A DNA stretch of 64,000 bases from Cellulomonas sp. KRMCY2 (GTDB taxonomy: Bacteria > Actinomycetota > Actinomycetes > Actinomycetales > Cellulomonadaceae), in contig NZ_JAGF01000001.1 of assembly GCF_000526515.1 (NCBI RefSeq), forward strand, positions 3,658,001 through 3,722,000, read 5' to 3'. The notes below the pieces were generated by a model. The model worked only from the letters and a program-made list of their open reading frames with translations, did not search any database and was not told the origin of the DNA. The translations under genes were made by a program, and so were the position numbers. Every line of letters starts with the position of its first letter. Position 1 is the first letter of the stretch. Below, one piece after another: positions 1 through 64,000 of the stretch.

Positions 1-303
1 GCCGACCGGCTCGCGCGGTCCCACACGGACGCCGGGCAGCGCGCGACCGGCACCGTCGCCCAGCGGGTCGCGACGGCACTGCTGCGGCTGGCCGACCAGG
101 TCGGGCAGGAGCGCGCGACCGGCGGCACGCTGCTGCAGATCCCCCTCTCGCGCGCCGACCTGGCGGGGTTGTCCGGCTCGACCGCCGAGTCGGTCTCGCG
201 GGTCATGAGCAGTCTGCGCAAGGACGGCGTGATCGACTCCGGCCGGCGATGGACCGCCGTCCTCGACCGGGACCGGCTGCAGGCGGTCGCCGACGGGCAC
301 TGA
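1..303 (+). CDS. Crp/Fnr-family transcriptional regulator, C-terminal part (5' end outside window)
   Basis: The first 100 codons read as the DNA-binding half of a Crp/Fnr regulator and end at TGA. An RVATALLRLAD helix leads into a winged helix-turn-helix whose recognition part is LSRADLAGLSGSTAESVSRVMSS, followed by KDGVIDSG and a short wing. This is the usual Crp C-terminal module in which TAESVSR contacts DNA. The cyclic-nucleotide-binding N-terminal domain lies before base 1, so the effector cannot be judged. Confidence 0.85.
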   Translation, partial: ADRLARSHTDAGQRATGTVAQRVATALLRLADQVGQERATGGTLLQIPLSRADLAGLSGSTAESVSRVMSSLRKDGVIDSGRRWTAVLDRDRLQAVADGH

Positions 304-366
304 CCCGAGCCGCGGGTCGTCGGGCCCACATCCGCCGGCCGCCCACGGAGCACGTGGCAGGCTGTC

Positions 367-1833
367 GTGATGGACGACGAGAACGCCCGCCTCGATCGGG
401 CTGACCAGGTTCTCCGGACGGCGGCGGCGATCGCCCTCGACTACGCGGGCTCGGTCGACGACCGCAGGGTCACGCCGGACCAGGACGCGCTGGCTGCGCT
501 GGCGGCGTTCCACGAACCCCTCCCGGACATCGGTGCCGACGCCGAGGACACGCTGCGCCTGCTGCACGCCGTGGGCAGCCCCGCCACGGTCGCCAGCACG
601 GGCCGGCACTACTTCGGCTTCGTCACGGGAGCCACCTACCCTGTGGCGCTGGGTACCTCCTGGCTGGCGAGCGCCTGGGACCAGAACGCCGCCCTCCCGG
701 TGATGTCGCCGGTGGCTGCCACGCTGCACGACGTCGTGCGGGGCTGGCTCGTCGACCTCCTGCGACTGCCGGCCGGCACCGCAGTCGCCTTCGTCACCGG
801 TGCCACGGTGGCCAACGCCGCGTGCCTCGCATCCGCCCGGGACGCCCTGCTCGGCCGGCTCGGTTGGGACGCCCAGGCCGACGGCCTGTTCGGTGCACCG
901 CCGTTCGACGTCGTCATCGGCGAGCGGGCGCACTCCACGCTCTCGAAGTCACTGGGCATGGTGGGCCTCGGCCGGTCGCGCGTCACCGTCGTGCCGGCTG
1001 ACGACCAGGGGCGTCTGCGCGCCGATCTCCTGCCCGACATCGACGGGCCGGTGCTGGTCTGTGCGCAGGCGGGCGAGGTCAACACCGGGGCGTTCGACCC
1101 GTTCGACCCGATCGCCGACTGGCTGGCCGAGCGGTCGGGCTGGTTGCATGTGGACGGTGCGTTCGGCCTCTGGGCCCTCGCCGACCCGCTGCGGAGCGAC
1201 CTCGTCAGCGGTCTCGACCGGGCTGACTCCTGGGCGACCGACGGCCACAAGATGCTCAACGTCACCTATGACTGCGGCATCGCCTTCGTCCGGCAGCCCG
1301 ACGACCTGCGACGCACGTTCGCCGCGACCGCGGGCTACCTGCCACCCGGCTCCGGGTTCGAGGCCATGCACCACACACCCCAGTCCTCCCAGCGAGCCCG
1401 TCAGGCGGAGCTGTGGTCGGTGCTGCGGACGCTCGGGCGAGACGGCGTGCGGCGGCTGGTCGCAGGATCGTGCGAGGCGGCCACGACCATCGCCGGACGG
1501 CTGGCCGACGGCGGCCTGACCGTCCTCAACGAGGTGGTGCTCAACCAGGTCCTCGTCCGGCTCGTCGACGGACCGACGACGGCGGCTCTGATCGCCGAGG
1601 TCCAGGCCGACGGGCGGATCTGGTGCGGCGCGACGTCGTGGGACGGGGCCACGGCCATGCGGATCAGCGTGTCGTCCTGGAAGACCGACCTGGCCGACGC
1701 CGGGTTCGCCGCCGACGTCATCCTCGAGTGCGCTCGCCGGGTGGGTGACCGTCCTGCGCATGCTCGTGCGCAGCAGCCATCGCGCGGCGCCCCGACGGGA
1801 GGGCCACCGCGATCCCGACCACCACGAAGATGA
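367..1833 (+). CDS. PLP-dependent decarboxylase/aminotransferase class (group II decarboxylase fold)
   Basis: A 488-residue protein of the pyridoxal-phosphate group II decarboxylase family (DDC, glutamate or diaminobutyrate decarboxylase-like). The Schiff-base lysine is visible in WATDGHKMLN (about K295) and the PLP-ring aspartate in HVDGAFGLWA. The central FVTGATVANAACLASARD segment matches the family's cofactor-phosphate loop. GTG at 367 is directly followed by ATG at 370, and either could initiate. The substrate cannot be told from sequence. The low-complexity Arg/Pro/Gly tail (last about 30 residues) overlaps the 3' end of the convergent MFS gene by 116 bp, so the natural C-terminus may be eroded or extended. 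Confidence 0.85.
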   Translation: MMDDENARLDRADQVLRTAAAIALDYAGSVDDRRVTPDQDALAALAAFHEPLPDIGADAEDTLRLLHAVGSPATVASTGRHYFGFVTGATYPVALGTSWLASAWDQNAALPVMSPVAATLHDVVRGWLVDLLRLPAGTAVAFVTGATVANAACLASARDALLGRLGWDAQADGLFGAPPFDVVIGERAHSTLSKSLGMVGLGRSRVTVVPADDQGRLRADLLPDIDGPVLVCAQAGEVNTGAFDPFDPIADWLAERSGWLHVDGAFGLWALADPLRSDLVSGLDRADSWATDGHKMLNVTYDCGIAFVRQPDDLRRTFAATAGYLPPGSGFEAMHHTPQSSQRARQAELWSVLRTLGRDGVRRLVAGSCEAATTIAGRLADGGLTVLNEVVLNQVLVRLVDGPTTAALIAEVQADGRIWCGATSWDGATAMRISVSSWKTDLADAGFAADVILECARRVGDRPAHARAQQPSRGAPTGGPPRSRPPRR

Positions 1834-3088
1834 CCAGCCCGGAGACGACCAGCAGGGACTCGACGGTGAAGCGGTCGGCGAGCGGGCCGAAGATCAGCAT
1901 GCCGATCGGCATCGCGACGGCCATGACGATGCCGACGAAGCCGAAGACCCGGCCCTGCAGCTCGGGCTCGACCGTCTCCTGGAGCACCGTCATCGAGGTC
2001 GTCGAGAAGAACGGGACGGCCAGGCCGACGAGGAGCATGAACCCGAAGAACACCCAGAGGTTCGTCGACAGGCCGAGGGCGACCGACAGCCCGCCGAACA
2101 CGGCCGTCGAACCGACCATCATCGCGACCCGGTTCCTCAGGCCACCCCAGACGGCGAGCAGCGCACCGCCGAGGATCATCCCGGCGCTGAACGCGATCTC
2201 GTTGGCCGTGAGCTTCCACACCTCCGCACCGAACGTGCGCACGACCATCAACGGTGTGAGGTACGACGGCGCGACGATGAGCACGAAGACCACGGCGTAG
2301 AGCCCGAGCACCCACCGCACGAAGGGGTGCGACGCCGCGTAGCGGACTCCCCCGGCCAGGTCCTCGAGGTAGCCGGGCGACTGGTCGCCGGTCCCGACGC
2401 TCCGGACCAGACGCGGGACGGCGAGCAGGCTCAGCAGCCCGATGCCGATCACCGCCGTCACGACGTCGACGAAGAACACGGCGATGATCGACGAGCCCGC
2501 GTAGACCGCCGCGGCGGCCGCCGGCGCGACGAGCATCATCGCGGACTGGATCGTGCCGTTGATCCCGTTGACCCGCATGAGCTTGTCGACCGGCACGATC
2601 TGCGGCAGCAAGGCGCCCACGGCCGGCATCTGGAAGCCCGCGCCGACCGACCGGATCGCCAGCGCGAGGTAGATCAGCCACAGGTCGTCCGCACCGCCGA
2701 TCATCAGCACGGCGAGCACGAGGGTCACCGCCGCGATCGTCGCGTCAGCCGTGATGATCAGCTTCTTGCGGTCGACGCGATCGGCCAGGACGCCACCGAA
2801 GACCGAGACGACGGCCTGAGGCAGGAAGCCGAACACCGAGGCCAGCGCCATCACGGACCCGGACTTCGTCTCCAGGGTGAGGTGCCACATGATCGCGTAC
2901 TGCACGAGCATCGAGCCGAACAGGGTGGTCGTCTGGCTCGCCAGGAAGATCGTGGCGTCGCGACGCCAGCCCGGCCGATCGGTCCCGGCGAGCGTCGTGA
3001 GCTCCTCGGGTTCGACGGGTACGACGACGAGCTCGCCGTCGGTGCGCGGGGAACCGGCCGGTGCGCGGTCACCGGGTTGTGAGGTCAC
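1718..3088 (-). CDS. MFS transporter (macrolide/enterobactin-exporter-like)
   Basis: A 456-residue, 12-helix major facilitator protein. After a hydrophilic N-terminus of about 45 residues comes FLASQTTTLFGSMLVQYAIMW, then the loop 2-3 motif GGVLADRVDRKK, typical of the MFS_3 drug and siderophore exporter group. The second half has the equivalent FGPLADRFTVES. Start is GTG at 3088. The substrate is unknown. It is convergent with the decarboxylase gene, with overlapping 3' ends, and lies 48 bp downstream of the small Fe-S protein gene on the same strand. Confidence 0.85.
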   Translation of the reverse strand: MTSQPGDRAPAGSPRTDGELVVVPVEPEELTTLAGTDRPGWRRDATIFLASQTTTLFGSMLVQYAIMWHLTLETKSGSVMALASVFGFLPQAVVSVFGGVLADRVDRKKLIITADATIAAVTLVLAVLMIGGADDLWLIYLALAIRSVGAGFQMPAVGALLPQIVPVDKLMRVNGINGTIQSAMMLVAPAAAAAVYAGSSIIAVFFVDVVTAVIGIGLLSLLAVPRLVRSVGTGDQSPGYLEDLAGGVRYAASHPFVRWVLGLYAVVFVLIVAPSYLTPLMVVRTFGAEVWKLTANEIAFSAGMILGGALLAVWGGLRNRVAMMVGSTAVFGGLSVALGLSTNLWVFFGFMLLVGLAVPFFSTTSMTVLQETVEPELQGRVFGFVGIVMAVAMPIGMLIFGPLADRFTVESLLVVSGLVIFVVVGIAVALPSGRRAMAAAHEHAQDGHPPGERTRG

Positions 3089-3136
3089 CGGGACATTCTC
3101 CGTGGTCGTGCGGCGTCCGCCTATGGCAATTGCCGG

Positions 3137-3529
3137 TCAGGTGCCGCTCGCGTCGACGTGCGTGATCCGGAGCGGCTGCAGGGCGGCGGGCGGCTCCGAA
3201 CGACCGGGCCCCCCGGCCTCGAGCCAGGTCCGCAGCTCGGCGGACAGGACCTCCCCTGCGAGACGCTCGAACCACATGGGGCGGACCGCACGTCGCCGCT
3301 CCGCCGCGCACGGGTGCACGACGACGACGTCGCCCCGTTCGCACTCGTCGAGGCACTCGACCAGGGTCAGCCGTGCGACCCCGCCGGCCGCCAGCTCGCG
3401 CAGGCGCGCCAGCTGGCCGCCGTCCTGCGCGTCGGTCGCCCCCAGCGTCTCGCCTGCGCACAGGCTGCAGGCGGTCAGGCCGGGCAGCCCCGCGCGGGTC
3501 CGGGGCCGGGCGGCGTCGTCCTTTGTCAC
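3137..3529 (-). CDS. Thioredoxin-like [2Fe-2S] ferredoxin-domain protein
   Basis: A 130-residue protein starting at GTG 3529. The cysteines are arranged as CSLC near residue 20, then CLDEC about 45 residues later with the following GDVVVVHPC. This is the spacing of the thioredoxin-like (2Fe-2S) ferredoxin fold (NuoE/Shethna-like single-domain proteins), in which a C-x(n)-C plus C-x3-C set holds the cluster. WLEAGGPG follows at the C-terminus. The ORF remains open far upstream, but the homology and codon pattern begin at this GTG. The redox partner is unknown. Confidence in the fold is moderate. Confidence 0.65.
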   Translation of the reverse strand: MTKDDAARPRTRAGLPGLTACSLCAGETLGATDAQDGGQLARLRELAAGGVARLTLVECLDECERGDVVVVHPCAAERRRAVRPMWFERLAGEVLSAELRTWLEAGGPGRSEPPAALQPLRITHVDASGT

Positions 3530-3612
3530 GGCGTAGACCGTACCTGGTCCGGCGGTGGTTGATCCTGGGCCCCCTTGTCGTGGGGCCGCCCAGGGCGACG
3601 GTCCGCCGGCGG

Positions 3613-5205
3613 TCAGTCGACGCCCGCCGGTAGCGGCGTCAGCGCCAGCCCAGGGTTCTCGCGCTCGAGCGACCGGATCCGCCAGATGTCCTCGAACAGG
3701 GCGATGTCGGTTCCGTCGGACCGGCGCGCGACCTCGACCCCTCGTCGCCCGGCCAGCAGCGGGAGGTCCGCCGTGGTGGGCACCCGGGCGACCGAGTAGC
3801 TCAGTCGCTCGATCCGCATCGGGGAGTTGAACTCGTGCTCCATGCGGAACGCCGCGACCTCGAACTGCAGGGGCCCGACCGCGGCAAGGATCGGGGCGCC
3901 GTCGCCGCGCGCCTCGGAGACGAGGACCTGGACCACACCCTCCTGCTCGAGCTGGGCGATCCCCCGCCGGAACTGCTTGGAGCGGCTCGGGTCCGCAGCG
4001 CGGGCCGCGACGAAGTGCTCCGGGGCGAAGACCGGCATCGGTGGGAAGGTGACCGGAGCACCCTCGGGGTCGTACAGGCTGTCGCCGACCGCCAGTGACG
4101 TCGCGTTGACGAGTCCGACGACATCGCCCGGGTAGGCGGTCTCGACCGTCTCCCTCGACCGGCCGAACACCGACAGCGCGTACTTGGTGGCGAACGACCG
4201 ACCGGTCCGGGCGTGCGTGAGCATCATGCCCCGCTGGAACTCCCCGGAGCACACCCGGACGAAGGCGACGTGGTCCCGGTGGTTCGGGTCCATGCCGGCC
4301 TGCATCTTGAACACGACGCCGCTGAACGGTGCCTCCACCGGACGGTCAGTGCCTTCACGGTCCGGTCGGGCGCCCGGTGCAGGGGCCAGGTCGGCGACGA
4401 CGGCAAGAAGCTGCCGGACACCGATGTTCGACAGTGCCGCTCCGAAGAGCAGCGGCGTCGTCGTACCGGCGAGGAAGCTGTCGCGATCGACCGGCTCGAG
4501 CAGGGACGCGCTCTCCGACGCGTCGCGCATCGCCTCGGGGACCTTGCGGTGCGCCTCGGCCCGGGTGAGCAGGGTCTCCTCGGCGAGCGTCGCACCACCG
4601 GGGGCGCGCCGATAGGTGGTCACCGCGCCGGTCGCGCAGTCGAGCAGGCCCTGGAGGTTGCCGGCCTCGCCGAGCGGCCAGGTCACCGGTGTGGGCCGCA
4701 GCGAGATGCTGCGCTCGAGCTGGTCGCACAGCTCGAGCGCGCCGAGGCCCGGCCGGTCCCACTTGTTGATGAACGTGATGACCGGCACGCCTCGACGACG
4801 GCACACCTCGAACAGCTTGAGCGTCTGCGGCTCGAGGCCCTTCGCGGCGTCCAGGAGCATGACCGCGGCGTCGACGGCCGTCAGCACGCGGTAGGTGTCC
4901 TCGGAGAAGTCGGCGTGCCCCGGGGTGTCGAGGAGGTTGATGACGATGTCGCCGACGGTGAACTGGAGCGCTGCCGAGGTGATCGAGATCCCCCGCTTCT
5001 GCTCCATCTCGAGCCAGTCCGAGACGACCCCGGCCCGACCGTGCTTGCCATGGACGGCACCGGCCTCGCTGATCGCATGGGCGTGCAGGGCCAGCGCCTC
5101 GGTCAGGGTCGACTTGCCAGCATCGGGGTGCGAGATGACGGCGATGCTGCGCCTGCGCGACGCGTGCGCACCGACATGGGTGTAGGAGGTCAGCAGGCCG
5201 GTCAC
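3613..5205 (-). CDS. prfC: Peptide chain release factor 3
   Basis: A 530-residue translational GTPase matching RF3, which recycles RF1/RF2 from the ribosome after termination. G1 is SHPDAGKST (25-33), the switch I region ends in RGISITS (71-77), G3 is DTPGH (93-97) and G4 is NKWD (147-150). The EF-Tu-like beta-barrel and the RF3-specific C-terminal domain follow (for example GPLQFEVAAFRMEHEFN). Length is normal for the family (about 530). Start is GTG at 5205. RF3 is dispensable and patchily distributed in actinobacteria. Transcribed alone. Confidence 0.95.
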   Translation of the reverse strand: MTGLLTSYTHVGAHASRRRSIAVISHPDAGKSTLTEALALHAHAISEAGAVHGKHGRAGVVSDWLEMEQKRGISITSAALQFTVGDIVINLLDTPGHADFSEDTYRVLTAVDAAVMLLDAAKGLEPQTLKLFEVCRRRGVPVITFINKWDRPGLGALELCDQLERSISLRPTPVTWPLGEAGNLQGLLDCATGAVTTYRRAPGGATLAEETLLTRAEAHRKVPEAMRDASESASLLEPVDRDSFLAGTTTPLLFGAALSNIGVRQLLAVVADLAPAPGARPDREGTDRPVEAPFSGVVFKMQAGMDPNHRDHVAFVRVCSGEFQRGMMLTHARTGRSFATKYALSVFGRSRETVETAYPGDVVGLVNATSLAVGDSLYDPEGAPVTFPPMPVFAPEHFVAARAADPSRSKQFRRGIAQLEQEGVVQVLVSEARGDGAPILAAVGPLQFEVAAFRMEHEFNSPMRIERLSYSVARVPTTADLPLLAGRRGVEVARRSDGTDIALFEDIWRIRSLERENPGLALTPLPAGVD

Positions 5206-5332
5206 CGGGACTGGCCCGCTGCCCGTCGCCGATGGCTGGTCGTGCGACCCGATCTGTTGGTGCCCAGACCCATGTCAGCCTCCCTCTCCGGCGGCACACC
5301 TTACCCGAGCGGCAGCGCCGGCCCGGTGGGCG

Positions 5333-6205
5333 TCACCGCATCAGGGGCGTGACCTGCGAGCCGACGAGCTCGACGAACCCGACCGGGTCAGGCTCGTCCG
5401 CCGTGGGCTGCAGCACGATCGTGTCGGCACCGGCGGCCACCCAGGGTGCCAGGGCCGCCGCGATCCCAGCCGCGTCACCCACGACGCCGACCTCCTGATC
5501 GGCGGCGTACCCCCACACGCGTCGGTGGGTCGCCATCCGCTCGGCCGCCCCTGGCCCGGTCGCGGCGGGGACGTACACCGTCACCGGCTGCGGCCTCGCC
5601 CGGCCGCTCGCCGAACGGCCCTCCTCGACGAAGCGCCGCGCCGCCCGCACGCCCTCCGGGCTGGTCCCGCCGGTCAGGACGATCATGTCGGCGATCTCCC
5701 CGCACAAGGCGAGCGATCGTGGTCCGCCGGCGCCCGCGGCGAGGGTGGGCGCTGACAGCGGCGGCCACGCCAGGCGCACCTCGTCGAGGTGGACGTACCG
5801 GCCGGACACCGTCACAGTCTCGCCGCGCAGCAGACCGCCCAGGGACGTGGCGTACTCACGCAGGAGGCCCAGCGGCGACTCGACCCGAGCACCCACCTGC
5901 ACCATCCAGTCCTGGACGCCATGGCCGACGCCCACCGTGATGCGCTCCGGGAAGAGGCGGTCGAGGGTGGCGATCTCCATGGCGGTGAGCGCCACGTTGC
6001 GCAGCGGCACCGGCAGCACACCGAGACCGACGCGTAGACGACTCGTCCACGCCAGGACGGCGGCAGCGCTCGCGACCCCGCTCTCGGCGAAGCAGTCCTC
6101 CCACAGCCACAGCTCGGCGAGGCCGGCCGCGTCTGCCGCCTGCGCGACCGGGCGGAGCAGCTCGGGTGCGAACTGCGGGAGGAACACAGCCCCGACGGTC
6201 GTCAT
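5333..6205 (-). CDS. LLM-class (luciferase-like) flavin/F420-dependent oxidoreductase
   Basis: A 290-residue TIM-barrel protein of the luciferase-like monooxygenase family. AELWLWEDCF, RLRVGLGVLPVPLRN and RITVGVGHGVQDWM are the typical strand/loop segments, and TLAAGAGGPRSLALCGEIADMIVLTGG is the cofactor-side segment seen in F420-dependent members. In actinobacteria most such genes use coenzyme F420 or FMN. The substrate cannot be inferred. ATG at 6205 is chosen over an upstream in-frame extension because the beta-1 strand (VGAVFLPQF) begins right after it. Confidence 0.85.
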   Translation of the reverse strand: MTTVGAVFLPQFAPELLRPVAQAADAAGLAELWLWEDCFAESGVASAAAVLAWTSRLRVGLGVLPVPLRNVALTAMEIATLDRLFPERITVGVGHGVQDWMVQVGARVESPLGLLREYATSLGGLLRGETVTVSGRYVHLDEVRLAWPPLSAPTLAAGAGGPRSLALCGEIADMIVLTGGTSPEGVRAARRFVEEGRSASGRARPQPVTVYVPAATGPGAAERMATHRRVWGYAADQEVGVVGDAAGIAAALAPWVAAGADTIVLQPTADEPDPVGFVELVGSQVTPLMR

Positions 6206-6270
6206 GCGGCCGACCCTAGCGGGACCGGGCGACACGCCACGCGGTGAGCGGGGACTGCGGCGACGTTCGC

Positions 6271-6651
6271 TCAGCGCGGAGCAGCGACGACCCACATGGT
6301 GCCGATGCCCAGGGCAGCCGCGCCGACCGCGAGGAGCAGCGAGCCGAGCGCGTTGGCGACCGCGCGCCGGTGCTCACCGGCCTGCACGAGGCGGACGGTC
6401 TCGACCATGGCGGTGGAGAAGGTGGTGTAGCCACCGCAGAAGCCTGCGCCGGCCACCACCTGCCAGGACGCCCCGAGATGGTGGTACAGCGCCGCCCCGG
6501 TGACCAGGCCGAGCGCCAGGGAGCCGGTGACGTTGATCAGGACCGTGGCGATCGGGAACGCGCTGGTCCATCGCGCCCGGACCAGTCCGTCGAGGACGAA
6601 GCGGCTCGCGGCGCCGAGGCCACCGAACAACGCCACCAGCAGCGCGGTCAT
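6271..6651 (-). CDS. crcB: Fluoride exporter CrcB/FEX subunit (second of a pair)
   Basis: A 126-residue, four-helix CrcB (Fluc) fluoride channel. It contains LFGGLGAASRFVLDG, the conserved TVLINVTGSLALGLVTG segment and the GFCGGYTTFSTAMVET fluoride-pore motif (GxxGGxTTFSTF consensus). Its ATG overlaps the stop of the preceding crcB by 4 bp (ATGA), so the two are translationally coupled. Many Gram-positives encode two CrcB proteins that form the antiparallel dual-topology dimer. This pair is the tail of a sugar kinase/dehydrogenase operon. Confidence 0.93.
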   Translation of the reverse strand: MTALLVALFGGLGAASRFVLDGLVRARWTSAFPIATVLINVTGSLALGLVTGAALYHHLGASWQVVAGAGFCGGYTTFSTAMVETVRLVQAGEHRRAVANALGSLLLAVGAAALGIGTMWVVAAPR

Positions 6652-7130
6652 CCCTCGGGCTCTCCCGCCCGGGTCGCTGCCCGCTCGCCCGCGTCCGGGA
6701 CGAGCACCGGTCGGCCGGGGCGCCAGGTGTGCTGCCGCGCCGCGGCGACCACCCCCAGCAGGCAGGCCAGGAAGCCCAGCACGAGACTCGAACCCGCGTA
6801 CGTCAGGGCCGTTCCCGTCGCGCCGTCGGCCAGCAGCCGCTCGATCTCCACGGCGAACGCACTGAAGGTCGTGAAGCCGCCGAGCACCCCGGTACCCAGG
6901 CCCAGGCGCATCATCCGACCACGGGAGCTCTCGGTCCCCCGGCGCAGCAGCGCCTCGAGCAGGGCGCCGAGCAGGAACGCGCCGGCGATGTTCACCACGA
7001 ACGTCGCGGTGGGCCAGCCTCCCGAGGTGGCCACCGAGGTCGACACCGCGTAGCGCGCGCCCGTCCCGACCATCCCCCCGAGCGCCACGAGCGCCACGAG
7101 CCGTGGGTCGAGGTGGTGCGGGGTGCTCAT
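6648..7130 (-). CDS. crcB: Fluoride exporter CrcB/FEX subunit (first of a pair)
   Basis: A 160-residue CrcB/Fluc protein with ALGGMVGTGARYAVS, TFVVNIAGAFLLGALLEA and GVLGGFTTFSAFAVE, all signature blocks of the fluoride channel. A hydrophilic C-terminal extension of about 30 residues distinguishes it from the partner at 6271-6651. Start ATG 7130 overlaps the stop of the FGGY kinase (ATGA), continuing a chain of coupled genes. No crcB-type fluoride riboswitch is recognisable before either crcB or at the head of the operon. Confidence 0.93.
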   Translation of the reverse strand: MSTPHHLDPRLVALVALGGMVGTGARYAVSTSVATSGGWPTATFVVNIAGAFLLGALLEALLRRGTESSRGRMMRLGLGTGVLGGFTTFSAFAVEIERLLADGATGTALTYAGSSLVLGFLACLLGVVAAARQHTWRPGRPVLVPDAGERAATRAGEPEG

Positions 7131-8662
7131 GTCGCGGGCCGGTCGTCGGCGATCGTCCGGGCGGCGGCGGCAAGACCAGGGAAGATGCCGCGGAGCGCCG
7201 GGTAGATCTGCCGGTGCACGGCGAAGAGTGCGTCGTAGCCGGCCGCTGTCGACGGATCGGGCGACAGCTCGTGACCGTCCGGTCGGATCCGGTCCGGGCC
7301 TGCGACATCGCCGGGCGCCCGGCGGTCCAGGAAGGCCCGGGCGAGCACGGCGGCACCCGCTGCGCTGAGCTCCGCGTCGCCGTGCACGCTGACCCGCCGT
7401 TGGGTGGTGTCCGTCACGATGCGGGTCCACAGCGCGCTGCGGGCGCCTCCCCCGGTGACCCGGATCGCCGTGATCGGCCGGCCGGTGACCATCTCCAGCC
7501 GCTCCAGGTGCAGGCGCAGCTCGAAGCCGACGCCCTCGAGGATCGACCGGTACAGGTGCGCCGTGGTGTGCCGACCGTGCCAGCCGACGACGGCCCCGCG
7601 CGCCAGCGGATCCCAGTACGGGGTCTGGGCGGCATTCCAGTAGGGCACCGTGAGCAGGCCCTCCGCACCGATCGGCAGTGCCGCCGCCGCGGCCTCGAGC
7701 TCGCTGCCGGCGGGGCCGTCCACCCCGGGACGGCCGAACTGCTCCCGGCACCAGGTCGCGACGTAGGCCGCGGCGTTGAGGACGGTCTCGAACGTGTAGG
7801 TGCCGGGCCGGGCACCGGCGAGCGTCCGGAACGCCGGGTCCCACAGGTACGTGTCGGACTGCACGCCCAGGACCATCGACGTGCCGAGGTTGAGGTAGGC
7901 GACACCGGGCGTCGTGACGCCCAGGCCGAGCCCCGCCGCTTGGCCGTCACCGATCCCGGCGACCAGGGGCACCGGCCCAGGGAGCCCGAGGGACGCCGCC
8001 ACCTCCGCCGTCAGGAGGCCCAGCTCGTCGCCCACCGGTACGAGCTCGGGCAGCTGGTCGCGTCGGACGCCGGCGAGCTCGAGGAGCTCGCTCGACCAGG
8101 TCATCGTCCGCAGGTCGAACATGCCCAGCGTGTCGGCCGAGCCGTGGCTGGTGGCCCACCGGCCGGTCAGCCGCCAGGCCAGGTAGGCCTGGACGTCGCC
8201 GACCCGGGATGCGTCGCGCAGCACGGCCGGCTCGTGCCGCGACAGCCAGGCCAGCTTGTAGAGGGCGGGCGTCGTGTCCGGCGGCTTGCCCGAGAGCTCG
8301 TGGACCCGCGCTGAGCCGAGCTCCGCGATCTCCTGGTCGGCGCGGCCGTCGAGCCACAGGATCGCCGGACGCAGTGGTCGGCCCGCGGTGTCGAGGCACA
8401 CGAAGGACTCGCGCTGGTGGGTGATGCACAGCGCCGTGATCCGATCGGGGGCGCCCGACGCCCCGACCGCCTGCGCGATGGCGTCACGTGTCGCCGTCCA
8501 CCACTGCTCGGCGTCCTGCTCGTGCCAGGCGGCCTTCGGCTGGTCCGTGCTCAGGGGCCGGGACGCCTGGGCGACGACCTGACCGCTCTCGTCGTAGACA
8601 CCGGCCTTGGCTGCGGTCGTCGAGCAGTCGACGGCAACCACGAGGCCGGGCAGGCGGCTCAT
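7127..8662 (-). CDS. FGGY-family carbohydrate kinase (xylulokinase-like)
   Basis: A 511-residue FGGY kinase. The N-terminal phosphate loop is VVAVDCSTTAAKAGVYDESG, followed by QPKAAWHEQDAEQWW and ALCITHQRES. The second domain carries VPLVAGIGDGQAAGLG, YLNLGTSM and the C-terminal ATP motif IRVTGGGARSALW. The subfamily (xylulose, ribulose, gluconate or other) cannot be fixed by eye. The gene is coupled by ATGA overlaps to the dehydrogenase upstream and crcB downstream, so a polyol or sugar-alcohol pathway (oxidise, then phosphorylate) is a reasonable inference. Confidence 0.9.
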   Translation of the reverse strand: MSRLPGLVVAVDCSTTAAKAGVYDESGQVVAQASRPLSTDQPKAAWHEQDAEQWWTATRDAIAQAVGASGAPDRITALCITHQRESFVCLDTAGRPLRPAILWLDGRADQEIAELGSARVHELSGKPPDTTPALYKLAWLSRHEPAVLRDASRVGDVQAYLAWRLTGRWATSHGSADTLGMFDLRTMTWSSELLELAGVRRDQLPELVPVGDELGLLTAEVAASLGLPGPVPLVAGIGDGQAAGLGLGVTTPGVAYLNLGTSMVLGVQSDTYLWDPAFRTLAGARPGTYTFETVLNAAAYVATWCREQFGRPGVDGPAGSELEAAAAALPIGAEGLLTVPYWNAAQTPYWDPLARGAVVGWHGRHTTAHLYRSILEGVGFELRLHLERLEMVTGRPITAIRVTGGGARSALWTRIVTDTTQRRVSVHGDAELSAAGAAVLARAFLDRRAPGDVAGPDRIRPDGHELSPDPSTAAGYDALFAVHRQIYPALRGIFPGLAAAARTIADDRPAT

Positions 8663-9672
8663 GCCCTCGGGGTGACGACGACCTTGAGCCCGGTCCGGTC
8701 GTCGGCGACCCGGAAGGCGGTGGCCGCGTCGTCGAGCGGGTACGTGTGCGTCACGACAGAGGTCACGTCGACCAGCCCGCGATCGACCAGCTGCGTCGTC
8801 CGGGCGTACATCTCCTTCATCCGCCGCGAGAGCATCAGCGTCAGGCCCTTGCGCCGGGCCAGCCCGGCAGGGAACGTCGTGGTGTCGTCGGCCGGGATCC
8901 CCGCCAGCACGACCCGGCTCCCGGGACGCGCCGCGGCGACGGCGAGGCCGACCGCCGCGTCGTTGCCCGCGATCTCGAACGTGACGTCGGCGCCCCTGCC
9001 ACCCGTGGCGTCCGCGATGGCCGCCGCGATGTCGGGCGTGCCTGGGTCGAGCACGACGTCAGCGCCCATCGCCGCCGCTGCCGCCCGCCGGTGCGCCAGG
9101 GGCTCGAGAGCGACGACCCGGGTGGCGCCGGCGATGCGGGCGAGCTGGATCATGCACAGCCCGATCGGGCCGCAGCCGACGATGACGACGACCCCGCCGA
9201 TCGGCGGCCTGCCGAGGTCGAGTGCGTGCAGCGCCACCCCGAGGGGTTCGAGCATCGCCGCGTCGGCGTCGCTGAGCGAGTCGGGAACCGGGTGCAGCAG
9301 GGCCGTGGGCCAGGCGATGAGCTCGCGCAGGCCGCCGTCGTTCGAGCCGTGACCGGCGAAGCGGACCGTCGGGCACAGGTTGTGGTTGCCCTCGAAGCAC
9401 TGCTCGCACCGGCCGCAGGGGTGGGCCGGGTCGACGGCGACGCGCCGCCCGTCGAGCGGCCCGCCCTCGACCACGCCGGCGAACTCGTGCCCGAGCACGA
9501 GCGGCTGGGACAGCCCCGCATCGCCGATGCTGCCCTCGCTGAACCAGTGCAGATCCGATCCGCACAGCCCGACGGCCGTCACGCGGACCAGGCTCTCGCC
9601 CTCGGCCGGCGTCGGTGGGGCCTCCTCGGCGACGCGGACGTCACCGAGGCCGTGCAACCGGGCAACCTTCAT
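8659..9672 (-). CDS. Zinc-dependent medium-chain dehydrogenase (sorbitol/threonine dehydrogenase-like)
   Basis: A 337-residue MDR-family dehydrogenase. Catalytic-zinc residues appear in GLCGSDLHW and LGHEFAGVV. The structural zinc lobe is CGRCEQCFEGNHNLC. The NAD(P)-binding motif is VVIVGCGPIGLCMIQ. An in-frame GTG at 9696 would add eight residues, but ATG 9672 (MKVARLHG) fits the family start. The gene heads an operon with an FGGY kinase (4-bp overlap), suggesting oxidation of a sugar alcohol to the ketose that the kinase then phosphorylates. Confidence 0.88.
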   Translation of the reverse strand: MKVARLHGLGDVRVAEEAPPTPAEGESLVRVTAVGLCGSDLHWFSEGSIGDAGLSQPLVLGHEFAGVVEGGPLDGRRVAVDPAHPCGRCEQCFEGNHNLCPTVRFAGHGSNDGGLRELIAWPTALLHPVPDSLSDADAAMLEPLGVALHALDLGRPPIGGVVVIVGCGPIGLCMIQLARIAGATRVVALEPLAHRRAAAAAMGADVVLDPGTPDIAAAIADATGGRGADVTFEIAGNDAAVGLAVAAARPGSRVVLAGIPADDTTTFPAGLARRKGLTLMLSRRMKEMYARTTQLVDRGLVDVTSVVTHTYPLDDAATAFRVADDRTGLKVVVTPRA

Positions 9673-9890
9673 GACCGACTCACCGACGATCCTCACTCCG
9701 CGGGGTCATCGACCTCGGGGCTGTCGACTTCCGAGTCGTCGACCGATGGGGGGGTCGACGTCGTTCTCATCATCGCCGATCCTAGCCGCGGGCCCACGGG
9801 ACCTCGTCGCACCCGACCAGGTCACGGCCCGCACCGGACGGGCCTTAGGCTGGCCCGGTCATGCCGATCCGAGGGCCAGGAGGACGTCAC

Positions 9891-10334
9891 GTGAGCAACC
9901 CCAGCACCGAACCCACGGTTGCTCGGCGACCGAGCGTCCTGTTCGTCTGCGTGCACAACGCGGGACGCTCCCAGATGGCTGCCGGGTTCCTCGGGCACCT
10001 GTCCGGCGGCGTCGTCGAGGTACGGTCCGCCGGATCGATCCCAGCCGACCAGATCAACCCGACCGCCGTGGCGGCGATGCTCGAGGCCGGGATCGACATC
10101 CGCGACCAGCAGCCCAAGGTCCTGACCACCGAGGCCGTCCAGGCGTCCGATGTGGTGATCACGATGGGCTGCGGGGACGTCTGCCCGATCTTCCCCGGCA
10201 AGCGCTACGAGGACTGGGCGCTCGACGACCCGGCCGGTCAGGGCATCGAGGCCGTCCGCCCCATCCGTGACGAGATCCGCGCACGCGTCCTGGCACTGCT
10301 CGCGGAGCTCGACGTCGCACCGGTCGCTCCCTGA
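9891..10334 (+). CDS. Arsenate reductase-like low-molecular-weight protein tyrosine phosphatase
   Basis: A 147-residue LMW-PTP-fold protein. The active-site P-loop is VCVHNAGRSQ (C20-x5-R26). IRDQQPKVLT and SDVVITMGCGDVCPIFPG follow, the latter being the arsenate-reductase-type second cysteine pair, so ArsC is favoured over a tyrosine phosphatase. GTG 9891 is preceded by AGGAGG (9878-9883) at 7 nt, which decides it over ATG 9861. In actinobacteria such enzymes couple to mycothiol or thioredoxin. It is monocistronic and about 44 kb from the arsR-acr3 operon in this window. Confidence 0.88.
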   Translation: MSNPSTEPTVARRPSVLFVCVHNAGRSQMAAGFLGHLSGGVVEVRSAGSIPADQINPTAVAAMLEAGIDIRDQQPKVLTTEAVQASDVVITMGCGDVCPIFPGKRYEDWALDDPAGQGIEAVRPIRDEIRARVLALLAELDVAPVAP

Positions 10335-10473
10335 CGGCAGCGGCGACGGGGACGTCCCGCGATGTGAGCGATCACCCCGCGGGGAGAAGCCCGACCTTCC
10401 GGACACTGCCGATCCGGCCGGATCCGGCTCAGCCAGTGGCTGAATTCTCCAGCACCTTGCGTGGCGGTGACCT

Positions 10474-10483
10474 GCAACGTTGC
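10474..10483. promoter_or_regulatory. Candidate LacI-family operator upstream of malQ
   Basis: GCAACGTTGC is a perfect 10-bp palindrome in the 262-bp gap before malQ, about 114 bp ahead of the chosen start. It is flanked by further TGCAAC/GTTGCA half-sites (10483-10488, 10503-10508). A central C-G step with GCAA half-sites is typical of LacI/MalR-type operators that control maltodextrin genes. Binding is inference, and no LacI gene is in the window. Confidence 0.35.
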
Positions 10484-10596
10484 TGCAACAGCCCGAAAAC
10501 ACGGTTGCACGGTCCTGGCGAAGGCTCCGAGAAAGACCTACGGTGTCACGGTTGCCCCGGGTGGAAGGCTCCCGGTACCGAGGTTGGGGTGCATGC

Positions 10597-12480
10597 ATGA
10601 GTATGACCTTCGCTACTGCCGAGCGGTGTCCGGCGCAGGGTGGCTCGATGCCGACCCTCGCCGACCTCGGCATACCGCTGACCTACGTCGACGCGCACGG
10701 CAACGTCCACACACCTCCGGCCGCGACCCTCACCGCTGTCGCCCACGCCATCGGTGCGGGTCCGATCGTCGAGCAGCCTGTCGTCTGCACCCCGGGTGAT
10801 CTGTGCCCCGAGCTCGAGGGTGAGCTCTCCGACCTGACCGGCGAGGACGCCTGGCCCGCTGCCGGCGTCGCGCCCGACGCCGGCTACTACCAGCTCCTGA
10901 CGCCGGACGGCCGACGCCGCATGGTGATCAGTGCGCCGGCGCGCCTGCCGCAGCCGGCCCGGGGCTGGGGCTGGTCGGTGCAGCTCTACGCCGCACGGTC
11001 CCGCGGATCGTGGGGCATCGGCGACTTCGCGGACCTCACGACCATCACGACGGCCGCCGCGTCCGCCGGTGCGACCTCGGTCCTCATCTCGCCGGTGCAT
11101 GCGGCCGCGCCCATCCCCTCCCCCCAGGCCTCGCCGTACTCACCGGCGTCACGCCAGTGGCTCCAGCTCCTGCACATCGCGGTCGAGCAGGTGCCCGGCG
11201 CCGACGCGGCCGACATCGCCGATCTCGCCGCGGCAGGTCGCGCCCTCAACGGCGAACGCCTCATCCGCCGGGACGCGGTGTGGCAGCTCAAGCTGGCGGC
11301 CCTCGAGCGCATCTGGGCCGCGAACCGCGACGAGCTCCCGGCCGAGCACGACCAGTGGGTCACCGGGCACGGTCAGGACCTGACGCGGTTCGCCACCTGG
11401 TGCGTCCTGGCCGAGACGTACGGCACCGCGAACTGGCGCCAGTGGCCGTCCGAGCACCACCACCCGGACGGTACGGCGGAGTTCGCCGCCGCCCACGCCG
11501 ACCGGATCGCCTTCTACGCGTGGGCCCAGTGGGTCGCCGACATCCAGTTCGGTCTGGCCTGCCGGGCGGGCGCGACGGTGGTCGCCGACATCGCGGTGGG
11601 CTTCGACTCGAGCAGCGCTGACGCCTGGACCAACCAGGACCAGGTCTGCTTCGGGTTCGAGGTGGGCTGCCCGCCGGACCGGCACAACCTCGACGGTCAG
11701 GGGTGGGGCCTGCCCCCGCTGAACCCGGTGGCCCTGGTTGCCGCGGACTTCGCGCCCTTCATCACGATGGTCCGCGCGGCCCTGCGGCACGCCGGGGCCC
11801 TGCGGATCGACCACGTCATGCAGCTCTGGCGCCTGTTCTGGGTTCCCGCAGGCGCCGGGGCAGCGGCGGGTGCCTACGTCCACTACCCGACCGAGGCGAT
11901 GCTCGCGATCCTGCGCCTCGAGGCCGACCGCGTCGGAGCGTGGGTCGTCGGCGAGGACATGGGCACTGTCGCCGACGGCGTCCGCGACATGATGGCCCGG
12001 GACGGGATGCTCGGCTACCGCGCTGCGCTCCGGCTCCCGGTCGACCAGTTCCCCGAGGCCGTCATGGGTGCCTCGTCCACGCACGACCAGGCCACCATCG
12101 CCGGAACCCTGACCGGCTCGGACTGCGACGACCTGCGCCGGATCGGGAAGTCGGCGGACTTCGACCAGCTCGACGGCGTGCGTCGCGAGCTCGCGGCCGT
12201 GGCCGGCGTCGACCCGGACGGCCCGATCGGGCCCGCGGAGATCCACGCGGCGATCCTGGCGCAGTACCGGCGTCTCGCTGCGTGCAGGGCCCGCGTGGTC
12301 CTCGCCTCGCTCGACGACGTCGGAGCCGTCGCGGAGCGACCGAACATGCCCGGCACGGTCGCCGCGTGGCCCAACTGGTGCCTGAGCCTCCCCCGTCCGA
12401 TCGAGGAGATCCTCACCGAGCCGCTCGCCTGCGAGCTCGCCCAGGTGCTGGTGCGCGGGGTTGACGACCTGCACGCCTGA
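10597..12480 (+). CDS. malQ: 4-alpha-glucanotransferase (amylomaltase, GH77)
   Basis: A protein of about 627 residues that disproportionates maltodextrins. An N-terminal LADLGIPLTYVDAHGNVHTP module is followed by the GH77 barrel: RGSWGIGDFADL, LIDPVHA-equivalent LISPVHAAAP with SPYSPASR, nucleophile region VADIAVGFDSSSAD, LRIDHVMQLWRLFWVP, acid/base region VVGEDMGTV, STHDQATIAG and MPGTVAAWPNW. ATG 10597 is preferred; an in-frame ATG at 10648 is possible and open frame continues upstream to 10480. No other glycogen or maltose genes adjoin it. Confidence 0.9.
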   Translation: MSMTFATAERCPAQGGSMPTLADLGIPLTYVDAHGNVHTPPAATLTAVAHAIGAGPIVEQPVVCTPGDLCPELEGELSDLTGEDAWPAAGVAPDAGYYQLLTPDGRRRMVISAPARLPQPARGWGWSVQLYAARSRGSWGIGDFADLTTITTAAASAGATSVLISPVHAAAPIPSPQASPYSPASRQWLQLLHIAVEQVPGADAADIADLAAAGRALNGERLIRRDAVWQLKLAALERIWAANRDELPAEHDQWVTGHGQDLTRFATWCVLAETYGTANWRQWPSEHHHPDGTAEFAAAHADRIAFYAWAQWVADIQFGLACRAGATVVADIAVGFDSSSADAWTNQDQVCFGFEVGCPPDRHNLDGQGWGLPPLNPVALVAADFAPFITMVRAALRHAGALRIDHVMQLWRLFWVPAGAGAAAGAYVHYPTEAMLAILRLEADRVGAWVVGEDMGTVADGVRDMMARDGMLGYRAALRLPVDQFPEAVMGASSTHDQATIAGTLTGSDCDDLRRIGKSADFDQLDGVRRELAAVAGVDPDGPIGPAEIHAAILAQYRRLAACRARVVLASLDDVGAVAERPNMPGTVAAWPNWCLSLPRPIEEILTEPLACELAQVLVRGVDDLHA

Positions 12481-12535
12481 GACGGCGACCGACGGGCGCC
12501 GCCGAGCGCTCGTGGGCCCCTGACCCGACGGCGCG

Positions 12536-13615
12536 TCAGCCGGCCGGGATCCAGAGCCTGAACGTCGCACCGAGCCCACGGCCCGGCGAGGTCACGTCGA
12601 CCCGGCCCCGATGAGCCTCGACGATCGCTCGCGCGATCGTCAGCCCGATGCCGGTACCGGTGCGGGTCCCCTCCGACCCGTCGGCCGGCGCGCGGTAGAA
12701 CCTCTCGAAGACGCGCTCGAGGTCGTCCGGCGCGATGCCACGCCCAGTGTCGGAGACCTCGGTCACGACACCGCCCGCATCGGCGACGGTGCGCACCCGG
12801 ACAGTTCCGCCGCGGGGTGTGGCGGTCAGGGCGTTGCCCACGAGGTTCGTCACCACCTGCGCCAGCCGGTCGGCATCCCCGGAGACGGTCAGCGGCCCCG
12901 CGCCGGAGCCGACCTCGAGCGCGACGCCGGCGTCGTCGAACTGTGGTCGCAACCGTTCTGCCGCCCGGGCCGCGACGTCGCCGAGGTCGGTCACCGCGAG
13001 GCGCAGCTCGACGCCGCGCTCCTCGGCCCGCGAGAGCGCACTGAGGTCGTCCGAGAGCCGGCGCAGACGGCGGAGCTCGCCCGCAAGCTCGGCCATGGTC
13101 GCCGCATCGGCGTCGAACACGCCGTCGATCAGCCCTTCGACGTAGCCGTCCAGGACCGTCAGCGGCGTGCGCATCTCGTGGGCGACCTCACCGAGCAGGT
13201 GGGCCCGCCGCTCCTCGCTGCTCGCGAGCCGACGCGCGAGGGCGTTGACGTCGGCCACCACGGCGGCGAGCTCCTGCTCGCGGGGCAGCTCCAGCTGCTC
13301 GTCGTAGGTCCCCTCGATGAGGCGATGCGTCGCAGCCCGCACGTCGGTCAACGGCCGCATGATGCGCCGGGCCGACCAGGCTCCGGCCACCGCCGCCGTC
13401 AGGATCCCCGCCAGCACGCCGATCAGCACCGCACTGTTCATCGCGCCGACGGCTGCGGCCCGCAGCGTCCCACCGTGCATCGGACCCACCATCCGACCGG
13501 CCCGCATGTCGTAGAGCTGGGGCGCGAGCAGGAGCACGATCAGGTAGGCGGTCAGGCCGCCGACGACGGCGACGATCCCATGGCTGACGAGCAGCCTGGT
13601 CGAGAGTCGGTTCAT
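12536..13615 (-). CDS. Membrane sensor histidine kinase
   Basis: A 359-residue HK. TM1 (about 9-30), a short extracytoplasmic loop of about 30 residues (YDMRAGRMVGPMHGG, Met/His-containing), TM2 (about 53-75), HAMP, H-box GEVAHEMRTPLTVLDG, then N (VVTNLVGNALTATP), G1 (EVSDTGRGIAPDDL), F (FERFYRAP) and G2 (GTGIGLTIAR) boxes. ATG 13615 overlaps the stop of the response regulator (ATGA). The upstream neighbour is a secreted Met/Glu-rich protein, so an envelope or metal signal is plausible but unproven. Confidence 0.92.
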   Translation of the reverse strand: MNRLSTRLLVSHGIVAVVGGLTAYLIVLLLAPQLYDMRAGRMVGPMHGGTLRAAAVGAMNSAVLIGVLAGILTAAVAGAWSARRIMRPLTDVRAATHRLIEGTYDEQLELPREQELAAVVADVNALARRLASSEERRAHLLGEVAHEMRTPLTVLDGYVEGLIDGVFDADAATMAELAGELRRLRRLSDDLSALSRAEERGVELRLAVTDLGDVAARAAERLRPQFDDAGVALEVGSGAGPLTVSGDADRLAQVVTNLVGNALTATPRGGTVRVRTVADAGGVVTEVSDTGRGIAPDDLERVFERFYRAPADGSEGTRTGTGIGLTIARAIVEAHRGRVDVTSPGRGLGATFRLWIPAG

Positions 13616-14301
13616 CGGGGCTCCAGGAGGAACTTGTACCCGACCCCGCGCACCGTCCCGATGATGGCCGGTGCCCCGGCGTCGTCGTCGAGGTGCTTGC
13701 GCAGGTTGCGGATGTGCACGTCGACCACCCGCTCGTCGCCGTAGAAGTCGCCTCCCCACACCTGCTCGAGCAGCTGCTGCCGGGAGTAGACCCGCCCGGG
13801 TGCACGGCCCAGTGCGATCAGCAGGTCGAACTCCAGAGCGGTCAGCCGGACCGGCTGGTCGCCCTGGGTCACCTCGCGTGCCGCGGGGTCGATCGTCAGC
13901 CCGTCGAAGACGAGCCGGGTCGGCGTGCTCGCGGAGCCCCGACCCCGCCGCAGGACCGCCTTGACGCGAGCGACGACCTCACGCGGGCTGAACGGCTTGG
14001 TCACGTAGTCGTCGGCGCCGACCGCGAGGCCGACGAGGGTGTCGGTCTCCTCGGCGCGTGCGGTGACCAGCACGACGTAGACGTCGGAGAACATCCGGAT
14101 CCGGCGGAGCACCTCGAGCCCGTCGACGTCGGGGAGCATCACGTCGAGGAGCACGAGGTCAGGTGCCCAGCGCCGGACCTGCGCGACGGCGTCCTCGCCG
14201 GTCGTCGCCTCGGCCACCTCGAACCCGTCGGCCGTCAGGTACCCGGCCAGCACCCGCCGGATCCCCGGCTCGTCGTCCACAACGAGTACCCGCCACGCCA
14301 C
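13612..14301 (-). CDS. OmpR/PhoB-family response regulator
   Basis: A 229-residue regulator. The receiver domain has the acidic pair D9/D10, phospho-acceptor D53 in LLDVMLPDVDG, and the switch lysine in VTKPFSPRE. The C-terminal winged helix carries LTALEFDLLIALGRAPGRVYSRQQLL, VVDVHIRNLRKHL and GTVRGVGYKF. It is cotranscribed with the histidine kinase (4-bp overlap) and lies 48 bp downstream of the secreted protein gene, forming a three-gene unit. Confidence 0.94.
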   Translation of the reverse strand: MAWRVLVVDDEPGIRRVLAGYLTADGFEVAEATTGEDAVAQVRRWAPDLVLLDVMLPDVDGLEVLRRIRMFSDVYVVLVTARAEETDTLVGLAVGADDYVTKPFSPREVVARVKAVLRRGRGSASTPTRLVFDGLTIDPAAREVTQGDQPVRLTALEFDLLIALGRAPGRVYSRQQLLEQVWGGDFYGDERVVDVHIRNLRKHLDDDAGAPAIIGTVRGVGYKFLLEPR

Positions 14302-14349
14302 GTCGAACCCTTCCCGTGCTCCGCCGGCCGGACGTCTCAGAGATCCGTC

Positions 14350-14685
14350 TCAGCTGTCAGCACGATCCCACATGCCGCCGCCCATCCGGCCCGCCCCGAC
14401 ACCGTCGCCGAGTCGCTGCTCGCGGTTCTCCAGCATCTGCGCCTGGCGCTCCGCGCGGCCCTCCTGCATCTCGACCTGGTGCTCCTCGCGCCACTGCACC
14501 ATCTCGGGCGAGTCGAAGCGTTCCTGACAGTCCTCCGGTGCCCAGGACGGCGGGGCCGTCCTGGACCAGCTCTCGCCGGGCACCGTCGCGTCGTCGTCCG
14601 TCGCTGCCCACGCTGCACCGACCGGCACGCCGATCACCGCTGTCGCGATCCCGACCAGCAGGACCCGCTTGATGCTCTGCCTCAT
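14350..14685 (-). CDS. Small secreted Met/Glu/Gln-rich protein heading a two-component operon
   Basis: A 111-residue protein with a clear signal peptide (KRVLLVGIATAVIGVPVGAAWA, cleavage near residue 27) and a mature acidic, amphipathic region rich in E, Q, R and M (QWREEHQVEMQEGRAERQAQ). It ends in a Gly/Met tail (GRMGGGMW). One cysteine is present. ATG 14685 sits 5 nt after AGGTGG. The family is not recognised. By position and composition it could act like CpxP/Spy-type periplasmic accessories of a two-component system, but that is inference. Confidence 0.7.
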   Translation of the reverse strand: MRQSIKRVLLVGIATAVIGVPVGAAWAATDDDATVPGESWSRTAPPSWAPEDCQERFDSPEMVQWREEHQVEMQEGRAERQAQMLENREQRLGDGVGAGRMGGGMWDRADS

Positions 14686-14805
14686 CACAACCACCTCTGT
14701 CGCACTACCCGGGACGTCCCGGCTGCCTCAACGGTCCCGCCGCCACGTGGTGGCTGTGCGAGCGGGACTCTGAAGACTCTGTGAAGGTGACGCGCGTCAC
14801 CAGCA

Positions 14806-14821
14806 ATACCCGCTGGGGTAT
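14806..14821. promoter_or_regulatory. CsoR/CstR-type operator copy 1 (imperfect)
   Basis: ATACCCGCTGGGGTAT, an imperfect copy of the 16-nt palindrome found three more times in the next 7 kb. It lies about 76 bp before the CoA-disulfide reductase fusion. C/G tracts flanked by ATA/TAT are the hallmark of CsoR-family (DUF156) operators, including the persulfide-sensing CstR branch. Regulator assignment is inference from the sulfur genes that follow. Confidence 0.6.
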
Positions 14822-14897
14822 GCGACGGAAGTCCTCCTACGGTCGGCGACCCGAGACCTAAAGTCATGGGAGGTATCCAGGAGACGGGAAGAGGCAC

Positions 14898-17381
14898 ATG
14901 AAGATCGTCGTCGTCGGTGGCGTCGCAGCCGGTATGTCCATCGCCGCTCGCGCGCGTCGGCTCGACGAGTTCGCCGAGATCGTCGTGCTCGAGCGGGGCC
15001 ATCACGTCTCGTTCGCGAACTGCGGGCTCCCGTACCACATCGGTCAGGTGATCACCGAGCGCGACCGGCTCATGCTGCAGACGCCGCAGAGCCTCAGCGA
15101 GTCGCTCGACATCGATGTACGCGTGGGCAGTGAGGTGGTCGGCATCGACCGGGCCGCGAGGACTGTCACCGTCCGCGACGTCGACTCCGGGGAGCTCACC
15201 GAGGAGACCTACGACGCGCTGGCGCTGACCCCCGGCGCCATCCCGATCCGACCGAACCTGCCCGGCATCGACCATCCGGCGGTGCACGTGCTGCGCCGGA
15301 TCGGCGACATGGACGTGATCAAGGCTGCGGTCGACGGCGGCGGCGGCGCCAAGCGGCAGGGCGGGATCGGCCACGCCGTGGTGATCGGCGCGGGCTACAT
15401 CGGCCTGGAGATGGCCGAGAACCTGCACGAGCGGGGCGTGAGCGTCGAGATCGTCGAGATGGCCGACCAGATCATGCTGCCGCTGGACCGTGAGCTCACC
15501 ACCACGATGGAGAACTACCTCCGCGCGCACGGCGTCGCCCTGCACCTGCGCACGGCGGCCGCCGCGTTCGCCGAGCGTGCGGACGGCCAGGTCCGGGTCG
15601 AGCTCAAGGACGGGTCGGTGATCGACACGGACATGGTCGTCCTGGCGGCGGGTGTCCGGCCGAGCACGGAGCTCGCGGTCGCCGCAGGCCTCGAGCTCGG
15701 TCCTCGGGGCGGCATCAAGGTCGACCGCCACATGCGGACCTCGGACCCGCACATCTGGGCAGCCGGTGACGCGGTCGAGGTCGAGCACACCGTGCTGCCC
15801 GACACCTGGCTGATCCCGCTCGCCGGGCCCGCGAACCGTCAGGGCCGGGTGGCCGCGGAGAACATCTGCGGCCGGGAGACCGTGTACGAGTCCACCCAGG
15901 GCACCTCGGTCGTCAAGGTCTTCGACATGGTCGCGGGCGGGACGGGTGCGTCCGAGAAGCAGCTCGTCGCAGCCGGTGTGCCCTACGCAGCGGTCCAGAC
16001 CCACCCGCACGGTCACGCCGGGTACTACCCCGGCACGGCGATGATGCACATGAAGCTGCTCTTCGCGCCCGACACCGGTCGCATCCTCGGCGCCCAGATC
16101 GCCGGCTTCGACGGCGTCGACAAGCGGCTCGACGTGCTGGCCACGGCATTGCGCGCGGGGATGACGGTCGAGGATCTCGAGAGCCTCGAGCTGTCCTACG
16201 CACCGCCGTTCGGCTCCGCGAAGGACCCCGTGAACATGATCGGCTTCGTCGCGGCCAACACGCTGCGGGGCGACCTCGCACTGTGGCACGCGGGTGACTA
16301 CCCGGGCGCGACCGACGGTGCCCGGATCGTCGACGTCCGTGGTCCGGACGAGTTCGCGCTCTGGCACCTGCCGGGCGCCGAGAACGTGCCGCTCAAGGAC
16401 CTGCGGACCCGTCAGGAGACCTGGGACCGGAACGTCCCCATCCGGCTCTACTGCGCCGTCGGCTTCCGCAGCTACCTGGCCTACCGCTCGCTCGTCCAGC
16501 GGGGCTTCACCGACGTCCGGACGCTCTCCGGCGGGATGGCGACCTTCCGGGCCTTCCACGACGTCACGCCGAGCGAGATCGACTCCCCCACGCCCGTGAT
16601 CTCCTATGCGGAGACCGCACCGGCGCCGACGTCCACCGGGGTCCTGCTCGACCTGGACTGCACCGGGCTGGCCTGTCCGGGCCCGATCATGAAGCTCCAG
16701 GAGGCCATCAAGACCCTCGGGGCCGGCGACGAGGTCCTCGCCCACGTCTCCGACTCGGGCTTCCGCCTCGACGCACCTGCGTGGGCGACCAAGAACGGGC
16801 ACACGATCGTGTCCTTGGTCCCCGAGGGAGCGGGCTACGCCGCGCGGATCCGCAAGGGCGCACCGGTCGGTGGCACCTTCGCGGCGGTGAGCGGCGCGGC
16901 GGCGCGGATCACGGACAAGAAGTCGTTCGTCGTCTTCTCCGGCGACCTCGACAAGGTGCTCGCGGCCTTCATCCTGGCCAACGGCGCCGTCGCGATGGGC
17001 GACGAGGTCTCGATGTTCTTCACGTTCTGGGGTCTGAACGCGCTGCGCAGGGACGACCCGCCGGCCCGGCAGCGCACGGTCATGGACAGGGTGTTCGGCG
17101 CGATGCTGCCGTCCGGTGCGGGCGACCTCAAGCTGTCGACGCTGCACATGCTCGGCGGAGGTACGGCGATGATCAAGAAGGTGATGCGGGCGAACAAGGT
17201 GCCGAGCCTGCCGGAGCTGATCGGCTCGGCCCAGGCGTCCGGCGTCCGGCTCGTGGCGTGCACGATGACGATGGACCTGCTCGGGATCGCGCAGGCGGAC
17301 CTGATCGACGGGGTCGAGCTCGGCGGGGTGGCGACCTTCCTCGGCGAGGCCAACGAGTCCAACGGCGCCTTCTTCATCTGA
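14898..17381 (+). CDS. CoA-disulfide/persulfide reductase fused to rhodanese, TusA and DsrE domains
   Basis: An 827-residue four-module protein. Residues 1 to about 440 form an FAD/NAD(P)H disulfide reductase of the CoADR type with GGVAAGMS and the single active cysteine C42 in FANCGLPYHIG. About 464-557 is a rhodanese domain with active C519 (YCAVGFRS). About 580-650 is a TusA domain with C593 in GLACPGP. About 665-827 is DsrE/F-like, with C788 in VACTMTMDLL. Related CoADR-rhodanese enzymes reduce CoA or glutathione persulfides and polysulfides with NAD(P)H, and the TusA/DsrE parts relay sulfane sulfur. An operator-like palindrome precedes it, and thioredoxin follows. Confidence 0.92.
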   Translation: MKIVVVGGVAAGMSIAARARRLDEFAEIVVLERGHHVSFANCGLPYHIGQVITERDRLMLQTPQSLSESLDIDVRVGSEVVGIDRAARTVTVRDVDSGELTEETYDALALTPGAIPIRPNLPGIDHPAVHVLRRIGDMDVIKAAVDGGGGAKRQGGIGHAVVIGAGYIGLEMAENLHERGVSVEIVEMADQIMLPLDRELTTTMENYLRAHGVALHLRTAAAAFAERADGQVRVELKDGSVIDTDMVVLAAGVRPSTELAVAAGLELGPRGGIKVDRHMRTSDPHIWAAGDAVEVEHTVLPDTWLIPLAGPANRQGRVAAENICGRETVYESTQGTSVVKVFDMVAGGTGASEKQLVAAGVPYAAVQTHPHGHAGYYPGTAMMHMKLLFAPDTGRILGAQIAGFDGVDKRLDVLATALRAGMTVEDLESLELSYAPPFGSAKDPVNMIGFVAANTLRGDLALWHAGDYPGATDGARIVDVRGPDEFALWHLPGAENVPLKDLRTRQETWDRNVPIRLYCAVGFRSYLAYRSLVQRGFTDVRTLSGGMATFRAFHDVTPSEIDSPTPVISYAETAPAPTSTGVLLDLDCTGLACPGPIMKLQEAIKTLGAGDEVLAHVSDSGFRLDAPAWATKNGHTIVSLVPEGAGYAARIRKGAPVGGTFAAVSGAAARITDKKSFVVFSGDLDKVLAAFILANGAVAMGDEVSMFFTFWGLNALRRDDPPARQRTVMDRVFGAMLPSGAGDLKLSTLHMLGGGTAMIKKVMRANKVPSLPELIGSAQASGVRLVACTMTMDLLGIAQADLIDGVELGGVATFLGEANESNGAFFI

Positions 17382-17435
17382 GCCGCCCTCCGGTCGCGGA
17401 CCTCGCGACGGGAATGGCCGGTTCACGGTAGCGTT

Positions 17436-17451
17436 ATACCCCCAGGGGTAT
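17436..17451. promoter_or_regulatory. CsoR/CstR-type operator copy 2
   Basis: ATACCCCCAGGGGTAT, palindromic except at the centre, 26 bp before the thioredoxin start. It is identical to the copy at 18725-18740. Its position overlapping the likely promoter fits repression. Confidence 0.65.
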
Positions 17452-17477
17452 TCACCCCCTGACATCGAGGAGTTCGC

Positions 17478-17846
17478 ATGGCCACCGTCAACCTGACCAC
17501 CGAGACGTTCGACGCGACCACCGAGGCCGAGGGCATCGTCCTGGTCGACTTCTGGGCCGCGTGGTGCGGTCCGTGCCGGAGGTTCGGCCCGGTCTTCGAG
17601 AAGATCTCCGAGCTCCACCCGGACGTCGTCTTCGCCAAGCTCGACACCGAGGCCGAGCAGGAGATCGCGGCCCGCCTGTCGATCACGTCGATCCCGACGC
17701 TGATGATCTTCCGCGACGGCACCCTGCTCTTCGCCGACGCCGGCGCCCTGCCGGGCAAGGCACTCGAGGACCTCATCGCCCAGGCGCGCGGCCTCGACAT
17801 GGCCGAGGTCCGCCGCCAGGTCGCAGCCGAGTCCCCGGCGTCCTGA
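17478..17846 (+). CDS. trxA: Thioredoxin
   Basis: A 122-residue thioredoxin with the canonical WCGPC active site (W29-C30-G31-P32-C33), VDFWAAWCGPCRRFGPVFE, and the cis-proline loop TSIPTLMIF. ATG 17478 follows GAGGAG. It lies under an operator copy and 97 bp after the CoADR fusion, so it probably supplies reducing power to resolve persulfides in this island. The next two genes (17850 and 18245) are close enough to share its transcript. Confidence 0.94.
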   Translation: MATVNLTTETFDATTEAEGIVLVDFWAAWCGPCRRFGPVFEKISELHPDVVFAKLDTEAEQEIAARLSITSIPTLMIFRDGTLLFADAGALPGKALEDLIAQARGLDMAEVRRQVAAESPAS

Positions 17847-17849
17847 GCC

Positions 17850-18248
17850 GTGCGGTCGGCGGCAGGGCAGCAGGCACCGACCGACGACGGGGTCGCTGAG
17901 CTCGTCGTGCACCTGCGGGCCCGCGAGGACGAGGCGCTCGGGCAGATGTCGCGCGTCCTGGCAGGCACGGCCCTGTGCGCCGTCGGCCCGGACGAGACGC
18001 ACCGCGTCAAGTACCTCGAGGGCGTCTCCGCGGCGCTCGCCCAGGTGCGTCGGACCCTGGTGAGCCGCGGTCGGTCCGGCGCCCTGCAGGACGAGCCGGC
18101 GGCAGTCGTCGCCGAGATCCGGCAGCAGTGGAGGTCGACTGCAGGCGCAGCCTCGACCCGGGGCCAGGCCTGGGCGCGGTACCTGGCCGGTGCGCTCGAC
18201 GCCCTCGACGAGCTGGCGACGACCCTCACGACCGGAGAGACCCCATGA
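17850..18248 (+). CDS. Hypothetical protein, helical, thioredoxin-linked
   Basis: A 132-residue, Ala/Arg-rich, mostly helical protein with no membrane segment or signal. It starts with GTG only 3 bp after the trxA stop. It has a single cysteine (GTALCAVG) and no CsoR-type Cys/His/Cys set, so it is not the missing repressor. Its stop overlaps the start of the next gene (ATGA). Family not recognised. The operon position suggests a role beside thioredoxin. Confidence 0.7.
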   Translation: MRSAAGQQAPTDDGVAELVVHLRAREDEALGQMSRVLAGTALCAVGPDETHRVKYLEGVSAALAQVRRTLVSRGRSGALQDEPAAVVAEIRQQWRSTAGAASTRGQAWARYLAGALDALDELATTLTTGETP

Positions 18249-18667
18249 CCCTGACCCGACCCACCCAGCCCACCAGGCCCACCCAGGTCCAGCGGCTGAC
18301 CGGGCGTCGCTCGACCCGGCGGGTCGCGGTGGCCGCAGCCGTCGCACCTGTGCTCTTCGTCGGGCTGTCCGCCGTCAGCGGCGGCGTCGACCTCGTCGGC
18401 GCTCCGGTCTGGACCATCCTGGTGGCCCTGATCGCGTCCGTCGGTGCGACGGTGCTGGCGACCTACGTCCCCGTGGCCGGGTCCTGGCGGCATCCGGCGA
18501 TCGGTTGCACGCCGTGCGCCGTCGTCGCGGGACTGACCGTCCTGGCATCCGCGGCGGTCCTGAACGGCGGGCCCGGCCAAGTGCCGACAGCGGTCCTCGC
18601 CCTGCTCGTCACCGGCTTCGGGCTCGCGCAGCGGCTGCGTGACCCGGGTACCTGCGCACGGCCCTGA
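18245..18667 (+). CDS. Small integral membrane protein with a GCTPC motif
   Basis: A 140-residue protein with a basic N-terminal tail (about 30 residues, TRPTQP-type repeats) followed by four predicted membrane helices. A GCTPCAVV motif lies in the loop or start of the third helix, giving a CxxC pair that could be redox-active or metal-binding. It is translationally coupled to the preceding hypothetical gene (ATGA). Family not recognised. As the third member of the trxA transcript, membrane thiol exchange is a guess. Confidence 0.65.
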   Translation: MTLTRPTQPTRPTQVQRLTGRRSTRRVAVAAAVAPVLFVGLSAVSGGVDLVGAPVWTILVALIASVGATVLATYVPVAGSWRHPAIGCTPCAVVAGLTVLASAAVLNGGPGQVPTAVLALLVTGFGLAQRLRDPGTCARP

Positions 18668-18724
18668 GCTCCGCCGCGCGGCGTCCGTGTGGTGGGTGCC
18701 ATAGCCTGTCGACTGGCGTTCTCC

Positions 18725-18740
18725 ATACCCCCAGGGGTAT
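18725..18740. promoter_or_regulatory. CsoR/CstR-type operator copy 3
   Basis: ATACCCCCAGGGGTAT, identical to copy 2, located 38 bp before the start of the 38-residue cysteine-rich protein. Confidence 0.65.
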
Positions 18741-18778
18741 GCTGTCGACGAACCTACCGACCGATCGAGGAGTACACC

Positions 18779-18895
18779 ATGTGCAGTCCGGCTCGTTGCT
18801 CACGCTGCGGGAACGTCACCTGGAGCGGCTGCGGCATGCACGTCGACGCCGTCATGGCCAGTGTGCCCGTCAGCCAGCAGTGCACCTGCCGCTGA
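18779..18895 (+). CDS. 38-residue cysteine-rich mini-protein
   Basis: ATG 18779 is preceded by GAGGAG at a good distance and opens a 38-codon frame. Cysteines are at 2, 7, 10, 18, 35 and 37, arranged as CxxC (RCSRCG), WSGCGMHV with one His, and a terminal CTCR. I recall small proteins of the pattern CxxCG(K)xTWxGCGxHVxxV in many bacteria, usually unnamed. The Cys/His content suggests a zinc-knuckle or metal or sulfane-sulfur carrier. The operator copy 38 bp upstream places it in the sulfur regulon. Confidence 0.75.
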   Translation: MCSPARCSRCGNVTWSGCGMHVDAVMASVPVSQQCTCR

Positions 18896-18916
18896 CCCCA
18901 CGGCGCACCACGACGC

Positions 18917-18956
18917 ACGCCCCGCGGTACGAGCCCAGGCTCGTCCGGCGGGGCGT
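18917..18956. terminator. Bidirectional stem-loop between convergent genes
   Basis: A strong inverted repeat: ACGCCCCGC...CGAG, a six-base loop region CCCAGG, then CTCG...GCGGGGCGT. It sits between the stop of the Cys-rich ORF (+) and the stop of tauE (-), the expected place for a shared terminator. No long T tract, as is usual in high-GC actinobacteria. Confidence 0.6.
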
Positions 18957-18995
18957 TCGTCGTCCTGGCGCCGGCCCGGCTGCGGGGCGTGCCGC

Positions 18996-19817
18996 TCAGA
19001 AGAGCTGCGGAACGCTCCGCACAGCGGTGTAGACCGCGACGACGACGAGCAGGATGGTGAACGCCAGGCTCAGACGGGCCGGGCTCACCCGTGAGACGAC
19101 CCGACTGCCCAGAAGGCTGCCGACGACTGCCGCAGCCGTGAAGCCACCGATCAGGGCCCAGTCGAGCGTCACGTCCTGACCGATCCGCGAGGCCAGTGCC
19201 GTCGCGCTGTTGATCGCGATGACGACCAGGGACGTCCCGACGGCCACCGGCATCGACAGGCCGAGCGCGAGCACGAGGGCGGGTACCACGGCGAATCCGC
19301 CACCCACCCCGAAGAAGCCCGTGAGCAGGCCCACGCCGGTGGCCGTCCCCAGCACCGTGCCGGCTCGTGGCCAGTCCACCCGCACGTGCGGGCGCCAGAT
19401 GACGATCGGTGCCGGCTCGGCGGCCGGCTGGGCCCCGGGAGCGATCCGTGCCTGCTGGTGGCGTCGCCAGGTCATCAGGGCGGCGACCACGAGGATCAGG
19501 AAGGCGAAGCCCGTCAGCAGGACCTCGTCGGGGACTGTCGTCGAGAGCCGTGAGCCGACGTAGGAGCCGATGACCCCGAGCAGGCCGAAGGCGATGCCCT
19601 GGCCGATCCGGACGCGGCCGACGCGCTGGTGCGGGATCGCCCCGATCACCGACGTCACGCCCACGATGAGCAGGGATGTCGTCGTCGCGGCGCGGGAGTC
19701 CTGCCCGAACAGGTAGACCAGCGCCGGGACCGCGAGGATCGAGCCGCCCCCGCCCAGGGAGCCGACGCTGAGCCCGATCACCAGGCCGACCGGGATCAAC
19801 CACGCGAGCACTGTCAC
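18996..19817 (-). CDS. TauE/SafE-family sulfite/sulfur-compound exporter
   Basis: A 273-residue membrane protein with two repeats of the TauE motif: [22 protein letters not shown] near the N-terminus and [21 protein letters not shown] in the second half, with about 8 helices in all. Family members export sulfite, thiosulfate, sulfoacetate or related anions. GTG start at 19817. It follows the persulfide dioxygenase gene by 82 bp on the same strand. The dioxygenase makes sulfite, so TauE exporting the product is a natural pathway inference. Confidence 0.88.
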
Positions 19818-19899
19818 GTCCCTTCGGACGGCGCGGGCACCGGGACGGGGCCACGCCCGGGGATGTTACCGAGCGCCGTGCGGACGGCGCGCGGCGGCA

Positions 19900-21270
19900 T
19901 CAGGCGGCCTGGCCCTGCACCAGCGGCAGGCCGGCGGCAGCGGCGTGCTCGGCGAACGAGTCGTCGACGTGCACCACCCGACGGCCGTGCGCAGCCAGCA
20001 GCGACGCGGCGATCGACGCGCGGTACCCACCGGCGCAGTGCACCCAGACCTCACCGTCCGGCACCTGGTCGAGGCCCTGCAGCAGCGCGTGCAACGGGAT
20101 GCTGACGGCACCGTCGATGTGGCCGTCACGCCACTCGCTGGCCCGGCGGACGTCCAGGACGGCGACCGGTCGGTGGTGACGGACCTGGGACAGGTCGGCG
20201 AACGTCGCCCGCTCGATCGTGGCCAGCACCTCGTCGGTCCACTCGGCGGGCGTCCCGGTTGCTGCGGCGGCCGGCCGGTCGATGCCGATGCGGACGAGCT
20301 CGCGCTGGGCCTCGGCGACCTGCTCAGGGCTCTCGCCGAGGAGGGTGACCGGGGTGCCCCACGGGATCAACCAGCCCAGATAGGTCGCGAACTGGCCGTC
20401 GAGACCGAAGTTGAAGGTCCCCGGGACGTGTCCGGATGCGAACGCGGTCCGGGTGCGCAGGTCGACGAGCCACTCTCCTGCGGCCAGTCGCCGGCGCAGC
20501 TCGGCCTTGTCGGCCCGCTCGGGTGCGGTCAGGTCGGGCGCGGACGGCCCGGCGGAGTTCGCCGGCCCCATGTGCACGTAGTAGGCCGGGTAGGCGTCGA
20601 GGCCTGCGACGATCTCGGCGACGTAGTCCTCCTCGTCCTTGCTCAGCGCGGGGTTGCTCCGGCGCTCCTGGCCGATGGTCGAGCCGGTGGCGCCGTCCGT
20701 CGTGGCCGTCGCCGAGCAGAAGCTGCCGAAGCCGTGCGTCGGCATGACCTGCGTCTCGTCCGGCAGCTCGGCGGCGAGCTTGTGGGCGGAGGCGTACTGG
20801 TGCCGCGCAAGGGTGTGGGTGTGCGCGGCACCGAGCAGGTCGGGGCGCCCGGTCGAGCCGAACAGCAGTGAGCCGCCGGAGAAGACGACCGGCTCGGGGC
20901 CCTCCAGCACGTACGACAGGTGGGTGAAGGTGTGGCCTGGCGTGTGCAGCACGCGAACCTGCAGCTGGGGGCTGACGTCGATGACGTCGCCGCCGCGTAC
21001 CGGGACGCGCTCGAAGGTCACCGGGTCGTCGGCGTTGACGAGGTACTGGGCGCCGGTCGCCTCGGCGAGGGCATGTCCGCCGGTGACGTAGTCGTTGTGG
21101 ATGTGCGTCTCGAGCACGTGCGTGATCCGCACGCCGGCGCGGGTGGCGGTGTCGAGCATCCGGTCGATGTCGCGCTGAGGGTCGACGACGAAGGCGACCT
21201 CGCCGTCGTGCACGAGGTAGCTCCGGTCACCGAGGGACGGGGTCTCGATCGGGACGATGGTGTGGCTCAT
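19900..21270 (-). CDS. Persulfide dioxygenase-rhodanese fusion (MBL fold)
   Basis: A 456-residue protein. Residues 1 to about 235 are an ETHE1-like metallo-beta-lactamase domain with iron ligands in ETHIHNDYVTGG (H56-x-H58-x-D60; the last His of HxHxDH is Tyr, as I recall for this fused branch) and VLHTPGHTFTH. About 270-355 is a rhodanese fold lacking a catalytic cysteine. About 370-456 is an active rhodanese with VHCAGGYRA. It oxidises low-molecular-weight persulfide to sulfite, and the rhodanese moves sulfane sulfur. It is cotranscribed with the upstream single-domain rhodanese and probably tauE. Confidence 0.92.
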   Translation of the reverse strand: MSHTIVPIETPSLGDRSYLVHDGEVAFVVDPQRDIDRMLDTATRAGVRITHVLETHIHNDYVTGGHALAEATGAQYLVNADDPVTFERVPVRGGDVIDVSPQLQVRVLHTPGHTFTHLSYVLEGPEPVVFSGGSLLFGSTGRPDLLGAAHTHTLARHQYASAHKLAAELPDETQVMPTHGFGSFCSATATTDGATGSTIGQERRSNPALSKDEEDYVAEIVAGLDAYPAYYVHMGPANSAGPSAPDLTAPERADKAELRRRLAAGEWLVDLRTRTAFASGHVPGTFNFGLDGQFATYLGWLIPWGTPVTLLGESPEQVAEAQRELVRIGIDRPAAAATGTPAEWTDEVLATIERATFADLSQVRHHRPVAVLDVRRASEWRDGHIDGAVSIPLHALLQGLDQVPDGEVWVHCAGGYRASIAASLLAAHGRRVVHVDDSFAEHAAAAGLPLVQGQAA

Positions 21271-21349
21271 GGTGGTCCTGTCTGATCGGTCGCCGCACGG
21301 CGGCGGCACAGCGGTCGAGGTGCAGCGGTCGAGGTGTGGGTCGCCGGGC

Positions 21350-21673
21350 TCAGGAGGCGTTGGGGTGCGGGCCGACGACGACCGGGCGCCCGGAACGGAC
21401 CCACTCGCCGGTGCCGCCCTGGACGGAGAGCGCATCGAAGCCGTTGCGGGTCAGGAGGTCGGTCATCACCCGGCTCCGGTTCCCGCTGGCGCAGATCACG
21501 TAGATCCGCTCGTCGCGGGGAAGGTCACGCACCCGCGCGGGGAGCTGCCCGACGGGAATCAGCTGAGCACCGGGGACGTGACCGGTGACGTACTCGTGCG
21601 GCTCGCGGACGTCGAGCACGAATGCACCGTCCGCCTGCGCCGCGGCGAACGCCTGGACCTGCACCTCTGGCAT
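21350..21673 (-). CDS. Single-domain rhodanese (sulfurtransferase)
   Basis: A 107-residue rhodanese with VLDVREPHEYVTGHVPGA and the active-site loop VICASGNRSR (one catalytic Cys), plus GGTGEWVRSGRP at the C-terminus. ATG at 21673 lies 25 bp after the perfect operator palindrome. The persulfide dioxygenase gene begins 79 bp downstream on the same strand, so it is the first gene of a rhodanese/dioxygenase/TauE transcript. Confidence 0.93.
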   Translation of the reverse strand: MPEVQVQAFAAAQADGAFVLDVREPHEYVTGHVPGAQLIPVGQLPARVRDLPRDERIYVICASGNRSRVMTDLLTRNGFDALSVQGGTGEWVRSGRPVVVGPHPNAS

Positions 21674-21698
21674 GGGTCGAGCCTCTCATCTGTAAGGG

Positions 21699-21714
21699 AT
21701 ACCCCCGGGGGTAT
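21699..21714. promoter_or_regulatory. CsoR/CstR-type operator copy 4 (perfect palindrome)
   Basis: ATACCCCCGGGGGTAT, a perfect 16-nt palindrome in the 63-bp gap between the BlaI-like gene and the rhodanese gene. It is the most symmetrical of the four copies and would cover the promoter of the rhodanese/persulfide dioxygenase operon. Confidence 0.7.
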
Positions 21715-21736
21715 ACGAGAGGTTACAACGGAACCA

Positions 21737-22165
21737 TCACGCGTCGCATTCCGCGAACCTCGTGGATCCCGCTGCAACGGGCGGGTCGGACCGGCGTGAG
21801 CCCGGACGAAGGGCGTCCCGCAGGGCGGCCCGGTCGTCGGACCCAAGGGCACGGACGAGGTCGCGCAGGGTTCCGGGACGGTCGTCGCTCGCCGCGAGCT
21901 CCTGGGCCATGAGCCCGGCGACGTACTCGCTGCGCTCCAGGCGCGGTCGGTAGGACCAGGCGCGTTCGGTGCTGACCCGCTCGACGAGGCCCTTGCGCAT
22001 GAGGTTCGTCAGGACTGTGGCGACGGTCGTGTACGCCAGGGTCGTCGTGGTCAGCCGTTCGAGGACGCGCCGGGTGCACAGCTCGTCGGCACAGGACCAG
22101 AGCACGTCCATCACCTGGCGCTCGAGCGCACCGAGGCGGGGCAGCGGCGTCGTCCGGTCAGGCAT
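21737..22165 (-). CDS. BlaI/MecI/CopY-family transcriptional repressor
   Basis: A 142-residue winged-helix protein: LGALERQVMDVLWSC, then YTTVATVLTNLMRKGLVER, the recognition helix and wing of BlaI/CopY repressors. Family members are inactivated either by proteolysis (BlaR/MecR partner) or by metal (CopY). No BlaR-type protease gene is adjacent, and the CopY CxCx4CxC tail is absent, with only scattered cysteines. Its start overlaps the preceding membrane protein gene by 8 bp, so it is probably the last gene of the permease/thioredoxin block. Confidence 0.85.
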   Translation of the reverse strand: MPDRTTPLPRLGALERQVMDVLWSCADELCTRRVLERLTTTTLAYTTVATVLTNLMRKGLVERVSTERAWSYRPRLERSEYVAGLMAQELAASDDRPGTLRDLVRALGSDDRAALRDALRPGSRRSDPPVAAGSTRFAECDA

Positions 22166-22784
22166 GCGGGGCCCCCATCGGCACGAGGCACATGACCTGC
22201 CCCCGGAGCCGGACGAGCAGCGCGGCCGCGGTCGTCAGGAGCGCGACGGCGGCCAGGTAGGGCTGGACCGGTGCGAACCAGGTGATCGCTCCCGAGTAGC
22301 CGAGCGCGAGCAGGGCGAGCTTGTTGCAGACCGGGCAGCCGACCGCGAACCAGGTCAGGATCCCGCCGGCCACGCCGAGCTTGCTCGGGGTGTCCGTGCC
22401 GTCCTCACCGGCGAGGACCTCGGGGGCACCGTCCGCGCCGTCGTCGGATCGGCGCGCGGCCCTGCCCTCGGGGCGGACGTAGGTGGCCGCGAGCATCCCG
22501 GCCAGGACCGAGGTGATGATCCACACCGGGTAGTTCCACGCCAGAACAGGGATCTCTCGGCCGAACACCGGGTTGGGGATCAGCACGGTCGGATAGCCGA
22601 TCATGAGGGCGAACGCCACCGAGAACAGGCCGGCGGCCAGGTACTGGCGGGCCGTCCAGCCGCGAAGGCCGAGGGCGGCGGCGCGCAGGGTGCGAGCCGG
22701 CTCGGCACCTGGGAGGGAGCCGACGTCGGGTCGCGCCGAGATGGTCACCGGTTCGCTGCTGCGCGTGGAGGGAGTCGAGGACAT
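22158..22784 (-). CDS. Integral membrane protein with conserved CPVCNK motif
   Basis: About 208 residues (or 214 from ATG 22802) with a basic N-terminus, about 5 membrane helices and a central acidic cytoplasmic loop. The notable motif is GCPVCNKLALLALGYSGA, a CxxC pair at the mouth of a helix. No family name is recognised. It lies between a thioredoxin-like gene and a BlaI repressor and overlaps the latter by 8 bp. A membrane thiol or metal role is inferred only from the CxxC and the neighbours. Confidence 0.7.
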   Translation of the reverse strand: MSSTPSTRSSEPVTISARPDVGSLPGAEPARTLRAAALGLRGWTARQYLAAGLFSVAFALMIGYPTVLIPNPVFGREIPVLAWNYPVWIITSVLAGMLAATYVRPEGRAARRSDDGADGAPEVLAGEDGTDTPSKLGVAGGILTWFAVGCPVCNKLALLALGYSGAITWFAPVQPYLAAVALLTTAAALLVRLRGQVMCLVPMGAPHA

Positions 22785-22791
22785 GGACCTA

Positions 22792-22804
22792 CTATGCGGC
22801 ATAG
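22792..22804. promoter_or_regulatory. 13-bp palindrome at the start of the CPVCNK membrane gene
   Basis: CTATGCGGCATAG is a perfect palindrome lying 8 bp before ATG 22784 and containing the alternative ATG 22802. It could be an ArsR/SmtB-like operator (AT-rich ends, short dyad) or chance. It argues for the downstream start codon. Confidence 0.35.
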
Positions 22805-22830
22805 AAGGCCCGTGGACCGCCTCGCCGGTG

Positions 22831-23073
22831 TCAGGCGACGTACGGCGTCAGGAGCTCGCGGACGTGACCGGCCGTGGGTACCCGGCCGGAGAGCACGACC
22901 TTCTCGTCGACGACCAGCGCCGGTGTACGCATGACCCCGTAGCCGGCGATCGCCGCGTAGTCGGTGACCTTCTCGATGTCGGCATCGATGCCCATCGCTG
23001 CGACCGCCTCACGCGTGACCCGCTCGAGGTTGACGCAGTTCGCACAGCCGGGTCCGAGAACCTTGATCTTCAT
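22831..23073 (-). CDS. Thioredoxin-family small redox protein (CxxC)
   Basis: An 80-residue thioredoxin-fold protein (redox-active disulfide protein 2 type): KIKVLGPGCANCVNLERVTREA with active site CANC, cis-Pro in MRTPALVVDEKVV, and SGRVPTAGHVREL. These minimal thioredoxins are typically encoded next to DUF318/ArsP permeases, as here, and may deliver electrons or metal(loid) to the permease. ATG 23073 follows GGAGG closely. It lies 32 bp after the permease gene. Confidence 0.9.
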   Translation of the reverse strand: MKIKVLGPGCANCVNLERVTREAVAAMGIDADIEKVTDYAAIAGYGVMRTPALVVDEKVVLSGRVPTAGHVRELLTPYVA

Positions 23074-23105
23074 GGTGGCCTCCTGGTGGTGATGGTGGTG
23101 AGCTG

Positions 23106-24161
23106 TCAGACGCCGATGACGGCGTTGAAGAGATAGCCGACGGCGATGATCCCGACACCGACGACGCCGACGAAGAAGGCGATGAGCTGAGGCTTGAGCA
23201 CCCGGCGCAGCAGGATGAGCTCGGGCAGGCTCAGGGCGACGACGGCCATCATGAAGGCCAGCAGGGTGCCCATCGGCAGGCCCTTGTCGTGCAGCGCCTC
23301 GACCAGTGGCATGATCCCGGCGGCGTTCGAGTACAGCGGGATCCCGATCGCCACGGCGATCAGCACGGCGAACGGATTGCCTGCGCCGGCATAGGCCGCG
23401 AAGAAGTCCTCCGGTGCCCAGCCGTGGATCGCCGCACCGAGCCCGATGCCGACGAGCAGGTAGGGCCAGATCTTGCGCAGGATCACGCCGACCTCTTCGA
23501 TGCCCATCTGGATCCGGTCGTCCCAGCTCAGGCCGAGGGTCGAGTCGATCAGCTGACCGCCCAGGCGGGTCTCGAAGACGAAGGGTTCGACCCAGCGCTC
23601 CAGGCGCAACCGCCCGAGCACGAAGCCCGCCACGATCGCGATCGTCAGGCCGGCCCCGACGTACATCACTGTCGGGCCGATGCCGAACATCCCGAACAGC
23701 AGGGCGATCGCGACCTCGTTGACCAGCGGGCTGGAGATCAGGAAGCTCATCGTGACCCCGAGCGGCACGCCGGCCGCGACGAAGCCGATGAAGGCCGGCA
23801 CGGCGCTGCACGAGCAGAACGGGGTGACCACGCCCAGCCCGGCGGCCATCACGTTGCCGACGCCCTCGCGCCTGCCGCCGAGGAGCGCGCGCGTGCGCTC
23901 GACACTCATGAACGACCGCAGCACGGTGACGACGAAGATGATCCCGACCAGGAGCAGGCCGATCTTGACGGTGTCGTAGAAGAAGAAGTGCACACCGGAG
24001 CCGAGGCGGCCCGCCGGGTCGAGGCCCAGGACGTCGAGGAGCAACCAGTCCCACAACGGACGGTTCAGCTCGTACAGGGCGAACCAGACGATCGCCGCCA
24101 CCGCCAGGCCGACCCACCGGCGCGTCGGCGTCCTGGCCCGCAGCCGCTCGGCGACGCTCAT
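23106..24161 (-). CDS. Permease (DUF318/ArsP-like family)
   Basis: A 351-residue, 8-10 helix permease. The family hallmark is VVTPFCSCSAVPAFIGFVAAGVPLGVTMSFLISSPLVNE, containing the CSCS motif, with a second-half counterpart IGIPLYSNAAGIMP. ArsP members export trivalent organoarsenicals, and others are uncharacterised. ATG 24161 overlaps the arsR-like stop (ATGA). A metal-sensing ArsR upstream and CANC thioredoxin downstream support a thiophilic substrate. Confidence 0.88.
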   Translation of the reverse strand: MSVAERLRARTPTRRWVGLAVAAIVWFALYELNRPLWDWLLLDVLGLDPAGRLGSGVHFFFYDTVKIGLLLVGIIFVVTVLRSFMSVERTRALLGGRREGVGNVMAAGLGVVTPFCSCSAVPAFIGFVAAGVPLGVTMSFLISSPLVNEVAIALLFGMFGIGPTVMYVGAGLTIAIVAGFVLGRLRLERWVEPFVFETRLGGQLIDSTLGLSWDDRIQMGIEEVGVILRKIWPYLLVGIGLGAAIHGWAPEDFFAAYAGAGNPFAVLIAVAIGIPLYSNAAGIMPLVEALHDKGLPMGTLLAFMMAVVALSLPELILLRRVLKPQLIAFFVGVVGVGIIAVGYLFNAVIGV

Positions 24162-24472
24162 GAGGTCACCACCGCCCGCGCGCCGGGCAGTGCCGTGCGC
24201 ATCCGGTCGTGCGCGTCGTCGGCCAGCGCGTAGTCGATCCAGCGCCCGCGCCGGCTGGTCGTGACGAGGCCGGCGTCCCGCAGCACCTTGAGGTGGTAGC
24301 TCAGCAGGTTGCCCGCCACGGGGACACGCTCCTGCAGGTCGCACACGCACCGGGGGGCATCGGCCAGGACCTCGAGCACCGTCCAGCGGATCGGGTCCGC
24401 GACGGCCTGGAGCACCGCCATCGGTCCCCCGTCGGGTGCGTCCGTCACCTCAACGATCCTTGATTCAGTCAC
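24158..24472 (-). CDS. ArsR-family metal(loid)-responsive repressor
   Basis: A 104-residue winged-helix ArsR protein: MAVLQAVADPIRWTVLEVLADAPRCVCDLQERVP, then SYHLKVLRDAGLVTTSRRGRWIDYAL. The CVC pair in the recognition region resembles the ELCVCDL type that binds As(III), Sb(III) or Cd(II). GTG 24472 is chosen; no strong ribosome site is visible before it, so an in-frame ATG at 24421 cannot be excluded. It is translationally coupled to the permease and likely autoregulates the block down to the BlaI gene. Confidence 0.88.
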   Translation of the reverse strand: MTESRIVEVTDAPDGGPMAVLQAVADPIRWTVLEVLADAPRCVCDLQERVPVAGNLLSYHLKVLRDAGLVTTSRRGRWIDYALADDAHDRMRTALPGARAVVTS

Positions 24473-24539
24473 GCCTGAACTGTACGGCGCACGCCGGACG
24501 TGGCGCGGGGGACATAGGTCCCCGTCGATGCGAAGGGTG

Positions 24540-25262
24540 CTAACCCGCCGACCGCCGGGCCAGGTACACCGTGTTGGTCGCCTCCCGGCCCTGCAGCGGG
24601 TTCGGGAACCGCACGACCACCGCCTCGACGTCCACGAAGATCGCCGAGAGAACGGCGAGGAAGCCGTCGTCCGGCGGATCGTTCGACCACAGGGCGAACA
24701 CACCGCCCGGGTGGATCCACTCGGTGAGACGACGCAGCCCTGCCGCCTCGTAGAAGTCGGCGTGGCTGGGGTTCAGGAGGTGGCGCGGCGAGTGGTCGAT
24801 GTCGACGACCACCGCGTGGAACTGCCGCCCCGGTTGCTCCGGATCGAGCCCGACCGGCCCGGCGGCCATCGCGAAGAAGTCGCCGTGGACCAGACGGCAG
24901 CGCGAGTCCGAGGTGAGCCGCTCCCCCACCGGGACCAGTCCGCGCTCGTGCCAGTCGATGACCTCGGCGAGTGCCTCCACCACGACCAGGGACCGCACCC
25001 CGGTGTGCTCCAGGACGGCCTGGGCCGTGTAGCCCAGGCCGAGCCCGCCGACCGCGACATCGAGCCCGGGCCCGGGCAGCAGAGCCAGCGCCAACCGCGC
25101 CACCTCGATCTCCGCGACGGTGAACAGGCTCGACATCAGGTACTCGTCGCCGAGCTTGACCTCGTAGACCTGTGCCCCCGTGACCGGGTCCTGCCGTCGG
25201 CGGAGACTGATCTCGCCCATCGGGGTCGAGCTCCAGTCCAGCTCCTCGAAGCGAGCGGCCAC
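24540..25262 (-). CDS. Spermidine synthase-like methyltransferase-fold protein
   Basis: A 240-residue protein with GEISLRRRQDPVTGAQVYEVKLGDEYLMSS, then the Rossmann motif VAVGGLGLGYTAQAVLEH, acidic VVVEALAEVIDWH and VVVDIDHSPRHLLNPSHADFY, matching the polyamine synthase superfamily. The strictly conserved catalytic DxD/D region is altered (VDIDHSP), so true aminopropyl transfer is uncertain and many such actinobacterial proteins are uncharacterised. GTG start at 25262. It is divergent from the P-type ATPase gene. Confidence 0.8.
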   Translation of the reverse strand: MAARFEELDWSSTPMGEISLRRRQDPVTGAQVYEVKLGDEYLMSSLFTVAEIEVARLALALLPGPGLDVAVGGLGLGYTAQAVLEHTGVRSLVVVEALAEVIDWHERGLVPVGERLTSDSRCRLVHGDFFAMAAGPVGLDPEQPGRQFHAVVVDIDHSPRHLLNPSHADFYEAAGLRRLTEWIHPGGVFALWSNDPPDDGFLAVLSAIFVDVEAVVVRFPNPLQGREATNTVYLARRSAG

Positions 25263-25361
25263 CCGACTACCTTTTCCCCGGCGACGTCATCCGGCAACCC
25301 TAGGACCGCGCTGGGCCGAAGGGCACTGTCGGCACAGCGCCCACCGGCAGATCATGGCCCC

Positions 25362-27686
25362 ATGGACTGGCTGCGGTCGCACGTCGAGACACTCCTGTTC
25401 GTCGTGTCCGCCACCCTCCTGGCGGTCGGCGGCGGGCTCTGGTTGCTGGAGCTCGGCGGTCCGGCGCGCGCGGTGTGGATCGCCGGCACCGTGCTCGGAC
25501 TGGCCTTCTCGGTGGCCTGGACCGTCGAGGGCCTGCTGGCCCGTCAGGCCGGCGTCGACGTCATCGCGGTGCTCGCCCTCGCCGGGGCGCTGGTGGTCGA
25601 CGAGCCGTTCGCGGGCGCCATGATCACGGTGATGCTCGCGAGCGGTCGGCTGCTCGAGGCGCGCGCCGGCGCCAGGGCCCGCCGCGAGCTGAGCCTGCTG
25701 GTGGCCCGCGCCCCGCGGATCGCCCGCCGCCTGGTCGAGGGCGGCGTCGCCGAGATCGGGGTCGACGACGTCGTGCCCGGCGACCGTCTCCTGGTCGGCA
25801 CCGGTGAGGTCGTCCCGGTGGACGGTCGGTTGCTCTCGACGGCCGTGCTGGACGAGTCCGCCCTGGCCGGCGAGCCGCTCCCGGTCGAGCGGCCGCAGGG
25901 CGACGACGTCCGCAGCGGCGTGGTGAACGCCGGTGCACCCTTCACCCTCGTCTCGACGGCAGCGGCCTCGGCGTCGACCTACGCCGGCGTGGTGCGCCTC
26001 GTCGAGCAGGCCCAGGCGTCCTCGGCGCCGTTCGTCCGGGTGGCCGACCGGTTCGCTGTGCTCTTCGTCCCGCTCACCCTCGTGGTCGCGGCCGCCGCCT
26101 GGGCGATCAGCGCCGACCCGGTCCGCGCGGTCGCTGTCCTGGTCGTCGCCACGCCGTGCCCGCTGCTGCTGGCCGCGCCGATCGCGATCATGTCCGGCCT
26201 GTCACGCGCTGCGCACGTCGGCGTCGTGATCAAGGGCGGCGGCGCCCTCGAGCGGCTGGCCGTCGGCCGGGTCATGCTGTTCGACAAGACCGGCACGCTC
26301 ACCCAGGGCCGACCGACGCTCTCCGACGTCGTCACCGCGACCGATCGGATCGACGCCGACGAGCTGCTGCGCCTCGCCGCCTCCCTCGACCAGGTCTCGG
26401 CCCACGTGCTCGCCACCGCCATCGTCACGGGAGCGACCCGCCGGGGCATGGCCCTCGAGATGCCGACCGAGGTGCGCGAGCGGCACGGCTACGGCCTGCA
26501 GGGGCGCGTCGGGGACCACGAGGTCCGCCTCGGCAAGTCGGGGTGGGTCGTCGGCGAGTCCACCCCCAGCTGGGTCCGCCAGGTCCGACGACGTGCCGAT
26601 CTCGACGGCTCCCTGACCGTCTTCGTCGCCGTCGACGGGCAGGCAGCGGGTGCCTTCCTGCTCGAGGACCCGATCCGCACGGACGCCCCGCGCATGGTGC
26701 GGGCCCTGCGCGCCGCCGGGGTCGCCCGGATGGTGCTGGTCACCGGCGACCGCGCAGACATCGCGGACACCGTCGGCCGGATCGTCGGGGTCGACTCGGT
26801 GCTCGCTGACTGCGACCCGGCCGAGAAGCTGCGGGCGATCCACGCCGAGGGCGGTCAGAACGGCACGATCATGGTCGGTGACGGCGTGAACGACGCCCCC
26901 GCGCTGGCGGCGGCCGGAGTGGGTGTCGCGCTCGCTGCCCGGGGAGCCACCGCGTCGTCCGAGGCCGCCGACGTCGTGCTCACCGTCGACCGGGTCGACG
27001 CGCTGGCCGACGCGATCATGATCGCGCGCAGGTCGCGGCGGATCGCGGTCCAGTCCGTCGTCGTGGGGATGAGCCTGTCCCTGGTCGCGATGGGCTTCGC
27101 AGCCGTCGGGCTGCTGCCCCCGGCGGCGGGCGCAGTGCTCCAGGAGGTCATCGACGTGCTCGCGATCGCGATCGCCCTGCGCGCGGTCCTGCCGGGGCGG
27201 GTGCACACCCTCACGCTCCCCGCGGAGGACATCGCCATGGCCCACCGGTTGCGGGTCGAGCACGATGCGGTGCTGCCGGTCGTCGAGCGGGTCCGTTCCG
27301 TCGCGGACGGGCTGTCCGCGCGAGCCTGCGACCTGGCACCGGCGCGCGGCCTGCTCGTGGCGCTCGAGACGGACCTCATCCCGCACGAGCGCGCGGACGA
27401 GGCGCTGCTCGTGCCGCTCGTCGCACGCGCACTCGGCGGCCCGGACACCACAGCGGCGCTGAGCCGCACGCACGCCGAGATCGAGCACCAGGTCAACCGG
27501 CTGCACCGGCTGCTCCTCGAGCTGACCGACGAGACCGCCGCGCCGGAGGATGTCGTCGAGCTCCGTCGCCTGCTCTACGGGCTGTACGCCGTGCTCCGCC
27601 TGCACAACGCGCAGGAGGAGGAGGGCGCGTTCAGCCTGGTCCCGGACGGTGCGCACACCCTCACCGCTCGACGCCCGGTCGCCTGA
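25362..27686 (+). CDS. P1B-type metal ATPase with C-terminal hemerythrin-like domain
   Basis: A 774-residue heavy-metal ATPase without an N-terminal metal-binding domain. It has actuator SALAGEPLPVE, TM metal-site motif TPCPL (264-268) rather than CPC, phosphorylation D308 in DKTGT, the HP-loop equivalent SLDQVSAHVLA, and hinge GDGVNDAPAL (about 506). From about residue 625 a hemerythrin-like four-helix domain follows, with candidate di-iron ligands in VEHD (H634), IPHERADE, RTHAEIEH and LHNAQEEE. This matches the P1B-5 class described in actinobacteria, linked to Ni/Co/Fe export with an iron or oxygen-sensing tail. Upstream open frame to 24309 is antisense to a real gene. Confidence 0.93.
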   Translation: MDWLRSHVETLLFVVSATLLAVGGGLWLLELGGPARAVWIAGTVLGLAFSVAWTVEGLLARQAGVDVIAVLALAGALVVDEPFAGAMITVMLASGRLLEARAGARARRELSLLVARAPRIARRLVEGGVAEIGVDDVVPGDRLLVGTGEVVPVDGRLLSTAVLDESALAGEPLPVERPQGDDVRSGVVNAGAPFTLVSTAAASASTYAGVVRLVEQAQASSAPFVRVADRFAVLFVPLTLVVAAAAWAISADPVRAVAVLVVATPCPLLLAAPIAIMSGLSRAAHVGVVIKGGGALERLAVGRVMLFDKTGTLTQGRPTLSDVVTATDRIDADELLRLAASLDQVSAHVLATAIVTGATRRGMALEMPTEVRERHGYGLQGRVGDHEVRLGKSGWVVGESTPSWVRQVRRRADLDGSLTVFVAVDGQAAGAFLLEDPIRTDAPRMVRALRAAGVARMVLVTGDRADIADTVGRIVGVDSVLADCDPAEKLRAIHAEGGQNGTIMVGDGVNDAPALAAAGVGVALAARGATASSEAADVVLTVDRVDALADAIMIARRSRRIAVQSVVVGMSLSLVAMGFAAVGLLPPAAGAVLQEVIDVLAIAIALRAVLPGRVHTLTLPAEDIAMAHRLRVEHDAVLPVVERVRSVADGLSARACDLAPARGLLVALETDLIPHERADEALLVPLVARALGGPDTTAALSRTHAEIEHQVNRLHRLLLELTDETAAPEDVVELRRLLYGLYAVLRLHNAQEEEGAFSLVPDGAHTLTARRPVA

Positions 27687-27720
27687 CACGCTCGTTCGGC
27701 TGACACGCTCGTTCGACTGA
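27682..27720. repeat. Short direct repeat after the P-type ATPase gene
   Basis: CTGACACGCTCGTTCG occurs twice in tandem with one base between, followed by a third partial copy (CTGAGACG). The first copy starts at the ATPase stop codon. Flanking CCGGTCGCC (27675-27683) and GGCGACCGG (27729-27737) form an inverted repeat around it, so this may be part of a terminator. Confidence 0.55.
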
Positions 27721-27741
27721 GACGCCGGGCGACCGGACCGC

Positions 27742-28320
27742 TCAGGCGCCGGCGAGAACGCCGAGCACGACCTCGACCAGGACAGTCCTGGTGCCCTGGT
27801 CGAGATGTCGGCCACCGGGGTTGTCACGCCGCCAGGCGGCGACGCCGGCCGGCAGGCAGCCGACGGCGCAGGCGGCCCGGATCCGGAGCTCGGCAGCGCT
27901 CACCGGATCGGCGGGGGGCGGCCCGACCAGGGCCCGGCCGACCCGCTCGGGCAGGGCGCTGTCCCCGGTCAGGGCCCGCATGTGGCTGCCGACTGCCGGG
28001 TCGGAGAGCATCACGACGACCTGTGGACCGACCTCCGCGACGACGTCGACCAGGGCTGTGACCAGTGCTCGGCGGTCCTGCTCGTCCACCGCCCGCCCGT
28101 GCTCCTCGAGGACGCTCGCGACCCGGCCCATCGCCGGCGTCAGCACGTCGGCAAGGAGCTCCTCCTTGGACGGGAAGTGGTAGTAGACAGCGGCCTTGGT
28201 CATCCCCATCCGCTCCGCGATGTCCCGGATCGAGGTGCCTTCGTAGCCCTGGCGACCGAACAGGTCGAGGGCCACCTCGAGGATCCGCTCGCGGGTCGTC
28301 CCCGACTCCTCTGCACGCAC
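27742..28320 (-). CDS. TetR/AcrR-family transcriptional regulator
   Basis: A 192-residue TetR protein. The N-terminal HTH is [47 protein letters not shown], followed by a divergent helical ligand domain. It is divergent from the MMPL transporter gene with an 87-bp gap, the usual arrangement for a repressor of an efflux pump induced by its substrate. Confidence 0.93.
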
Positions 28321-28407
28321 GGCGGCCTCCCAGGACTTGACGATCGGTCAGGACAGAGCACACCATAGCCGCCTGTCCCTTACCGGTCGTCCAGTCAGGA
28401 GCACGTC

Positions 28408-30675
28408 ATGAGGCAGTTGGCACGCTGGAGCTCGGGGCACCCCCTGCTGGTCGGACTGGTGTGGCTCGTCGCGATCGTCGGCGTCCAGCTGGCCTCCCAC
28501 GCGGTCGGCACGGACTTCCGCAACAGCTTCGCGCTGCCCGGCACCGACAGCCAGGCAGCCGTCGACCTGCTGCACGAGCGCTTCCCCGAGGCCTCCGGCG
28601 ACGCCGACACGATCGTGCTGCGCACCGACGGCGCCGCCGCGACCGATCCTGCCGTCCAGCAGCGCGCACAGAGCCTGTTCGACGAGGTCGCGGCCCTGGA
28701 CTCGGTGGCCGCGGTCCGCAGCCCGTACGGCCCCGGCGGTGCCGCACAGATCAGCGCCGACGGCACCGTGGCTTACGCGACGGTCCAGTACCGCACGGCC
28801 GGCATCGAGGTGCCACGGTCGGACCTCGAGGCACTCGTCGACCTCGTCGACGGTGTCGACGGTGTCGACGGTGTCGACGGTGTCGGTCTCGACCTCGCCG
28901 TCGGTGGTCAGGGTGTCGCAGGCCTCTCGCACCCGGAGATCGGCCCCGCGGAGCTCATCGGGGTGGCCTTCGCGGCCCTCGTCCTGCTGCTCCTGTTCCG
29001 GTCCGTGGTCGCGATGACCGTGCCGATCGTGTCGGCGGCGGCGGCACTCGGGGTCGCGACCGGGCTCGTGCGCCTGGCCTCGAACGTGACGACCATCTCG
29101 GACGTCGCGCCGACCCTCGGCATCCTGCTGGGGCTCGGCGTGGGGATCGACTACGCGCTGTTCATCGTCAGCCGGCACCGGAACGGACTGCGATCCGGTG
29201 TGCCGGTGCACGACTCGATCGCCACCGCGCTCGACACGTCGGGCCGGGCTGTGGTCTTCGCCGGGATCACCGTGGTGATCGCCCTGCTCGGACTCTTCCT
29301 GACCGGCATCGAGTTCCTCTTCGGCCTGGCGATCGCCGCGTCGGTGTCCGTCGTGCTCACCGTGCTGGCTGCCACCACGCTCGTCCCGGCGCTCCTCGGT
29401 GCGCTGGGGCTCCGCGTGCTAGGTCGCCGCGACCGGCGTGCCCTGGAAGCGGGGCGGACGGCCCCCGAGCACACGACCGGCGCCTTCCGACGGTGGGCCG
29501 AGACCGTGCAGCGGCACCCGGTCGTCCTCGCGGCTGCCGGGCTCGCGCTGCTCCTGACGATCGCCGTCCCGGTGGGTGACCTGCGGCTCGGCACCGCCGA
29601 CCAGGGGAACGACCCGTCGGGGACGACGACCAGGGATGCGTACGACACCCTCGCAGAGGGCTTCGGACCCGGGGTGAACGGTCCGCTGGTCGTGGCCGTC
29701 GACCTCACCGCTGCACCGCTCCAGGGTGGCGACCCGAGCCCGCTGATGCCGCTCGTCGCGCAGCTCCAGGCCGACCCGGGCGTCGCCTCGGTCGTCGGGC
29801 CGATGCCGAATGCGGACGGTACGGCGGCCGTGCTGCGCGTCGTGCCGACGACCAGCCCACAGGACCGGGCGACCAGCGACCTGATCGAGCGGGTGCGTGA
29901 CGACGTGGCACCCGCGTACCAGGCGGCGACCGGGAACCACGTCTCGGTCGGTGGCCCGACGGCGACCTTCGACGACTTCGCGACCGAGATCCAGGCGACG
30001 ATCCCGCTGTTCGTCTCGGTCGTCATCGGGCTGTCGGTCCTGCTCCTGGTCCTCGCCTTCCGCAGCCTCCTGGTACCGCTCGTCGGGGCGGCCCTGAACC
30101 TCGTGTCGGTCGGTGCGGCCTTCGGGGTCGTCGTCGCGGTCTTCCAGTGGGGCTGGGGCGCCGACCTGATCGGCCTCGGCAAGGCCGGGCCGATCGAGCC
30201 GTTCCTGCCGGTGATCCTCTTCGCGATGCTCTTCGGCCTCTCGATGGACTACCAGGTCTTCCTGGTGAGCCGGATGCACGAGGAGTGGCGGCGCGTCGGC
30301 GACAACGCCAGGGCCGTCCGGATCGGGCATGCCGACACCGGCAGGGTCATCGTCGCCGCCGCCTCGATCATGGTGTTCGTCTTCGGGGCCTTCGTGTTCG
30401 GCGACTCGCGGACGATCAAGCTGATGGGCCTCGGGATGGCCGCCGCGGTGCTGCTCGACGCGTTCGTGATCCGGATGCTCATCGTCCCCGCGATCATGCA
30501 CCGCATCGGCGCAGCCAACTGGTGGCTCCCGCGATGGCTCGACCGGGTGCTGCCGCACCTGTCCGTCGAAGGGGACGAGTCCCTGCGGGGCGCTGACCCG
30601 CAGCCGACGTCGGTCGCCCCGCAGGTCGGCTCCACCCACAGCGAGCCGGTCGTGGTCGGCGCCCCCGATGCCTGA
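28408..30675 (+). CDS. MMPL/RND-family transporter
   Basis: A 755-residue RND-superfamily exporter of the MMPL type. It has TM1 near residues 11-28, a porter loop, a helix bundle including GILLGLGVGIDYALFIVSRHRNGL (MMPL motif with the proton-relay Asp-Tyr), a repeat of loop and bundle, and FAMLFGLSMDYQVFLVSRMHEEW in the second half. MMPL proteins export lipids or drugs. In the first loop, residues 147-158 are four VDG repeats encoded by a 9-bp tandem repeat. It is divergently transcribed from the TetR gene. Confidence 0.93.
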   Translation: MRQLARWSSGHPLLVGLVWLVAIVGVQLASHAVGTDFRNSFALPGTDSQAAVDLLHERFPEASGDADTIVLRTDGAAATDPAVQQRAQSLFDEVAALDSVAAVRSPYGPGGAAQISADGTVAYATVQYRTAGIEVPRSDLEALVDLVDGVDGVDGVDGVGLDLAVGGQGVAGLSHPEIGPAELIGVAFAALVLLLLFRSVVAMTVPIVSAAAALGVATGLVRLASNVTTISDVAPTLGILLGLGVGIDYALFIVSRHRNGLRSGVPVHDSIATALDTSGRAVVFAGITVVIALLGLFLTGIEFLFGLAIAASVSVVLTVLAATTLVPALLGALGLRVLGRRDRRALEAGRTAPEHTTGAFRRWAETVQRHPVVLAAAGLALLLTIAVPVGDLRLGTADQGNDPSGTTTRDAYDTLAEGFGPGVNGPLVVAVDLTAAPLQGGDPSPLMPLVAQLQADPGVASVVGPMPNADGTAAVLRVVPTTSPQDRATSDLIERVRDDVAPAYQAATGNHVSVGGPTATFDDFATEIQATIPLFVSVVIGLSVLLLVLAFRSLLVPLVGAALNLVSVGAAFGVVVAVFQWGWGADLIGLGKAGPIEPFLPVILFAMLFGLSMDYQVFLVSRMHEEWRRVGDNARAVRIGHADTGRVIVAAASIMVFVFGAFVFGDSRTIKLMGLGMAAAVLLDAFVIRMLIVPAIMHRIGAANWWLPRWLDRVLPHLSVEGDESLRGADPQPTSVAPQVGSTHSEPVVVGAPDA
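28846..28881 (+). repeat. In-frame 9-bp tandem repeat (GTCGACGGT x4)
   Basis: Four perfect copies of GTCGACGGT, then a partial GTCGGT, inside the MMPL gene, each encoding Val-Asp-Gly. The unit length is a multiple of 3, so copy-number change would alter the loop length without a frameshift. Confidence 0.9.
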
Positions 30676-30965
30676 TCGACCGCCCGGACCCGGGCAGGTC
30701 CAGACCCTGCTGACGATCGGGCAGGGGCACCGGGGGGCCGGTGCTGCGGCGGCGTCGGCGACCGATGGCGCGCCGGCCCGTGGCAGGCTGCGGCTGACCG
30801 ACAGCGGACTGGCCGTGCTGTCCCAGGTCCAGGGCGTGCAGATCCGGATCCTCGAGACGCTCGTCAGCGCTGGGAGATCGGCGCGTGGGTGAGCTCCGGG
30901 ACTCGCTGCGCGCGGTCGGGGCGGTCCTCGACGACCTCGGGACACGCACGGGCGCGCGGGCCTGA
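30668..30965 (+). pseudogene. Decayed MarR-family regulator fragment
   Basis: Frame 1 reads SATDG...RGRLRLTDSGLAVLSQVQGVQIRILETLVSA, matching the wing and dimerisation helix of MarR proteins (RLTxxGxxxL). At about 30870 the frame shifts and continues as LGDRRVGELRDSLRAVGAVLDDLGTR to TGA 30963-30965, the expected MarR C-terminal helix. Upstream, a third frame carries GPVLRRRR, as expected just before the wing. No intact helix-turn-helix is present. Frame 1 overlaps the MMPL stop by 8 bp. A short functional ORF (30668-30892, 74 aa) is the alternative. Confidence 0.45.
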
Positions 30966-31446
30966 TCGGCGGGGCGCAGGGCTCAGGGCGCCCCCGTCGG
31001 GCCCGATCTGCCACGAGGGCGCCAGGCGTGGACAGGTCGTTGACATCCGGCGGCGGGCCGCACAGACTTGCGTGCCCCGGGTCCAGGGCACACAGCCAGG
31101 ACCACGGTAGGCGCTGGGCTCGCAGGTCGCGGGCATGAAGGAGAACCGTCATGAGCAGGACGACGTACGGTCGGCGAATGTCGCGCGCGGCATGCCTGAC
31201 CGGTTGCTGTCCTCGCTGACCGTTCCCGAGCAGGCCTGCCGCCCGCTCTGACGTGCCGTCGCCGGCGTCCTGCGGCCTGAGCGCGTCACGAGCAGCCCTG
31301 CCCTTCCGCCGGCCCTGTTCGTCCACGAGCCCTGTCCGTCCACGACGGGCCACGGACGCACGTCCGCCACCGGCCACGCGCCGGACCCTCAGCCCGAGCG
31401 CCTGCTGTGGGCGCAACGAGAGTGAACCCAACGTGAGGACTCACCC
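30966..31446 (+). promoter_or_regulatory. 480-bp leader region of the thioredoxin/DUF4395 pair
   Basis: This stretch holds no long gene. TTGACA (31040-31045) with a 17-nt spacer and CAGACT (31063-31068) is a candidate promoter. It is followed by a putative 22-residue Cys-containing leader ORF (31151-31219) and about 227 nt of C-rich sequence to the thioredoxin start. No clear riboswitch consensus was recognised. Confidence 0.4.
31151..31219 (+). CDS. Putative 22-residue Cys leader peptide (attenuator)
   Basis: ATG 31151 is preceded by AAGGAGA with about 6-8 nt spacing, a strong ribosome site. The 22-codon ORF is basic and has cysteines at 15, 19 and 20 (AACLTGCCPR) just before the stop. Cys-rich leader peptides that sense cysteinyl-tRNA through ribosome stalling are known upstream of sulfur-related operons in mycobacteria. 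The downstream genes here are a thioredoxin-like protein and DUF4395, a pair often grouped with sulfurtransferases. Function is inference. Confidence 0.45.
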   Translation: MSRTTYGRRMSRAACLTGCCPR

Positions 31447-31947
31447 ATGACGAACTCCGCCCTGCAGCTCGTGGCGCTGCTCGCCCTGTCGAGCTTGGTC
31501 TGGTGGCTGACCCAGCGTCGACGTGGGCAGTTCCGTCCGTCTGGTCCCACGTCCACGACCCTGACCGGCGCGGGATCGTCGGTCCTGGGGACCGGTCATG
31601 CGCTCGGCGCACGCGCGACCTTCGTGCAGTTCTCCGCGGAGACCTGCAGCACCTGCCCGCAGGTCCGCCGGGTGCTGACGGAGGTTGCGTCGTCGGCCCC
31701 CGACGTGGGCTTCCTCGAGCTCGCCGCGGACGATCACATGGACCTCGTGCGCCGGCTCGGCATCCTGCGCACGCCGACCGTGCTCCTGCTGGGCCGGGAC
31801 GGCGAGATCCACTCCCGCACGTCCGGCCCGATCACCCCGGCGCAAGCCACCGCAGCGCTCCACGACCTCCCCTCCAGCCGCACGCACGCGCACGCACCCG
31901 TGCCGACCTTCGCATCCGCACCCACGCCTTGGAGCAGCCATGTCTGA
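31447..31947 (+). CDS. Membrane-anchored thioredoxin-domain protein
   Basis: A 166-residue protein with an N-terminal membrane anchor (residues 5-22, LQLVALLALSSLVWWL) and a thioredoxin fold: ATFVQFSAETCSTCPQVRRVL, with active site CSTC, and RTPTVLLLGRDGEI with the cis-proline. The anchor has basic residues right after it, and the absence of a cleaved signal suggests the redox domain is cytoplasmic. It is coupled to the DUF4395 membrane gene by an 8-bp overlap. The pair recurs in actinobacteria, commonly with rhodanese-type sulfurtransferases. Confidence 0.85.
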   Translation: MTNSALQLVALLALSSLVWWLTQRRRGQFRPSGPTSTTLTGAGSSVLGTGHALGARATFVQFSAETCSTCPQVRRVLTEVASSAPDVGFLELAADDHMDLVRRLGILRTPTVLLLGRDGEIHSRTSGPITPAQATAALHDLPSSRTHAHAPVPTFASAPTPWSSHV

Positions 31948-32437
31948 CCGATCCGACGACCGCACCACCACCACGGACCGCCCGGCAGTCGCGCAGGCAC
32001 CCGTGACACCCGCGGGCATCGACCCGCGCGGCCCCCGCTTCGGTGCCGCCGTGAGCGCCGCCCTGCTCGGTGCGACGCTGCTGCTCGGCACGACGACGGC
32101 CGGTGCGGTGCTGCTGGCCGTGGCTGCCGGGCTGTTCGCGCTCGGTGCGATGCGCGGGGTCCAGGGGACGCTGCAGGCCGCGATCTTCCGCTCGCTGGTG
32201 CGTCCGCGCCTGGCTCCGCCGGCCGACCTCGAGGACCCCCGTCCGCCCCGCTTCGCCCAGGTCGTCGGACTTGTCGTGACGGGAGGCGGCCTCCTCGTGG
32301 CCGCCGCCGGGGCTCCCGTCGCCGTGCCCGTCGCCGCGGCGATCGCCCTGGTGGCCGCGTTCCTCAACGCCGCATTCGGCCTGTGCCTCGGGTGCGAGCT
32401 GTACCTCGTTCTCCGGCGCCTCGCACCGCAGCGCTGA
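31940..32437 (+). CDS. DUF4395 membrane protein
   Basis: A 165-residue protein: hydrophilic N-terminus, IDPRGPRFGAAVSAALLGATLLLG, then about 4 helices and GVQGTLQAAIFRSLVRPRLAPP. It ends with the family's conserved FGLCLGCELYLVL, which gives a CxxC at the last helix. It overlaps the thioredoxin-like gene by 8 bp. DUF4395 proteins are uncharacterised. Pairing with a thioredoxin suggests a membrane thiol-redox or sulfur-transport function. Confidence 0.88.
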   Translation: MSDRSDDRTTTTDRPAVAQAPVTPAGIDPRGPRFGAAVSAALLGATLLLGTTTAGAVLLAVAAGLFALGAMRGVQGTLQAAIFRSLVRPRLAPPADLEDPRPPRFAQVVGLVVTGGGLLVAAAGAPVAVPVAAAIALVAAFLNAAFGLCLGCELYLVLRRLAPQR

Positions 32438-32552
32438 CGGCGACCGGCCACGCCATCGGGCGCTCACCGGGTCGTCCGGTGGGAGAATCGTGATGACGGT
32501 GGTCTGTCGGCAGGACCCACCTGGACGCTGGCCGCCAGCAGGAGGTTGTGCG

Positions 32553-33464
32553 ATGTCCGCGACCGGAACGGCCTGTGCACCGACCGGCACCCGACGCTCA
32601 GCCATCGCAGCGGTGGCGACCGTGGTGCTGGCCGTCCTCACCTCGTGCGCCACCGGAGGCGATCAGGAGCCCGAGCCGAGCTCGGCGCCGACGACGACGG
32701 CGTCCGTCGAGCCGAGCCCGACGCCGACGTCAGCCCCGACGCCCACCGAGGTGACGACGCCCACCGTGACCGTCTACTCGATGGTCGACACGCGCACCGG
32801 CCTGCGGCTCGTCCGCGAGAGCCGCGACGTCCCTGACGGCGACCTGATGGTCGCAGCCGTCGAGCAGATGATCGCCGGTCCGCTCGACCCGGACTACACC
32901 AGCCCCTGGAACCCGATGACCGAGGTGCTGGGCGTGAGCCAGGTCGACGGTGTGGTCGTCGTCGACCTGTCGGCCGACGCGCGGACTGCCACCATCGGGT
33001 CGCCGGGTGCGGCGCTCATGATCCAGCAGCTCGTCTACACGGTGACCGACGCGGCCCAGGACCAGGCCGTACCGGTGCTGCTGCAGATCGACGGGGTTCC
33101 GGCGGGTGAGCTCTGGGGAGCGGTGTCGTGGGACGCGCCCGTCACACGCGAGTCGCCGGATGCGGTGCGTGCGTACGTGCAGATCGACGAACCGCGCGAC
33201 GGTGCCGACGTCACGTCCCCGGTCACGGTCTCCGGTGACGCCAGCGCGTTCGAGGCCAACGTGCCGTGGCAGGTCCTCGATGCCGACGGTTCCGAGATCG
33301 CCTCAGGTGCAACCCTGACGAGCGAGGGTCAGACGTTCGCCCCGTACAGCTTCTCCGTCGAGCTGCCGCCGGGTACCTACACGATCGTGGTCACCGAGGA
33401 CGACCCGTCCGACGGTGCCGGTGGCGTGCCGATGAGCGACACGAAGACGATCACTGTCAGCTGA
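32553..33464 (+). CDS. GerMN/Gmad2-domain lipoprotein
   Basis: A 303-residue predicted lipoprotein. The signal peptide ends in the lipobox LTSC (Cys about 33), followed by a Ser/Thr/Pro/Glu-rich linker. A GerMN domain follows at about 75-190 (TVTVYSMVDTRTGLRLVRESR, AVEQMIAGPLDPDYTSPW, VDGVVVVDLSA) and then a Gmad2 immunoglobulin-like domain at about 205-303 (VQIDEPRDGADVTSPVTVSGDA, MSDTKTITV). Such proteins sit on the outer face of the membrane in non-sporulating actinobacteria, with unknown function. AGGAGG at 32540-32545, 7 nt before the ATG, sets the start. Confidence 0.88.
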   Translation: MSATGTACAPTGTRRSAIAAVATVVLAVLTSCATGGDQEPEPSSAPTTTASVEPSPTPTSAPTPTEVTTPTVTVYSMVDTRTGLRLVRESRDVPDGDLMVAAVEQMIAGPLDPDYTSPWNPMTEVLGVSQVDGVVVVDLSADARTATIGSPGAALMIQQLVYTVTDAAQDQAVPVLLQIDGVPAGELWGAVSWDAPVTRESPDAVRAYVQIDEPRDGADVTSPVTVSGDASAFEANVPWQVLDADGSEIASGATLTSEGQTFAPYSFSVELPPGTYTIVVTEDDPSDGAGGVPMSDTKTITVS

Positions 33465-33528
33465 GCACGCAGCACGGTCGGCCGGGCGCACGCGAAGCGG
33501 CTGTGGCAGGTCCCGGGTCGGCTGGTGC

Positions 33529-33747
33529 TCAGGACCGCCTGGCGAGACCCTCGGCGAGCGTGCCGATCAGTGCCGCGGCATCGGCCGGCGCGAGCCGGAC
33601 ACTCGCGACGCACCGGCCGAACCGCCAGGTGCTCACCACGAACACCTCGTCGCGCTCGTGCCAGGTCACCTGCAGCGCCCGGTGCTGGCCACGGACGTCG
33701 GACAGGGCCGCTGCGCCGGCCAGCGGCAACGCGATGACCTCTCCCAT
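33529..33747 (-). CDS. Small hypothetical protein
   Basis: A 72-residue protein from ATG 33747 (80 residues from in-frame GTG 33771). It is basic-acidic mixed with one cysteine and no membrane helix, containing ALQVTWHERDEVFVVSTWRFGRCVASVRLAPADA. The pattern looks like a small beta-rich domain. The upstream AGGGAGG gives a ribosome site for the ATG. Family not recognised; coding status is supported by codon pattern and lack of a competing frame. Confidence 0.6.
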   Translation of the reverse strand: MGEVIALPLAGAAALSDVRGQHRALQVTWHERDEVFVVSTWRFGRCVASVRLAPADAAALIGTLAEGLARRS

Positions 33748-33895
33748 ACCTCGACGATCCTCCCTGGCCACGGCGCTGTCCAGAGATCGATCGGGTGACG
33801 GGCCCCGCCGGTCCCGGCCGCGTCCGGCCGGCTGGTCACGGGACCGCGGTGGCCCGACCGGCGAGCTGGATCAGCACGGCCAGTCCGTCCGGCGT

Positions 33896-34111
33896 TCAAC
33901 CAGAGCCGACCCTGACCGCGCGCGGCACCGTCGGGTCCCGCGCGAGTCGGGGCAGCAGCCGCACCACAGCAGGCAGGATCCGCAGCACCTCGCCGAGCGT
34001 CGCCCGGCCGGGGCGCAGGACGACCAGGGCGACGACGAGCAGGAGCCACAGGACCACGAGGCTGGTCGCCGCGCCGATCAGGACGTCGACCAGGAGGCTC
34101 CGACCGTCCAT
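33896..34111 (-). CDS. Truncated DUF1232-like membrane protein
   Basis: A 71-residue ORF: an N-terminal membrane helix (LVDVLIGAATSLVVLWLLLVVALVVL), then LGEVLRILPAVVRLLPRLARDPTVPRAVRV. That second half matches the start of DUF1232 proteins, which continue with a PIDLIPDFIPVLG segment. Here the frame stops right after RVGSG, so that core is missing. Possibly a pseudogene or a naturally short variant. Functional status is uncertain. Confidence 0.45.
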   Translation of the reverse strand: MDGRSLLVDVLIGAATSLVVLWLLLVVALVVLRPGRATLGEVLRILPAVVRLLPRLARDPTVPRAVRVGSG

Positions 34112-34335
34112 CGCCGACCTCGTCCCCGCGGCCCGGGTGGGCCGGCACTGCCTCAGTGTGCCCGAACGTCCTACCGGTCCGCCCCGGACCGGCGGCCGGC
34201 GCTGTCCCGATGAACGAGATCAAGAGCACGGCACGCCGCCCGAGCGCGACTTCGAGGCGCCCGCAACCGCGCCCCGCCCACCGGGCGCAAGGGACTGAGG
34301 ACCTATGGCATTGTGGCCAGGAACGGGCAAACTGC

Positions 34336-34422
34336 TCAATGTCAACGAAAAGGGCAAACCCATCGAAAGGTGGGGACGCAAAGCCAGCGGGACCCTCGGG
34401 TCGGCCGGGCTCACCGAATGGC
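34336..34422 (+). ncRNA. Cyclic-di-GMP-I (GEMM) riboswitch
   Basis: The sequence AAAGGGCAAACCC, a GAAA tetraloop, then GGTGGGGACGCAAAGCC reproduces the GEMM-I core almost exactly (GGCAAACC...GAAA...GGGACGCAAAGCC, tetraloop receptor included). A GC-rich second hairpin (GGGACCCTCGGGTC plus GGCCGGGC) follows. The bldC ribosome site (AAGGAG, 34423-34428) comes immediately after the aptamer, so translational control by c-di-GMP is the simplest reading. Boundaries are approximate. Confidence 0.88.
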
Positions 34423-34433
34423 AAGGAGCTGAG

Positions 34434-34667
34434 ATGACACCCAAGGTGTCGACCACGTCCACCCGCCGCATGACCGCCACCAGCGGTCTGCTCACCCCCA
34501 GCGAGGTCGCCGCGATGTTCCGCGTCGACCCCAAGACCGTGACCCGTTGGGCCAAGGCCGGCAAGCTCTCCGCGATCCGCACGCTCGGCGGTCACCGCCG
34601 GTACGACGAGCGTGAGGTCAGGGGCCTGCTGGTCGGCGTCCCGCAGCCGCGCGGCTCGCAGAACTGA
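34434..34667 (+). CDS. bldC: BldC-family MerR-like DNA-binding protein
   Basis: A 77-residue single-domain winged-HTH protein: LLTPSEVAAMFRVDPKTVTRWAKAGKLSAIRTLGGHRRYDEREVRGLL, nearly identical over this core to Streptomyces BldC. BldC binds DNA cooperatively as head-to-tail oligomers and controls development and the timing of gene expression. Start ATG 34434 with AAGGAG 5 nt upstream. A GEMM c-di-GMP riboswitch occupies the 5' leader, which would tie BldC level to c-di-GMP. Confidence 0.92.
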   Translation: MTPKVSTTSTRRMTATSGLLTPSEVAAMFRVDPKTVTRWAKAGKLSAIRTLGGHRRYDEREVRGLLVGVPQPRGSQN

Positions 34668-34702
34668 CCCCGCCGCCCACACCGGTGTGACACGGTGGTG
34701 GG

Positions 34703-35698
34703 ATGGACGCCAAGCTCAGAGTTGCCGTCGTCGGTGCTGGCCAGTGGGGTGACCAGCACGCACGGGTCTTCGCGCACCGCACGGACACGACGCTGTGCGC
34801 CATCGTCGGTCGGACACCGGAACGCGCCGGAGCGCGGGCCGAGGCCTACGGCACGACGGCGTACACCGACCTCGACGAGATGCTGGATCGCGAGCAGCCC
34901 GACCTGGTGACCGTGTGCCTGCCCAACGAGGCGCACTTCGAACCGACGATGCATCTGATCCGCCGCGGCGCTGCCCTGCTGGTCGAGAAGCCGCTCGTTT
35001 TCGAGCTGCACGAGGCCGACGCACTGCTCGAGGAGGCAGCGGCTCGCGACCTCTTCTTCGCGATCAACCTCAACCATCGCTACGCCGAGCCGGTGCAGCG
35101 AGCCAAGCGCGCGATCGAGGCCGGTGAGCTCGGCGAGCTGGTCTTCGCCGACTGGCGGTTCGGCGGCGAGCCCAACTGGGGCACGTCACCGCACGCCAAC
35201 CTGATCGAGACCCAGGTCCACGGGATCGACATGCTCGAGCACCTGTGCGGACCGATCGTCTCGGTCATGTGCCAGATGTACGACGGCACCCGCCCGGGAA
35301 CGTTCACCACGCTCGCCGTCGCCCTCGAGCTCGCCAACGGGGCCGTCGGCACGCTCCTGGGCACGTACGACTCCTCCTACGCCTACCCGGACACGCACCG
35401 CCTGGAGATCAACGGGACCCAGGGCCGGGCCCTGATCCAGGACACCGTGCGGCGGCTGACCCTGTCCCGCGCCGGCGACGAGACGTCACAGGTCTGGGAG
35501 GCCGGCTACTTCAACGACGAGGCACGCAGCTTCCACTCGACGTTCGACCGCCATGTCGACGCCGTGCTCGGCGCACTGCGCGCGGGGCAGGAGCCTCCCG
35601 TGCACGCGCGTGCCGGACGTCGCGCGCTCGCGGTTGCGCACGGCATCATCCGCTCGGCCGAGCAGGGCACCCGGGTGGGGACCGCGCCGGACGCCTGA
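34703..35698 (+). CDS. Gfo/Idh/MocA-family oxidoreductase
   Basis: A 331-residue NAD(P)-dependent sugar oxidoreductase. The Rossmann motif is VAVVGAGQWGDQHARVF, the family lysine is in VEKPLV (about K97), and the C-terminal beta-sheet domain contains QVHGIDMLEHLCGP with the conserved D/H pair. Substrate unknown. It begins 35 bp after bldC on the same strand and faces the sugar-acid genes, so oxidation of a sugar or inositol-type substrate feeding that pathway is possible. Confidence 0.88.
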   Translation: MDAKLRVAVVGAGQWGDQHARVFAHRTDTTLCAIVGRTPERAGARAEAYGTTAYTDLDEMLDREQPDLVTVCLPNEAHFEPTMHLIRRGAALLVEKPLVFELHEADALLEEAAARDLFFAINLNHRYAEPVQRAKRAIEAGELGELVFADWRFGGEPNWGTSPHANLIETQVHGIDMLEHLCGPIVSVMCQMYDGTRPGTFTTLAVALELANGAVGTLLGTYDSSYAYPDTHRLEINGTQGRALIQDTVRRLTLSRAGDETSQVWEAGYFNDEARSFHSTFDRHVDAVLGALRAGQEPPVHARAGRRALAVAHGIIRSAEQGTRVGTAPDA

Positions 35699-35719
35699 AC
35701 CCCTCAGGCCGGCACGCAG

Positions 35720-36412
35720 TCAGGCCGGCACGTCGAGGTGCTCACCCGGCGCCAGACGCAGGTACGTGCCCGAGCAGAGGCCACCGACGACGCGGTCGAC
35801 CAGGCTGACCCCGGTCTCGCTGAGGATCGCGTCGTGGATCGGGACGACGGCGCCGGCCCGCACCGACCTGGCGTACTCGACCGCTTCGGCGACCTTGAGC
35901 CACGGTGCACTGACCGGGAGCAGGAGCACGCCGACGTCGACGCCCTCCGGCGGCAGGGTGAAGGAGTCCCCCGGGTGGAGCACCACGCCGTCGAGCAGGT
36001 ACCCGACGTTGGCGATGACCGGCACGTCCGGGTGGACCTGTGCGTGCAGCTCGCCCAGCACCTGCACGTCGAAGCCGGCTGCCGTGACGCGCTGCCCGCG
36101 ACGGACCGGGTGCACCCGCCCGGCAAGGGCATGACGCCCGTCCAGCAGCAGCTCGACGACGTCCGGCGGACCCCAGACCTCCAGTACGGCAGACGCGCCG
36201 AGCTCGGCGACGAGCCGGCCCAGGTCCAGGTGGTCGGTGTGGTGGTGCGTCACGAGGACCGCCTCGGCGCCGGCGAGCGCCGACGCCTGGCTGAACGACC
36301 CCGGGTCGATGACCAGAACCCGCCCGTCCCGCTCCATGCGCACGCAGGAGTGCCCCTGCGTGCTCAACCGGATCGCACGGCTGACGTCCCGCTCCAGCGG
36401 ATCGATGGACAT
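35720..36412 (-). CDS. MBL-fold metal-dependent hydrolase (UlaG-like)
   Basis: A 230-residue metallo-beta-lactamase-fold protein: IRLSTQGHSCVRME at the start, the metal motif VTHHHTDHLDL (HxHxDH-type), HPGDSFTLPP and VVPIHDAILSE at the end. It resembles UlaG/L-ascorbate-6-phosphate lactonase-like hydrolases, a broad group. ATG 36412 follows AGGGAGG. It is the last gene of a minus-strand set with the HpcH aldolase, so a lactone or sugar-phosphate ester substrate is possible but unproven. Confidence 0.85.
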   Translation of the reverse strand: MSIDPLERDVSRAIRLSTQGHSCVRMERDGRVLVIDPGSFSQASALAGAEAVLVTHHHTDHLDLGRLVAELGASAVLEVWGPPDVVELLLDGRHALAGRVHPVRRGQRVTAAGFDVQVLGELHAQVHPDVPVIANVGYLLDGVVLHPGDSFTLPPEGVDVGVLLLPVSAPWLKVAEAVEYARSVRAGAVVPIHDAILSETGVSLVDRVVGGLCSGTYLRLAPGEHLDVPA

Positions 36413-36462
36413 CGAGGCCTCCCTCCAGGCCGCCGAACCACGGACCGGCAGCTGGTACGACG

Positions 36463-37269
36463 CTATCCGGCATCTGCCCCGGCTGCGGGACCGAGGTCGG
36501 CCAACGCGCTCTCCGCGGCGGTGCGCAGCAGCGTCGTGTCCGTCGCGGCGGTGAGCATCCGGACGCCGCGCGCGGCCCAGTGCGTCGCCATCTCCTGGTC
36601 GGAGCAGTGCAGCCCCGCGACGATGCCTGCCTGCGCACAGGCATCGACGACCCGCTGGATCGCGCCGTCCGTCTCGACCGAGTCGCGGTAGGTGGCGCGA
36701 CCGTACCCGCAGCTGAGCGCCAGGTCGTTGGGCCCGATGTAGACGCCGTCGACACCTGGGACGGCGACGATCTCGTCGAGCGCGTCGAGACCCGCTCTGG
36801 TCTCGATCATGACGATGCAGAGGGCGGCCTCGTCCTGCTCCTGGGGCAGCGGCGCGCCGTCGGGCCGGACGTCGCCCCACATCGGTCCCCAGCTCCGGTC
36901 CCCCGTCGGTGGGAACCGGCAGGCCCTGGCCGCGCGCCGGGCGTCCTCGGCGCTGTTCACCATGGGCACGACGACGCCGGCTGCGCCGGTGTCCAGCGCG
37001 CGCATCACGGCTGCGGGATCGTTCCACGGCACCCGGACGAGGGGCGCCCGATCGGCCGCGCGCATCGCCTGCAGCATCCCGGGGAGCTCGCTGAAGGTCG
37101 CCAGGCCGTGCTGGAGGTCGACGCACACGTAGTCGAAGGCGGTCCCGGCGACGAGCTCGGCGACGGCGGGATCGGCGAAGCAGCTCCAGATCCCGAAGGC
37201 CGGCCGATCGGCGGCCCAGAGCCCGCGCAGATGCGCCGAGCTGCGGGCTGTGACCCCGTGGTGCGTCAT
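36463..37269 (-). CDS. HpcH/HpaI-family 2-keto-3-deoxy acid aldolase
   Basis: A 268-residue class II pyruvate aldolase: FGIWSCFADPAVAELVAGTAFDYVCVDLQHGL, catalytic/metal sites in MIETRAGLDALDEIVAVPGVDGVYIGPNDLALS (E and D ligands), and LVRVPWNDPA. These enzymes split 2-keto-3-deoxy sugar acids into pyruvate and an aldehyde. It lies directly downstream of the IlvD/Edd dehydratase on the same strand, which would make its substrate. Confidence 0.9.
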   Translation of the reverse strand: MTHHGVTARSSAHLRGLWAADRPAFGIWSCFADPAVAELVAGTAFDYVCVDLQHGLATFSELPGMLQAMRAADRAPLVRVPWNDPAAVMRALDTGAAGVVVPMVNSAEDARRAARACRFPPTGDRSWGPMWGDVRPDGAPLPQEQDEAALCIVMIETRAGLDALDEIVAVPGVDGVYIGPNDLALSCGYGRATYRDSVETDGAIQRVVDACAQAGIVAGLHCSDQEMATHWAARGVRMLTAATDTTLLRTAAESALADLGPAAGADAG

Positions 37270-37330
37270 GACCTTCTCCTTCGTGCTGCTGGGTGGGGCG
37301 CCGCGGTGTGCTGCCGAGCGCCGTGGCCGG

Positions 37331-39046
37331 TCAGTGCGACTCGCGACCGACGTCGTGGCCGCTCCCGCCGATCAGGAAGTCCAGGTCCGCACCGGTGTCG
37401 GCCTGCTGGACGTGATCGATGTAGAGCCGCTGCCAGCCGCGCATCGGCGCGGCGTACCCGGCGAGGGCCGCCGGCGACTGCTCCCGGGACGCGAGCTCGG
37501 CCGCCGGCACGTCCAGCTCGAGCCGGCGACCCGCCACGTCGAGCACGATCGGGTCCCCGTCCCGGACCAGGCCGAGGGGACCCCCGTCCGCGGCCTCCGG
37601 GGCGACGTGCAGCACCACCGTGCCGAACGCCGTGCCGCTCATCCGTCCGTCACAGACCCGGACCATGTCCCGCACACCCTCGGCGAGCAGCTTGGCGGGC
37701 AGCGCCATGTTGGACACCTCCGGCATGCCCGGGTAGCCCTTGGGCCCGCAGCCGCGCAGCACGAGCACCGAGTCCGCGTCGACCTCCAGCGCCGGGTCGT
37801 CGATCCGGGCGTGGAAGTCCTCGATCGAGTCGAAGACGACGGCGCGTCCGCGATGCTGCATGAGGTGCGGTGAGGCGGCCGCCGGCTTGATCACGGCACC
37901 GCGGGGCGCGAGGTTGCCGTACAGGACAGCGATCCCGGCCTCGGGCTGCAGCGGCTCGGCGCGCACCCGGATGACCTCGGGGTCCCAGATCCGGGGCGTG
38001 TCGAGGTACTCGACCAGCGGCCGGCCGGTGACGGTGAGCGCCGTGGGGTCGAGCAGGTCACGGACCTCGCGCAGCACGGCGAGCAGCCCACCGGCACGGT
38101 GCAGGTCGTCCATCAGGAAGCGTCCGGCCGGCTGGAGGTCGACGAGCAGCGGCACACCGGAGCCGGTGCGGTCGAAGTCGTCGAGGGACAGCTCGATGCC
38201 CAGGCGGCCTGCGATCGCCAGCAGGTGCACGACGGCGTTGGTCGAGCCGCCGATCGCAGCGAGGGCGACGATCGCGTTGAGGAACGAGCCCCGGCTCAGG
38301 ATCGTGCTCGGTCGGCGGTCGGCCTCGACGAGCTCGACGGCGAGCCGCCCGGTCGCGTGCGACGCCTCGAGCAGTCGCGCGTCAGGGGCCGGTGTGCCGG
38401 CGACGCCGGGCAGGGTCGTGCCGAGCGCCTCGGCGACCAGTCCCATCGTCGACGCGGTCCCCATCGTGTTGCAGTGGCCCTTGCTGCGGATCATCGACGA
38501 CTCGGACGCGAGGAACTCCTCCCGGCTCATCGTCCCGGCGCGGACCTCCTCGCTCAGGCGGTACGTCGACGTGCCGCAACCGAGCGGGACCCCACGGAAG
38601 GTCCCGGTGATCATCGGGCCACCGGGGATGACGACCGCCGGCAGGTCGACCGACGCCGCCGCCATCAGGAGGCTCGGGATGGTCTTGTCGCAGCCGCCGA
38701 GCAGCACGACCCCGTCGATCGGGTTGGCGCGCAGCATCTCCTCGGTCGCCATCGCCGCCATGTTCCGCCACAGCATCGCCGTGGGGCGGACCTGGGTCTC
38801 GCCGAGCGAGACCACCGGAAGGTTGAGCGGGATGCCGCCGGCCTCCCAGATGCCCTGCTTGACGGCGGCCGCCACCTCGTCCAGGTGCATGTTGCACGGT
38901 GTCAGGTCGGAGGCCGTGTTCGCGATCGCGATGTGCGGTCGACCGTCGAAGGCGTGGGCCGGCAGACCCCGTCGCATCCACGCCCGGTGGATGTAGGGAT
39001 CCTTGCCGCCGCCGGCGTACCACTGGGCGCTGCGCTGCTCCGACAT
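37331..39046 (-). CDS. IlvD/Edd-family sugar-acid dehydratase
   Basis: A 571-residue Fe-S dehydratase. N-terminal DPYIHRAWMRRGLPAHAFDGRPHIAIANTASDLTPCNMHL carries the first cluster Cys. LLGGCDKTIPSLLMAA and KGHCNTMGTASTMG are family cluster and Mg motifs, and DGRMSGTAFGTVVLHV is near the end. The divergence from biosynthetic IlvD and the neighbours (IclR regulator, SMP-30 lactonase, aldolase) indicate an arabonate/xylonate-type dehydratase making 2-keto-3-deoxy acids. It is divergent from iclR across a shared operator. Confidence 0.92.
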   Translation of the reverse strand: MSEQRSAQWYAGGGKDPYIHRAWMRRGLPAHAFDGRPHIAIANTASDLTPCNMHLDEVAAAVKQGIWEAGGIPLNLPVVSLGETQVRPTAMLWRNMAAMATEEMLRANPIDGVVLLGGCDKTIPSLLMAAASVDLPAVVIPGGPMITGTFRGVPLGCGTSTYRLSEEVRAGTMSREEFLASESSMIRSKGHCNTMGTASTMGLVAEALGTTLPGVAGTPAPDARLLEASHATGRLAVELVEADRRPSTILSRGSFLNAIVALAAIGGSTNAVVHLLAIAGRLGIELSLDDFDRTGSGVPLLVDLQPAGRFLMDDLHRAGGLLAVLREVRDLLDPTALTVTGRPLVEYLDTPRIWDPEVIRVRAEPLQPEAGIAVLYGNLAPRGAVIKPAAASPHLMQHRGRAVVFDSIEDFHARIDDPALEVDADSVLVLRGCGPKGYPGMPEVSNMALPAKLLAEGVRDMVRVCDGRMSGTAFGTVVLHVAPEAADGGPLGLVRDGDPIVLDVAGRRLELDVPAAELASREQSPAALAGYAAPMRGWQRLYIDHVQQADTGADLDFLIGGSGHDVGRESH

Positions 39047-39056
39047 CGATCTCTCT

Positions 39057-39071
39057 TTCCGTTAATCGGAA
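39057..39071. promoter_or_regulatory. IclR-type operator between divergent dehydratase and iclR genes
   Basis: TTCCGTTAATCGGAA is a palindrome with TTCCG/CGGAA arms and a 5-nt AT-rich centre. It lies in the 28-bp gap between the two divergent starts. IclR-family operators commonly have TTCC/GGAA arms. It would allow the regulator to control itself and the dehydratase-aldolase genes together. Confidence 0.7.
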
Positions 39072-39074
39072 CGT

Positions 39075-39932
39075 ATGGCTAACATGTGGAACGCGATGAA
39101 CTCTACTCGACGGACGGACATCCCGGAACCCGCTGATGAGCCCCGGCTCGTCGGCGCCGACCGTGTGCTCGCTGTGCTCACCGAGCTCAGCGGCCACCCG
39201 CAGGGGATCAGCCTCGACGACCTGAGCCGCATCGTCGACAGCCCCAAGCCGACGGTCCACCGCGCGCTCGCCGCTCTGCGCCGCGCAGGCTTCGCGACCC
39301 AGGACGTCCGCGGTCGCTACGTCCTCGGCGACGAGTTCCTGCGGTTGGCCTTCACCCACCACGAGGCGCGGCCCGACCACGTCCGGGTCACGCCGGTGCT
39401 CGAGGCGCTGTCCGAGCGGTTCGGCGAGACCACGCACTACGCGGTGCTCGACGACGACACGGTGATCTACCGCTCGAAGGTCGACCCGCTCACCGGGGGC
39501 GTCCGGCTGACGTCCACCGTCGGCGGCCGCAACGGAGCACATGCCACCGGCGTCGGGAAGCTCCTGCTCGCACTGGCCTTGCGCGACGACGACGCCGTCC
39601 GGTCCTGGGCGGCTGGTCGGGTCTTCGAGGCACGCACCCCACGCACGCTGACCAGCACCGATGCGCTCGTCACCGAGCTGGCCACCATCCGGGAGCAGGG
39701 CTACGCGGTCGACGACCAGGAGAACGAGCCAGGGATCGTGTGCGTGGCCGTCCCCGCCTACCTGACGTCCCCCACCGCGCCGAGCGGTGCGATCTCGGTC
39801 AGCGCTCTGGCCTACCGCACGCCGCTCGCGACGCTGCTCGCCGAGCTCCCGGCCATCCGCGAGATCGTCGATGCGATCTCGACGCGCGGCGCGGACTCCC
39901 CGAGGGACGTCCCGACGAAGGAGTCCCCGTGA
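39075..39932 (+). CDS. IclR-family transcriptional regulator
   Basis: A 285-residue regulator (278 from ATG 39096, which would leave more room after the operator). The N-terminal wHTH is ADRVLAVLTELSGHPQGISLDDLSRIVDSPKPTVHRALAALRRAGF. The C-terminal IclR effector domain includes RLTSTVGGRNGAHATGVGKLLLA, GYAVDDQENEPGIVCVAVP and SVSALAYR. It controls the surrounding sugar-acid pathway, with the effector probably a pathway sugar acid. Its stop overlaps the SMP-30 start (GTGA). Confidence 0.93.
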   Translation: MANMWNAMNSTRRTDIPEPADEPRLVGADRVLAVLTELSGHPQGISLDDLSRIVDSPKPTVHRALAALRRAGFATQDVRGRYVLGDEFLRLAFTHHEARPDHVRVTPVLEALSERFGETTHYAVLDDDTVIYRSKVDPLTGGVRLTSTVGGRNGAHATGVGKLLLALALRDDDAVRSWAAGRVFEARTPRTLTSTDALVTELATIREQGYAVDDQENEPGIVCVAVPAYLTSPTAPSGAISVSALAYRTPLATLLAELPAIREIVDAISTRGADSPRDVPTKESP

Positions 39933-40888
39933 CGCTGCTCGAGGCACACCCGGCCACCCCCACGATCCACCGGCTGGCCGAGGGTCCGGTCTGGGATGCC
40001 GCACGTGGCCGCGTGCTGTGGGTGGACATCGATGCGGGCACCGTCGTCGAGGGGCTCCTGCACGGCAACGAGATCGAGACCGTCCGTGCGATGACTGTCG
40101 ACACCACCGTCGGTGCCGTCGTGCCGTCCCCGGACGGGCGCCTGCTCGTCGCCGGCCGTGATCGGCTCCTCGTCGTCGAGGTCGACGGACACCTGACGCC
40201 GGGTCCGGCCGTGCTCCCGTCCGGCTCGGCCGGACGCCTCAACGACGGCGCGTGCGACCCGGCCGGACGGTTCGTCGTCGGCAGCGTCACCGTCGGTGGC
40301 GCCACCGGCCACGAGGTCCTCACCCGGCTCGAGGACGACGGTTCCCTCACGGTCCTCGACGACGACCTCTGGCTGTCCAACGGCCTCGCCTGGTCGGCCG
40401 ACCCGGTCGTGATGTACTCGGTCGACACCCTGCCGGCGATCGTCTGGCGGCGGGACTACGACGTGGCCTCCCGGACCGCCGGGACCCGGCGTGAGCACCT
40501 GCGGATCACCGGCGGGGGCCTTCCCGACGGGCTCTGCCTCGACACCGACGGCAACCTCTGGGTGGCACTGTGGGGTGCCGGCCAGGTGCGCTGCTACTCC
40601 CCCGGCGGCGAGGTGCTGCACGTCGTCGAGGTCGCTGCACCGCACACGTCCTCGGTGGCCTTCGTCGGGCCGGAGCTCGACCGGCTCCTGATCACGACCG
40701 CCTCGGCCGAGCTCGACCCGGCCGGGCTCTCGGAGCACCCCGGCTCCGGTCGGCTGTACACGGCCCCGGTCGGCGCGCTGCTCGGCGTCCACGGCCAGCC
40801 GACCACACCGTGGAACGGGCGTGGCATCCCACCGTCGCCCGCGCGACCTGCGTCGCCCGCTGCGACGTCCGAGCCCCGAGAGAGCTGA
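39929..40888 (+). CDS. SMP-30/gluconolactonase-family lactonase
   Basis: A 319-residue six-bladed beta-propeller: LAEGPVWDAARGRVLWVDIDAG (metal-ligand Glu), GRLNDGACDPAGRFVVGS (N/D ligands), LSNGLAWS and LPDGLCLDTDGNLWVALWG (final Asp ligand). The family hydrolyses sugar lactones to aldonic acids. GTG 39929 overlaps the iclR stop, with GAAGGAG upstream. A Ser/Pro/Ala-rich C-terminal tail of about 25 residues is probably disordered. In the pathway it precedes the dehydratase. Confidence 0.92.
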   Translation: MTLLEAHPATPTIHRLAEGPVWDAARGRVLWVDIDAGTVVEGLLHGNEIETVRAMTVDTTVGAVVPSPDGRLLVAGRDRLLVVEVDGHLTPGPAVLPSGSAGRLNDGACDPAGRFVVGSVTVGGATGHEVLTRLEDDGSLTVLDDDLWLSNGLAWSADPVVMYSVDTLPAIVWRRDYDVASRTAGTRREHLRITGGGLPDGLCLDTDGNLWVALWGAGQVRCYSPGGEVLHVVEVAAPHTSSVAFVGPELDRLLITTASAELDPAGLSEHPGSGRLYTAPVGALLGVHGQPTTPWNGRGIPPSPARPASPAATSEPRES

Positions 40889-40891
40889 GCC

Positions 40892-41905
40892 ATGCGCGCC
40901 TTCGTCGTCACCGCCCCAGGGGAAGCCGGCGTCCAGGAGGTCCCGGACCCCGTCGCCCAGCCCGGACAGGTCGTGGTGGACATCGAGCGGGTGGGCGTCT
41001 GCGGCACGGACGTCGAGTTCTTCACCGGCCAGATGACGTACCTGCACACCGGTCACGCGGCGTATCCGATCCGCCTCGGGCACGAGTGGTGCGGGACGGT
41101 GTCCGCCCTCGGCGACGGCGTCGACGCCCGGTGGCTCGGACAACGGGTCACCGGCGACACGATGCTCGGGTGCGGGCACTGCCGGCGCTGCGCCGCCGGT
41201 CGGCAGCACGTCTGCGAGGCACGCTTCGAGCTGGGCATCCGGGGCGGGTTCGCCGGTGCGCTCGCCGGGCAGATGGCGTTCCCTGCCGGTGCCCTGCACG
41301 CCCTGCCGGACGCGGTCGACGACGTCGCGGGAGCGCTTGTCGAACCTGGTGGGAACGCCCTGCGCGCGGTGTGGGGCGCCGACCTCACAGCGGGCGACCG
41401 CATCCTCGTCATCGGGCCCGGCACGATCGGGCTGCTCGTGGCGGAGTTCGCCCGGGCGGCCGGGGCCGAGGTCCACCTGCTCGGCCGCTCTGCACGATCC
41501 CGCGGCTTCGCCAGGTCGCTGGGCTTCTCCGGTGTCTGGACGATGGCCGAGCTGCCCGGCGGCCCGTGGGACGCGGTCATCGACGCATCGAACGCGGCCG
41601 GCATGCCCGCCCTGGCCGTCGACCTCGTGGAACCCGGCCGACGCGTCGTCCTGGTCGGGCTGGCGACCGTACCCACACCGGTGGACTCCCGAGAGCTGCT
41701 GCTCAAGGACGTCACCGCGGTCGGGATCCTGAGCGCCTCACCAGGCCTTGCCGCCACTGTCGAGGGCTTCGCCTCCGGTGCCGTCGACCCCCGGCCGCTC
41801 GTCGCGGCCACCATCGGCCTGGACGCGGTGGCGGCCGTTCTCGCCGGCCAGCGCCCCGCCGGGTCCGGTGACGGCCCGAAGCTGCACGTCGACCCCAGGC
41901 TCTGA
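40892..41905 (+). CDS. Zinc-dependent medium-chain dehydrogenase (sugar dehydrogenase)
   Basis: A 337-residue MDR protein: GVCGTDVEFF and LGHEWCGTV (catalytic zinc), CGHCRRCAAGRQHVC (structural zinc) and ILVIGPGTIGLLVAEFARAAGA (NAD site). It starts 3 bp after the lactonase stop. In context it likely oxidises the free sugar to its lactone, the first step, followed by the lactonase, IlvD/Edd dehydratase and HpcH aldolase. Confidence 0.9.
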   Translation: MRAFVVTAPGEAGVQEVPDPVAQPGQVVVDIERVGVCGTDVEFFTGQMTYLHTGHAAYPIRLGHEWCGTVSALGDGVDARWLGQRVTGDTMLGCGHCRRCAAGRQHVCEARFELGIRGGFAGALAGQMAFPAGALHALPDAVDDVAGALVEPGGNALRAVWGADLTAGDRILVIGPGTIGLLVAEFARAAGAEVHLLGRSARSRGFARSLGFSGVWTMAELPGGPWDAVIDASNAAGMPALAVDLVEPGRRVVLVGLATVPTPVDSRELLLKDVTAVGILSASPGLAATVEGFASGAVDPRPLVAATIGLDAVAAVLAGQRPAGSGDGPKLHVDPRL

Positions 41906-41951
41906 TCGTCGCCAGGACCCGAGGAGACGGCAGGTTCGTCGCAGCCGTGGG

Positions 41952-43661
41952 ATGATGCTCCGACGTACCACCGCCCACCTGCATACCCACCCGTGCCGGC
42001 GTGCCCACTCGAGAATCGGACGCGCCATCACCTCGTCATCCGCAGGAACAGCCGCAACCCTCGATCCAGCCCTGGTCGCCACGGCTGAGCCGACGGTGCG
42101 CGACCACGTACCGACCCCAGCCGGCAGCCGGCTCGTCGCGCGCGAGGACGTCGTCCTGGTCGGTGGCCGCTACGCGCTGGTCAACCTGACGCTCACGCCC
42201 GCCGACGCGGTCGTCGAGGACCTGCTCTTCATCCGTCGGCTGCTCGACGCGGCCGGGATCGAGCACCTGCTGGTCCGCGGGACGGGCGAACGCCCTGTGC
42301 TGGCCGTCTCCTGGGCGGACCGCAAGGCCCTGCGGCGCGCCCTTCGCGACGGCTGCGCGGGCGAGCCGTTCTACGCCCGGGGCATCGGGTCCGACCGGGA
42401 CCCGATGGTCCTGGTCGCCGAGGGTGGCCTGGCCGGCCTGATCGCCCGGCGTGTGCTCCGGGTGCACCGACCGCGGATCGAGCCCAGCGGCGGCCTGTTC
42501 TACGGCGGCTCGACGGCGGTCCAGATCGAGCTCTGGTCCTACGGTGCACGCAAGGTCACGCTGCCGAACGGCAACGCGCTGACCCGGCACGTCATCGACC
42601 CGAGCGAGCTCGTGCGCACCGAGATCCAGCGGTTCGGGGCGACGTGGACGACCATCGACGGCATGTTCGACCCGCAGGCCGCCGATGTCTCGTTCGACAT
42701 CGACATCGTCTTCTCCTGGGTCGACGGGTCCAGCGGCGAGTGGCAGAAGGCCCGCGCGGCGCGGATGCAGAGCTACGTGGTCGGCGAGGGTGACGACTCC
42801 GTCGCGCGGTTCCGTCAGGTCGACGAGCTGCGGTACGCCCTGCGGTCGGTGCACATGTTCGCTCCGTGGGTCCGCCGGATCTTCGTGGCGACCGACTCGC
42901 CTCGGCCCGCCTGGCTGGCCGAGCACCCGGGGGTCACCTTCGTCCGGAGCGAGGAGTTCTTCGCCGACCCGAGCGTGCTGCCGACCCACAACTCGCACGC
43001 CGTCGAGGCGCAGCTGCACCACATCGACGGCCTGGCAGAGCACTTCCTGTACTCCAACGACGACATGTTCTTCGGCCGGCCCGTCCGGCCGGACATGTTC
43101 TTCTCGCCCGGCGGGGTCTCGCAGTTCATCGAGTCACCCACCCGGATCGGGCTCGGCAGCAACGACGCCGCACGCAGCGGGTTCGAGAACGGCGCGCGCG
43201 TCAACCGGAAGCTGCTGCTCGGCCGGTTCGGCCGGATGACCGTCCGGCACCTCGACCATGCGCCCACTCCGCTGCGGCGCAGCGTGCTGGCCCAGCTGGA
43301 GGCGGAGTTTCCCGAGGACTTCGCCCGGACGGCTGCGAGCCGCTTCCGCGCCAGCACGGACATCTCCGTCACCAACTCGCTCTACCACTACTACGCGCTG
43401 ATGAGCGGCCAGGCCGTCGTGCAGCGCGGCGCGCGGACCAAGTACGTGGACACGACGTCGCGCGCGGGTCTCGCGGACATGACGGCACTGCTCGCGTCCC
43501 GGTCGAGGGACTTCTTCTGCCTCAATGACGGCAGCGAGCCCGAGCTCGACGCGGAGCCCAGGGCGCGTGCGGTGACCGAGTTCATGTCGCGGTACTTCCC
43601 CATCGTCGCGCCGTGGGAGCGCGAGCCGGACCAGGGTCAGGACTCCCCCACGGCGGGTTGA
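41952..43661 (+). CDS. Stealth-family sugar phosphotransferase
   Basis: A 569-residue protein with the four Stealth conserved regions: CR1 DIDIVFSWVDGSS (about 248), CR2 RQVDELRYALRSVHMFAPWVRRIFVATD, CR3 HNSHAVEAQLHHIDGLAEHFLYSNDDMFFGRP, and CR4 near the C-terminus (SVTNSLYHYY region). Stealth proteins are hexose- or GlcNAc-1-phosphate transferases building capsular or cell-surface phosphoglycans. The N-terminal 240 residues form a variable domain. No other polysaccharide genes adjoin it. ATG 41952 and ATG 41955 are adjacent. Confidence 0.9.
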   Translation: MMLRRTTAHLHTHPCRRAHSRIGRAITSSSAGTAATLDPALVATAEPTVRDHVPTPAGSRLVAREDVVLVGGRYALVNLTLTPADAVVEDLLFIRRLLDAAGIEHLLVRGTGERPVLAVSWADRKALRRALRDGCAGEPFYARGIGSDRDPMVLVAEGGLAGLIARRVLRVHRPRIEPSGGLFYGGSTAVQIELWSYGARKVTLPNGNALTRHVIDPSELVRTEIQRFGATWTTIDGMFDPQAADVSFDIDIVFSWVDGSSGEWQKARAARMQSYVVGEGDDSVARFRQVDELRYALRSVHMFAPWVRRIFVATDSPRPAWLAEHPGVTFVRSEEFFADPSVLPTHNSHAVEAQLHHIDGLAEHFLYSNDDMFFGRPVRPDMFFSPGGVSQFIESPTRIGLGSNDAARSGFENGARVNRKLLLGRFGRMTVRHLDHAPTPLRRSVLAQLEAEFPEDFARTAASRFRASTDISVTNSLYHYYALMSGQAVVQRGARTKYVDTTSRAGLADMTALLASRSRDFFCLNDGSEPELDAEPRARAVTEFMSRYFPIVAPWEREPDQGQDSPTAG

Positions 43662-43758
43662 GGGTCGACCCGCGCGGCCGCGACTCCACGGGCGCTGTAT
43701 GCATCGAGCGTCTCCGTCATTGCGCGCGAGCACGAAGCACCCAAGGCCGACCAAGGCT

Positions 43759-43768
43759 TTGTATACAA
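43759..43768. promoter_or_regulatory. GntR/FadR-type operator overlapping promoter and start
   Basis: TTGTATACAA is a perfect 10-bp palindrome of the FadR-subfamily GntR type. It contains TATACA, a good -10 element, and its last A is the first base of ATG 43768. Repression by occupying the -10 region is likely. If so, the transcript starts a few bases later and translation may use GTG 43798. Confidence 0.6.
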
Positions 43769-44484
43769 TGACCTTGCCGCGGCGTACTGTCGGGACGGTG
43801 CGGGCAAGCGAGCGGGTCTACTCATCCCTCAAGGACGACATCCTCGCGTGGCGGCTGACCCCGGGAACCGAGCTCAGCGAGGTCGACCAGGCCATGCGTC
43901 TGGGTGTGTCGCGGACCCCGCTGCGCGAGGCGCTGGCCAGGCTCTCCGCGGAGGGGCTCGCCACACCGGGCCGAGGGCGGACGCTGGTCGTCTCCGACCT
44001 GTCGCCCGGCGATCTGCGCCACCTCTACGAGCTCCGTGAGGCCCTCGAGACCCAGGCCGCCCGACTCGCCGCCCGCCGCCGCTCCGCCGAGGTCTTCGCC
44101 CGGCTCCGCACGCGGTTCGCCGACGCGACGGCCCTGCTCGACGGGACCGACCCGGAGCGCACCCGCTACTACGAGCTGGTCGCCGACCTGGACCGGGCCG
44201 TCGACGACGCGATGGCCAGTCCCTACCTGCACCGCTCGCTGGCCACTGTGCGGACCCACGCGGCGCGGGCCCGCCGCCTGTCCAGGGACAACCCGGCGCG
44301 CCTCGAGCAGGCGGCCCACGAGCACCTGCTGATCGTCCAGGCGATCCTCGACGGGGACGAGACCCTCGCCGCGCAGGCCACCGCCGTCCACCTGCGGATG
44401 AGTCTGGCGACGATCCTCGCGTCGCTCGCCGCCGCACCCACCGAGGGTGCTCCCGAGCCGCCCAGTGCAGGAGTGCCGTCGTGA
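43768..44484 (+). CDS. GntR-family (FadR subfamily) transcriptional regulator
   Basis: A 238-residue regulator (228 if GTG 43798 is used). The wHTH is [52 protein letters not shown], followed by an FCD helical effector domain ([20 protein letters not shown]...). It is the first gene of the methylcitrate operon; its stop overlaps the prpD start (GTGA). GntR regulators commonly control prp genes in actinobacteria, with 2-methylcitrate as the likely signal. Confidence 0.92.
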
Positions 44485-46010
44485 GCCGAACCCACACCGT
44501 CCGGGTCCACGCCAGCGCCGAGGGTCTGCCCCGCCACGCCCAGCTCGCCTGGGCGCTTGCGGAGGTCGCCGCCGACCCCGTCGACGTCACGCCCGAGGCC
44601 GCCGACATGGTCGTCAACCGGGTCATCGACAACGCGGCCGTCGCCACGGCCTCCGTGCTGCGCGGCCCGGTCGCGGCCGCGCGCGACCAAGCCCTCGCGC
44701 ACCCCTACGCACCCGGTTCGACCGTCTTCGGGACACCCACCGAGCGCCGGGTCAGCCCCGAGTGGGCGGCCTGGGCGAACGGCGTCGCGGTCCGGGAGCT
44801 GGACTACCACGACACCTTCCTCGCCGCGGAGTACTCGCACCCGGCCGACAACATCCCCCCCGTGCTCGCCGTCGCGCAGCACCTCGGTCGTCGGCGCGGT
44901 CTGTCCGGGCACGACGTCGTGCGCGCGATCGCGACCGGCTACGAGATCCAGGTCGACCTGGTCCGGGCGATCAGCCTGCACCGGCACAAGATCGACCACG
45001 TCGCGCACCTCGGCCCCTCCGCGGCTGCGGCGCTGGGCACCCTGCTGGGGCTCGACGTCGAGACGACGTTCCAGGCGATCGGTCAGGCGTTGCACACCAC
45101 GACCGCGACCCGCCAGTCGCGCAAGGGTCAGATCTCGACCTGGAAGGCCTACGCACCCGCGTTCGCCGGCAAGGCCGCGATCGAGGCCGTCGACCGGGCG
45201 ATGCGCGGCCAGACCTCGCCGGAGCCGGTCTACGAGGGCGAGGACGGCGTGATCGCGTGGCTCCTGGACGGGCCCGAGGCGCGGTACGACGTGATCCTGC
45301 CCGGACCGGGTGAGCCCCGGCTGGCGATCCTCGACACGTACACCAAGGAGCACTCGGCCGAGTACCAGGCCCAGGCGCTCATCGACCTGGCCCGTCGGCT
45401 CGGTGCCGAGCACCCCGTGCTGCGCGAGCCCGGAACCGTCCGCAGCATCGTCATCCACACGAGCCACCACACACACACGGTCATCGGCTCGGGCGCGCAC
45501 GACCCGCAGAAGTACGACCCGCACGCGTCCCGCGAGACTCTCGACCACTCGATCCCGTACATCTTCACGGTCGCCCTGCAGGACGGTCGGTGGCACCACA
45601 AGGACTCCTACGAGCCGCAGCGTGCGACCCGGCCGGACACGGTGGCCCTGTGGCGCACGGTCACGACGGCGCAGGACGCCGGCTGGACGCGCCGCTACCA
45701 CTCGACGGATCCTGCCGAGCAGGCGTTCGGCGGGCGGGTGGAGATCACCCTGACCGACGGTCGACAGATCGTCGACGAGATCGCTGTCGCCGACGCGCAC
45801 CCGCTCGGCGCCCGACCCTTCGCGCGCGCACAGTACCTGGCCAAGTTCCGTGACCTGGCCGAGGATGTGCTGGACCCGGCCGAGATCGATCGGTTCCTCG
45901 ATCTGGCGCAACGCCTGCCCGACCTGACCGCCGCCGAGCTCGGCGGGTTGACCGTCGTGGTACCCGACGGCCTCCTTGCCTCCGTGCCGAGCAGGGAAGG
46001 GATCTTCTGA
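44481..46010 (+). CDS. prpD: 2-methylcitrate dehydratase
   Basis: A 509-residue MmgE/PrpD-family protein: [36 protein letters not shown] and [28 protein letters not shown] are family hallmarks, and [26 protein letters not shown] is the conserved central motif. It converts 2-methylcitrate to 2-methyl-cis-aconitate in propionate oxidation. GTG start overlaps the GntR gene, and its stop shares a base with the prpB start. Length and order (D, B, C) match actinobacterial prp operons. Confidence 0.94.
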
Positions 46011-46930
46011 TGCTGCACTCGACGACGACCGCCGCGGACAAGCGCCTCGCGCTCCGCGCCGCGCTGGCGACCGGTGAGCTGCTGCGCTTCCCCGGCGCGT
46101 TCAACCCGCTCTCGGCCCGCCTGATCCAGGACAAGGGGATGGAGGGCGTCTACATCTCCGGCGCGGTGATCTCGGCCGACCTCGGCCTGCCGGACGTCGG
46201 TCTGACGTCCGTGACCGAGGTGGCCGGCCGCAGCCAGCAGATCGCGCGGATGACGGACCTGCCCGCGCTCGTCGACGCGGACACCGGCTTCGGTGAGCCG
46301 ATGAACGTCGCGCGGACCGTCCAGCTGCTCGAGGACGCCGGCGTGGCCGGCCTGCACATCGAGGACCAGGTCAACCCCAAGCGGTGCGGGCACCTGGACG
46401 GCAAGCTCGTGGTCGACGCCACGACCGCGGCGAAGCGGATCCGCGCAGCGGTGGACGCGCGGCGTGACCCGAACTTCCTGATCATGGCCCGGACGGACAT
46501 CCGGGCGCTGGAGGGCCTCCCGGCGATGATCGACCGAGCCCGGCTCCTGGTCGATGCCGGTGCCGACGCGATCTTCCCCGAGGCCATGGTCGACCTCGCC
46601 GAGTTCGAGGCCGTGCGGCGGGCCGTCGACGTCCCGGTGCTGGCCAACATGACCGAGTTCGGCAAGTCGGACCTCCTGACCACGCGCCAGCTCGCCGACG
46701 TCGGGATCAACATCGTGATCTTCCCCGTCTCGTTGCTCCGCCTGGCGATGGGCGCCGCAGAACGCGGGCTCGACGCGATCGCCGAGCACGGGACGCTCGA
46801 GCCGCTGCTGGACCAGATGCAGCACCGTTCACGGCTCTACGAGCTCCTCGACTACGAGGGGTACACGCGCTTCGACACCTCCGTCTTCGGGTTCACGGTG
46901 CCCACCGACCGTCATCCCGACGAGGGATGA
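46010..46930 (+). CDS. prpB: 2-methylisocitrate lyase
   Basis: A 306-residue isocitrate-lyase-superfamily enzyme: FPGAFNPLSARLIQDKGMEGVYISGAV, PALVDADTGFGEPMNVARTV and the catalytic signature NPKRCGHLDGK (KxCGH). It cleaves methylisocitrate to pyruvate and succinate. Coupled to prpD by a 1-bp overlap. About 50 bp separate it from prpC, including a small repeat (CTGACCGACCCG). Confidence 0.95.
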   Translation: MLHSTTTAADKRLALRAALATGELLRFPGAFNPLSARLIQDKGMEGVYISGAVISADLGLPDVGLTSVTEVAGRSQQIARMTDLPALVDADTGFGEPMNVARTVQLLEDAGVAGLHIEDQVNPKRCGHLDGKLVVDATTAAKRIRAAVDARRDPNFLIMARTDIRALEGLPAMIDRARLLVDAGADAIFPEAMVDLAEFEAVRRAVDVPVLANMTEFGKSDLLTTRQLADVGINIVIFPVSLLRLAMGAAERGLDAIAEHGTLEPLLDQMQHRSRLYELLDYEGYTRFDTSVFGFTVPTDRHPDEG

Positions 46931-46981
46931 CCGAAGCCTGACCGACCCGCTGACCGACCCGCTGACCGCAAAGGAGCGATC

Positions 46982-48094
46982 ATGACCGAGATCCGCAAGG
47001 GGCTGGCCGGCGTCGTCGTCGACGAGACCTCGGTCTCCCGGGTGAACCCCGAGAGCAACTCGCTGCTCTACCGCGGGTATCCCGTGCAGGAGCTCGCCGC
47101 CGCCTGCTCCTTCGAGCAGGTCGCCTGGCTGCTCTGGCACGGCGAGCTGCCCAGCACCGCCGAGCTGGCCGAGCTGCAGGCGGCCGAGCGGCAGCACCGC
47201 ACGCTCGAGGCACCGGTGCGGGCGGCCATCGACTCGTCGCCGACCAGTGCCCACCCGATGGACGTGGTGCGCACCGCGGTGAGCGTCATGGGCGCCCACG
47301 ACCCGACGTCCGACGACGCCTCCCCGGGCGCCACCCTGGACAAGGCCGTGCGCCTCTTCGCGCAGCTGCCGGCCGTCGTGGCCTACGACCAGCGCAGGCG
47401 CCGCGGGCAGGACCTCGTGCCGCCGCGCCACGACCTGGACCACGCGCAGAACTTCCTGCACATGACCTTCGGCGCCACCCCGCCGCCGGTCGTCGCGGAC
47501 GCGTTCCGGGTCTCGATGGTCCTGTATGCCGAGCACTCGTTCAACGCCTCGACCTTCACCGCCCGCGTGATCACCTCGACGCTGTCGGACCTGTACTCCG
47601 CTGTCGTCGGTGCGGTCGGTGCGCTCAAGGGCCCGTTGCACGGCGGGGCGAACGAGGCAGTGATGCACATGTTCGACCAGATCGGCGATGCGGGTCACGC
47701 CGAGGCATGGCTCGACGACGCCTTGGCCGCCAAGCGCAAGATCATGGGGTTCGGGCACCGGGTGTACCGCAGCGGGGACTCCCGCGTGCCGACGATGAAG
47801 GCGGCCCTCGACACCCTGGTCGCCGAGTACGACCGCCCCGACCTGGCGGCCCTCTACGACACGCTCGAGCGGGCCATGCGCGACCGCAAGGGCATCCTGC
47901 CGAACCTCGACTACCCCTCCGGCCCCGCCTACCGGCTGATGGGCTTCGACACCGCGACCTTCACCCCGCTGTTCGCCGCGAGCCGTGTCGTCGGCTGGAC
48001 CGCGCACATCATGGAGCAGCGGGCCGCCAACGCCCTGATCCGGCCGCTGAGCTCCTACGTCGGGTCGCCGGAGCGGCACCTCGACGCCCACTGA
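46982..48094 (+). CDS. prpC: 2-methylcitrate synthase
   Basis: A 370-residue citrate-synthase-fold enzyme, the short type used for methylcitrate: IRKGLAGVVVDETSVSRVNPESNSLLYRGYPVQEL is the PrpC-type N-terminus. Catalytic histidines lie in LKGPLHGGANEAV and MGFGHRVYRSGDSR, and the final aspartate is in LPNLDYPSGP. It condenses propionyl-CoA with oxaloacetate. AAAGGAG precedes ATG 46982. Confidence 0.94.
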   Translation: MTEIRKGLAGVVVDETSVSRVNPESNSLLYRGYPVQELAAACSFEQVAWLLWHGELPSTAELAELQAAERQHRTLEAPVRAAIDSSPTSAHPMDVVRTAVSVMGAHDPTSDDASPGATLDKAVRLFAQLPAVVAYDQRRRRGQDLVPPRHDLDHAQNFLHMTFGATPPPVVADAFRVSMVLYAEHSFNASTFTARVITSTLSDLYSAVVGAVGALKGPLHGGANEAVMHMFDQIGDAGHAEAWLDDALAAKRKIMGFGHRVYRSGDSRVPTMKAALDTLVAEYDRPDLAALYDTLERAMRDRKGILPNLDYPSGPAYRLMGFDTATFTPLFAASRVVGWTAHIMEQRAANALIRPLSSYVGSPERHLDAH

Positions 48095-48158
48095 GCGGCC
48101 GGGCAGCCGAACACCGGCCCGGGACCCGAGAGCGGCCCAGGCGCGGTGCGACCGCGTG

Positions 48159-48923
48159 CTACTGGGCCGTCCACCCGCCGTCGACGGGGAGCACCGTGCC
48201 GGTCACGAGGCCCGCGGCCGGGGACGCGAGGTACAGGACCGCGGCAGCGACGTCGGCAGTGGTGCCGAACCGCCCGACCGGGATGCGGGCCAGCACGTCG
48301 TCCGCGAAGTCCGGCTCGTCGAGACGTTCGGCGGTGCCCGGCGTCCGGATGAACGTCGGCGCGACCGCGTTGACCGTGACGCCGCGGGGTGCCCATTCCA
48401 GGGCGAGCACCTTCGTGAGCATGTTCACGCCGCCCTTGCTCGCGGAGTAGACGGCATGCCGCCGGATGCCGACGAGGCCGGCCTGGGAGCTGAGGTTGAC
48501 GATCCGCCCGTAGCCACGCTCGATCATGGGCCGGGCAGCGGCCTGGCTCATGAAGAACAGACCCTTGAGGTTGACGTCCATGAGCTCGTCCCAGTCGGCC
48601 TCCGTGACGTCGAGCGCATCGTGGTTCGCGCCGAGGCCCGCGTTGTTGACCAGGATGTCGAGGCGGCCCTCCCGCGCGAGCACGTCGTGGACGGCGCGAC
48701 GGACGGACGCGACGTCGGTCACGTCCGTCTCGACCCCGAAGGCGCGGCCGCCGGAGCCCCGCACCTCGTCCAGCAGAAGATCGAGGTCCTGGCGGGATCG
48801 CGCGGCGGCGCCGACCACGGCGCCGGCCGACGCCAGCGCGAGGACGAGGTCGTGGCCGATACCCCGTGAGGCACCGGTGACGATCGCGACGTGTCCTGCG
48901 AGATCGAAGTCCGGGGTCATCAT
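48159..48923 (-). CDS. Short-chain dehydrogenase/reductase
   Basis: A 254-residue classical SDR: TGASRGIG cofactor motif, ILVNNAGLG, catalytic Ser/Tyr/Lys in VNLSSQAG...YSASKGG, and VLPVDGGWTAQ at the end (typical of FabG-like or gluconate/glucose dehydrogenase-like SDRs). Substrate unknown. Start is one of two adjacent ATGs (48923/48920) behind a G-rich ribosome site. It is convergent with prpC and directly downstream of the metallophosphoesterase. Confidence 0.92.
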   Translation of the reverse strand: MMTPDFDLAGHVAIVTGASRGIGHDLVLALASAGAVVGAAARSRQDLDLLLDEVRGSGGRAFGVETDVTDVASVRRAVHDVLAREGRLDILVNNAGLGANHDALDVTEADWDELMDVNLKGLFFMSQAAARPMIERGYGRIVNLSSQAGLVGIRRHAVYSASKGGVNMLTKVLALEWAPRGVTVNAVAPTFIRTPGTAERLDEPDFADDVLARIPVGRFGTTADVAAAVLYLASPAAGLVTGTVLPVDGGWTAQ

Positions 48924-48945
48924 CCCCCGAGCGTACGGGCAGGGC

Positions 48946-49830
48946 TCAGACCGGCACCCGGTCGCCGATCTCGGTCCACCGCCACGAGGTCCTGCGGGCG
49001 TCGATCGTCGATCCGACGGTCGCGTGGTCACCGATCGGGACGACCGAGTGCGTGATCGTGTCGTCGTACACGTGCACGAGGTTGAACGCCTGCGCACCGT
49101 CGCGCCCTCGGGTGCCGCCGTACGGGGTCTGCAGGTCCTGCGTGTAGCAGGTCGCCGACGCCACCGAGACGGGGATCCCGGCGAAGGTCGCCGAGGTCGA
49201 GTGGTGCAGGTGGCCGGCCAGGATCCCCCTGACGTCCGACCCTCGCAGCACGCCCGCCAGCGCCGCCTGGTCCCGCAGCTCGACGAGGATCGCGAGGTCC
49301 TGCACGCACGGCACCGGCGGATGGTGCATGGCGAGCAGCGTGCCCTCCGGGGCGGGGTGCTCGAGCACGGCCGCCAGCCAGCGCAGCTGGTCCGGGGCGA
49401 GGGCGCCGTGGTGCGCGCCAGGCACGGTCGTGTCGAGCACGACGATCCGCAGGCCGCCCAGCATGACGACGTCGTCGTACGGCGCGGTCGACCCGGGCTC
49501 ACCCAAGAGCTCGGTCCGCAGCACCGCGCGGTCGTCGTGGTTACCCATGACCCAGATGGCCCGCGCGCCCAGCCGTGCGGCTGTCGGCTCGACCACCTCC
49601 CGCAGGCTCCGGTAGGCGGCCGGGTCGGCGGCATCGGCGAGGTCGCCGGTGAACAGCAGCGCCTCAGGTCGGGCACCCGAGGCCTCGAGCCGCTCGAGGA
49701 GCGCTGCCAGATGGGCCCTGCTGTCCGCCACGCCGTGCAGCAGCGGCGCCTGCGGCGTGACGAAGTGGGTGTCGCTCAGGTGCACGAGAAGATGGAGTGG
49801 GCGTGGGTGCTCAGCGGAGCGCACGGTCAT
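48946..49830 (-). CDS. Metallophosphoesterase (CpdA/phosphodiesterase-like)
   Basis: About 294 residues (303 from GTG 49857) with the calcineurin-like metal motifs in order: [35 protein letters not shown] and [10 protein letters not shown]. Closest in layout to the 3',5'-cyclic-nucleotide phosphodiesterases (CpdA/Icc) of actinobacteria. Actual substrate unknown. The next gene upstream (MFS) is divergent. Confidence 0.88.
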
Positions 49831-49972
49831 GGGCCTAGGAGATCGTTCGTCGGCCACGGGTACGTGGCTCGGTGGTGAACGAGGCGCGGGAACCCGATGA
49901 ACGATCCGGCGGTCGTCCCACCGTCGGCCGCCGCCGGGTCGTGGCGGGGCGGGGCGTGGCTACGATCGGCCA

Positions 49973-51214
49973 ATGAACCGGCTGGCACGGCGGGTCCAGC
50001 GGACCTATCTGGTGCTGATCCTCGGGAACACCCTTGCCGCGTCGTTCATCTGGGGCATCAACACCCTGTTCCTGCTCGACGCCGGCCTCACCAACCTCGA
50101 GGCCTTCGCGGCGAACGCGTTCTTCACGGCTGGCATGGTCGTCTTCGAGATCCCGACGGGTGTGGTCGCCGACGCGTGGGGGCGCAGGACCTCCTACCTG
50201 CTCGGCACCGTCGTCCTGGCCGCGTCGACGTTCCTCTACTACCTGCTCTGGCAGACCCACGCGCCGTTCTGGCAGTGGGCCGCCGTCTCGGTCCTGCTCG
50301 GGCTCGGGTTCACCTTCTTCTCCGGCGCCGTCGAGGCGTGGCTCGTCGACGCTCTTGCGTTCGCGGAGTTCGAGGACAGCCTCGAGGCGGTCTTCGGACG
50401 TGCGCAGGTCGTCGGAGGTGCGGCGATGCTCGCCGGTTCCGTCGCCGGCGGGTACATCGCACAGGTCACCTCGTTGGGGGTGCCCTACCTGATCCGGGTG
50501 GCGACCCTGGGCCTGATGTTCGTCGTGGCAGCCGTGTTCATGAAGGACCTGGGCCACGTCCGCGAGGCAGAGCAGACACCTGTGCAGGCGATCCGGACCA
50601 TCGTCGTCACCTCCCTCGACCACGGGCTGCGGAACCCGCCGGTCCGCTGGCTCATGCTCGCCGCCCCGTTCACCTCCGGGGTGGGGTTCTACGCCTTCTA
50701 CGCGATGCAGCCCTTCCTGCTCGAGCTGTACGGCAACACGGGGGCGTACGGCATCGCCGGCCTCGCGGCAGCGATCATCGCCTGCTCCCAGATGCTCGGT
50801 GGGCTCCTCGCTCCCCGGATCCGGCGGATGGTGCGCCGCAGGACCTCTGCACTGATCGTCGCCGTGGTCCTGGCGACGCTCCTGCTCGCGCTGCTGGGCA
50901 TCACCCACAGCTTCGTGCTCGCCCTGCTGCTGCTCGTGCTGTGGGGCATGTCCCAGGCCGCGGCCCTACCGGTGCGCCAGGCCTACCTGAACGACCTCAT
51001 CCCGTCGAGGCAGCGAGCGACGGTCCTCTCCTTCGACTCCCTGATGGGCAGCAGCGGCGGAGTCGTCGTCCAGCCGGTCCTGGGCCGGGCTGCCGATGCC
51101 TGGGGCTACGGGCCGTCGTACCTCGTCGGGGCGGTGATCCAGCTCGTGGCGGTGCCGTTCCTGTACCGCAGCAGGCGGGAGCACGACGATGCGGATCTCA
51201 GCGTGCGGCCCTGA
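49973..51214 (+). CDS. MFS transporter
   Basis: A 413-residue, 12-helix MFS protein. VQRTYLVLILGNTLAASFIWGINTLFLLDAGLTN opens TM1, the A-motif is IPTGVVADAWGRRTSYL, and the mid-protein LLAPRIRRMVRRR loop separates the halves. The family resembles drug or multidrug MFS with an N-terminal GINTLFLLDAG signature seen in many actinobacteria. Substrate unknown. ATG 49973. It is convergent with the diguanylate cyclase gene. Confidence 0.87.
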   Translation: MNRLARRVQRTYLVLILGNTLAASFIWGINTLFLLDAGLTNLEAFAANAFFTAGMVVFEIPTGVVADAWGRRTSYLLGTVVLAASTFLYYLLWQTHAPFWQWAAVSVLLGLGFTFFSGAVEAWLVDALAFAEFEDSLEAVFGRAQVVGGAAMLAGSVAGGYIAQVTSLGVPYLIRVATLGLMFVVAAVFMKDLGHVREAEQTPVQAIRTIVVTSLDHGLRNPPVRWLMLAAPFTSGVGFYAFYAMQPFLLELYGNTGAYGIAGLAAAIIACSQMLGGLLAPRIRRMVRRRTSALIVAVVLATLLLALLGITHSFVLALLLLVLWGMSQAAALPVRQAYLNDLIPSRQRATVLSFDSLMGSSGGVVVQPVLGRAADAWGYGPSYLVGAVIQLVAVPFLYRSRREHDDADLSVRP

Positions 51215-51241
51215 GCCACCCCGCCGTACCGGTCCGACCGT

Positions 51242-52804
51242 TCAGCCCCGCACGAGGCCCGGCGCGAACACCTGGATCCGGCCCTTGCCGTTGGCCTTCG
51301 CCGAGTACATGGCCACGTCCGCCCGGTGGATCAGCTGTTCGAGGTCGGACTCGCTGGTCGCGGTCGCGACACCCACGCTGGCTCCGACGCGCGCCACGCC
51401 GCCGTCCAGGTGCACCGGGGCCGCGACGGCGTCGACGACGCGCTGGGCGATCACCGAGGCGGGCGCACTCCCGGTGCGGTGGAGCAGGATGGCGAACTCG
51501 TCCCCACCGATGCGCGCGCACAGGTCCCCCGGGCGCGTGGCCCGACGCAGGCGTCCCGCGACCTCGCGGAGCAGCTCATCACCTGCGCCATGGCCGAACA
51601 GGTCATTGACGTCCTTGAAGTCGTCGAGGTCGACGAACAGGACCGTGGTGTCCTGCGCGGAGGTGTCCTCGAGGGTGGTGGCGAGAGCGGCGTTGAAGGA
51701 CATCCGGTTGGCCAGCCCGGTGAGGTTGTCCAGGGTCGCCCGCAAGGTCAGCTCCTGGTGCACGTCGCTGCTGCGCAGTGCCAGTGCCACCTGGTTCGCC
51801 AGGCTGTCGATCGCGGCCAGCGCCTCGTCGGGCACCGTTCCGGGGTAGCCGAGGAACAGCCCCTCGTTCCCCGGTCGGTTGCGCGCGTCGGTCATCGGTA
51901 CGCAGGCCCAGGCGCAGGGCGTGCCGACCGCCGCGTCCAGCTCCGCGTGTCCACGGACTGCGACGTGCCCCTCCTCGCAGCCACCGATCGCCACGATGTC
52001 CGCGGGAAGCGTCGCGGGGACGCCGCTGAACCCACCGCGCGCTCCGTCCACGCGCAGCGCACCACCGGCCCTGGTCACCTTGACCACTCGTAGTCCCGGC
52101 AGGACCGCGCAGATCTGGGCGGTCGCCAGCCAGGCGATCCGACGGATCTCGTCCGCATCGGTCACACCCAGCAGCCGGTGCCCCACCGAGACGTGCACGG
52201 CGTCGAGCTGGGCCATCCGCTCCCTCGCCCGCAGGCTGCCCGCGAGCTGCCGGCCCACGACGAGCGTCAGGAGCATGGTCGGGATCACGCTGACCACCGG
52301 GACCAGATCTGCCGCCACGGAGTGGCCGGGAACGTACTGCCACAGGGGCACCGCAGCGATCAGCCCTGCGGCGTAGACCGCCCACCGCAGGACGGCTCGG
52401 AGAGCGGAACCGTACAGCGAGCGGAACCACAGCGCAGCGAAGACCAGACCGAAGACGGCAGCCGGCTCAGGGCCGGCCAGCGCGAAGACCGTCATCGCGA
52501 CGGCGTCCACCACGTCCATGGCCGGTGGGGCGCAACGCCGCAGGTATCCCGTGACCCAGGACAGCCCGAGGGTCACCGCTGCGGCCACCGCAGCGACCAC
52601 CGTCACGCCGTCCGCTGCCACGAGCGTCCCGGGCAGGGCGAGCACGACTGTCACGAGTGCCAGCACGGCGAACAGCCAGCGCGTGGCCTCGAGGGCCCCA
52701 GCCGGCCGGCGGGCCCGCGTCCGCATGCGGCCGAGCAGCCCGGACAGTCGCCCCGACGCTCGTCGCGCGGCGCCGAGGGCGTCGCGCACCTGGATCCCGA
52801 TCAA
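51242..52804 (-). CDS. Membrane diguanylate cyclase with GAF-like sensor (GGDEF)
   Basis: A 520-residue protein. About 6 N-terminal membrane helices (40-190), then a GAF-like region (about 210-345), then a GGDEF domain (about 355-520) with DNLTGLANRMSF, FVDLDDFKDVNDLFGHGAGDELL, the active site ARIGGDEFAILL and DVAMYSAKANGKGRIQVF. The inhibitory I-site RPGD lies five residues before GGDEF, so product inhibition is expected. No EAL domain. It makes c-di-GMP, the ligand of the riboswitch before bldC in this same window. Confidence 0.93.
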   Translation of the reverse strand: MIGIQVRDALGAARRASGRLSGLLGRMRTRARRPAGALEATRWLFAVLALVTVVLALPGTLVAADGVTVVAAVAAAVTLGLSWVTGYLRRCAPPAMDVVDAVAMTVFALAGPEPAAVFGLVFAALWFRSLYGSALRAVLRWAVYAAGLIAAVPLWQYVPGHSVAADLVPVVSVIPTMLLTLVVGRQLAGSLRARERMAQLDAVHVSVGHRLLGVTDADEIRRIAWLATAQICAVLPGLRVVKVTRAGGALRVDGARGGFSGVPATLPADIVAIGGCEEGHVAVRGHAELDAAVGTPCAWACVPMTDARNRPGNEGLFLGYPGTVPDEALAAIDSLANQVALALRSSDVHQELTLRATLDNLTGLANRMSFNAALATTLEDTSAQDTTVLFVDLDDFKDVNDLFGHGAGDELLREVAGRLRRATRPGDLCARIGGDEFAILLHRTGSAPASVIAQRVVDAVAAPVHLDGGVARVGASVGVATATSESDLEQLIHRADVAMYSAKANGKGRIQVFAPGLVRG

Positions 52805-52966
52805 CGGCGGTCCCTCTCGTTCGGCGGCCCGGCTGACCTCATGGGTCCCGTGGCTTGGCGTCCCCTCCTCGCGGCGGGTTTGCCCTTTCGTCGGTACATC
52901 CGCTCATCGGCACGACGCGGGGTCGCCTGAAGGCTGTGCGACGCGAGGCACCGTGGAGGCGGCATC

Positions 52967-53101
52967 ATGTTCGCACGCTTCGTCCCTACCGCGGGGGGGC
53001 GGCAGGTGTGGAATGTGGTCGTGGCGATCCATGACAACGTGCTGTCCCACCGGTCGGCGGAGCACGCCGTGCCCCCGAGCCAGGCCGGGGAGGAACCATG
53101 A
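52967..53101 (+). CDS. 44-residue small ORF coupled to the flavodoxin gene
   Basis: ATG 52967 lies 7 nt after GGAGG (52955-52959), and the 44-codon frame ends at TGA 53099-53101, overlapping the flavodoxin ATG by 4 bp (ATGA). The peptide begins MFARFVPTAGGRQVWNVVVAI and ends in a Pro/Glu tail. It has no Cys and no signal. The ribosome site plus overlap argue that it is translated, either as a real small protein or as a coupling leader. Family not recognised. Confidence 0.55.
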   Translation: MFARFVPTAGGRQVWNVVVAIHDNVLSHRSAEHAVPPSQAGEEP

Positions 53102-53613
53102 CCGTTCTCGTCGCGTACGCCAGTCGGTACGGTGCCACAGCCGGCATCGCCGAGCGCATCGCCGAGACCCTGACCGCATCCGGGCACCCCGCCGAGGCAT
53201 GCCACGTGTCGGATGCGAAGGACGTCGCCGACCACGAGGCCGTCGTCGTGGGCAGCGCTGTGTACTTCGGCTCCTGGATGAAGGACGCCACCGCTTTCGT
53301 CGAGCGCAACAGTCGGACCCTGGCCGACCGCCCGGTGTGGATGTTCAGCAGCGGCCCACTGCCGGGCGCGGTCCTGCCCGAGGAGACCGACAACGACCCG
53401 CAGCCCAAGGGCCTGGCAGGGGTGCAGGAGGCGATCGGCGCCAAGGAGCACCGCATCTTCGACGGCGCGCTCGACCCACGCGCGCTGAACCTGCGCCACC
53501 GACTCGTCCGCGCCCTTCCGGCGGGCCGGCCGCTGCTCCCCGAGGTGGACGGCCGCGACTGGCCCGCGATCGACGCCTTCGCACGGTCGATCGGGGCCGC
53601 GCTCGGCACGTGA
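53098..53613 (+). CDS. Flavodoxin-domain protein
   Basis: A 171-residue flavodoxin-fold protein: VLVAYASRYGATAGIAERIAETL is the FMN-phosphate loop (ASRYGAT), ADHEAVVVGSAVYFGSWMKDA the second flavin loop, and VWMFSSGPLPG the third. Similar to the menaquinone-dependent protoporphyrinogen oxidase (HemG-like) flavodoxins, but heme synthesis cannot be claimed. Coupled to a 44-residue ORF upstream. Confidence 0.88.
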   Translation: MTVLVAYASRYGATAGIAERIAETLTASGHPAEACHVSDAKDVADHEAVVVGSAVYFGSWMKDATAFVERNSRTLADRPVWMFSSGPLPGAVLPEETDNDPQPKGLAGVQEAIGAKEHRIFDGALDPRALNLRHRLVRALPAGRPLLPEVDGRDWPAIDAFARSIGAALGT

Positions 53614-53741
53614 CCCTCTCCACGGGAGCCATCAGAGCTCTCGTCGGGGGCCGCTGCTCGGGCTGCACCGGCCGCCGCCCACGTTCGTCGGTCGATGACC
53701 GACGGGCCCACCGAGTGAGCACCGCGGACATCACTACGGAC

Positions 53742-53749
53742 TGATATCA
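53742..53749. promoter_or_regulatory. Candidate ArsR operator/promoter region
   Basis: TGATATCA is a perfect 8-bp palindrome that also supplies a TATCAT -10-like element, 7 bp before the arsR start at 53757. ArsR repressors bind short AT-rich dyads at their own promoter. Weak evidence on its own. Confidence 0.35.
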
Positions 53750-53756
53750 TCCGGAG

Positions 53757-54083
53757 ATGGTGTCAATCGATGACGGCAACCCACCGAGCACGGACGCCGT
53801 CGTGCGGGTGCTGGCCGAGCCACTACGGGCCCGGATCGTCGAGCTGCTGGCCGACGAGCAGCTGTGCACGTGCCATCTGGTGGAGCTGACCGGCGCCCGC
53901 CAGACGAACGTGTCCAACCACCTGCGGGTGCTGCGCGACGCCGGGCTGGTCGAGCCCGAGCCCGCAGGTCGCTACACGTACTACCGGCTGCGGCCCGATG
54001 CGCTGGACTCCGTCAGCGCACGGTTCGCCGCCCTCGCCGATCGTGCCCGCGCCGCCGGGCAGACCAGGAGAAGCTGCACATGA
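53757..54083 (+). CDS. arsR: ArsR-family arsenic-responsive repressor
   Basis: A 108-residue wHTH protein: RVLAEPLRARIVELLADEQLCTCHLVELTGARQTNVSNHLRVLRDAGLVEPEPAGRYTYYRL. The metal-binding ELCTCHL motif in the recognition helix matches As(III)-sensing ArsR (CxC). A further Cys is near the C-terminus (RSCT). Its TGA overlaps the ACR3 ATG (ATGA). It represses the arsenite-efflux operon. Confidence 0.92.
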   Translation: MVSIDDGNPPSTDAVVRVLAEPLRARIVELLADEQLCTCHLVELTGARQTNVSNHLRVLRDAGLVEPEPAGRYTYYRLRPDALDSVSARFAALADRARAAGQTRRSCT

Positions 54084-55177
54084 GCACCCACCCGGACTCC
54101 GCCGTCACGAGGGCCGACACCACCGCGGTGGTCGCCCGGCTGTCCGCGACAGACCGGCTCCTGCCGGTGCTGATCGGCACCGCCATGGTCGTGGGCCTGC
54201 TGCTCGGTCGGCTCGTGCCCGGCCTGGACGACGCCCTCGACGCGGTCAAGGTCGGGCAGACCTCCCTGCCGATCGCACTCGGGCTGCTGCTGATGATGTA
54301 CCCCGTCCTGGCGAAGGTCCGGTACCGCGAGATCGGCCTGGTCACCGCCGACAAGCGCATGATCGCCGCGAGCCTGCTGCTGAACTGGGTGATCGGTCCG
54401 GCGGTCATGTTCGCCCTGGCCTGGCTGCTGCTGGCCGACCAGCCCGCCTACCGCACCGGCGTCATCCTGGTCGGCCTGGCGCGCTGCATCGCGATGGTCC
54501 TGATCTGGAACGACCTGGCGTGCGGGGACCGGGAGATGGCCGCGGTGCTGGTCGCCCTGAACGCCGTCTTCCAGGTGCTGACCTATGCCGCGCTCGGCTA
54601 CTTCTACCTCAAGGTTCTGCCCGGATGGCTCGGCCTGGCGACCGCGGACCTCGACGTCTCGATGTGGGACATCGCCACGACCGTGCTGGTCTTCCTCGGC
54701 ATCCCGCTGGTCGCCGGCTTCCTGACCCGCACCCTCGGCGAACGCCTGCGCGGCCAGGAGTGGTACGAGACGACGCTGCTGCCGAGGATCAGCCCGATCG
54801 CCCTCTACGGGCTGCTGTTCACGGTCGTCGTTCTGTTCGCCCTCCAGGGCAGGACCATCACCGACGAGCCCCTCAACGTCGTGCGCATCGCCCTCCCCCT
54901 GCTCGCCTACTTCGCCATCATGTGGTTCGGCGCCTTCGGCATCGCCCGCTGGCTCAAGCTGAGCTACCCCCGCACCACGGCACTGGCCTTCTCGGCGGCC
55001 AGCAACGACTTCGAGCTGGCCATCGCCGTGGCGATCGGCGTGTTCGGCGTGACGAGCGGCCAGGCGCTCGCGGGCGTCGTCGGCCCACTGATCGAGGTCC
55101 CCGTCCTCGTCGCTCTCGTCTACCTGGCCCTGTGGCTGCGCGGGCGCCTGACCTGGCCGACGGCCGCCGCCCGATAG
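54080..55177 (+). CDS. ACR3-family arsenite efflux transporter
   Basis: A 365-residue, 10-helix BASS-superfamily transporter. The ACR3 signature is GLARCIAMVLIWNDLACGDREMAAVLVALN, containing the essential TM4 cysteine, with a second conserved block AFSAASNDFELAIAVAIGVFG. It exports arsenite or antimonite using the proton gradient. Translationally coupled to arsR. No arsenate reductase is adjacent; the candidate is the LMW-PTP gene at 9891. Confidence 0.94.
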   Translation: MSTHPDSAVTRADTTAVVARLSATDRLLPVLIGTAMVVGLLLGRLVPGLDDALDAVKVGQTSLPIALGLLLMMYPVLAKVRYREIGLVTADKRMIAASLLLNWVIGPAVMFALAWLLLADQPAYRTGVILVGLARCIAMVLIWNDLACGDREMAAVLVALNAVFQVLTYAALGYFYLKVLPGWLGLATADLDVSMWDIATTVLVFLGIPLVAGFLTRTLGERLRGQEWYETTLLPRISPIALYGLLFTVVVLFALQGRTITDEPLNVVRIALPLLAYFAIMWFGAFGIARWLKLSYPRTTALAFSAASNDFELAIAVAIGVFGVTSGQALAGVVGPLIEVPVLVALVYLALWLRGRLTWPTAAAR

Positions 55178-55210
55178 CGACTGCCTGACATCGACGAGAC
55201 GAGCACCCCT

Positions 55211-55606
55211 GTGAACGAAGAGCTGGCCACCGGCGCTGCGGTTGCCGCCCTGGTCCTCCTGACCCTGCTCGCGTTGTTCCAGCTCGCGCTGGCCCTGGGC
55301 GCCCCGCTGGGTCGCGTCGCCTGGGGAGGCCGGCACCGGGTCCTCCCCGGGCGTCTTCGCGTGGGCAGCGCGGTCTCGATCCTGCTGTACGCGCTCTTCG
55401 GCACCGTGCTCGCCGACCGCGTCGGACTCGTCGACGTCCTGCCGGACGCGGTGTCCGAGGTGGGGACGTGGGTCCTGGCCGGCTACTTCCTGCTGGGTGT
55501 CGTGATGAACGCGGTCTCGCGCAGCGTGCCCGAACGACTGACGATGGCTCCCGTCGCCGCCCTGCTCTCCGGGGCCTGCGTCGTCATCGCCCTCGCAGCC
55601 GGATAG
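55211..55606 (+). CDS. Conserved small integral membrane protein
   Basis: A 131-residue protein with 4 predicted helices and the phrases LFQLALALGAPLGRVAWGGRHRVLP and LRVGSAVSILLYALFGTVL. I recognise this as a widespread but unnamed actinobacterial membrane family. GTG start at 55211, 33 bp after the ACR3 gene, so possibly cotranscribed, though a link to arsenic is unproven. Confidence 0.75.
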   Translation: MNEELATGAAVAALVLLTLLALFQLALALGAPLGRVAWGGRHRVLPGRLRVGSAVSILLYALFGTVLADRVGLVDVLPDAVSEVGTWVLAGYFLLGVVMNAVSRSVPERLTMAPVAALLSGACVVIALAAG

Positions 55607-55662
55607 CCCGACGGCGCACCGGTACGCGGTGCGCCGGCCCCCGACGACGCCCCGGCCGCCGT

Positions 55663-56373
55663 TCACACGAGCAGCGCGACGCCGATGGCGACGAGCCACA
55701 GCGACCAGGCGACGTAGGCCACCGGCGTGAGTCGTTCGGCGAGCCGCCAGCCGATCGGCTCGTGGCGACCGACGAACTCCAGCGAGCAGGCGACCAGGAC
55801 CGGCCCGACGACGACCCCGACGACTCCCAGCCACGACGGCACGACGGCACTCCTGGCCAGGGCGATCCCGACCAGGGTGGTCCAGGCGCCGGTGAGCGCA
55901 TAGCCGAGGTGCTCGCCGACGTCGACGCCGAGGTAGCGGTTGAAGGACTGGAAGACGACGTCGATCGCCTCCCGGCGCGCCTCGCTCGCGTCGGGCTCGT
56001 CGTCCGCCCGGGCGAGGTAGGGCACCAGGAACGGCCAGCGGACGAGCCCGAGGAACTGCACGGCGGCGGCCAGCACACCGACGGTCGTGGTGACGGCGAG
56101 GAGCCCGCGGTCACCGTCACCGATCGCCTCGGAGAGCAGGACGACCAACGGGACCATGAGGACCGCCGTGAGCGCGAAGGCCCACCACAGCAGGACCAGG
56201 CTCGTCCCGCCGGCGCGGAACGCCGCCAGGACCTCCGCTGTCGGTCGGCGCAGGATGTCGGGGTAGTCGAAGCGTGCGGCGAGCAGCGCGAACGCGACGT
56301 TGAACGCGAGCGGGACGACGACGAGCAGGAGGCCGGTGAGCGGGGAGACGGTCGGCGCGTGGCTGAAGATCAT
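55663..56373 (-). CDS. DUF4386-family membrane protein
   Basis: A 236-residue protein with about 6 helices. The family block DYPDILRRPTAEVLAAFRAGGTSLVLLWWAFALTAVLMVPLVVLL is clear, with RADDEPDASEARREAIDVVFQSFNRYLGVDVGEHLGY in the central loop. Function unknown. It is divergent from a TetR gene across a region dense in palindromes, so likely the TetR target. ATG 56373 with a GAGAGGGA ribosome site. Confidence 0.85.
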   Translation of the reverse strand: MIFSHAPTVSPLTGLLLVVVPLAFNVAFALLAARFDYPDILRRPTAEVLAAFRAGGTSLVLLWWAFALTAVLMVPLVVLLSEAIGDGDRGLLAVTTTVGVLAAAVQFLGLVRWPFLVPYLARADDEPDASEARREAIDVVFQSFNRYLGVDVGEHLGYALTGAWTTLVGIALARSAVVPSWLGVVGVVVGPVLVACSLEFVGRHEPIGWRLAERLTPVAYVAWSLWLVAIGVALLV

Positions 56374-56388
56374 GGTCCCTCTCTATGA

Positions 56389-56423
56389 TGTACGGTGTCC
56401 GTTACGGTAACGTACGTTGTACA
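56389..56423. promoter_or_regulatory. Nested TetR-type operator palindromes
   Basis: The segment holds CGTTACGGTAACG (56400-56412, perfect 13-bp palindrome) nested between TGTAC (56389-56393) and GTACA (56419-56423). It lies between divergent DUF4386 and TetR genes and probably covers both promoters. Confidence 0.65.
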
Positions 56424-56442
56424 CCCGGGGGGGTCAAGAGCC

Positions 56443-57135
56443 GTGAGCCACGAGCCGGACGCAGCGTCGCCCATCGACCCGGGCCGGACGCGACGATCCC
56501 GCGGCTCGCTGAACCCGGACCTCATCCTCCAGGCAGCCGAGGACGTCGCGGCCGAGGGTTTCGACGCCCTGACGATGCGGGCGGTCGCCGGCCGGCTCGG
56601 CGCCGTGCCGATGGCGCTGTACAACCACTTCGCCACCAAGGACGCACTGGTCGACGCCCTGCTGGACCGCGTGCTCGGCCGCTTCGAGCTCGAACCGGCG
56701 ACCGGCGACTGGGTCGATGACCTCCGCCGATTCGCGCATGCTCACCGGCGTGTGCTGACCGGCCATCCGTGGGCCGTCGCGCCGCTCTTCAGCCGGCCGA
56801 ACCCGGGGCTGGGCGCCGTCCGCATCGGCGAAGGCGCACTCGGCATCCTGCAGCAGGCCGGGCTCTCCGGTGCCCGCGCCGTGGCCGCCTTCAGCGGGAT
56901 CATCGCCCTCAACTACGGCTGGTCGTCGTTCACGGCCCCGCGCACCCTCGACCCCGGCACGCCGGGCCGCGACGTCGGTGCCGCGCTCGCAGCACTCCCC
57001 CGTCGCGAGTACCCGCTCACCGTCGGAGCCGCCGACGAGCTGGCCTCCTACGGCAGCGACGCCCACTACGACTTCGTCCTGGACCAGCTCCTCAACGGTC
57101 TGCGCATGACCGCCCGCGCATCCTCCGGATCCTGA
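56443..57135 (+). CDS. TetR-family transcriptional regulator
   Basis: A 230-residue regulator: RGSLNPDLILQAAEDVAAEGFDALTMRAVAGRLGAVPMALYNHFATKDAL (HTH), then a TetR_C-type helical domain. GTG 56443 is chosen because upstream codons to 56395 run through the operator. Divergent from DUF4386. The next gene (MFS) starts 4 bp after its stop. Confidence 0.9.
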   Translation: MSHEPDAASPIDPGRTRRSRGSLNPDLILQAAEDVAAEGFDALTMRAVAGRLGAVPMALYNHFATKDALVDALLDRVLGRFELEPATGDWVDDLRRFAHAHRRVLTGHPWAVAPLFSRPNPGLGAVRIGEGALGILQQAGLSGARAVAAFSGIIALNYGWSSFTAPRTLDPGTPGRDVGAALAALPRREYPLTVGAADELASYGSDAHYDFVLDQLLNGLRMTARASSGS

Positions 57136-57139
57136 GCGG

Positions 57140-58354
57140 ATGCCGGCCATGGACCCGGACCACAGGCCGGTTCCCCGGCGGCACGGGCGCGTCGTCCCGA
57201 ACGTGCTGCTCATCGGGCTGACCAGCATGTTCGTCGACCTGAGCACCGAGATGGTCTATCCGCTCGTGCCGATCTTCCTGACCGCCACGCTGGGGGCCAC
57301 ACCCATGGTGGTCGGCGTGATCGAGGGGATCGCCGAGAGCCTCGCCTCGCTGCTCAAGGTCTTCAGCGGCTACCTCGGCGACGTCCACCAGCACCGCAAG
57401 CGCCTGGCCTTCCTCGGGTACTCCGGTGCCGTGGTCTACAAGGTCCTGCTGCTCGCGGCGACGTCCTGGGGCGGGGTCCTGCTCGCACGGGTCGTGGACC
57501 GCACCGGCAAGGGCATCCGCACTGCTCCGCGAGACTCGTTGATCGCGCAGTCCAGCGACCAGAGCAAGCTCGGTGGCTCCTTCGGGCTGGCCAAGATGCT
57601 CGACATGGCCGGGTCGTCAGCCGGCGCACTGCTCGCCCTCGTGGTGGTCAGCACCGGTACCGCGTTCCACCAGGCCTTCCTCTGGTCGATCGTGCCCGCC
57701 GTCATCGGCATCCTGATCATCCCTGCCGTCCGCGAGGAGCGGGTCGAGCGGCCCGCCGGCGTGCGGCCGACACTGCGCGGGGCACCCCTGGACGCACGCC
57801 TACGGCTGTACCTGGGCACCGTCTTCTTCTTCTGCCTGGGCAACTCCTCGAACGCGTTCCTGCTCCTCAAGGCAGCGGACCTCGGCTTCTCACTGACCCA
57901 GGTGATGCTCCTCTACCTGATCTTCAACGTCTCCGCGTCGGTCTTCGCGATCCCCTCCGGCCGGTTCTCCGACCGGTTCGGCCGCAGGTCCGTCCTGGTC
58001 CCCGGGTACCTGCTGGCCGGGCTGGTGTACCTCGGGCTCGCAGGCTTCACGTCCCGACCAGCCGTCGTGCTGCTCTTCGTCGTCTACGGCGCCTGCACGG
58101 CCTTCCTCAGCGGCGCCGAACGCGCCTTCGTCGCCGAGGCCGCGCCCCCGCACCTCCGTGGCACGGTGCTCGGCGTCTACGGCACGCTCCAGGGCATCGG
58201 GCTGCTCCTCGCCTCCCTGATCGCCGGCGCGATGTGGGTGGGCCTGGGCTCGGATGCCCCGTTCTGGTTCGGCGGCAGCCTCGCCGTCCTCGCCGCCGCA
58301 GCGACCGCGACGATCCTCGGCTCGGGCCGTCGCCGGAACGCCCGTCATGGTTGA
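57140..58354 (+). CDS. MFS transporter
   Basis: A 404-residue, 12-helix MFS protein starting 4 bp after the TetR gene. NVLLIGLTSMFVDLSTEMVYPLVPIFLTATLGATP opens TM1, KGIRTAPRDSLIAQSS sits in the cytoplasmic loop (typical of a widely conserved MFS subgroup), and the second half carries FAIPSGRFSDRFGRRSVLVPG. Substrate unknown. Probably induced through the TetR regulator. Confidence 0.88.
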   Translation: MPAMDPDHRPVPRRHGRVVPNVLLIGLTSMFVDLSTEMVYPLVPIFLTATLGATPMVVGVIEGIAESLASLLKVFSGYLGDVHQHRKRLAFLGYSGAVVYKVLLLAATSWGGVLLARVVDRTGKGIRTAPRDSLIAQSSDQSKLGGSFGLAKMLDMAGSSAGALLALVVVSTGTAFHQAFLWSIVPAVIGILIIPAVREERVERPAGVRPTLRGAPLDARLRLYLGTVFFFCLGNSSNAFLLLKAADLGFSLTQVMLLYLIFNVSASVFAIPSGRFSDRFGRRSVLVPGYLLAGLVYLGLAGFTSRPAVVLLFVVYGACTAFLSGAERAFVAEAAPPHLRGTVLGVYGTLQGIGLLLASLIAGAMWVGLGSDAPFWFGGSLAVLAAAATATILGSGRRRNARHG

Positions 58355-58400
58355 CAGTCGTCCGACACGATGGGGTGTCCGATCGTCGACAGGAGCGCTG

Positions 58401-60275
58401 ATGAGGCAGGGTGACCTGTACGCGCGGCTGTCAGCCAGCCAGCGTGCCGGGATCGTTGCCGCATCGGCCTCGGTGCCGATGAGCCTGGTACCGCTCCTGC
58501 GACCGCGCTCGGCGACGGACCAGGGCTTGATCACCGGGCTCTCCTCAGCCATGAACTACGCACTGACGACAGTCGCGCACGATGTCGTCCTCGGCACCTC
58601 CCGTGGCGCGCTGCGCCTCGTGGGCGCGCGCATCGACGTCGGCAGCACGGCGCGCACGACCCTCGCGGTCGACCTCGTCGCCCTCGCAGCGTCGTCGGCG
58701 GTGCACGTCGCCCTCCCCCGCCGCGACGGCGAGGCGGCCGCCCGGGCGATCGTCCGGACCACGGCAGGTCGCATCCGAGCCGCCGCCGTCGCGGGCATCC
58801 TGCCGAGCGTGCTCGACGCCCTGCCGGGACGGGACCGGGCGATCGGCGCTGCCCTGCGTACGGTCCCCGTGACAGTGGTCGCGGGCGCGGGCATCTCCGC
58901 AGCGATGCAGCTCGTACGCGTCCGGCGCCTGCGCGCCGCGGGCGTCGACCCGGTCAACGGTCATGGTGCCCCGGTGGCGAAGTCGCTGGGCATCGGCGCG
59001 GTCACGGCGATGGGGGCGGTCGGCCTGGCCGCCGCGGAGCGTCGCATCGCGCACGCCGCGGACGCCGCCATCCGCCGGGTGACCGGTCGCGCCGGACACG
59101 GCTCCATCCCGAGCCACCTCGCGTCCGTCGCCGTCATCGGTGCAGGGCTCTACGGCGTCGGGGCGAGGTACTACCGACGGGTCGAGGCGGCAGCATCCGC
59201 CGTCGACGGGACGCTCGCAGCCCCCCCGGACTCACCGCACGTCAGTGGCGGCCCGGGCAGCGTCGTCGCCTGGGGACCGCTCACCCGCCAACCTCGTCGT
59301 CACCTGACGTCCGTCACCACGGCCGGCAGGATCGAGTCGGTGATGGGTCGGGCCGCGCGCGAGCCGATCCGGGTCTACGTCGGTCTCACGAGCGGGCCGA
59401 CGGTCGCCGACCGCATCCAGCTGGCCCTGACCGAGCTCGAGCGCACCGGGGCCCTGGACCGGTCCGTGCTCGTGCTGGTCTCCCCCACGGGGACCGGGTA
59501 CGTCAACTACGCAGCAAGCTCGGCCTGGGAGTACCTCACCGGTGGAGACTGCGCGTCGCTCGCCCTGCAGTACTCGCTGCGCCCCTCGATCCTGTCCCTC
59601 GACCGGGTGGACGACGGCCGGGAGCAGAACGGGGCCATGTGGACGGCAGTGGCGGAGGTCCTCGCCCGACGGGCCCCGGCCGACCGCCCACGCGTCGTCC
59701 TGTTCGGCGAGAGCCTCGGAGCCCACACCAGCCAGGACGCGTTCCTGCACACCGGTACCCGTGGCCTGCAGGCGCACTTCGTCGAGCGTGCACTGTGGCT
59801 CGGGACCCCGCACGCGAGCGGTTGGGCACACGAGGTCCGCGACCCCGCTCGCACGGACGTCCGGCCCGGAGAGGTCCTGCAGGTCGCCTGCGCCGATGAC
59901 CTCGACCACCTCGATCCGACCGCTGCGGCAGCCGCCCGCTACCTCCTGCTCGCGCACGACGACGACGGGGTCAGCCTGTTCAGCCCGGACCTGCTCGTCC
60001 GAAGCCCCACCTGGCTGAGCGACAGCCGGCCCCCGGCGGTACCCGCTCAGGCCGGTTGGTCGACCCCGATCACCTTCCTGCAGACCGCCATCGACACGAA
60101 GAACGCCGTGGACGCGACTCCCGGGGAGTTCGTCGCCACCGGGCACGACTACCGAGCCGACATCGCCCGGGCGGTGCGCTTCGCCTTCGGCCTCCCGTGC
60201 ACCGACGAACAGCTCGCCGACGTCGAGTCCGCCCTGCGCCGCGAGGAGCTGGACCGAGCCGCCACCTGGTCGTGA
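58401..60275 (+). CDS. Membrane-associated alpha/beta-hydrolase (Abhydrolase_9-like)
   Basis: A 624-residue protein. The N-terminal half (about 1-290) contains several membrane segments. The C-terminal half is an alpha/beta hydrolase with VYVGLTSGPTVADR, the nucleophile elbow VVLFGESLGAHTSQDAF (GxSxG), LWLGTPHASGW and TGHDYRADIARAVRFAF (likely His end). It matches the mycobacterial two-part alpha/beta-hydrolase family of unknown substrate. ATG 58401 with AGGAG. Independent of the neighbours. Confidence 0.85.
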   Translation: MRQGDLYARLSASQRAGIVAASASVPMSLVPLLRPRSATDQGLITGLSSAMNYALTTVAHDVVLGTSRGALRLVGARIDVGSTARTTLAVDLVALAASSAVHVALPRRDGEAAARAIVRTTAGRIRAAAVAGILPSVLDALPGRDRAIGAALRTVPVTVVAGAGISAAMQLVRVRRLRAAGVDPVNGHGAPVAKSLGIGAVTAMGAVGLAAAERRIAHAADAAIRRVTGRAGHGSIPSHLASVAVIGAGLYGVGARYYRRVEAAASAVDGTLAAPPDSPHVSGGPGSVVAWGPLTRQPRRHLTSVTTAGRIESVMGRAAREPIRVYVGLTSGPTVADRIQLALTELERTGALDRSVLVLVSPTGTGYVNYAASSAWEYLTGGDCASLALQYSLRPSILSLDRVDDGREQNGAMWTAVAEVLARRAPADRPRVVLFGESLGAHTSQDAFLHTGTRGLQAHFVERALWLGTPHASGWAHEVRDPARTDVRPGEVLQVACADDLDHLDPTAAAAARYLLLAHDDDGVSLFSPDLLVRSPTWLSDSRPPAVPAQAGWSTPITFLQTAIDTKNAVDATPGEFVATGHDYRADIARAVRFAFGLPCTDEQLADVESALRREELDRAATWS

Positions 60276-60409
60276 GGCGATCATCGGCGCTGCCGCCGGC
60301 CTCGGGGCGGTCCTGGAAGGGTGCCGGCGGTGGCGTGGTCGTTATCCATCCGTGACTTTCGGGGCTCCGTATGCCTACCATGTGCCCGCTCCGGGGTCCG
60401 GAGCGGCCT

Positions 60410-60582
60410 GAGGTGGACCGCCGAGTCCTGTCACCACCGAGGGTCCTGGTACGAGCTCGCTGGCAGGAGCGGGGGAACCACATCGTGGGCGCCGGTCATG
60501 GCGTCCTTGGGGTGAAGCCGGAGAGATCCGGCCGGGCGAACTCCCGTCCGAACCCGACAGCTCACCTCGTAGGCGACCGGAG
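60410..60582 (+). ncRNA. Cyclic-di-AMP (ydaO/yuaA) riboswitch
   Basis: GGACCGCCGAGTCCTG near the start, GGTCCTGGTACGAG with GGCAGGAGCGGGGGAACC, CTTGGGGTGAAGCCGG, then CGACAGCTCACCTCGTAGGCGACCGG at the end match the conserved blocks of the ydaO/yuaA aptamer, including the closing helix (ACCGCC...AGGCGA). It lies directly before an NlpC/P60 cell-wall hydrolase gene, the classic target. Boundaries are approximate. Confidence 0.9.
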
Positions 60583-60590
60583 AGGTTGTC

Positions 60591-61334
60591 ATGCCTACAG
60601 GTCCGCTCCCCCCACGCCATCGCGCGGTCGGCATCGCCCGCAACCCGCTGCATGTCGCGGCAGCCGGCGTCGCCGAGTCGCTCGACCGGATCGGCCGTCG
60701 CGGCGTCGTCGCCGTCGGGGCCTCGGGCCTCCTGGTCTCGATGCTGGGCGCCCCGGCGTCAGCGGCGGTGCGCACGGACCACCCGTCGGTCGACACCCGC
60801 GCCCTGACCGCCTTGGCGCGCGAGGCGCTGGCCGTCTCGCCCCGCGTGTCGGTGCCCGCGGATGCCGTCTGGACGTTCGACGCCCCCGTGATCAGCGTCG
60901 AGGCGGACCCGCCGCCCCCGCCGCCTGCCCCCGAGCCGGTCTCGCGCAGCACCGAGCAGGCACCCGCGGCGGCCATCGGCGCCGCTGCCCCGGCCTCCGC
61001 GAACGGCAGCGCGATCGTCGAGATCGCCTCGCGCTACGTGGGCGTCCCCTACGTGTACGGCGGCACGACCCCGGACGGTTTCGACTGCTCAGGGTTCACG
61101 TCCTACGTGTACGCCCAGATCGGCATCACCCTGCCCCGCACCTCGGGCGACCAGCGGTATGCCGGCACCGAGGTCGCAGCCGCCGACGCCCAGCCCGGAG
61201 ACCTGATCTGGTCCCCTGGCCACATCTCGATCTACGCCGGCGGCAACCTCCAGATCGACTCACCCGTGCCCGGCCAGGCGATCCAGATCCGGGAGATCTG
61301 GCAGTCCAACCCGGTCTTCATCCGGGTCGGCTGA
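60591..61334 (+). CDS. NlpC/P60-family cell-wall endopeptidase
   Basis: A 247-residue exported protein. It has a long, basic N-terminus with a hydrophobic stretch (VVAVGASGLLVSMLGAPASA, cleavage near residue 60), a Pro-rich linker (PPPPPPAPEP) and a C-terminal NlpC/P60 domain with catalytic C166 in FDCSGF and H211 in PGHISIY. It probably hydrolyses peptidoglycan stem peptides. Controlled by the c-di-AMP riboswitch immediately upstream, linking wall remodelling or osmotic state to c-di-AMP. Confidence 0.93.
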   Translation: MPTGPLPPRHRAVGIARNPLHVAAAGVAESLDRIGRRGVVAVGASGLLVSMLGAPASAAVRTDHPSVDTRALTALAREALAVSPRVSVPADAVWTFDAPVISVEADPPPPPPAPEPVSRSTEQAPAAAIGAAAPASANGSAIVEIASRYVGVPYVYGGTTPDGFDCSGFTSYVYAQIGITLPRTSGDQRYAGTEVAAADAQPGDLIWSPGHISIYAGGNLQIDSPVPGQAIQIREIWQSNPVFIRVG

Positions 61335-61374
61335 TCCGGGGCGGGTCGTCACGACCGCACCGGGTGCGGCGTCC

Positions 61375-62805
61375 TCACATGCGGTGGGCCATCGGCAGCA
61401 GGAAGAAGTAGACGTTGACGGCCCCGAGCAGGGCAATGATCACCGCGTACGGCACCACGGTGCCCCGGCGTCGGGCCGCAGTCCGGTACCGACGGCGGGC
61501 GATCCGCCCGGCCGTGTACAGCGAGGCGGCAACCCCCAGGGCCAGGAGCGCGAACTGCAGCGCCTGGATGGTGCCGGCGCCGACCAGAGCGGGATCGCCG
61601 ACCACAGGCGCGTCGCCGAACAGGCCGGCGACCGTGTAGTACACCGAACCGCCCTCGGCCAGCAGGTGGAACAGGTTGTGGGCCAGGTGCCCCGCCACGT
61701 CCAGCGGGATCAGGGCGTAGCCGAAGCGGGCGAAGTTCTGTCGGGTGGTCTCCAGGTTCGTCCCCGCGGCGGCTCGTGACGCGAGGGCCAGCAGCCCGAC
61801 GGGGAGGGTGACGGCGAGCGCGAAGGCGACCGTGAAGATGACCGGGTAGCTGGTGATCCCGGTGGTCGTCTCGATCCAGGTCAGCACGTCGTTCCAGACC
61901 TCGAGCATGGTGATGTTCTGGATCAGGACGATCCCCATGATCGCCATCGCGAGGTACGACTCTTCGATCTTGGGCTTGTTGATGAACCACAGCTCGCTGG
62001 TGGGCTTCCGCAGCCGCACCGCGATCGCGTCGTTGGGGCAGGACTTGATGCAGTTGGCGCACAGGTTGCAGTTGGCGCTGTCCTCCATCGTCCGGGGAAA
62101 GGTGAACAGGGGGCATCCGGCGACCTTGTCGTTGCCGTTGTAGCAGACTGCCTTGGCCTTGCACGTCCTGCAGATCTCGCTGTCCGCGCGCAGCTCGACC
62201 ATGCCGACGCGCGCGTAGTTGCCCGACATGCCGCCGAGGAAGCACAGGTACCGGCAGAAGGTCCGGCGCTGGAAGAGGGCACCGGAGGCGATGACGGCCG
62301 TGGTCAGGATCAGGACCAGGACGCCTGAGCCCCACGGCGACTCCACCACACCCCAGACATGGTCCGCCCAGGTGATCAGGAGGAACGAGGCGTCGATGAT
62401 CCAGATGCCGTATCGCTTCAGGAAGACCGGGACCGGGCGGTTGACCCCGACCCACTTCTGGACGAAGTCCGAGATCGCACCGAACGGACAGACCGCGCAC
62501 CAGAACCGGCCCAGGAGCACGAACACGATCGGGATCAGCGGCCACCACAGCACCCACATCAGTGCCGTGCCCGCGTTGTCGTGGGCCGCATCGGGACCGG
62601 CCAGCAGCTGGAAGGCCACCAGGCCGAAGACCCCGGCGACCGGCACCTGGAGCACCCCCGGATACCACCGGCTGCGCAGCACGCCGGCCACGAAGCGGTT
62701 GGTCATCAGGTTGCGGCCGACCGGCGCAGGAGTCGTGTCTGGCGTCTCGTCAGGGTCGACAGAGCCATCCCGGACGGTCGGTGCGGGCAGCGTGATGGTC
62801 GGCAT
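61375..62805 (-). CDS. NosR/CcoG-like membrane polyferredoxin
   Basis: A 476-residue integral membrane protein. FWCAVCPFGAISD and FCRYLCFLGG lie near membrane helices. The soluble part has CRTCKAKAVCYNG...GCPLF and the ferredoxin motif CNLCANCIKSCPNDAI for two 4Fe-4S clusters, followed by about 5 more helices. This is the NosR/NapH/CcoG type of membrane electron carrier. Partner unknown: there is no nos gene here. A His/Glu-rich exported protein is 28 bp upstream, and copA is divergent, so copper or respiratory redox maintenance is plausible. Confidence 0.88.
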   Translation of the reverse strand: MPTITLPAPTVRDGSVDPDETPDTTPAPVGRNLMTNRFVAGVLRSRWYPGVLQVPVAGVFGLVAFQLLAGPDAAHDNAGTALMWVLWWPLIPIVFVLLGRFWCAVCPFGAISDFVQKWVGVNRPVPVFLKRYGIWIIDASFLLITWADHVWGVVESPWGSGVLVLILTTAVIASGALFQRRTFCRYLCFLGGMSGNYARVGMVELRADSEICRTCKAKAVCYNGNDKVAGCPLFTFPRTMEDSANCNLCANCIKSCPNDAIAVRLRKPTSELWFINKPKIEESYLAMAIMGIVLIQNITMLEVWNDVLTWIETTTGITSYPVIFTVAFALAVTLPVGLLALASRAAAGTNLETTRQNFARFGYALIPLDVAGHLAHNLFHLLAEGGSVYYTVAGLFGDAPVVGDPALVGAGTIQALQFALLALGVAASLYTAGRIARRRYRTAARRRGTVVPYAVIIALLGAVNVYFFLLPMAHRM

Positions 62806-62833
62806 CTCTGGTCCTCGGAGAGTGGATGGGCGA

Positions 62834-63259
62834 TCAGGCGGCGGACGGGACGGTCGTGCGGGCCGCTGGGCCGCGGCGGACCTTCGGCGGCGTCCGGCGG
62901 CGCAGGATCGCCGCGGCAGCCAGGACGGCCACGTTGATGAGTGCGAACGAGCCCAGGACCAGAGCCCGGGGGCGCGGTGTCCGCTCGGAGTGCTCCTCGC
63001 CAGGGATGGCAACCTCCTGATGGTCGGAGTCGGTCATCTCCTCGTGTTCCGGCTCGCCGTCGGCCGGCGCGACTGCTTCCTGGTGGTCCGAGGGCGACAT
63101 CTCTCCGTGCTCGGCGACCGGCGGGTCGTCGTCGAGGACGGGCCGGCCGAGTCCTGTGGACACCGGACCGAAGGGAGCCGCCGATGCCATGGGAGCAGCG
63201 GCTCCGAGCAGCAGGGCCGCCAGGACGACGGTGCGTGCGAGACGTGCGGGGTGGCGCAT
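62834..63259 (-). CDS. Exported His/Glu-rich membrane-anchored protein
   Basis: A 141-residue protein. The signal peptide (TVVLAALLLGAAAPMASA) is followed by an acidic mature region with DHQE repeats (SPSDHQE, DSDHQEV; EHEEM, EEHSE), then a C-terminal membrane helix (ALVLGSFALINVAVLAAAAIL) and a basic tail. The His/Glu/Met pairs could bind metal. It is cotranscribed with the polyferredoxin gene and divergent from copA. Family not recognised. Confidence 0.72.
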   Translation of the reverse strand: MRHPARLARTVVLAALLLGAAAPMASAAPFGPVSTGLGRPVLDDDPPVAEHGEMSPSDHQEAVAPADGEPEHEEMTDSDHQEVAIPGEEHSERTPRPRALVLGSFALINVAVLAAAAILRRRTPPKVRRGPAARTTVPSAA

Positions 63260-63625
63260 CGTGGGGCTCCTCGACGTGGGGCGACACGCCACTGTCCCGG
63301 CACCACGGACGCGCGGCCCGGGACTCGTGGGACCCGAGCCGGGTTCTTCATCGGACCTTCATCGTTCGCGCCCACCAGTCACCGGCGCCGATCTGCGTGC
63401 ACCACGGGCCCATCGCCATCTCCTGACGTTCGACGAGCATCTGGTGGCGCCCGGGACCATGAAGGTTCGCTGAAGATCCGCCCGAGAGGCCCCCCGTCCG
63501 GTCCGGATCGGCCGACCAGCGGCTAGCGTCGGATGGCGCGCCGGATCGTCGGCGCAGGTGCCACGACGTGGCGTCCGCAGGAGCGTGCGGGGATCCGCAG
63601 GCACGTCACCGAGGGAGAGAGCCCG
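63260..63625. other. 366-bp divergent intergenic region before copA operon
   Basis: No convincing gene. It separates the minus-strand exported-protein/polyferredoxin pair from the plus-strand small ORFs and copA and must hold both promoters. CCTTCAT (63353-63359) and ATGAAGG (63459-63465) form a spaced inverted repeat. No CsoR-type ATACCC/GGGTAT palindrome is visible here. Confidence 0.4.
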
Positions 63626-63676
63626 ATGACCACCACGAGCTACGACGTGGCCGACGCGACCGGGCCCGGCTCGTGA
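63626..63676 (+). CDS. 16-residue mini-ORF coupled to downstream ORF
   Basis: ATG 63626 follows GAGGGAGAG and opens a 16-codon frame (begins [12 protein letters not shown]) whose TGA overlaps GTG 63673 of the next ORF (GTGA). It may be a leader peptide or a fragment produced by a small deletion. Confidence 0.4.
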
Positions 63677-63771
63677 AGGCCGCCGCCATCGGCCGACTGA
63701 CCGCCTATGCGGTGGTCCTGGCCATCGCCTTCGCCGTCGCGTACGCGCTCGGCTCCGCCCTCCAGGCCTGA
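63673..63771 (+). CDS. 32-residue single-helix membrane peptide upstream of copA
   Basis: GTG 63673 gives [20 protein letters not shown] followed by [12 protein letters not shown]: one membrane helix. It ends 8 bp before the copper ATPase start. Similar sequences occur as the membrane segment of slightly larger proteins before copA in related bacteria (recollection), so this may be a minimal or truncated version. Confidence 0.5.
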
Positions 63772-63779
63772 GGACCACC

Positions 63780-64000
63780 ATGACCACGACCGACCTGACG
63801 ACGACGGGCAGCGGACCGCTCGACGACACCGTGACCACCATCGAGCTGGCCATCGGCGGGATGACCTGCGCGTCGTGCTCAGCCCGGATCGAGAAGAAGC
63901 TCAACAAGATCGACGGCGTGACCGCAACGGTCAACTTCGCGATGGAGTCGGCCAAGGTGGCATTCACCACCCCGATCACCGTCGACCGCCTCATCTCGGC
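63780..64000 (+). CDS. copA: CopA-type copper P1B ATPase, N-terminal part (3' end outside window)
   Basis: Starts at ATG 63780. Residues about 22-73 are a heavy-metal-associated domain with the copper motif [15 protein letters not shown]. The rest runs past the window. HMA motif MTCASC directly at the N-terminus is standard for Cu(+) ATPases, though Zn/Cd relatives share the fold. It follows two tiny coupled ORFs. Confidence 0.82.

Follow-up and report, generated by a model that had tools for sequence, protein, structure and literature searches.

The open reading frame (ORF) at 18779-18895 (+) of the window, by which we mean the whole 64,000-nucleotide stretch of DNA analysed, probably encodes a persulfide-inducible, metal-binding microprotein of an unnamed bacterial family. 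Judging from sequence comparison, the metal would most likely be zinc. The gene was assigned to a persulfide regulon on the basis of its operator, its genomic neighbourhood and the type of repressor.

The ORF translates to MCSPARCSRCGNVTWSGCGMHVDAVMASVPVSQQCTCR, a protein of 38 aa with six cysteines (positions 2, 7, 10, 18, 35 and 37) and a single histidine (position 21). The first-pass annotation had described a tiny ORF with an excellent ribosome site, six Cys in CxxC, CG and terminal CTC motifs and one His, and the sequence is as described, the terminus reading CTC-R. The elements of the gene are as follows.

18767-18772 (+): Shine-Dalgarno-like GAGGAG, 6 nt 5′ of the ATG
18779-18895 (+): microprotein gene, 38 aa, with the ligands C2, C7, C10, C18, H21, C35 and C37
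18901-18973 (+): long hairpin between the microprotein gene and the convergent TauE gene

A Shine-Dalgarno-like string was also found upstream of 107/121 homologues. A longer in-frame ORF, starting with GTG at 18689, is present as well; a start codon stands at the Met-Cys position in all 121 homologues (ATG in 114, GTG in 6, TTG in 1), and the one annotated plasmid homologue that was inspected likewise starts there. The ORF was compared with eight relatives picked among the closest (72-83% nucleotide identity), and a simple codon count gave pS values of 0.63-0.92 against pN values of 0.04-0.11. The flanks, 60 nt on each side, are 18-45% identical in the same eight relatives by ungapped comparison. 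Because the differences from these relatives are mostly synonymous, we take 18779-18895 to be a genuine gene which, by this codon comparison, is under codon-level purifying selection.

No sigma-70-like promoter was found for the gene in a promoter scan. Folding of 18896-18975 gave -57.6 kcal/mol (z -5.58), and the hairpin at 18901-18973 is a candidate terminator shared by the microprotein and TauE genes; no terminator was found downstream of the microprotein gene by a T-run rule, hence it would not be a classical intrinsic one. With this strong hairpin ahead of the convergent TauE gene, the microprotein unit looks monocistronic. These features also bear on the idea that a short, Cys-rich ORF with a good ribosome site is a cysteine-sensing leader (attenuator) of a downstream gene rather than a working protein. 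We consider this scarcely credible and rejected it, since nothing downstream on its own strand has a family match until 21.6 kb, the genes at 18996-21673 lying on the minus strand. Moreover, the hairpin stands 3′ of the ORF, and residues other than Cys are equally fixed: among the 69 homologues that were not pattern-selected, G17, G19 and H21 never vary, and position 15 is always W, Y or F.

The genes and operators surrounding the microprotein gene in the window are listed below.

14806-14821: operator upstream of the CoA-disulfide-reductase-like fusion gene
14898-17381 (+): fusion of pyridine nucleotide-disulfide reductase, rhodanese, TusA and DsrE2 domains
17436-17451: operator before the thioredoxin gene, identical to that of the microprotein gene
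17478-17846 (+): thioredoxin (TIGR01068 over its cut-off)
18725-18740: CstR/ScCsoR-type operator ATACCCCCAGGGGTAT of the microprotein gene, a 16-mer with 0 mismatches on both strands
18996-19817 (-): TauE/SafE family protein, convergent with the microprotein gene
19900-21270 (-): metallo-beta-lactamase (MBL) fold plus two rhodanese stretches, persulfide-dioxygenase-like
21350-21673 (-): single-domain rhodanese
21699-21714: operator upstream of the rhodanese and MBL-rhodanese genes

The protein at 19900-21270 may be compared with SCO0618 of S. coelicolor, described as a PDO-like domain with a rhodanese (PMC7533328). Two genes after thioredoxin, at 17850-18248 (+) and 18245-18667 (+), have no Pfam match; the second has the appearance of a small membrane protein and carries a CTPC motif, and similar ORFs occur at 6/80 relatives' loci (best 80 of 587). 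Beside the regulon lies a thiol-related cluster, at 22158-22802 (-), 22834-23091 (-) and 21737-22165 (-), comprising a membrane-like GCPVC-motif protein without a Pfam match, a Thioredoxin_3 protein and a Penicillinase_R-type repressor. ORFs similar to the GCPVC-motif protein were seen at 7/80 relatives' loci (best 80 of 587).

The operator of the microprotein gene lies 38 nt upstream of it and, as had been claimed, is identical to that of thioredoxin, ATACCCCCAGGGGTAT being found at both 18725-18740 and 17436-17451. When up to 2 mismatches were allowed and both strands were scanned, ATACCCCNNNGGGTAT matched the window 8 times, at four places; 100 shuffles gave an expectation of 0.30, with no more than 3 matches in any of them. 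ScCsoR of S. coelicolor is described as binding ATACCn6GGTAT, from which it is released by sulfane sulfur (PMC7533328), and the microprotein operator fits this published form. Across the 4.5-Mb genome, TACCCCNNNGGGTA was found at 9 places and the reversed control pattern at 0. Eight of the 9 places, the microprotein gene included, are at sulfur or thioredoxin genes:

Window: four places, including that of the microprotein gene
L125: places at rhodanese-cstR-methyltransferase-like genes and at CoADR-rhodanese genes
L002: place at trx-DUF302-second microprotein copy
L127: place at a rhodanese with a lipoprotein-like start

The place at L126:4083-4096 is an overlap with the 5′ end of tRNA-Gln, and such overlaps are a trap for genome-wide motif scans. 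The second microprotein copy, also of 38 aa and 76% identical, lies outside the window at L002:1504-1617 (-), or G000:C1:1669816-1669929. On its strand it is preceded by an operator and by genes for thioredoxin and DUF302, an arrangement in which it probably shares an operon with the thioredoxin gene.

Three CsoR-family proteins are encoded in the genome. The one in the regulon (at L125) has C-G-C at the C-H-C positions, i.e. it is a two-Cys repressor without the copper-ligand His, and the two His-bearing proteins adjoin heavy-metal ATPase genes. Among the relatives, 42 of the 43 CsoR-like neighbours of the microprotein have a residue other than His at the copper-ligand position and the remaining one is gapped there, the single His row in the tally being the copper-type reference from the genome itself; 33/43 lie within 2 kb of the microprotein. 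This residue assigns the CsoR-like neighbours to the persulfide type.

This distinction matters for a further reading, in which the protein is a MymT-like copper metallothionein under a copper-sensing repressor of the CsoR/RicR type. The protein is indeed small and Cys-rich with a CsoR-family palindrome upstream, and the site of ScCsoR has been likened to that of RicR (PMC7533328). Moreover, a CopA-like ORF is present at 5/80 loci (best 80 of 587), and a multicopper oxidase gene at one plasmid locus. However, not only do the CsoR-like neighbours lack the copper-ligand His, but no TACCCN4GGGTA site was found in the 9-10 kb around the two His-bearing CsoR genes, a copper gene was found at 0/9 of the operator places in the genome, and neither Pfam nor NCBIfam gave a family match up to E 1. 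We therefore rejected copper-type control on the type of repressor and regard this reading as very improbable.

The neighbourhood of homologues, which the first-pass annotation had proposed as a check, was read at the best 80 of 587 confirmed loci from named relatives, a set leaning to close relatives. The strict operator was found within 160 nt at 44 of these 80 loci, compared with 32/4489 distant background tiles; this count leaves out L001 and L003 (the window itself). A persulfide-type gene was present somewhere in the fetched locus in 51/80 (best 80 of 587), and 68/80 (best 80 of 587) had either such a gene or, no more than 160 nt away, a site in one of the two forms, strict or published. 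Persulfide-type genes were CstR, rhodanese, MBL, CoADR, TauE, SQR and DsrE ORFs at phmmer E 1e-6, a loose cut-off for the neighbours other than CstR that carries no background rate. With a looser set of three operator patterns, 57/121 loci were positive, counting the window and leaving out L001 and L003. A rhodanese gene is directly 5′ of the microprotein at several loci (L035, L042, L043, L045). On two plasmids the unannotated ORF lies between a ‘metal-sensitive transcriptional regulator’ and sulfur genes, namely rhodanese/DsrE/TauE on one and MBL/rhodanese/TauE on the other. A third plasmid has a regulator, DUF302, an MMPL transporter and a multicopper oxidase near the microprotein, and a fourth has DUF2892, a relaxase and a hypothetical protein.

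CstR-type repressors (best E ≤1e-15, tallied by hand) were found in 53/74 genomes with the microprotein versus 36/123 without it, an odds ratio of 6.1 that ignores kinship. As 36 of the 89 genomes with such a repressor have no microprotein, the protein is dispensable for the CstR response. At five loci from other classes (L024, L027, L028, L030 and L032) the operator TACCCTAKGGGGTA and the microprotein start codon ATG overlap, which suggests leaderless transcripts that may be shut directly by the repressor.

The persulfide link of the family is not universal. The placement of the gene in a persulfide regulon by the first-pass annotation is upheld by operator, neighbourhood and repressor type, but many members have no close operator and some have no sulfur neighbours. 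In the small-genome family f94, consisting mostly of 1.2-1.5 Mb genomes, a CstR-type repressor was found in only 2 of the 15 members listed with the microprotein. The strict operator was found at 0/8 of the repressor-less f94 loci read (L156-L163), and inspection by eye likewise found a rhodanese, MBL, CoADR or CstR neighbour at 0/8. Adjacent genes there are of aromatic acid exporter/FUSC type, zinc-type dehydrogenase and Na+/H+ antiporter, together with GNAT, solute-binding protein and Cons_hypoth698 (family test on 7 proteins from 5/8 loci). At L161 the microprotein follows the Cons_hypoth698 gene, which belongs to a family of putative sulfate exporters. In an f94 member with a repressor (G388, locus L164) the operator precedes the microprotein, and the ORFs beside it look, by eye, like MBL-rhodanese and TauE. 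The strict operator was found at 0/10 Myxococcota loci read, most with only 1.5 kb of flank; at one locus the microprotein adjoins a CoADR-like gene, and at L090 it follows an OsmC gene. Eight listed members of the large-genome group f6/g8, with genomes of 7.1-9.9 Mb, gave no microprotein match.

Members of this kind are what would be expected if the protein were a general zinc-binding adaptor, or a zinc-finger microprotein, serving a housekeeping function, persulfide control being merely added in many Actinobacteria; the aromatic and basic tail of the long forms might, for example, bind a partner or the membrane. This reading would account for retention in genomes of 1.2-1.5 Mb that have no CstR-type repressor, for the eight loci without recognised sulfur neighbours, for the Myxococcota loci without the strict operator and for the presence of the microprotein on two tailed-phage contigs. 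A hydrophobic/aromatic plus basic end was picked up in 63/70 long forms by a loose regular expression (e.g. FLSRLFGR, WWPFGKK). However, the 38-aa form in the window has no tail at all, and the operator frequency among relatives (44/80 at the best 80 of 587 loci) is far above background. We hold the adaptor reading to be possible, though we lean against it, and favour the persulfide-inducible zinc microprotein.

The family is widespread, as seen in the homologue search that the first-pass annotation had suggested. Within the order, homologues were found in 73/149 genomes and 41/65 genera, and within the class in 74/197 genomes and 42/91 genera. The class survey included a partial match at a contig end (G437:C22) and one match, L178, which has none of the cysteines and was dropped as spurious. 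The phylum survey gave 41/296 genomes at E 0.01. Six of its rows, at E 7.7e-4 or weaker, all lack the cysteines and were discarded as spurious; five of these were the sole match of their genome, leaving 36/296. In the Myxococcota, the phylum of the Myxococcales MAG G467, 28/140 genomes have a homologue. Named relatives with the microprotein include Cellulomonas, Actinotalea, Arthrobacter, Cryobacterium, Rhodococcus, Mycolicibacterium and Corynebacterium (best 80 of 587). They were searched with the pattern [TS]WxGCGxH[VI][DE], by which those columns are fixed in that set. Similar short Met-Cys proteins are known from other kingdoms.

Mobile elements were also screened. A match was found in 85/72,556 plasmid records, from ten genera that are named, all actinobacterial, and 3 more beyond these. 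No annotated feature lay under the match in 39/40 plasmid rows (among the matches listed, the gene table being incomplete), in keeping with the remark that such a gene is easily missed in annotations. A phage collection gave one weak, unannotated match in a human-faecal ‘phage’ record (MT835623). Of 22 pattern matches in IMG/VR, 2 contigs were confirmed, each encoding a microprotein of 37 aa. Matches to phage tail, structural and ribonucleotide reductase proteins mark them as tailed phages; a terminase was found in 0/2. The phage microproteins (L183:4001-4111 and L184:4001-4111) have all seven ligands, and 2OG-Fe(II) oxygenase-like genes are among their neighbours; the first contig (L183) also has a phage ribonucleotide reductase there.

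Searches of Pfam and NCBIfam (up to E 1) and of PHROGs gave no family match for the microprotein, and sequences of solved structures gave none either (best E 0.089). Members are mostly 37-75 aa long with an invariant Met-Cys start. The long frames of L165-L168 raised the possibility that the microprotein is part of a fusion protein, which was rejected for these matches as no upstream domain could be recognised by eye; at L165-L167 the upstream frame seems, again by eye, to be out of register with a gene ending at the microprotein ATG.

The ligand pattern is strongly conserved. C2, C7, C10, C18, H21 and C35 were kept in 158/158 distinct homologues from a profile search, so the loss of cysteines in relatives, named in the first-pass annotation as the result that would count against it, was not seen. 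The seventh ligand is a Cys, as CxC, in 121/158 and a His in 37/158 (CxxH in 35, CxxxH in 2), and is absent in none. The search had kept 159 distinct sequences, from which L178 was removed. The 158 comprise 69 genome-survey loci and 89 pattern-selected sequences, in which C18 and H21 are preset by the pattern, and since homologues were collected by similarity, members that have lost ligands may have escaped. A later set including phage and Myxococcota sequences, which may overlap the 158 as the two were not de-duplicated against each other, has all seven ligands in 46/46 (25 CxC, 19 CxxH and 2 CxxxH).

A fixed Cys/His set with Cys-His interchange is the pattern of a zinc-binding microprotein. 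In general chemistry, exchange of Cys for His is tolerated by a metal ligand and not by a sulfur-transfer cysteine. The interchange at the seventh ligand thus favours metal binding over a sulfur-carrying cysteine. The first-pass annotation had left the choice between a sulfane-sulfur and a metal carrier; on this evidence the metal role is the favoured one, and nothing found points to a metal-free sulfane-sulfur carrier in particular. Such a carrier would receive a persulfide from rhodanese on one Cys and hand it on, and would suit an operator common to rhodanese, TusA- and DsrE-domain proteins, as well as the rhodanese genes directly 5′ at L035, L042, L043 and L045. However, the terminal Cys is His in 37/158, which would be intolerable for a sulfur-transfer Cys at that position, and a carrier would not need the remaining five Cys and the His, none of which varies. 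Moreover, no Pfam match of TusA, DsrE or DsrC type was obtained, although the fusion protein encoded nearby gave matches to TusA and DsrE_2. We think the carrier quite unlikely.

An AlphaFold2 model of the 38-aa form predicts a strand at 3-6, a CxxC turn, a strand at 13-16 and a helix at 22-27, with moderate confidence (pLDDT 82.4, pTM 0.46). The long form was modelled at pLDDT 67.4. The 38-aa model matched no known zinc fold (Foldseek best E 7.4; VIA-align).

Taken together, these data suggest how the persulfide-inducible zinc microprotein might operate. Rising sulfane sulfur would cause the CstR-type repressor to let go, and the microprotein would be made along with thioredoxin, rhodaneses and the persulfide dioxygenase-like protein. 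Removal of the N-terminal Met would leave an N-terminal Cys; MetAP removes Met from Met-Cys N-termini. The ligands would then hold one or two zinc ions. Tentatively, the protein may act as a zinc-thiolate buffer, taking up sulfane sulfur and/or zinc freed by persulfidation and being reset by the co-regulated thioredoxin, much as reported for mammalian GIF/MT-3 (PMC12618007). The link to thioredoxin lies in the operator sequence common to both genes and in the second copy, downstream of Trx and DUF302. More speculatively, and we would call this unlikely, the family could be a bacterial counterpart of the zinc-persulfide metallothionein, with zinc-thiolates that absorb sulfane sulfur as zinc is released, a thioredoxin reset, and zinc held by the seven ligands plus the freed N-terminal amine; phages might then carry it to hold the thiol and zinc pools of the host.

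Lastly, we compared the microprotein with known systems. The CstR/ScCsoR regulon shares the operator class ATACCn6GGTAT and a CsoR-family repressor (PMC7533328). The S. coelicolor circuit includes a sulfite transporter, a rhodanese and a persulfide dioxygenase that itself carries a rhodanese domain, and the window has the same kinds of partner, namely a PDO-like protein with rhodanese, a rhodanese and a TauE-type transporter (PMC7533328). It differs in that the published circuit, as given in that excerpt, consists of four genes with no microprotein described (PMC7533328). Mammalian GIF/MT-3 is likewise a small Cys-rich protein; it is reported to bind zinc by way of persulfide sulfur, and thioredoxin serves in its regeneration once it has been oxidised (PMC12618007). 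It is a mammalian protein, and the likeness is drawn without any claim of sequence relation. GIF/MT-3 is longer and has many more Cys than the microprotein. The microprotein differs further in its fixed His, in a site that is either Cys or His, and in its fold, which is predicted to be compact. HVO_0758 and HVO_2753 of Haloferax volcanii, zinc-finger micro-proteins linked to swarming and biofilm, are similar in being shorter than 70 aa, in being easily overlooked and in their Cys-based metal site, which for our protein is only inferred (PMC10716476). They have two C(P)XCG motifs each (PMC10716476), whereas the microprotein has one CxxC (C7-x-x-C10-G), a CGxH and a CxC/CxxH, and is often under persulfide-type control. 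MymT, too, is a small Cys-rich protein with a CsoR-family repressor. It is a mycobacterial copper metallothionein, and its repressor is copper-sensing. By contrast, the repressor of the microprotein is of the persulfide type, and no family model matched.

No comparable small metal or thiol protein was found in the open-licence literature on the persulfide response, and exact family peptide strings did not occur in open-licence literature. Neither small zinc proteins nor persulfide regulons are new in themselves; the family inside the regulon did not turn up in that literature, though it may have been published elsewhere. The bacterial persulfide response is so far known by its sensors and enzymes. 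If the reading given here is true, the handling of zinc would be tied to sulfane sulfur by a gene family that has been overlooked, although even genomes of 1.2-1.5 Mb retain it and phages carry it.
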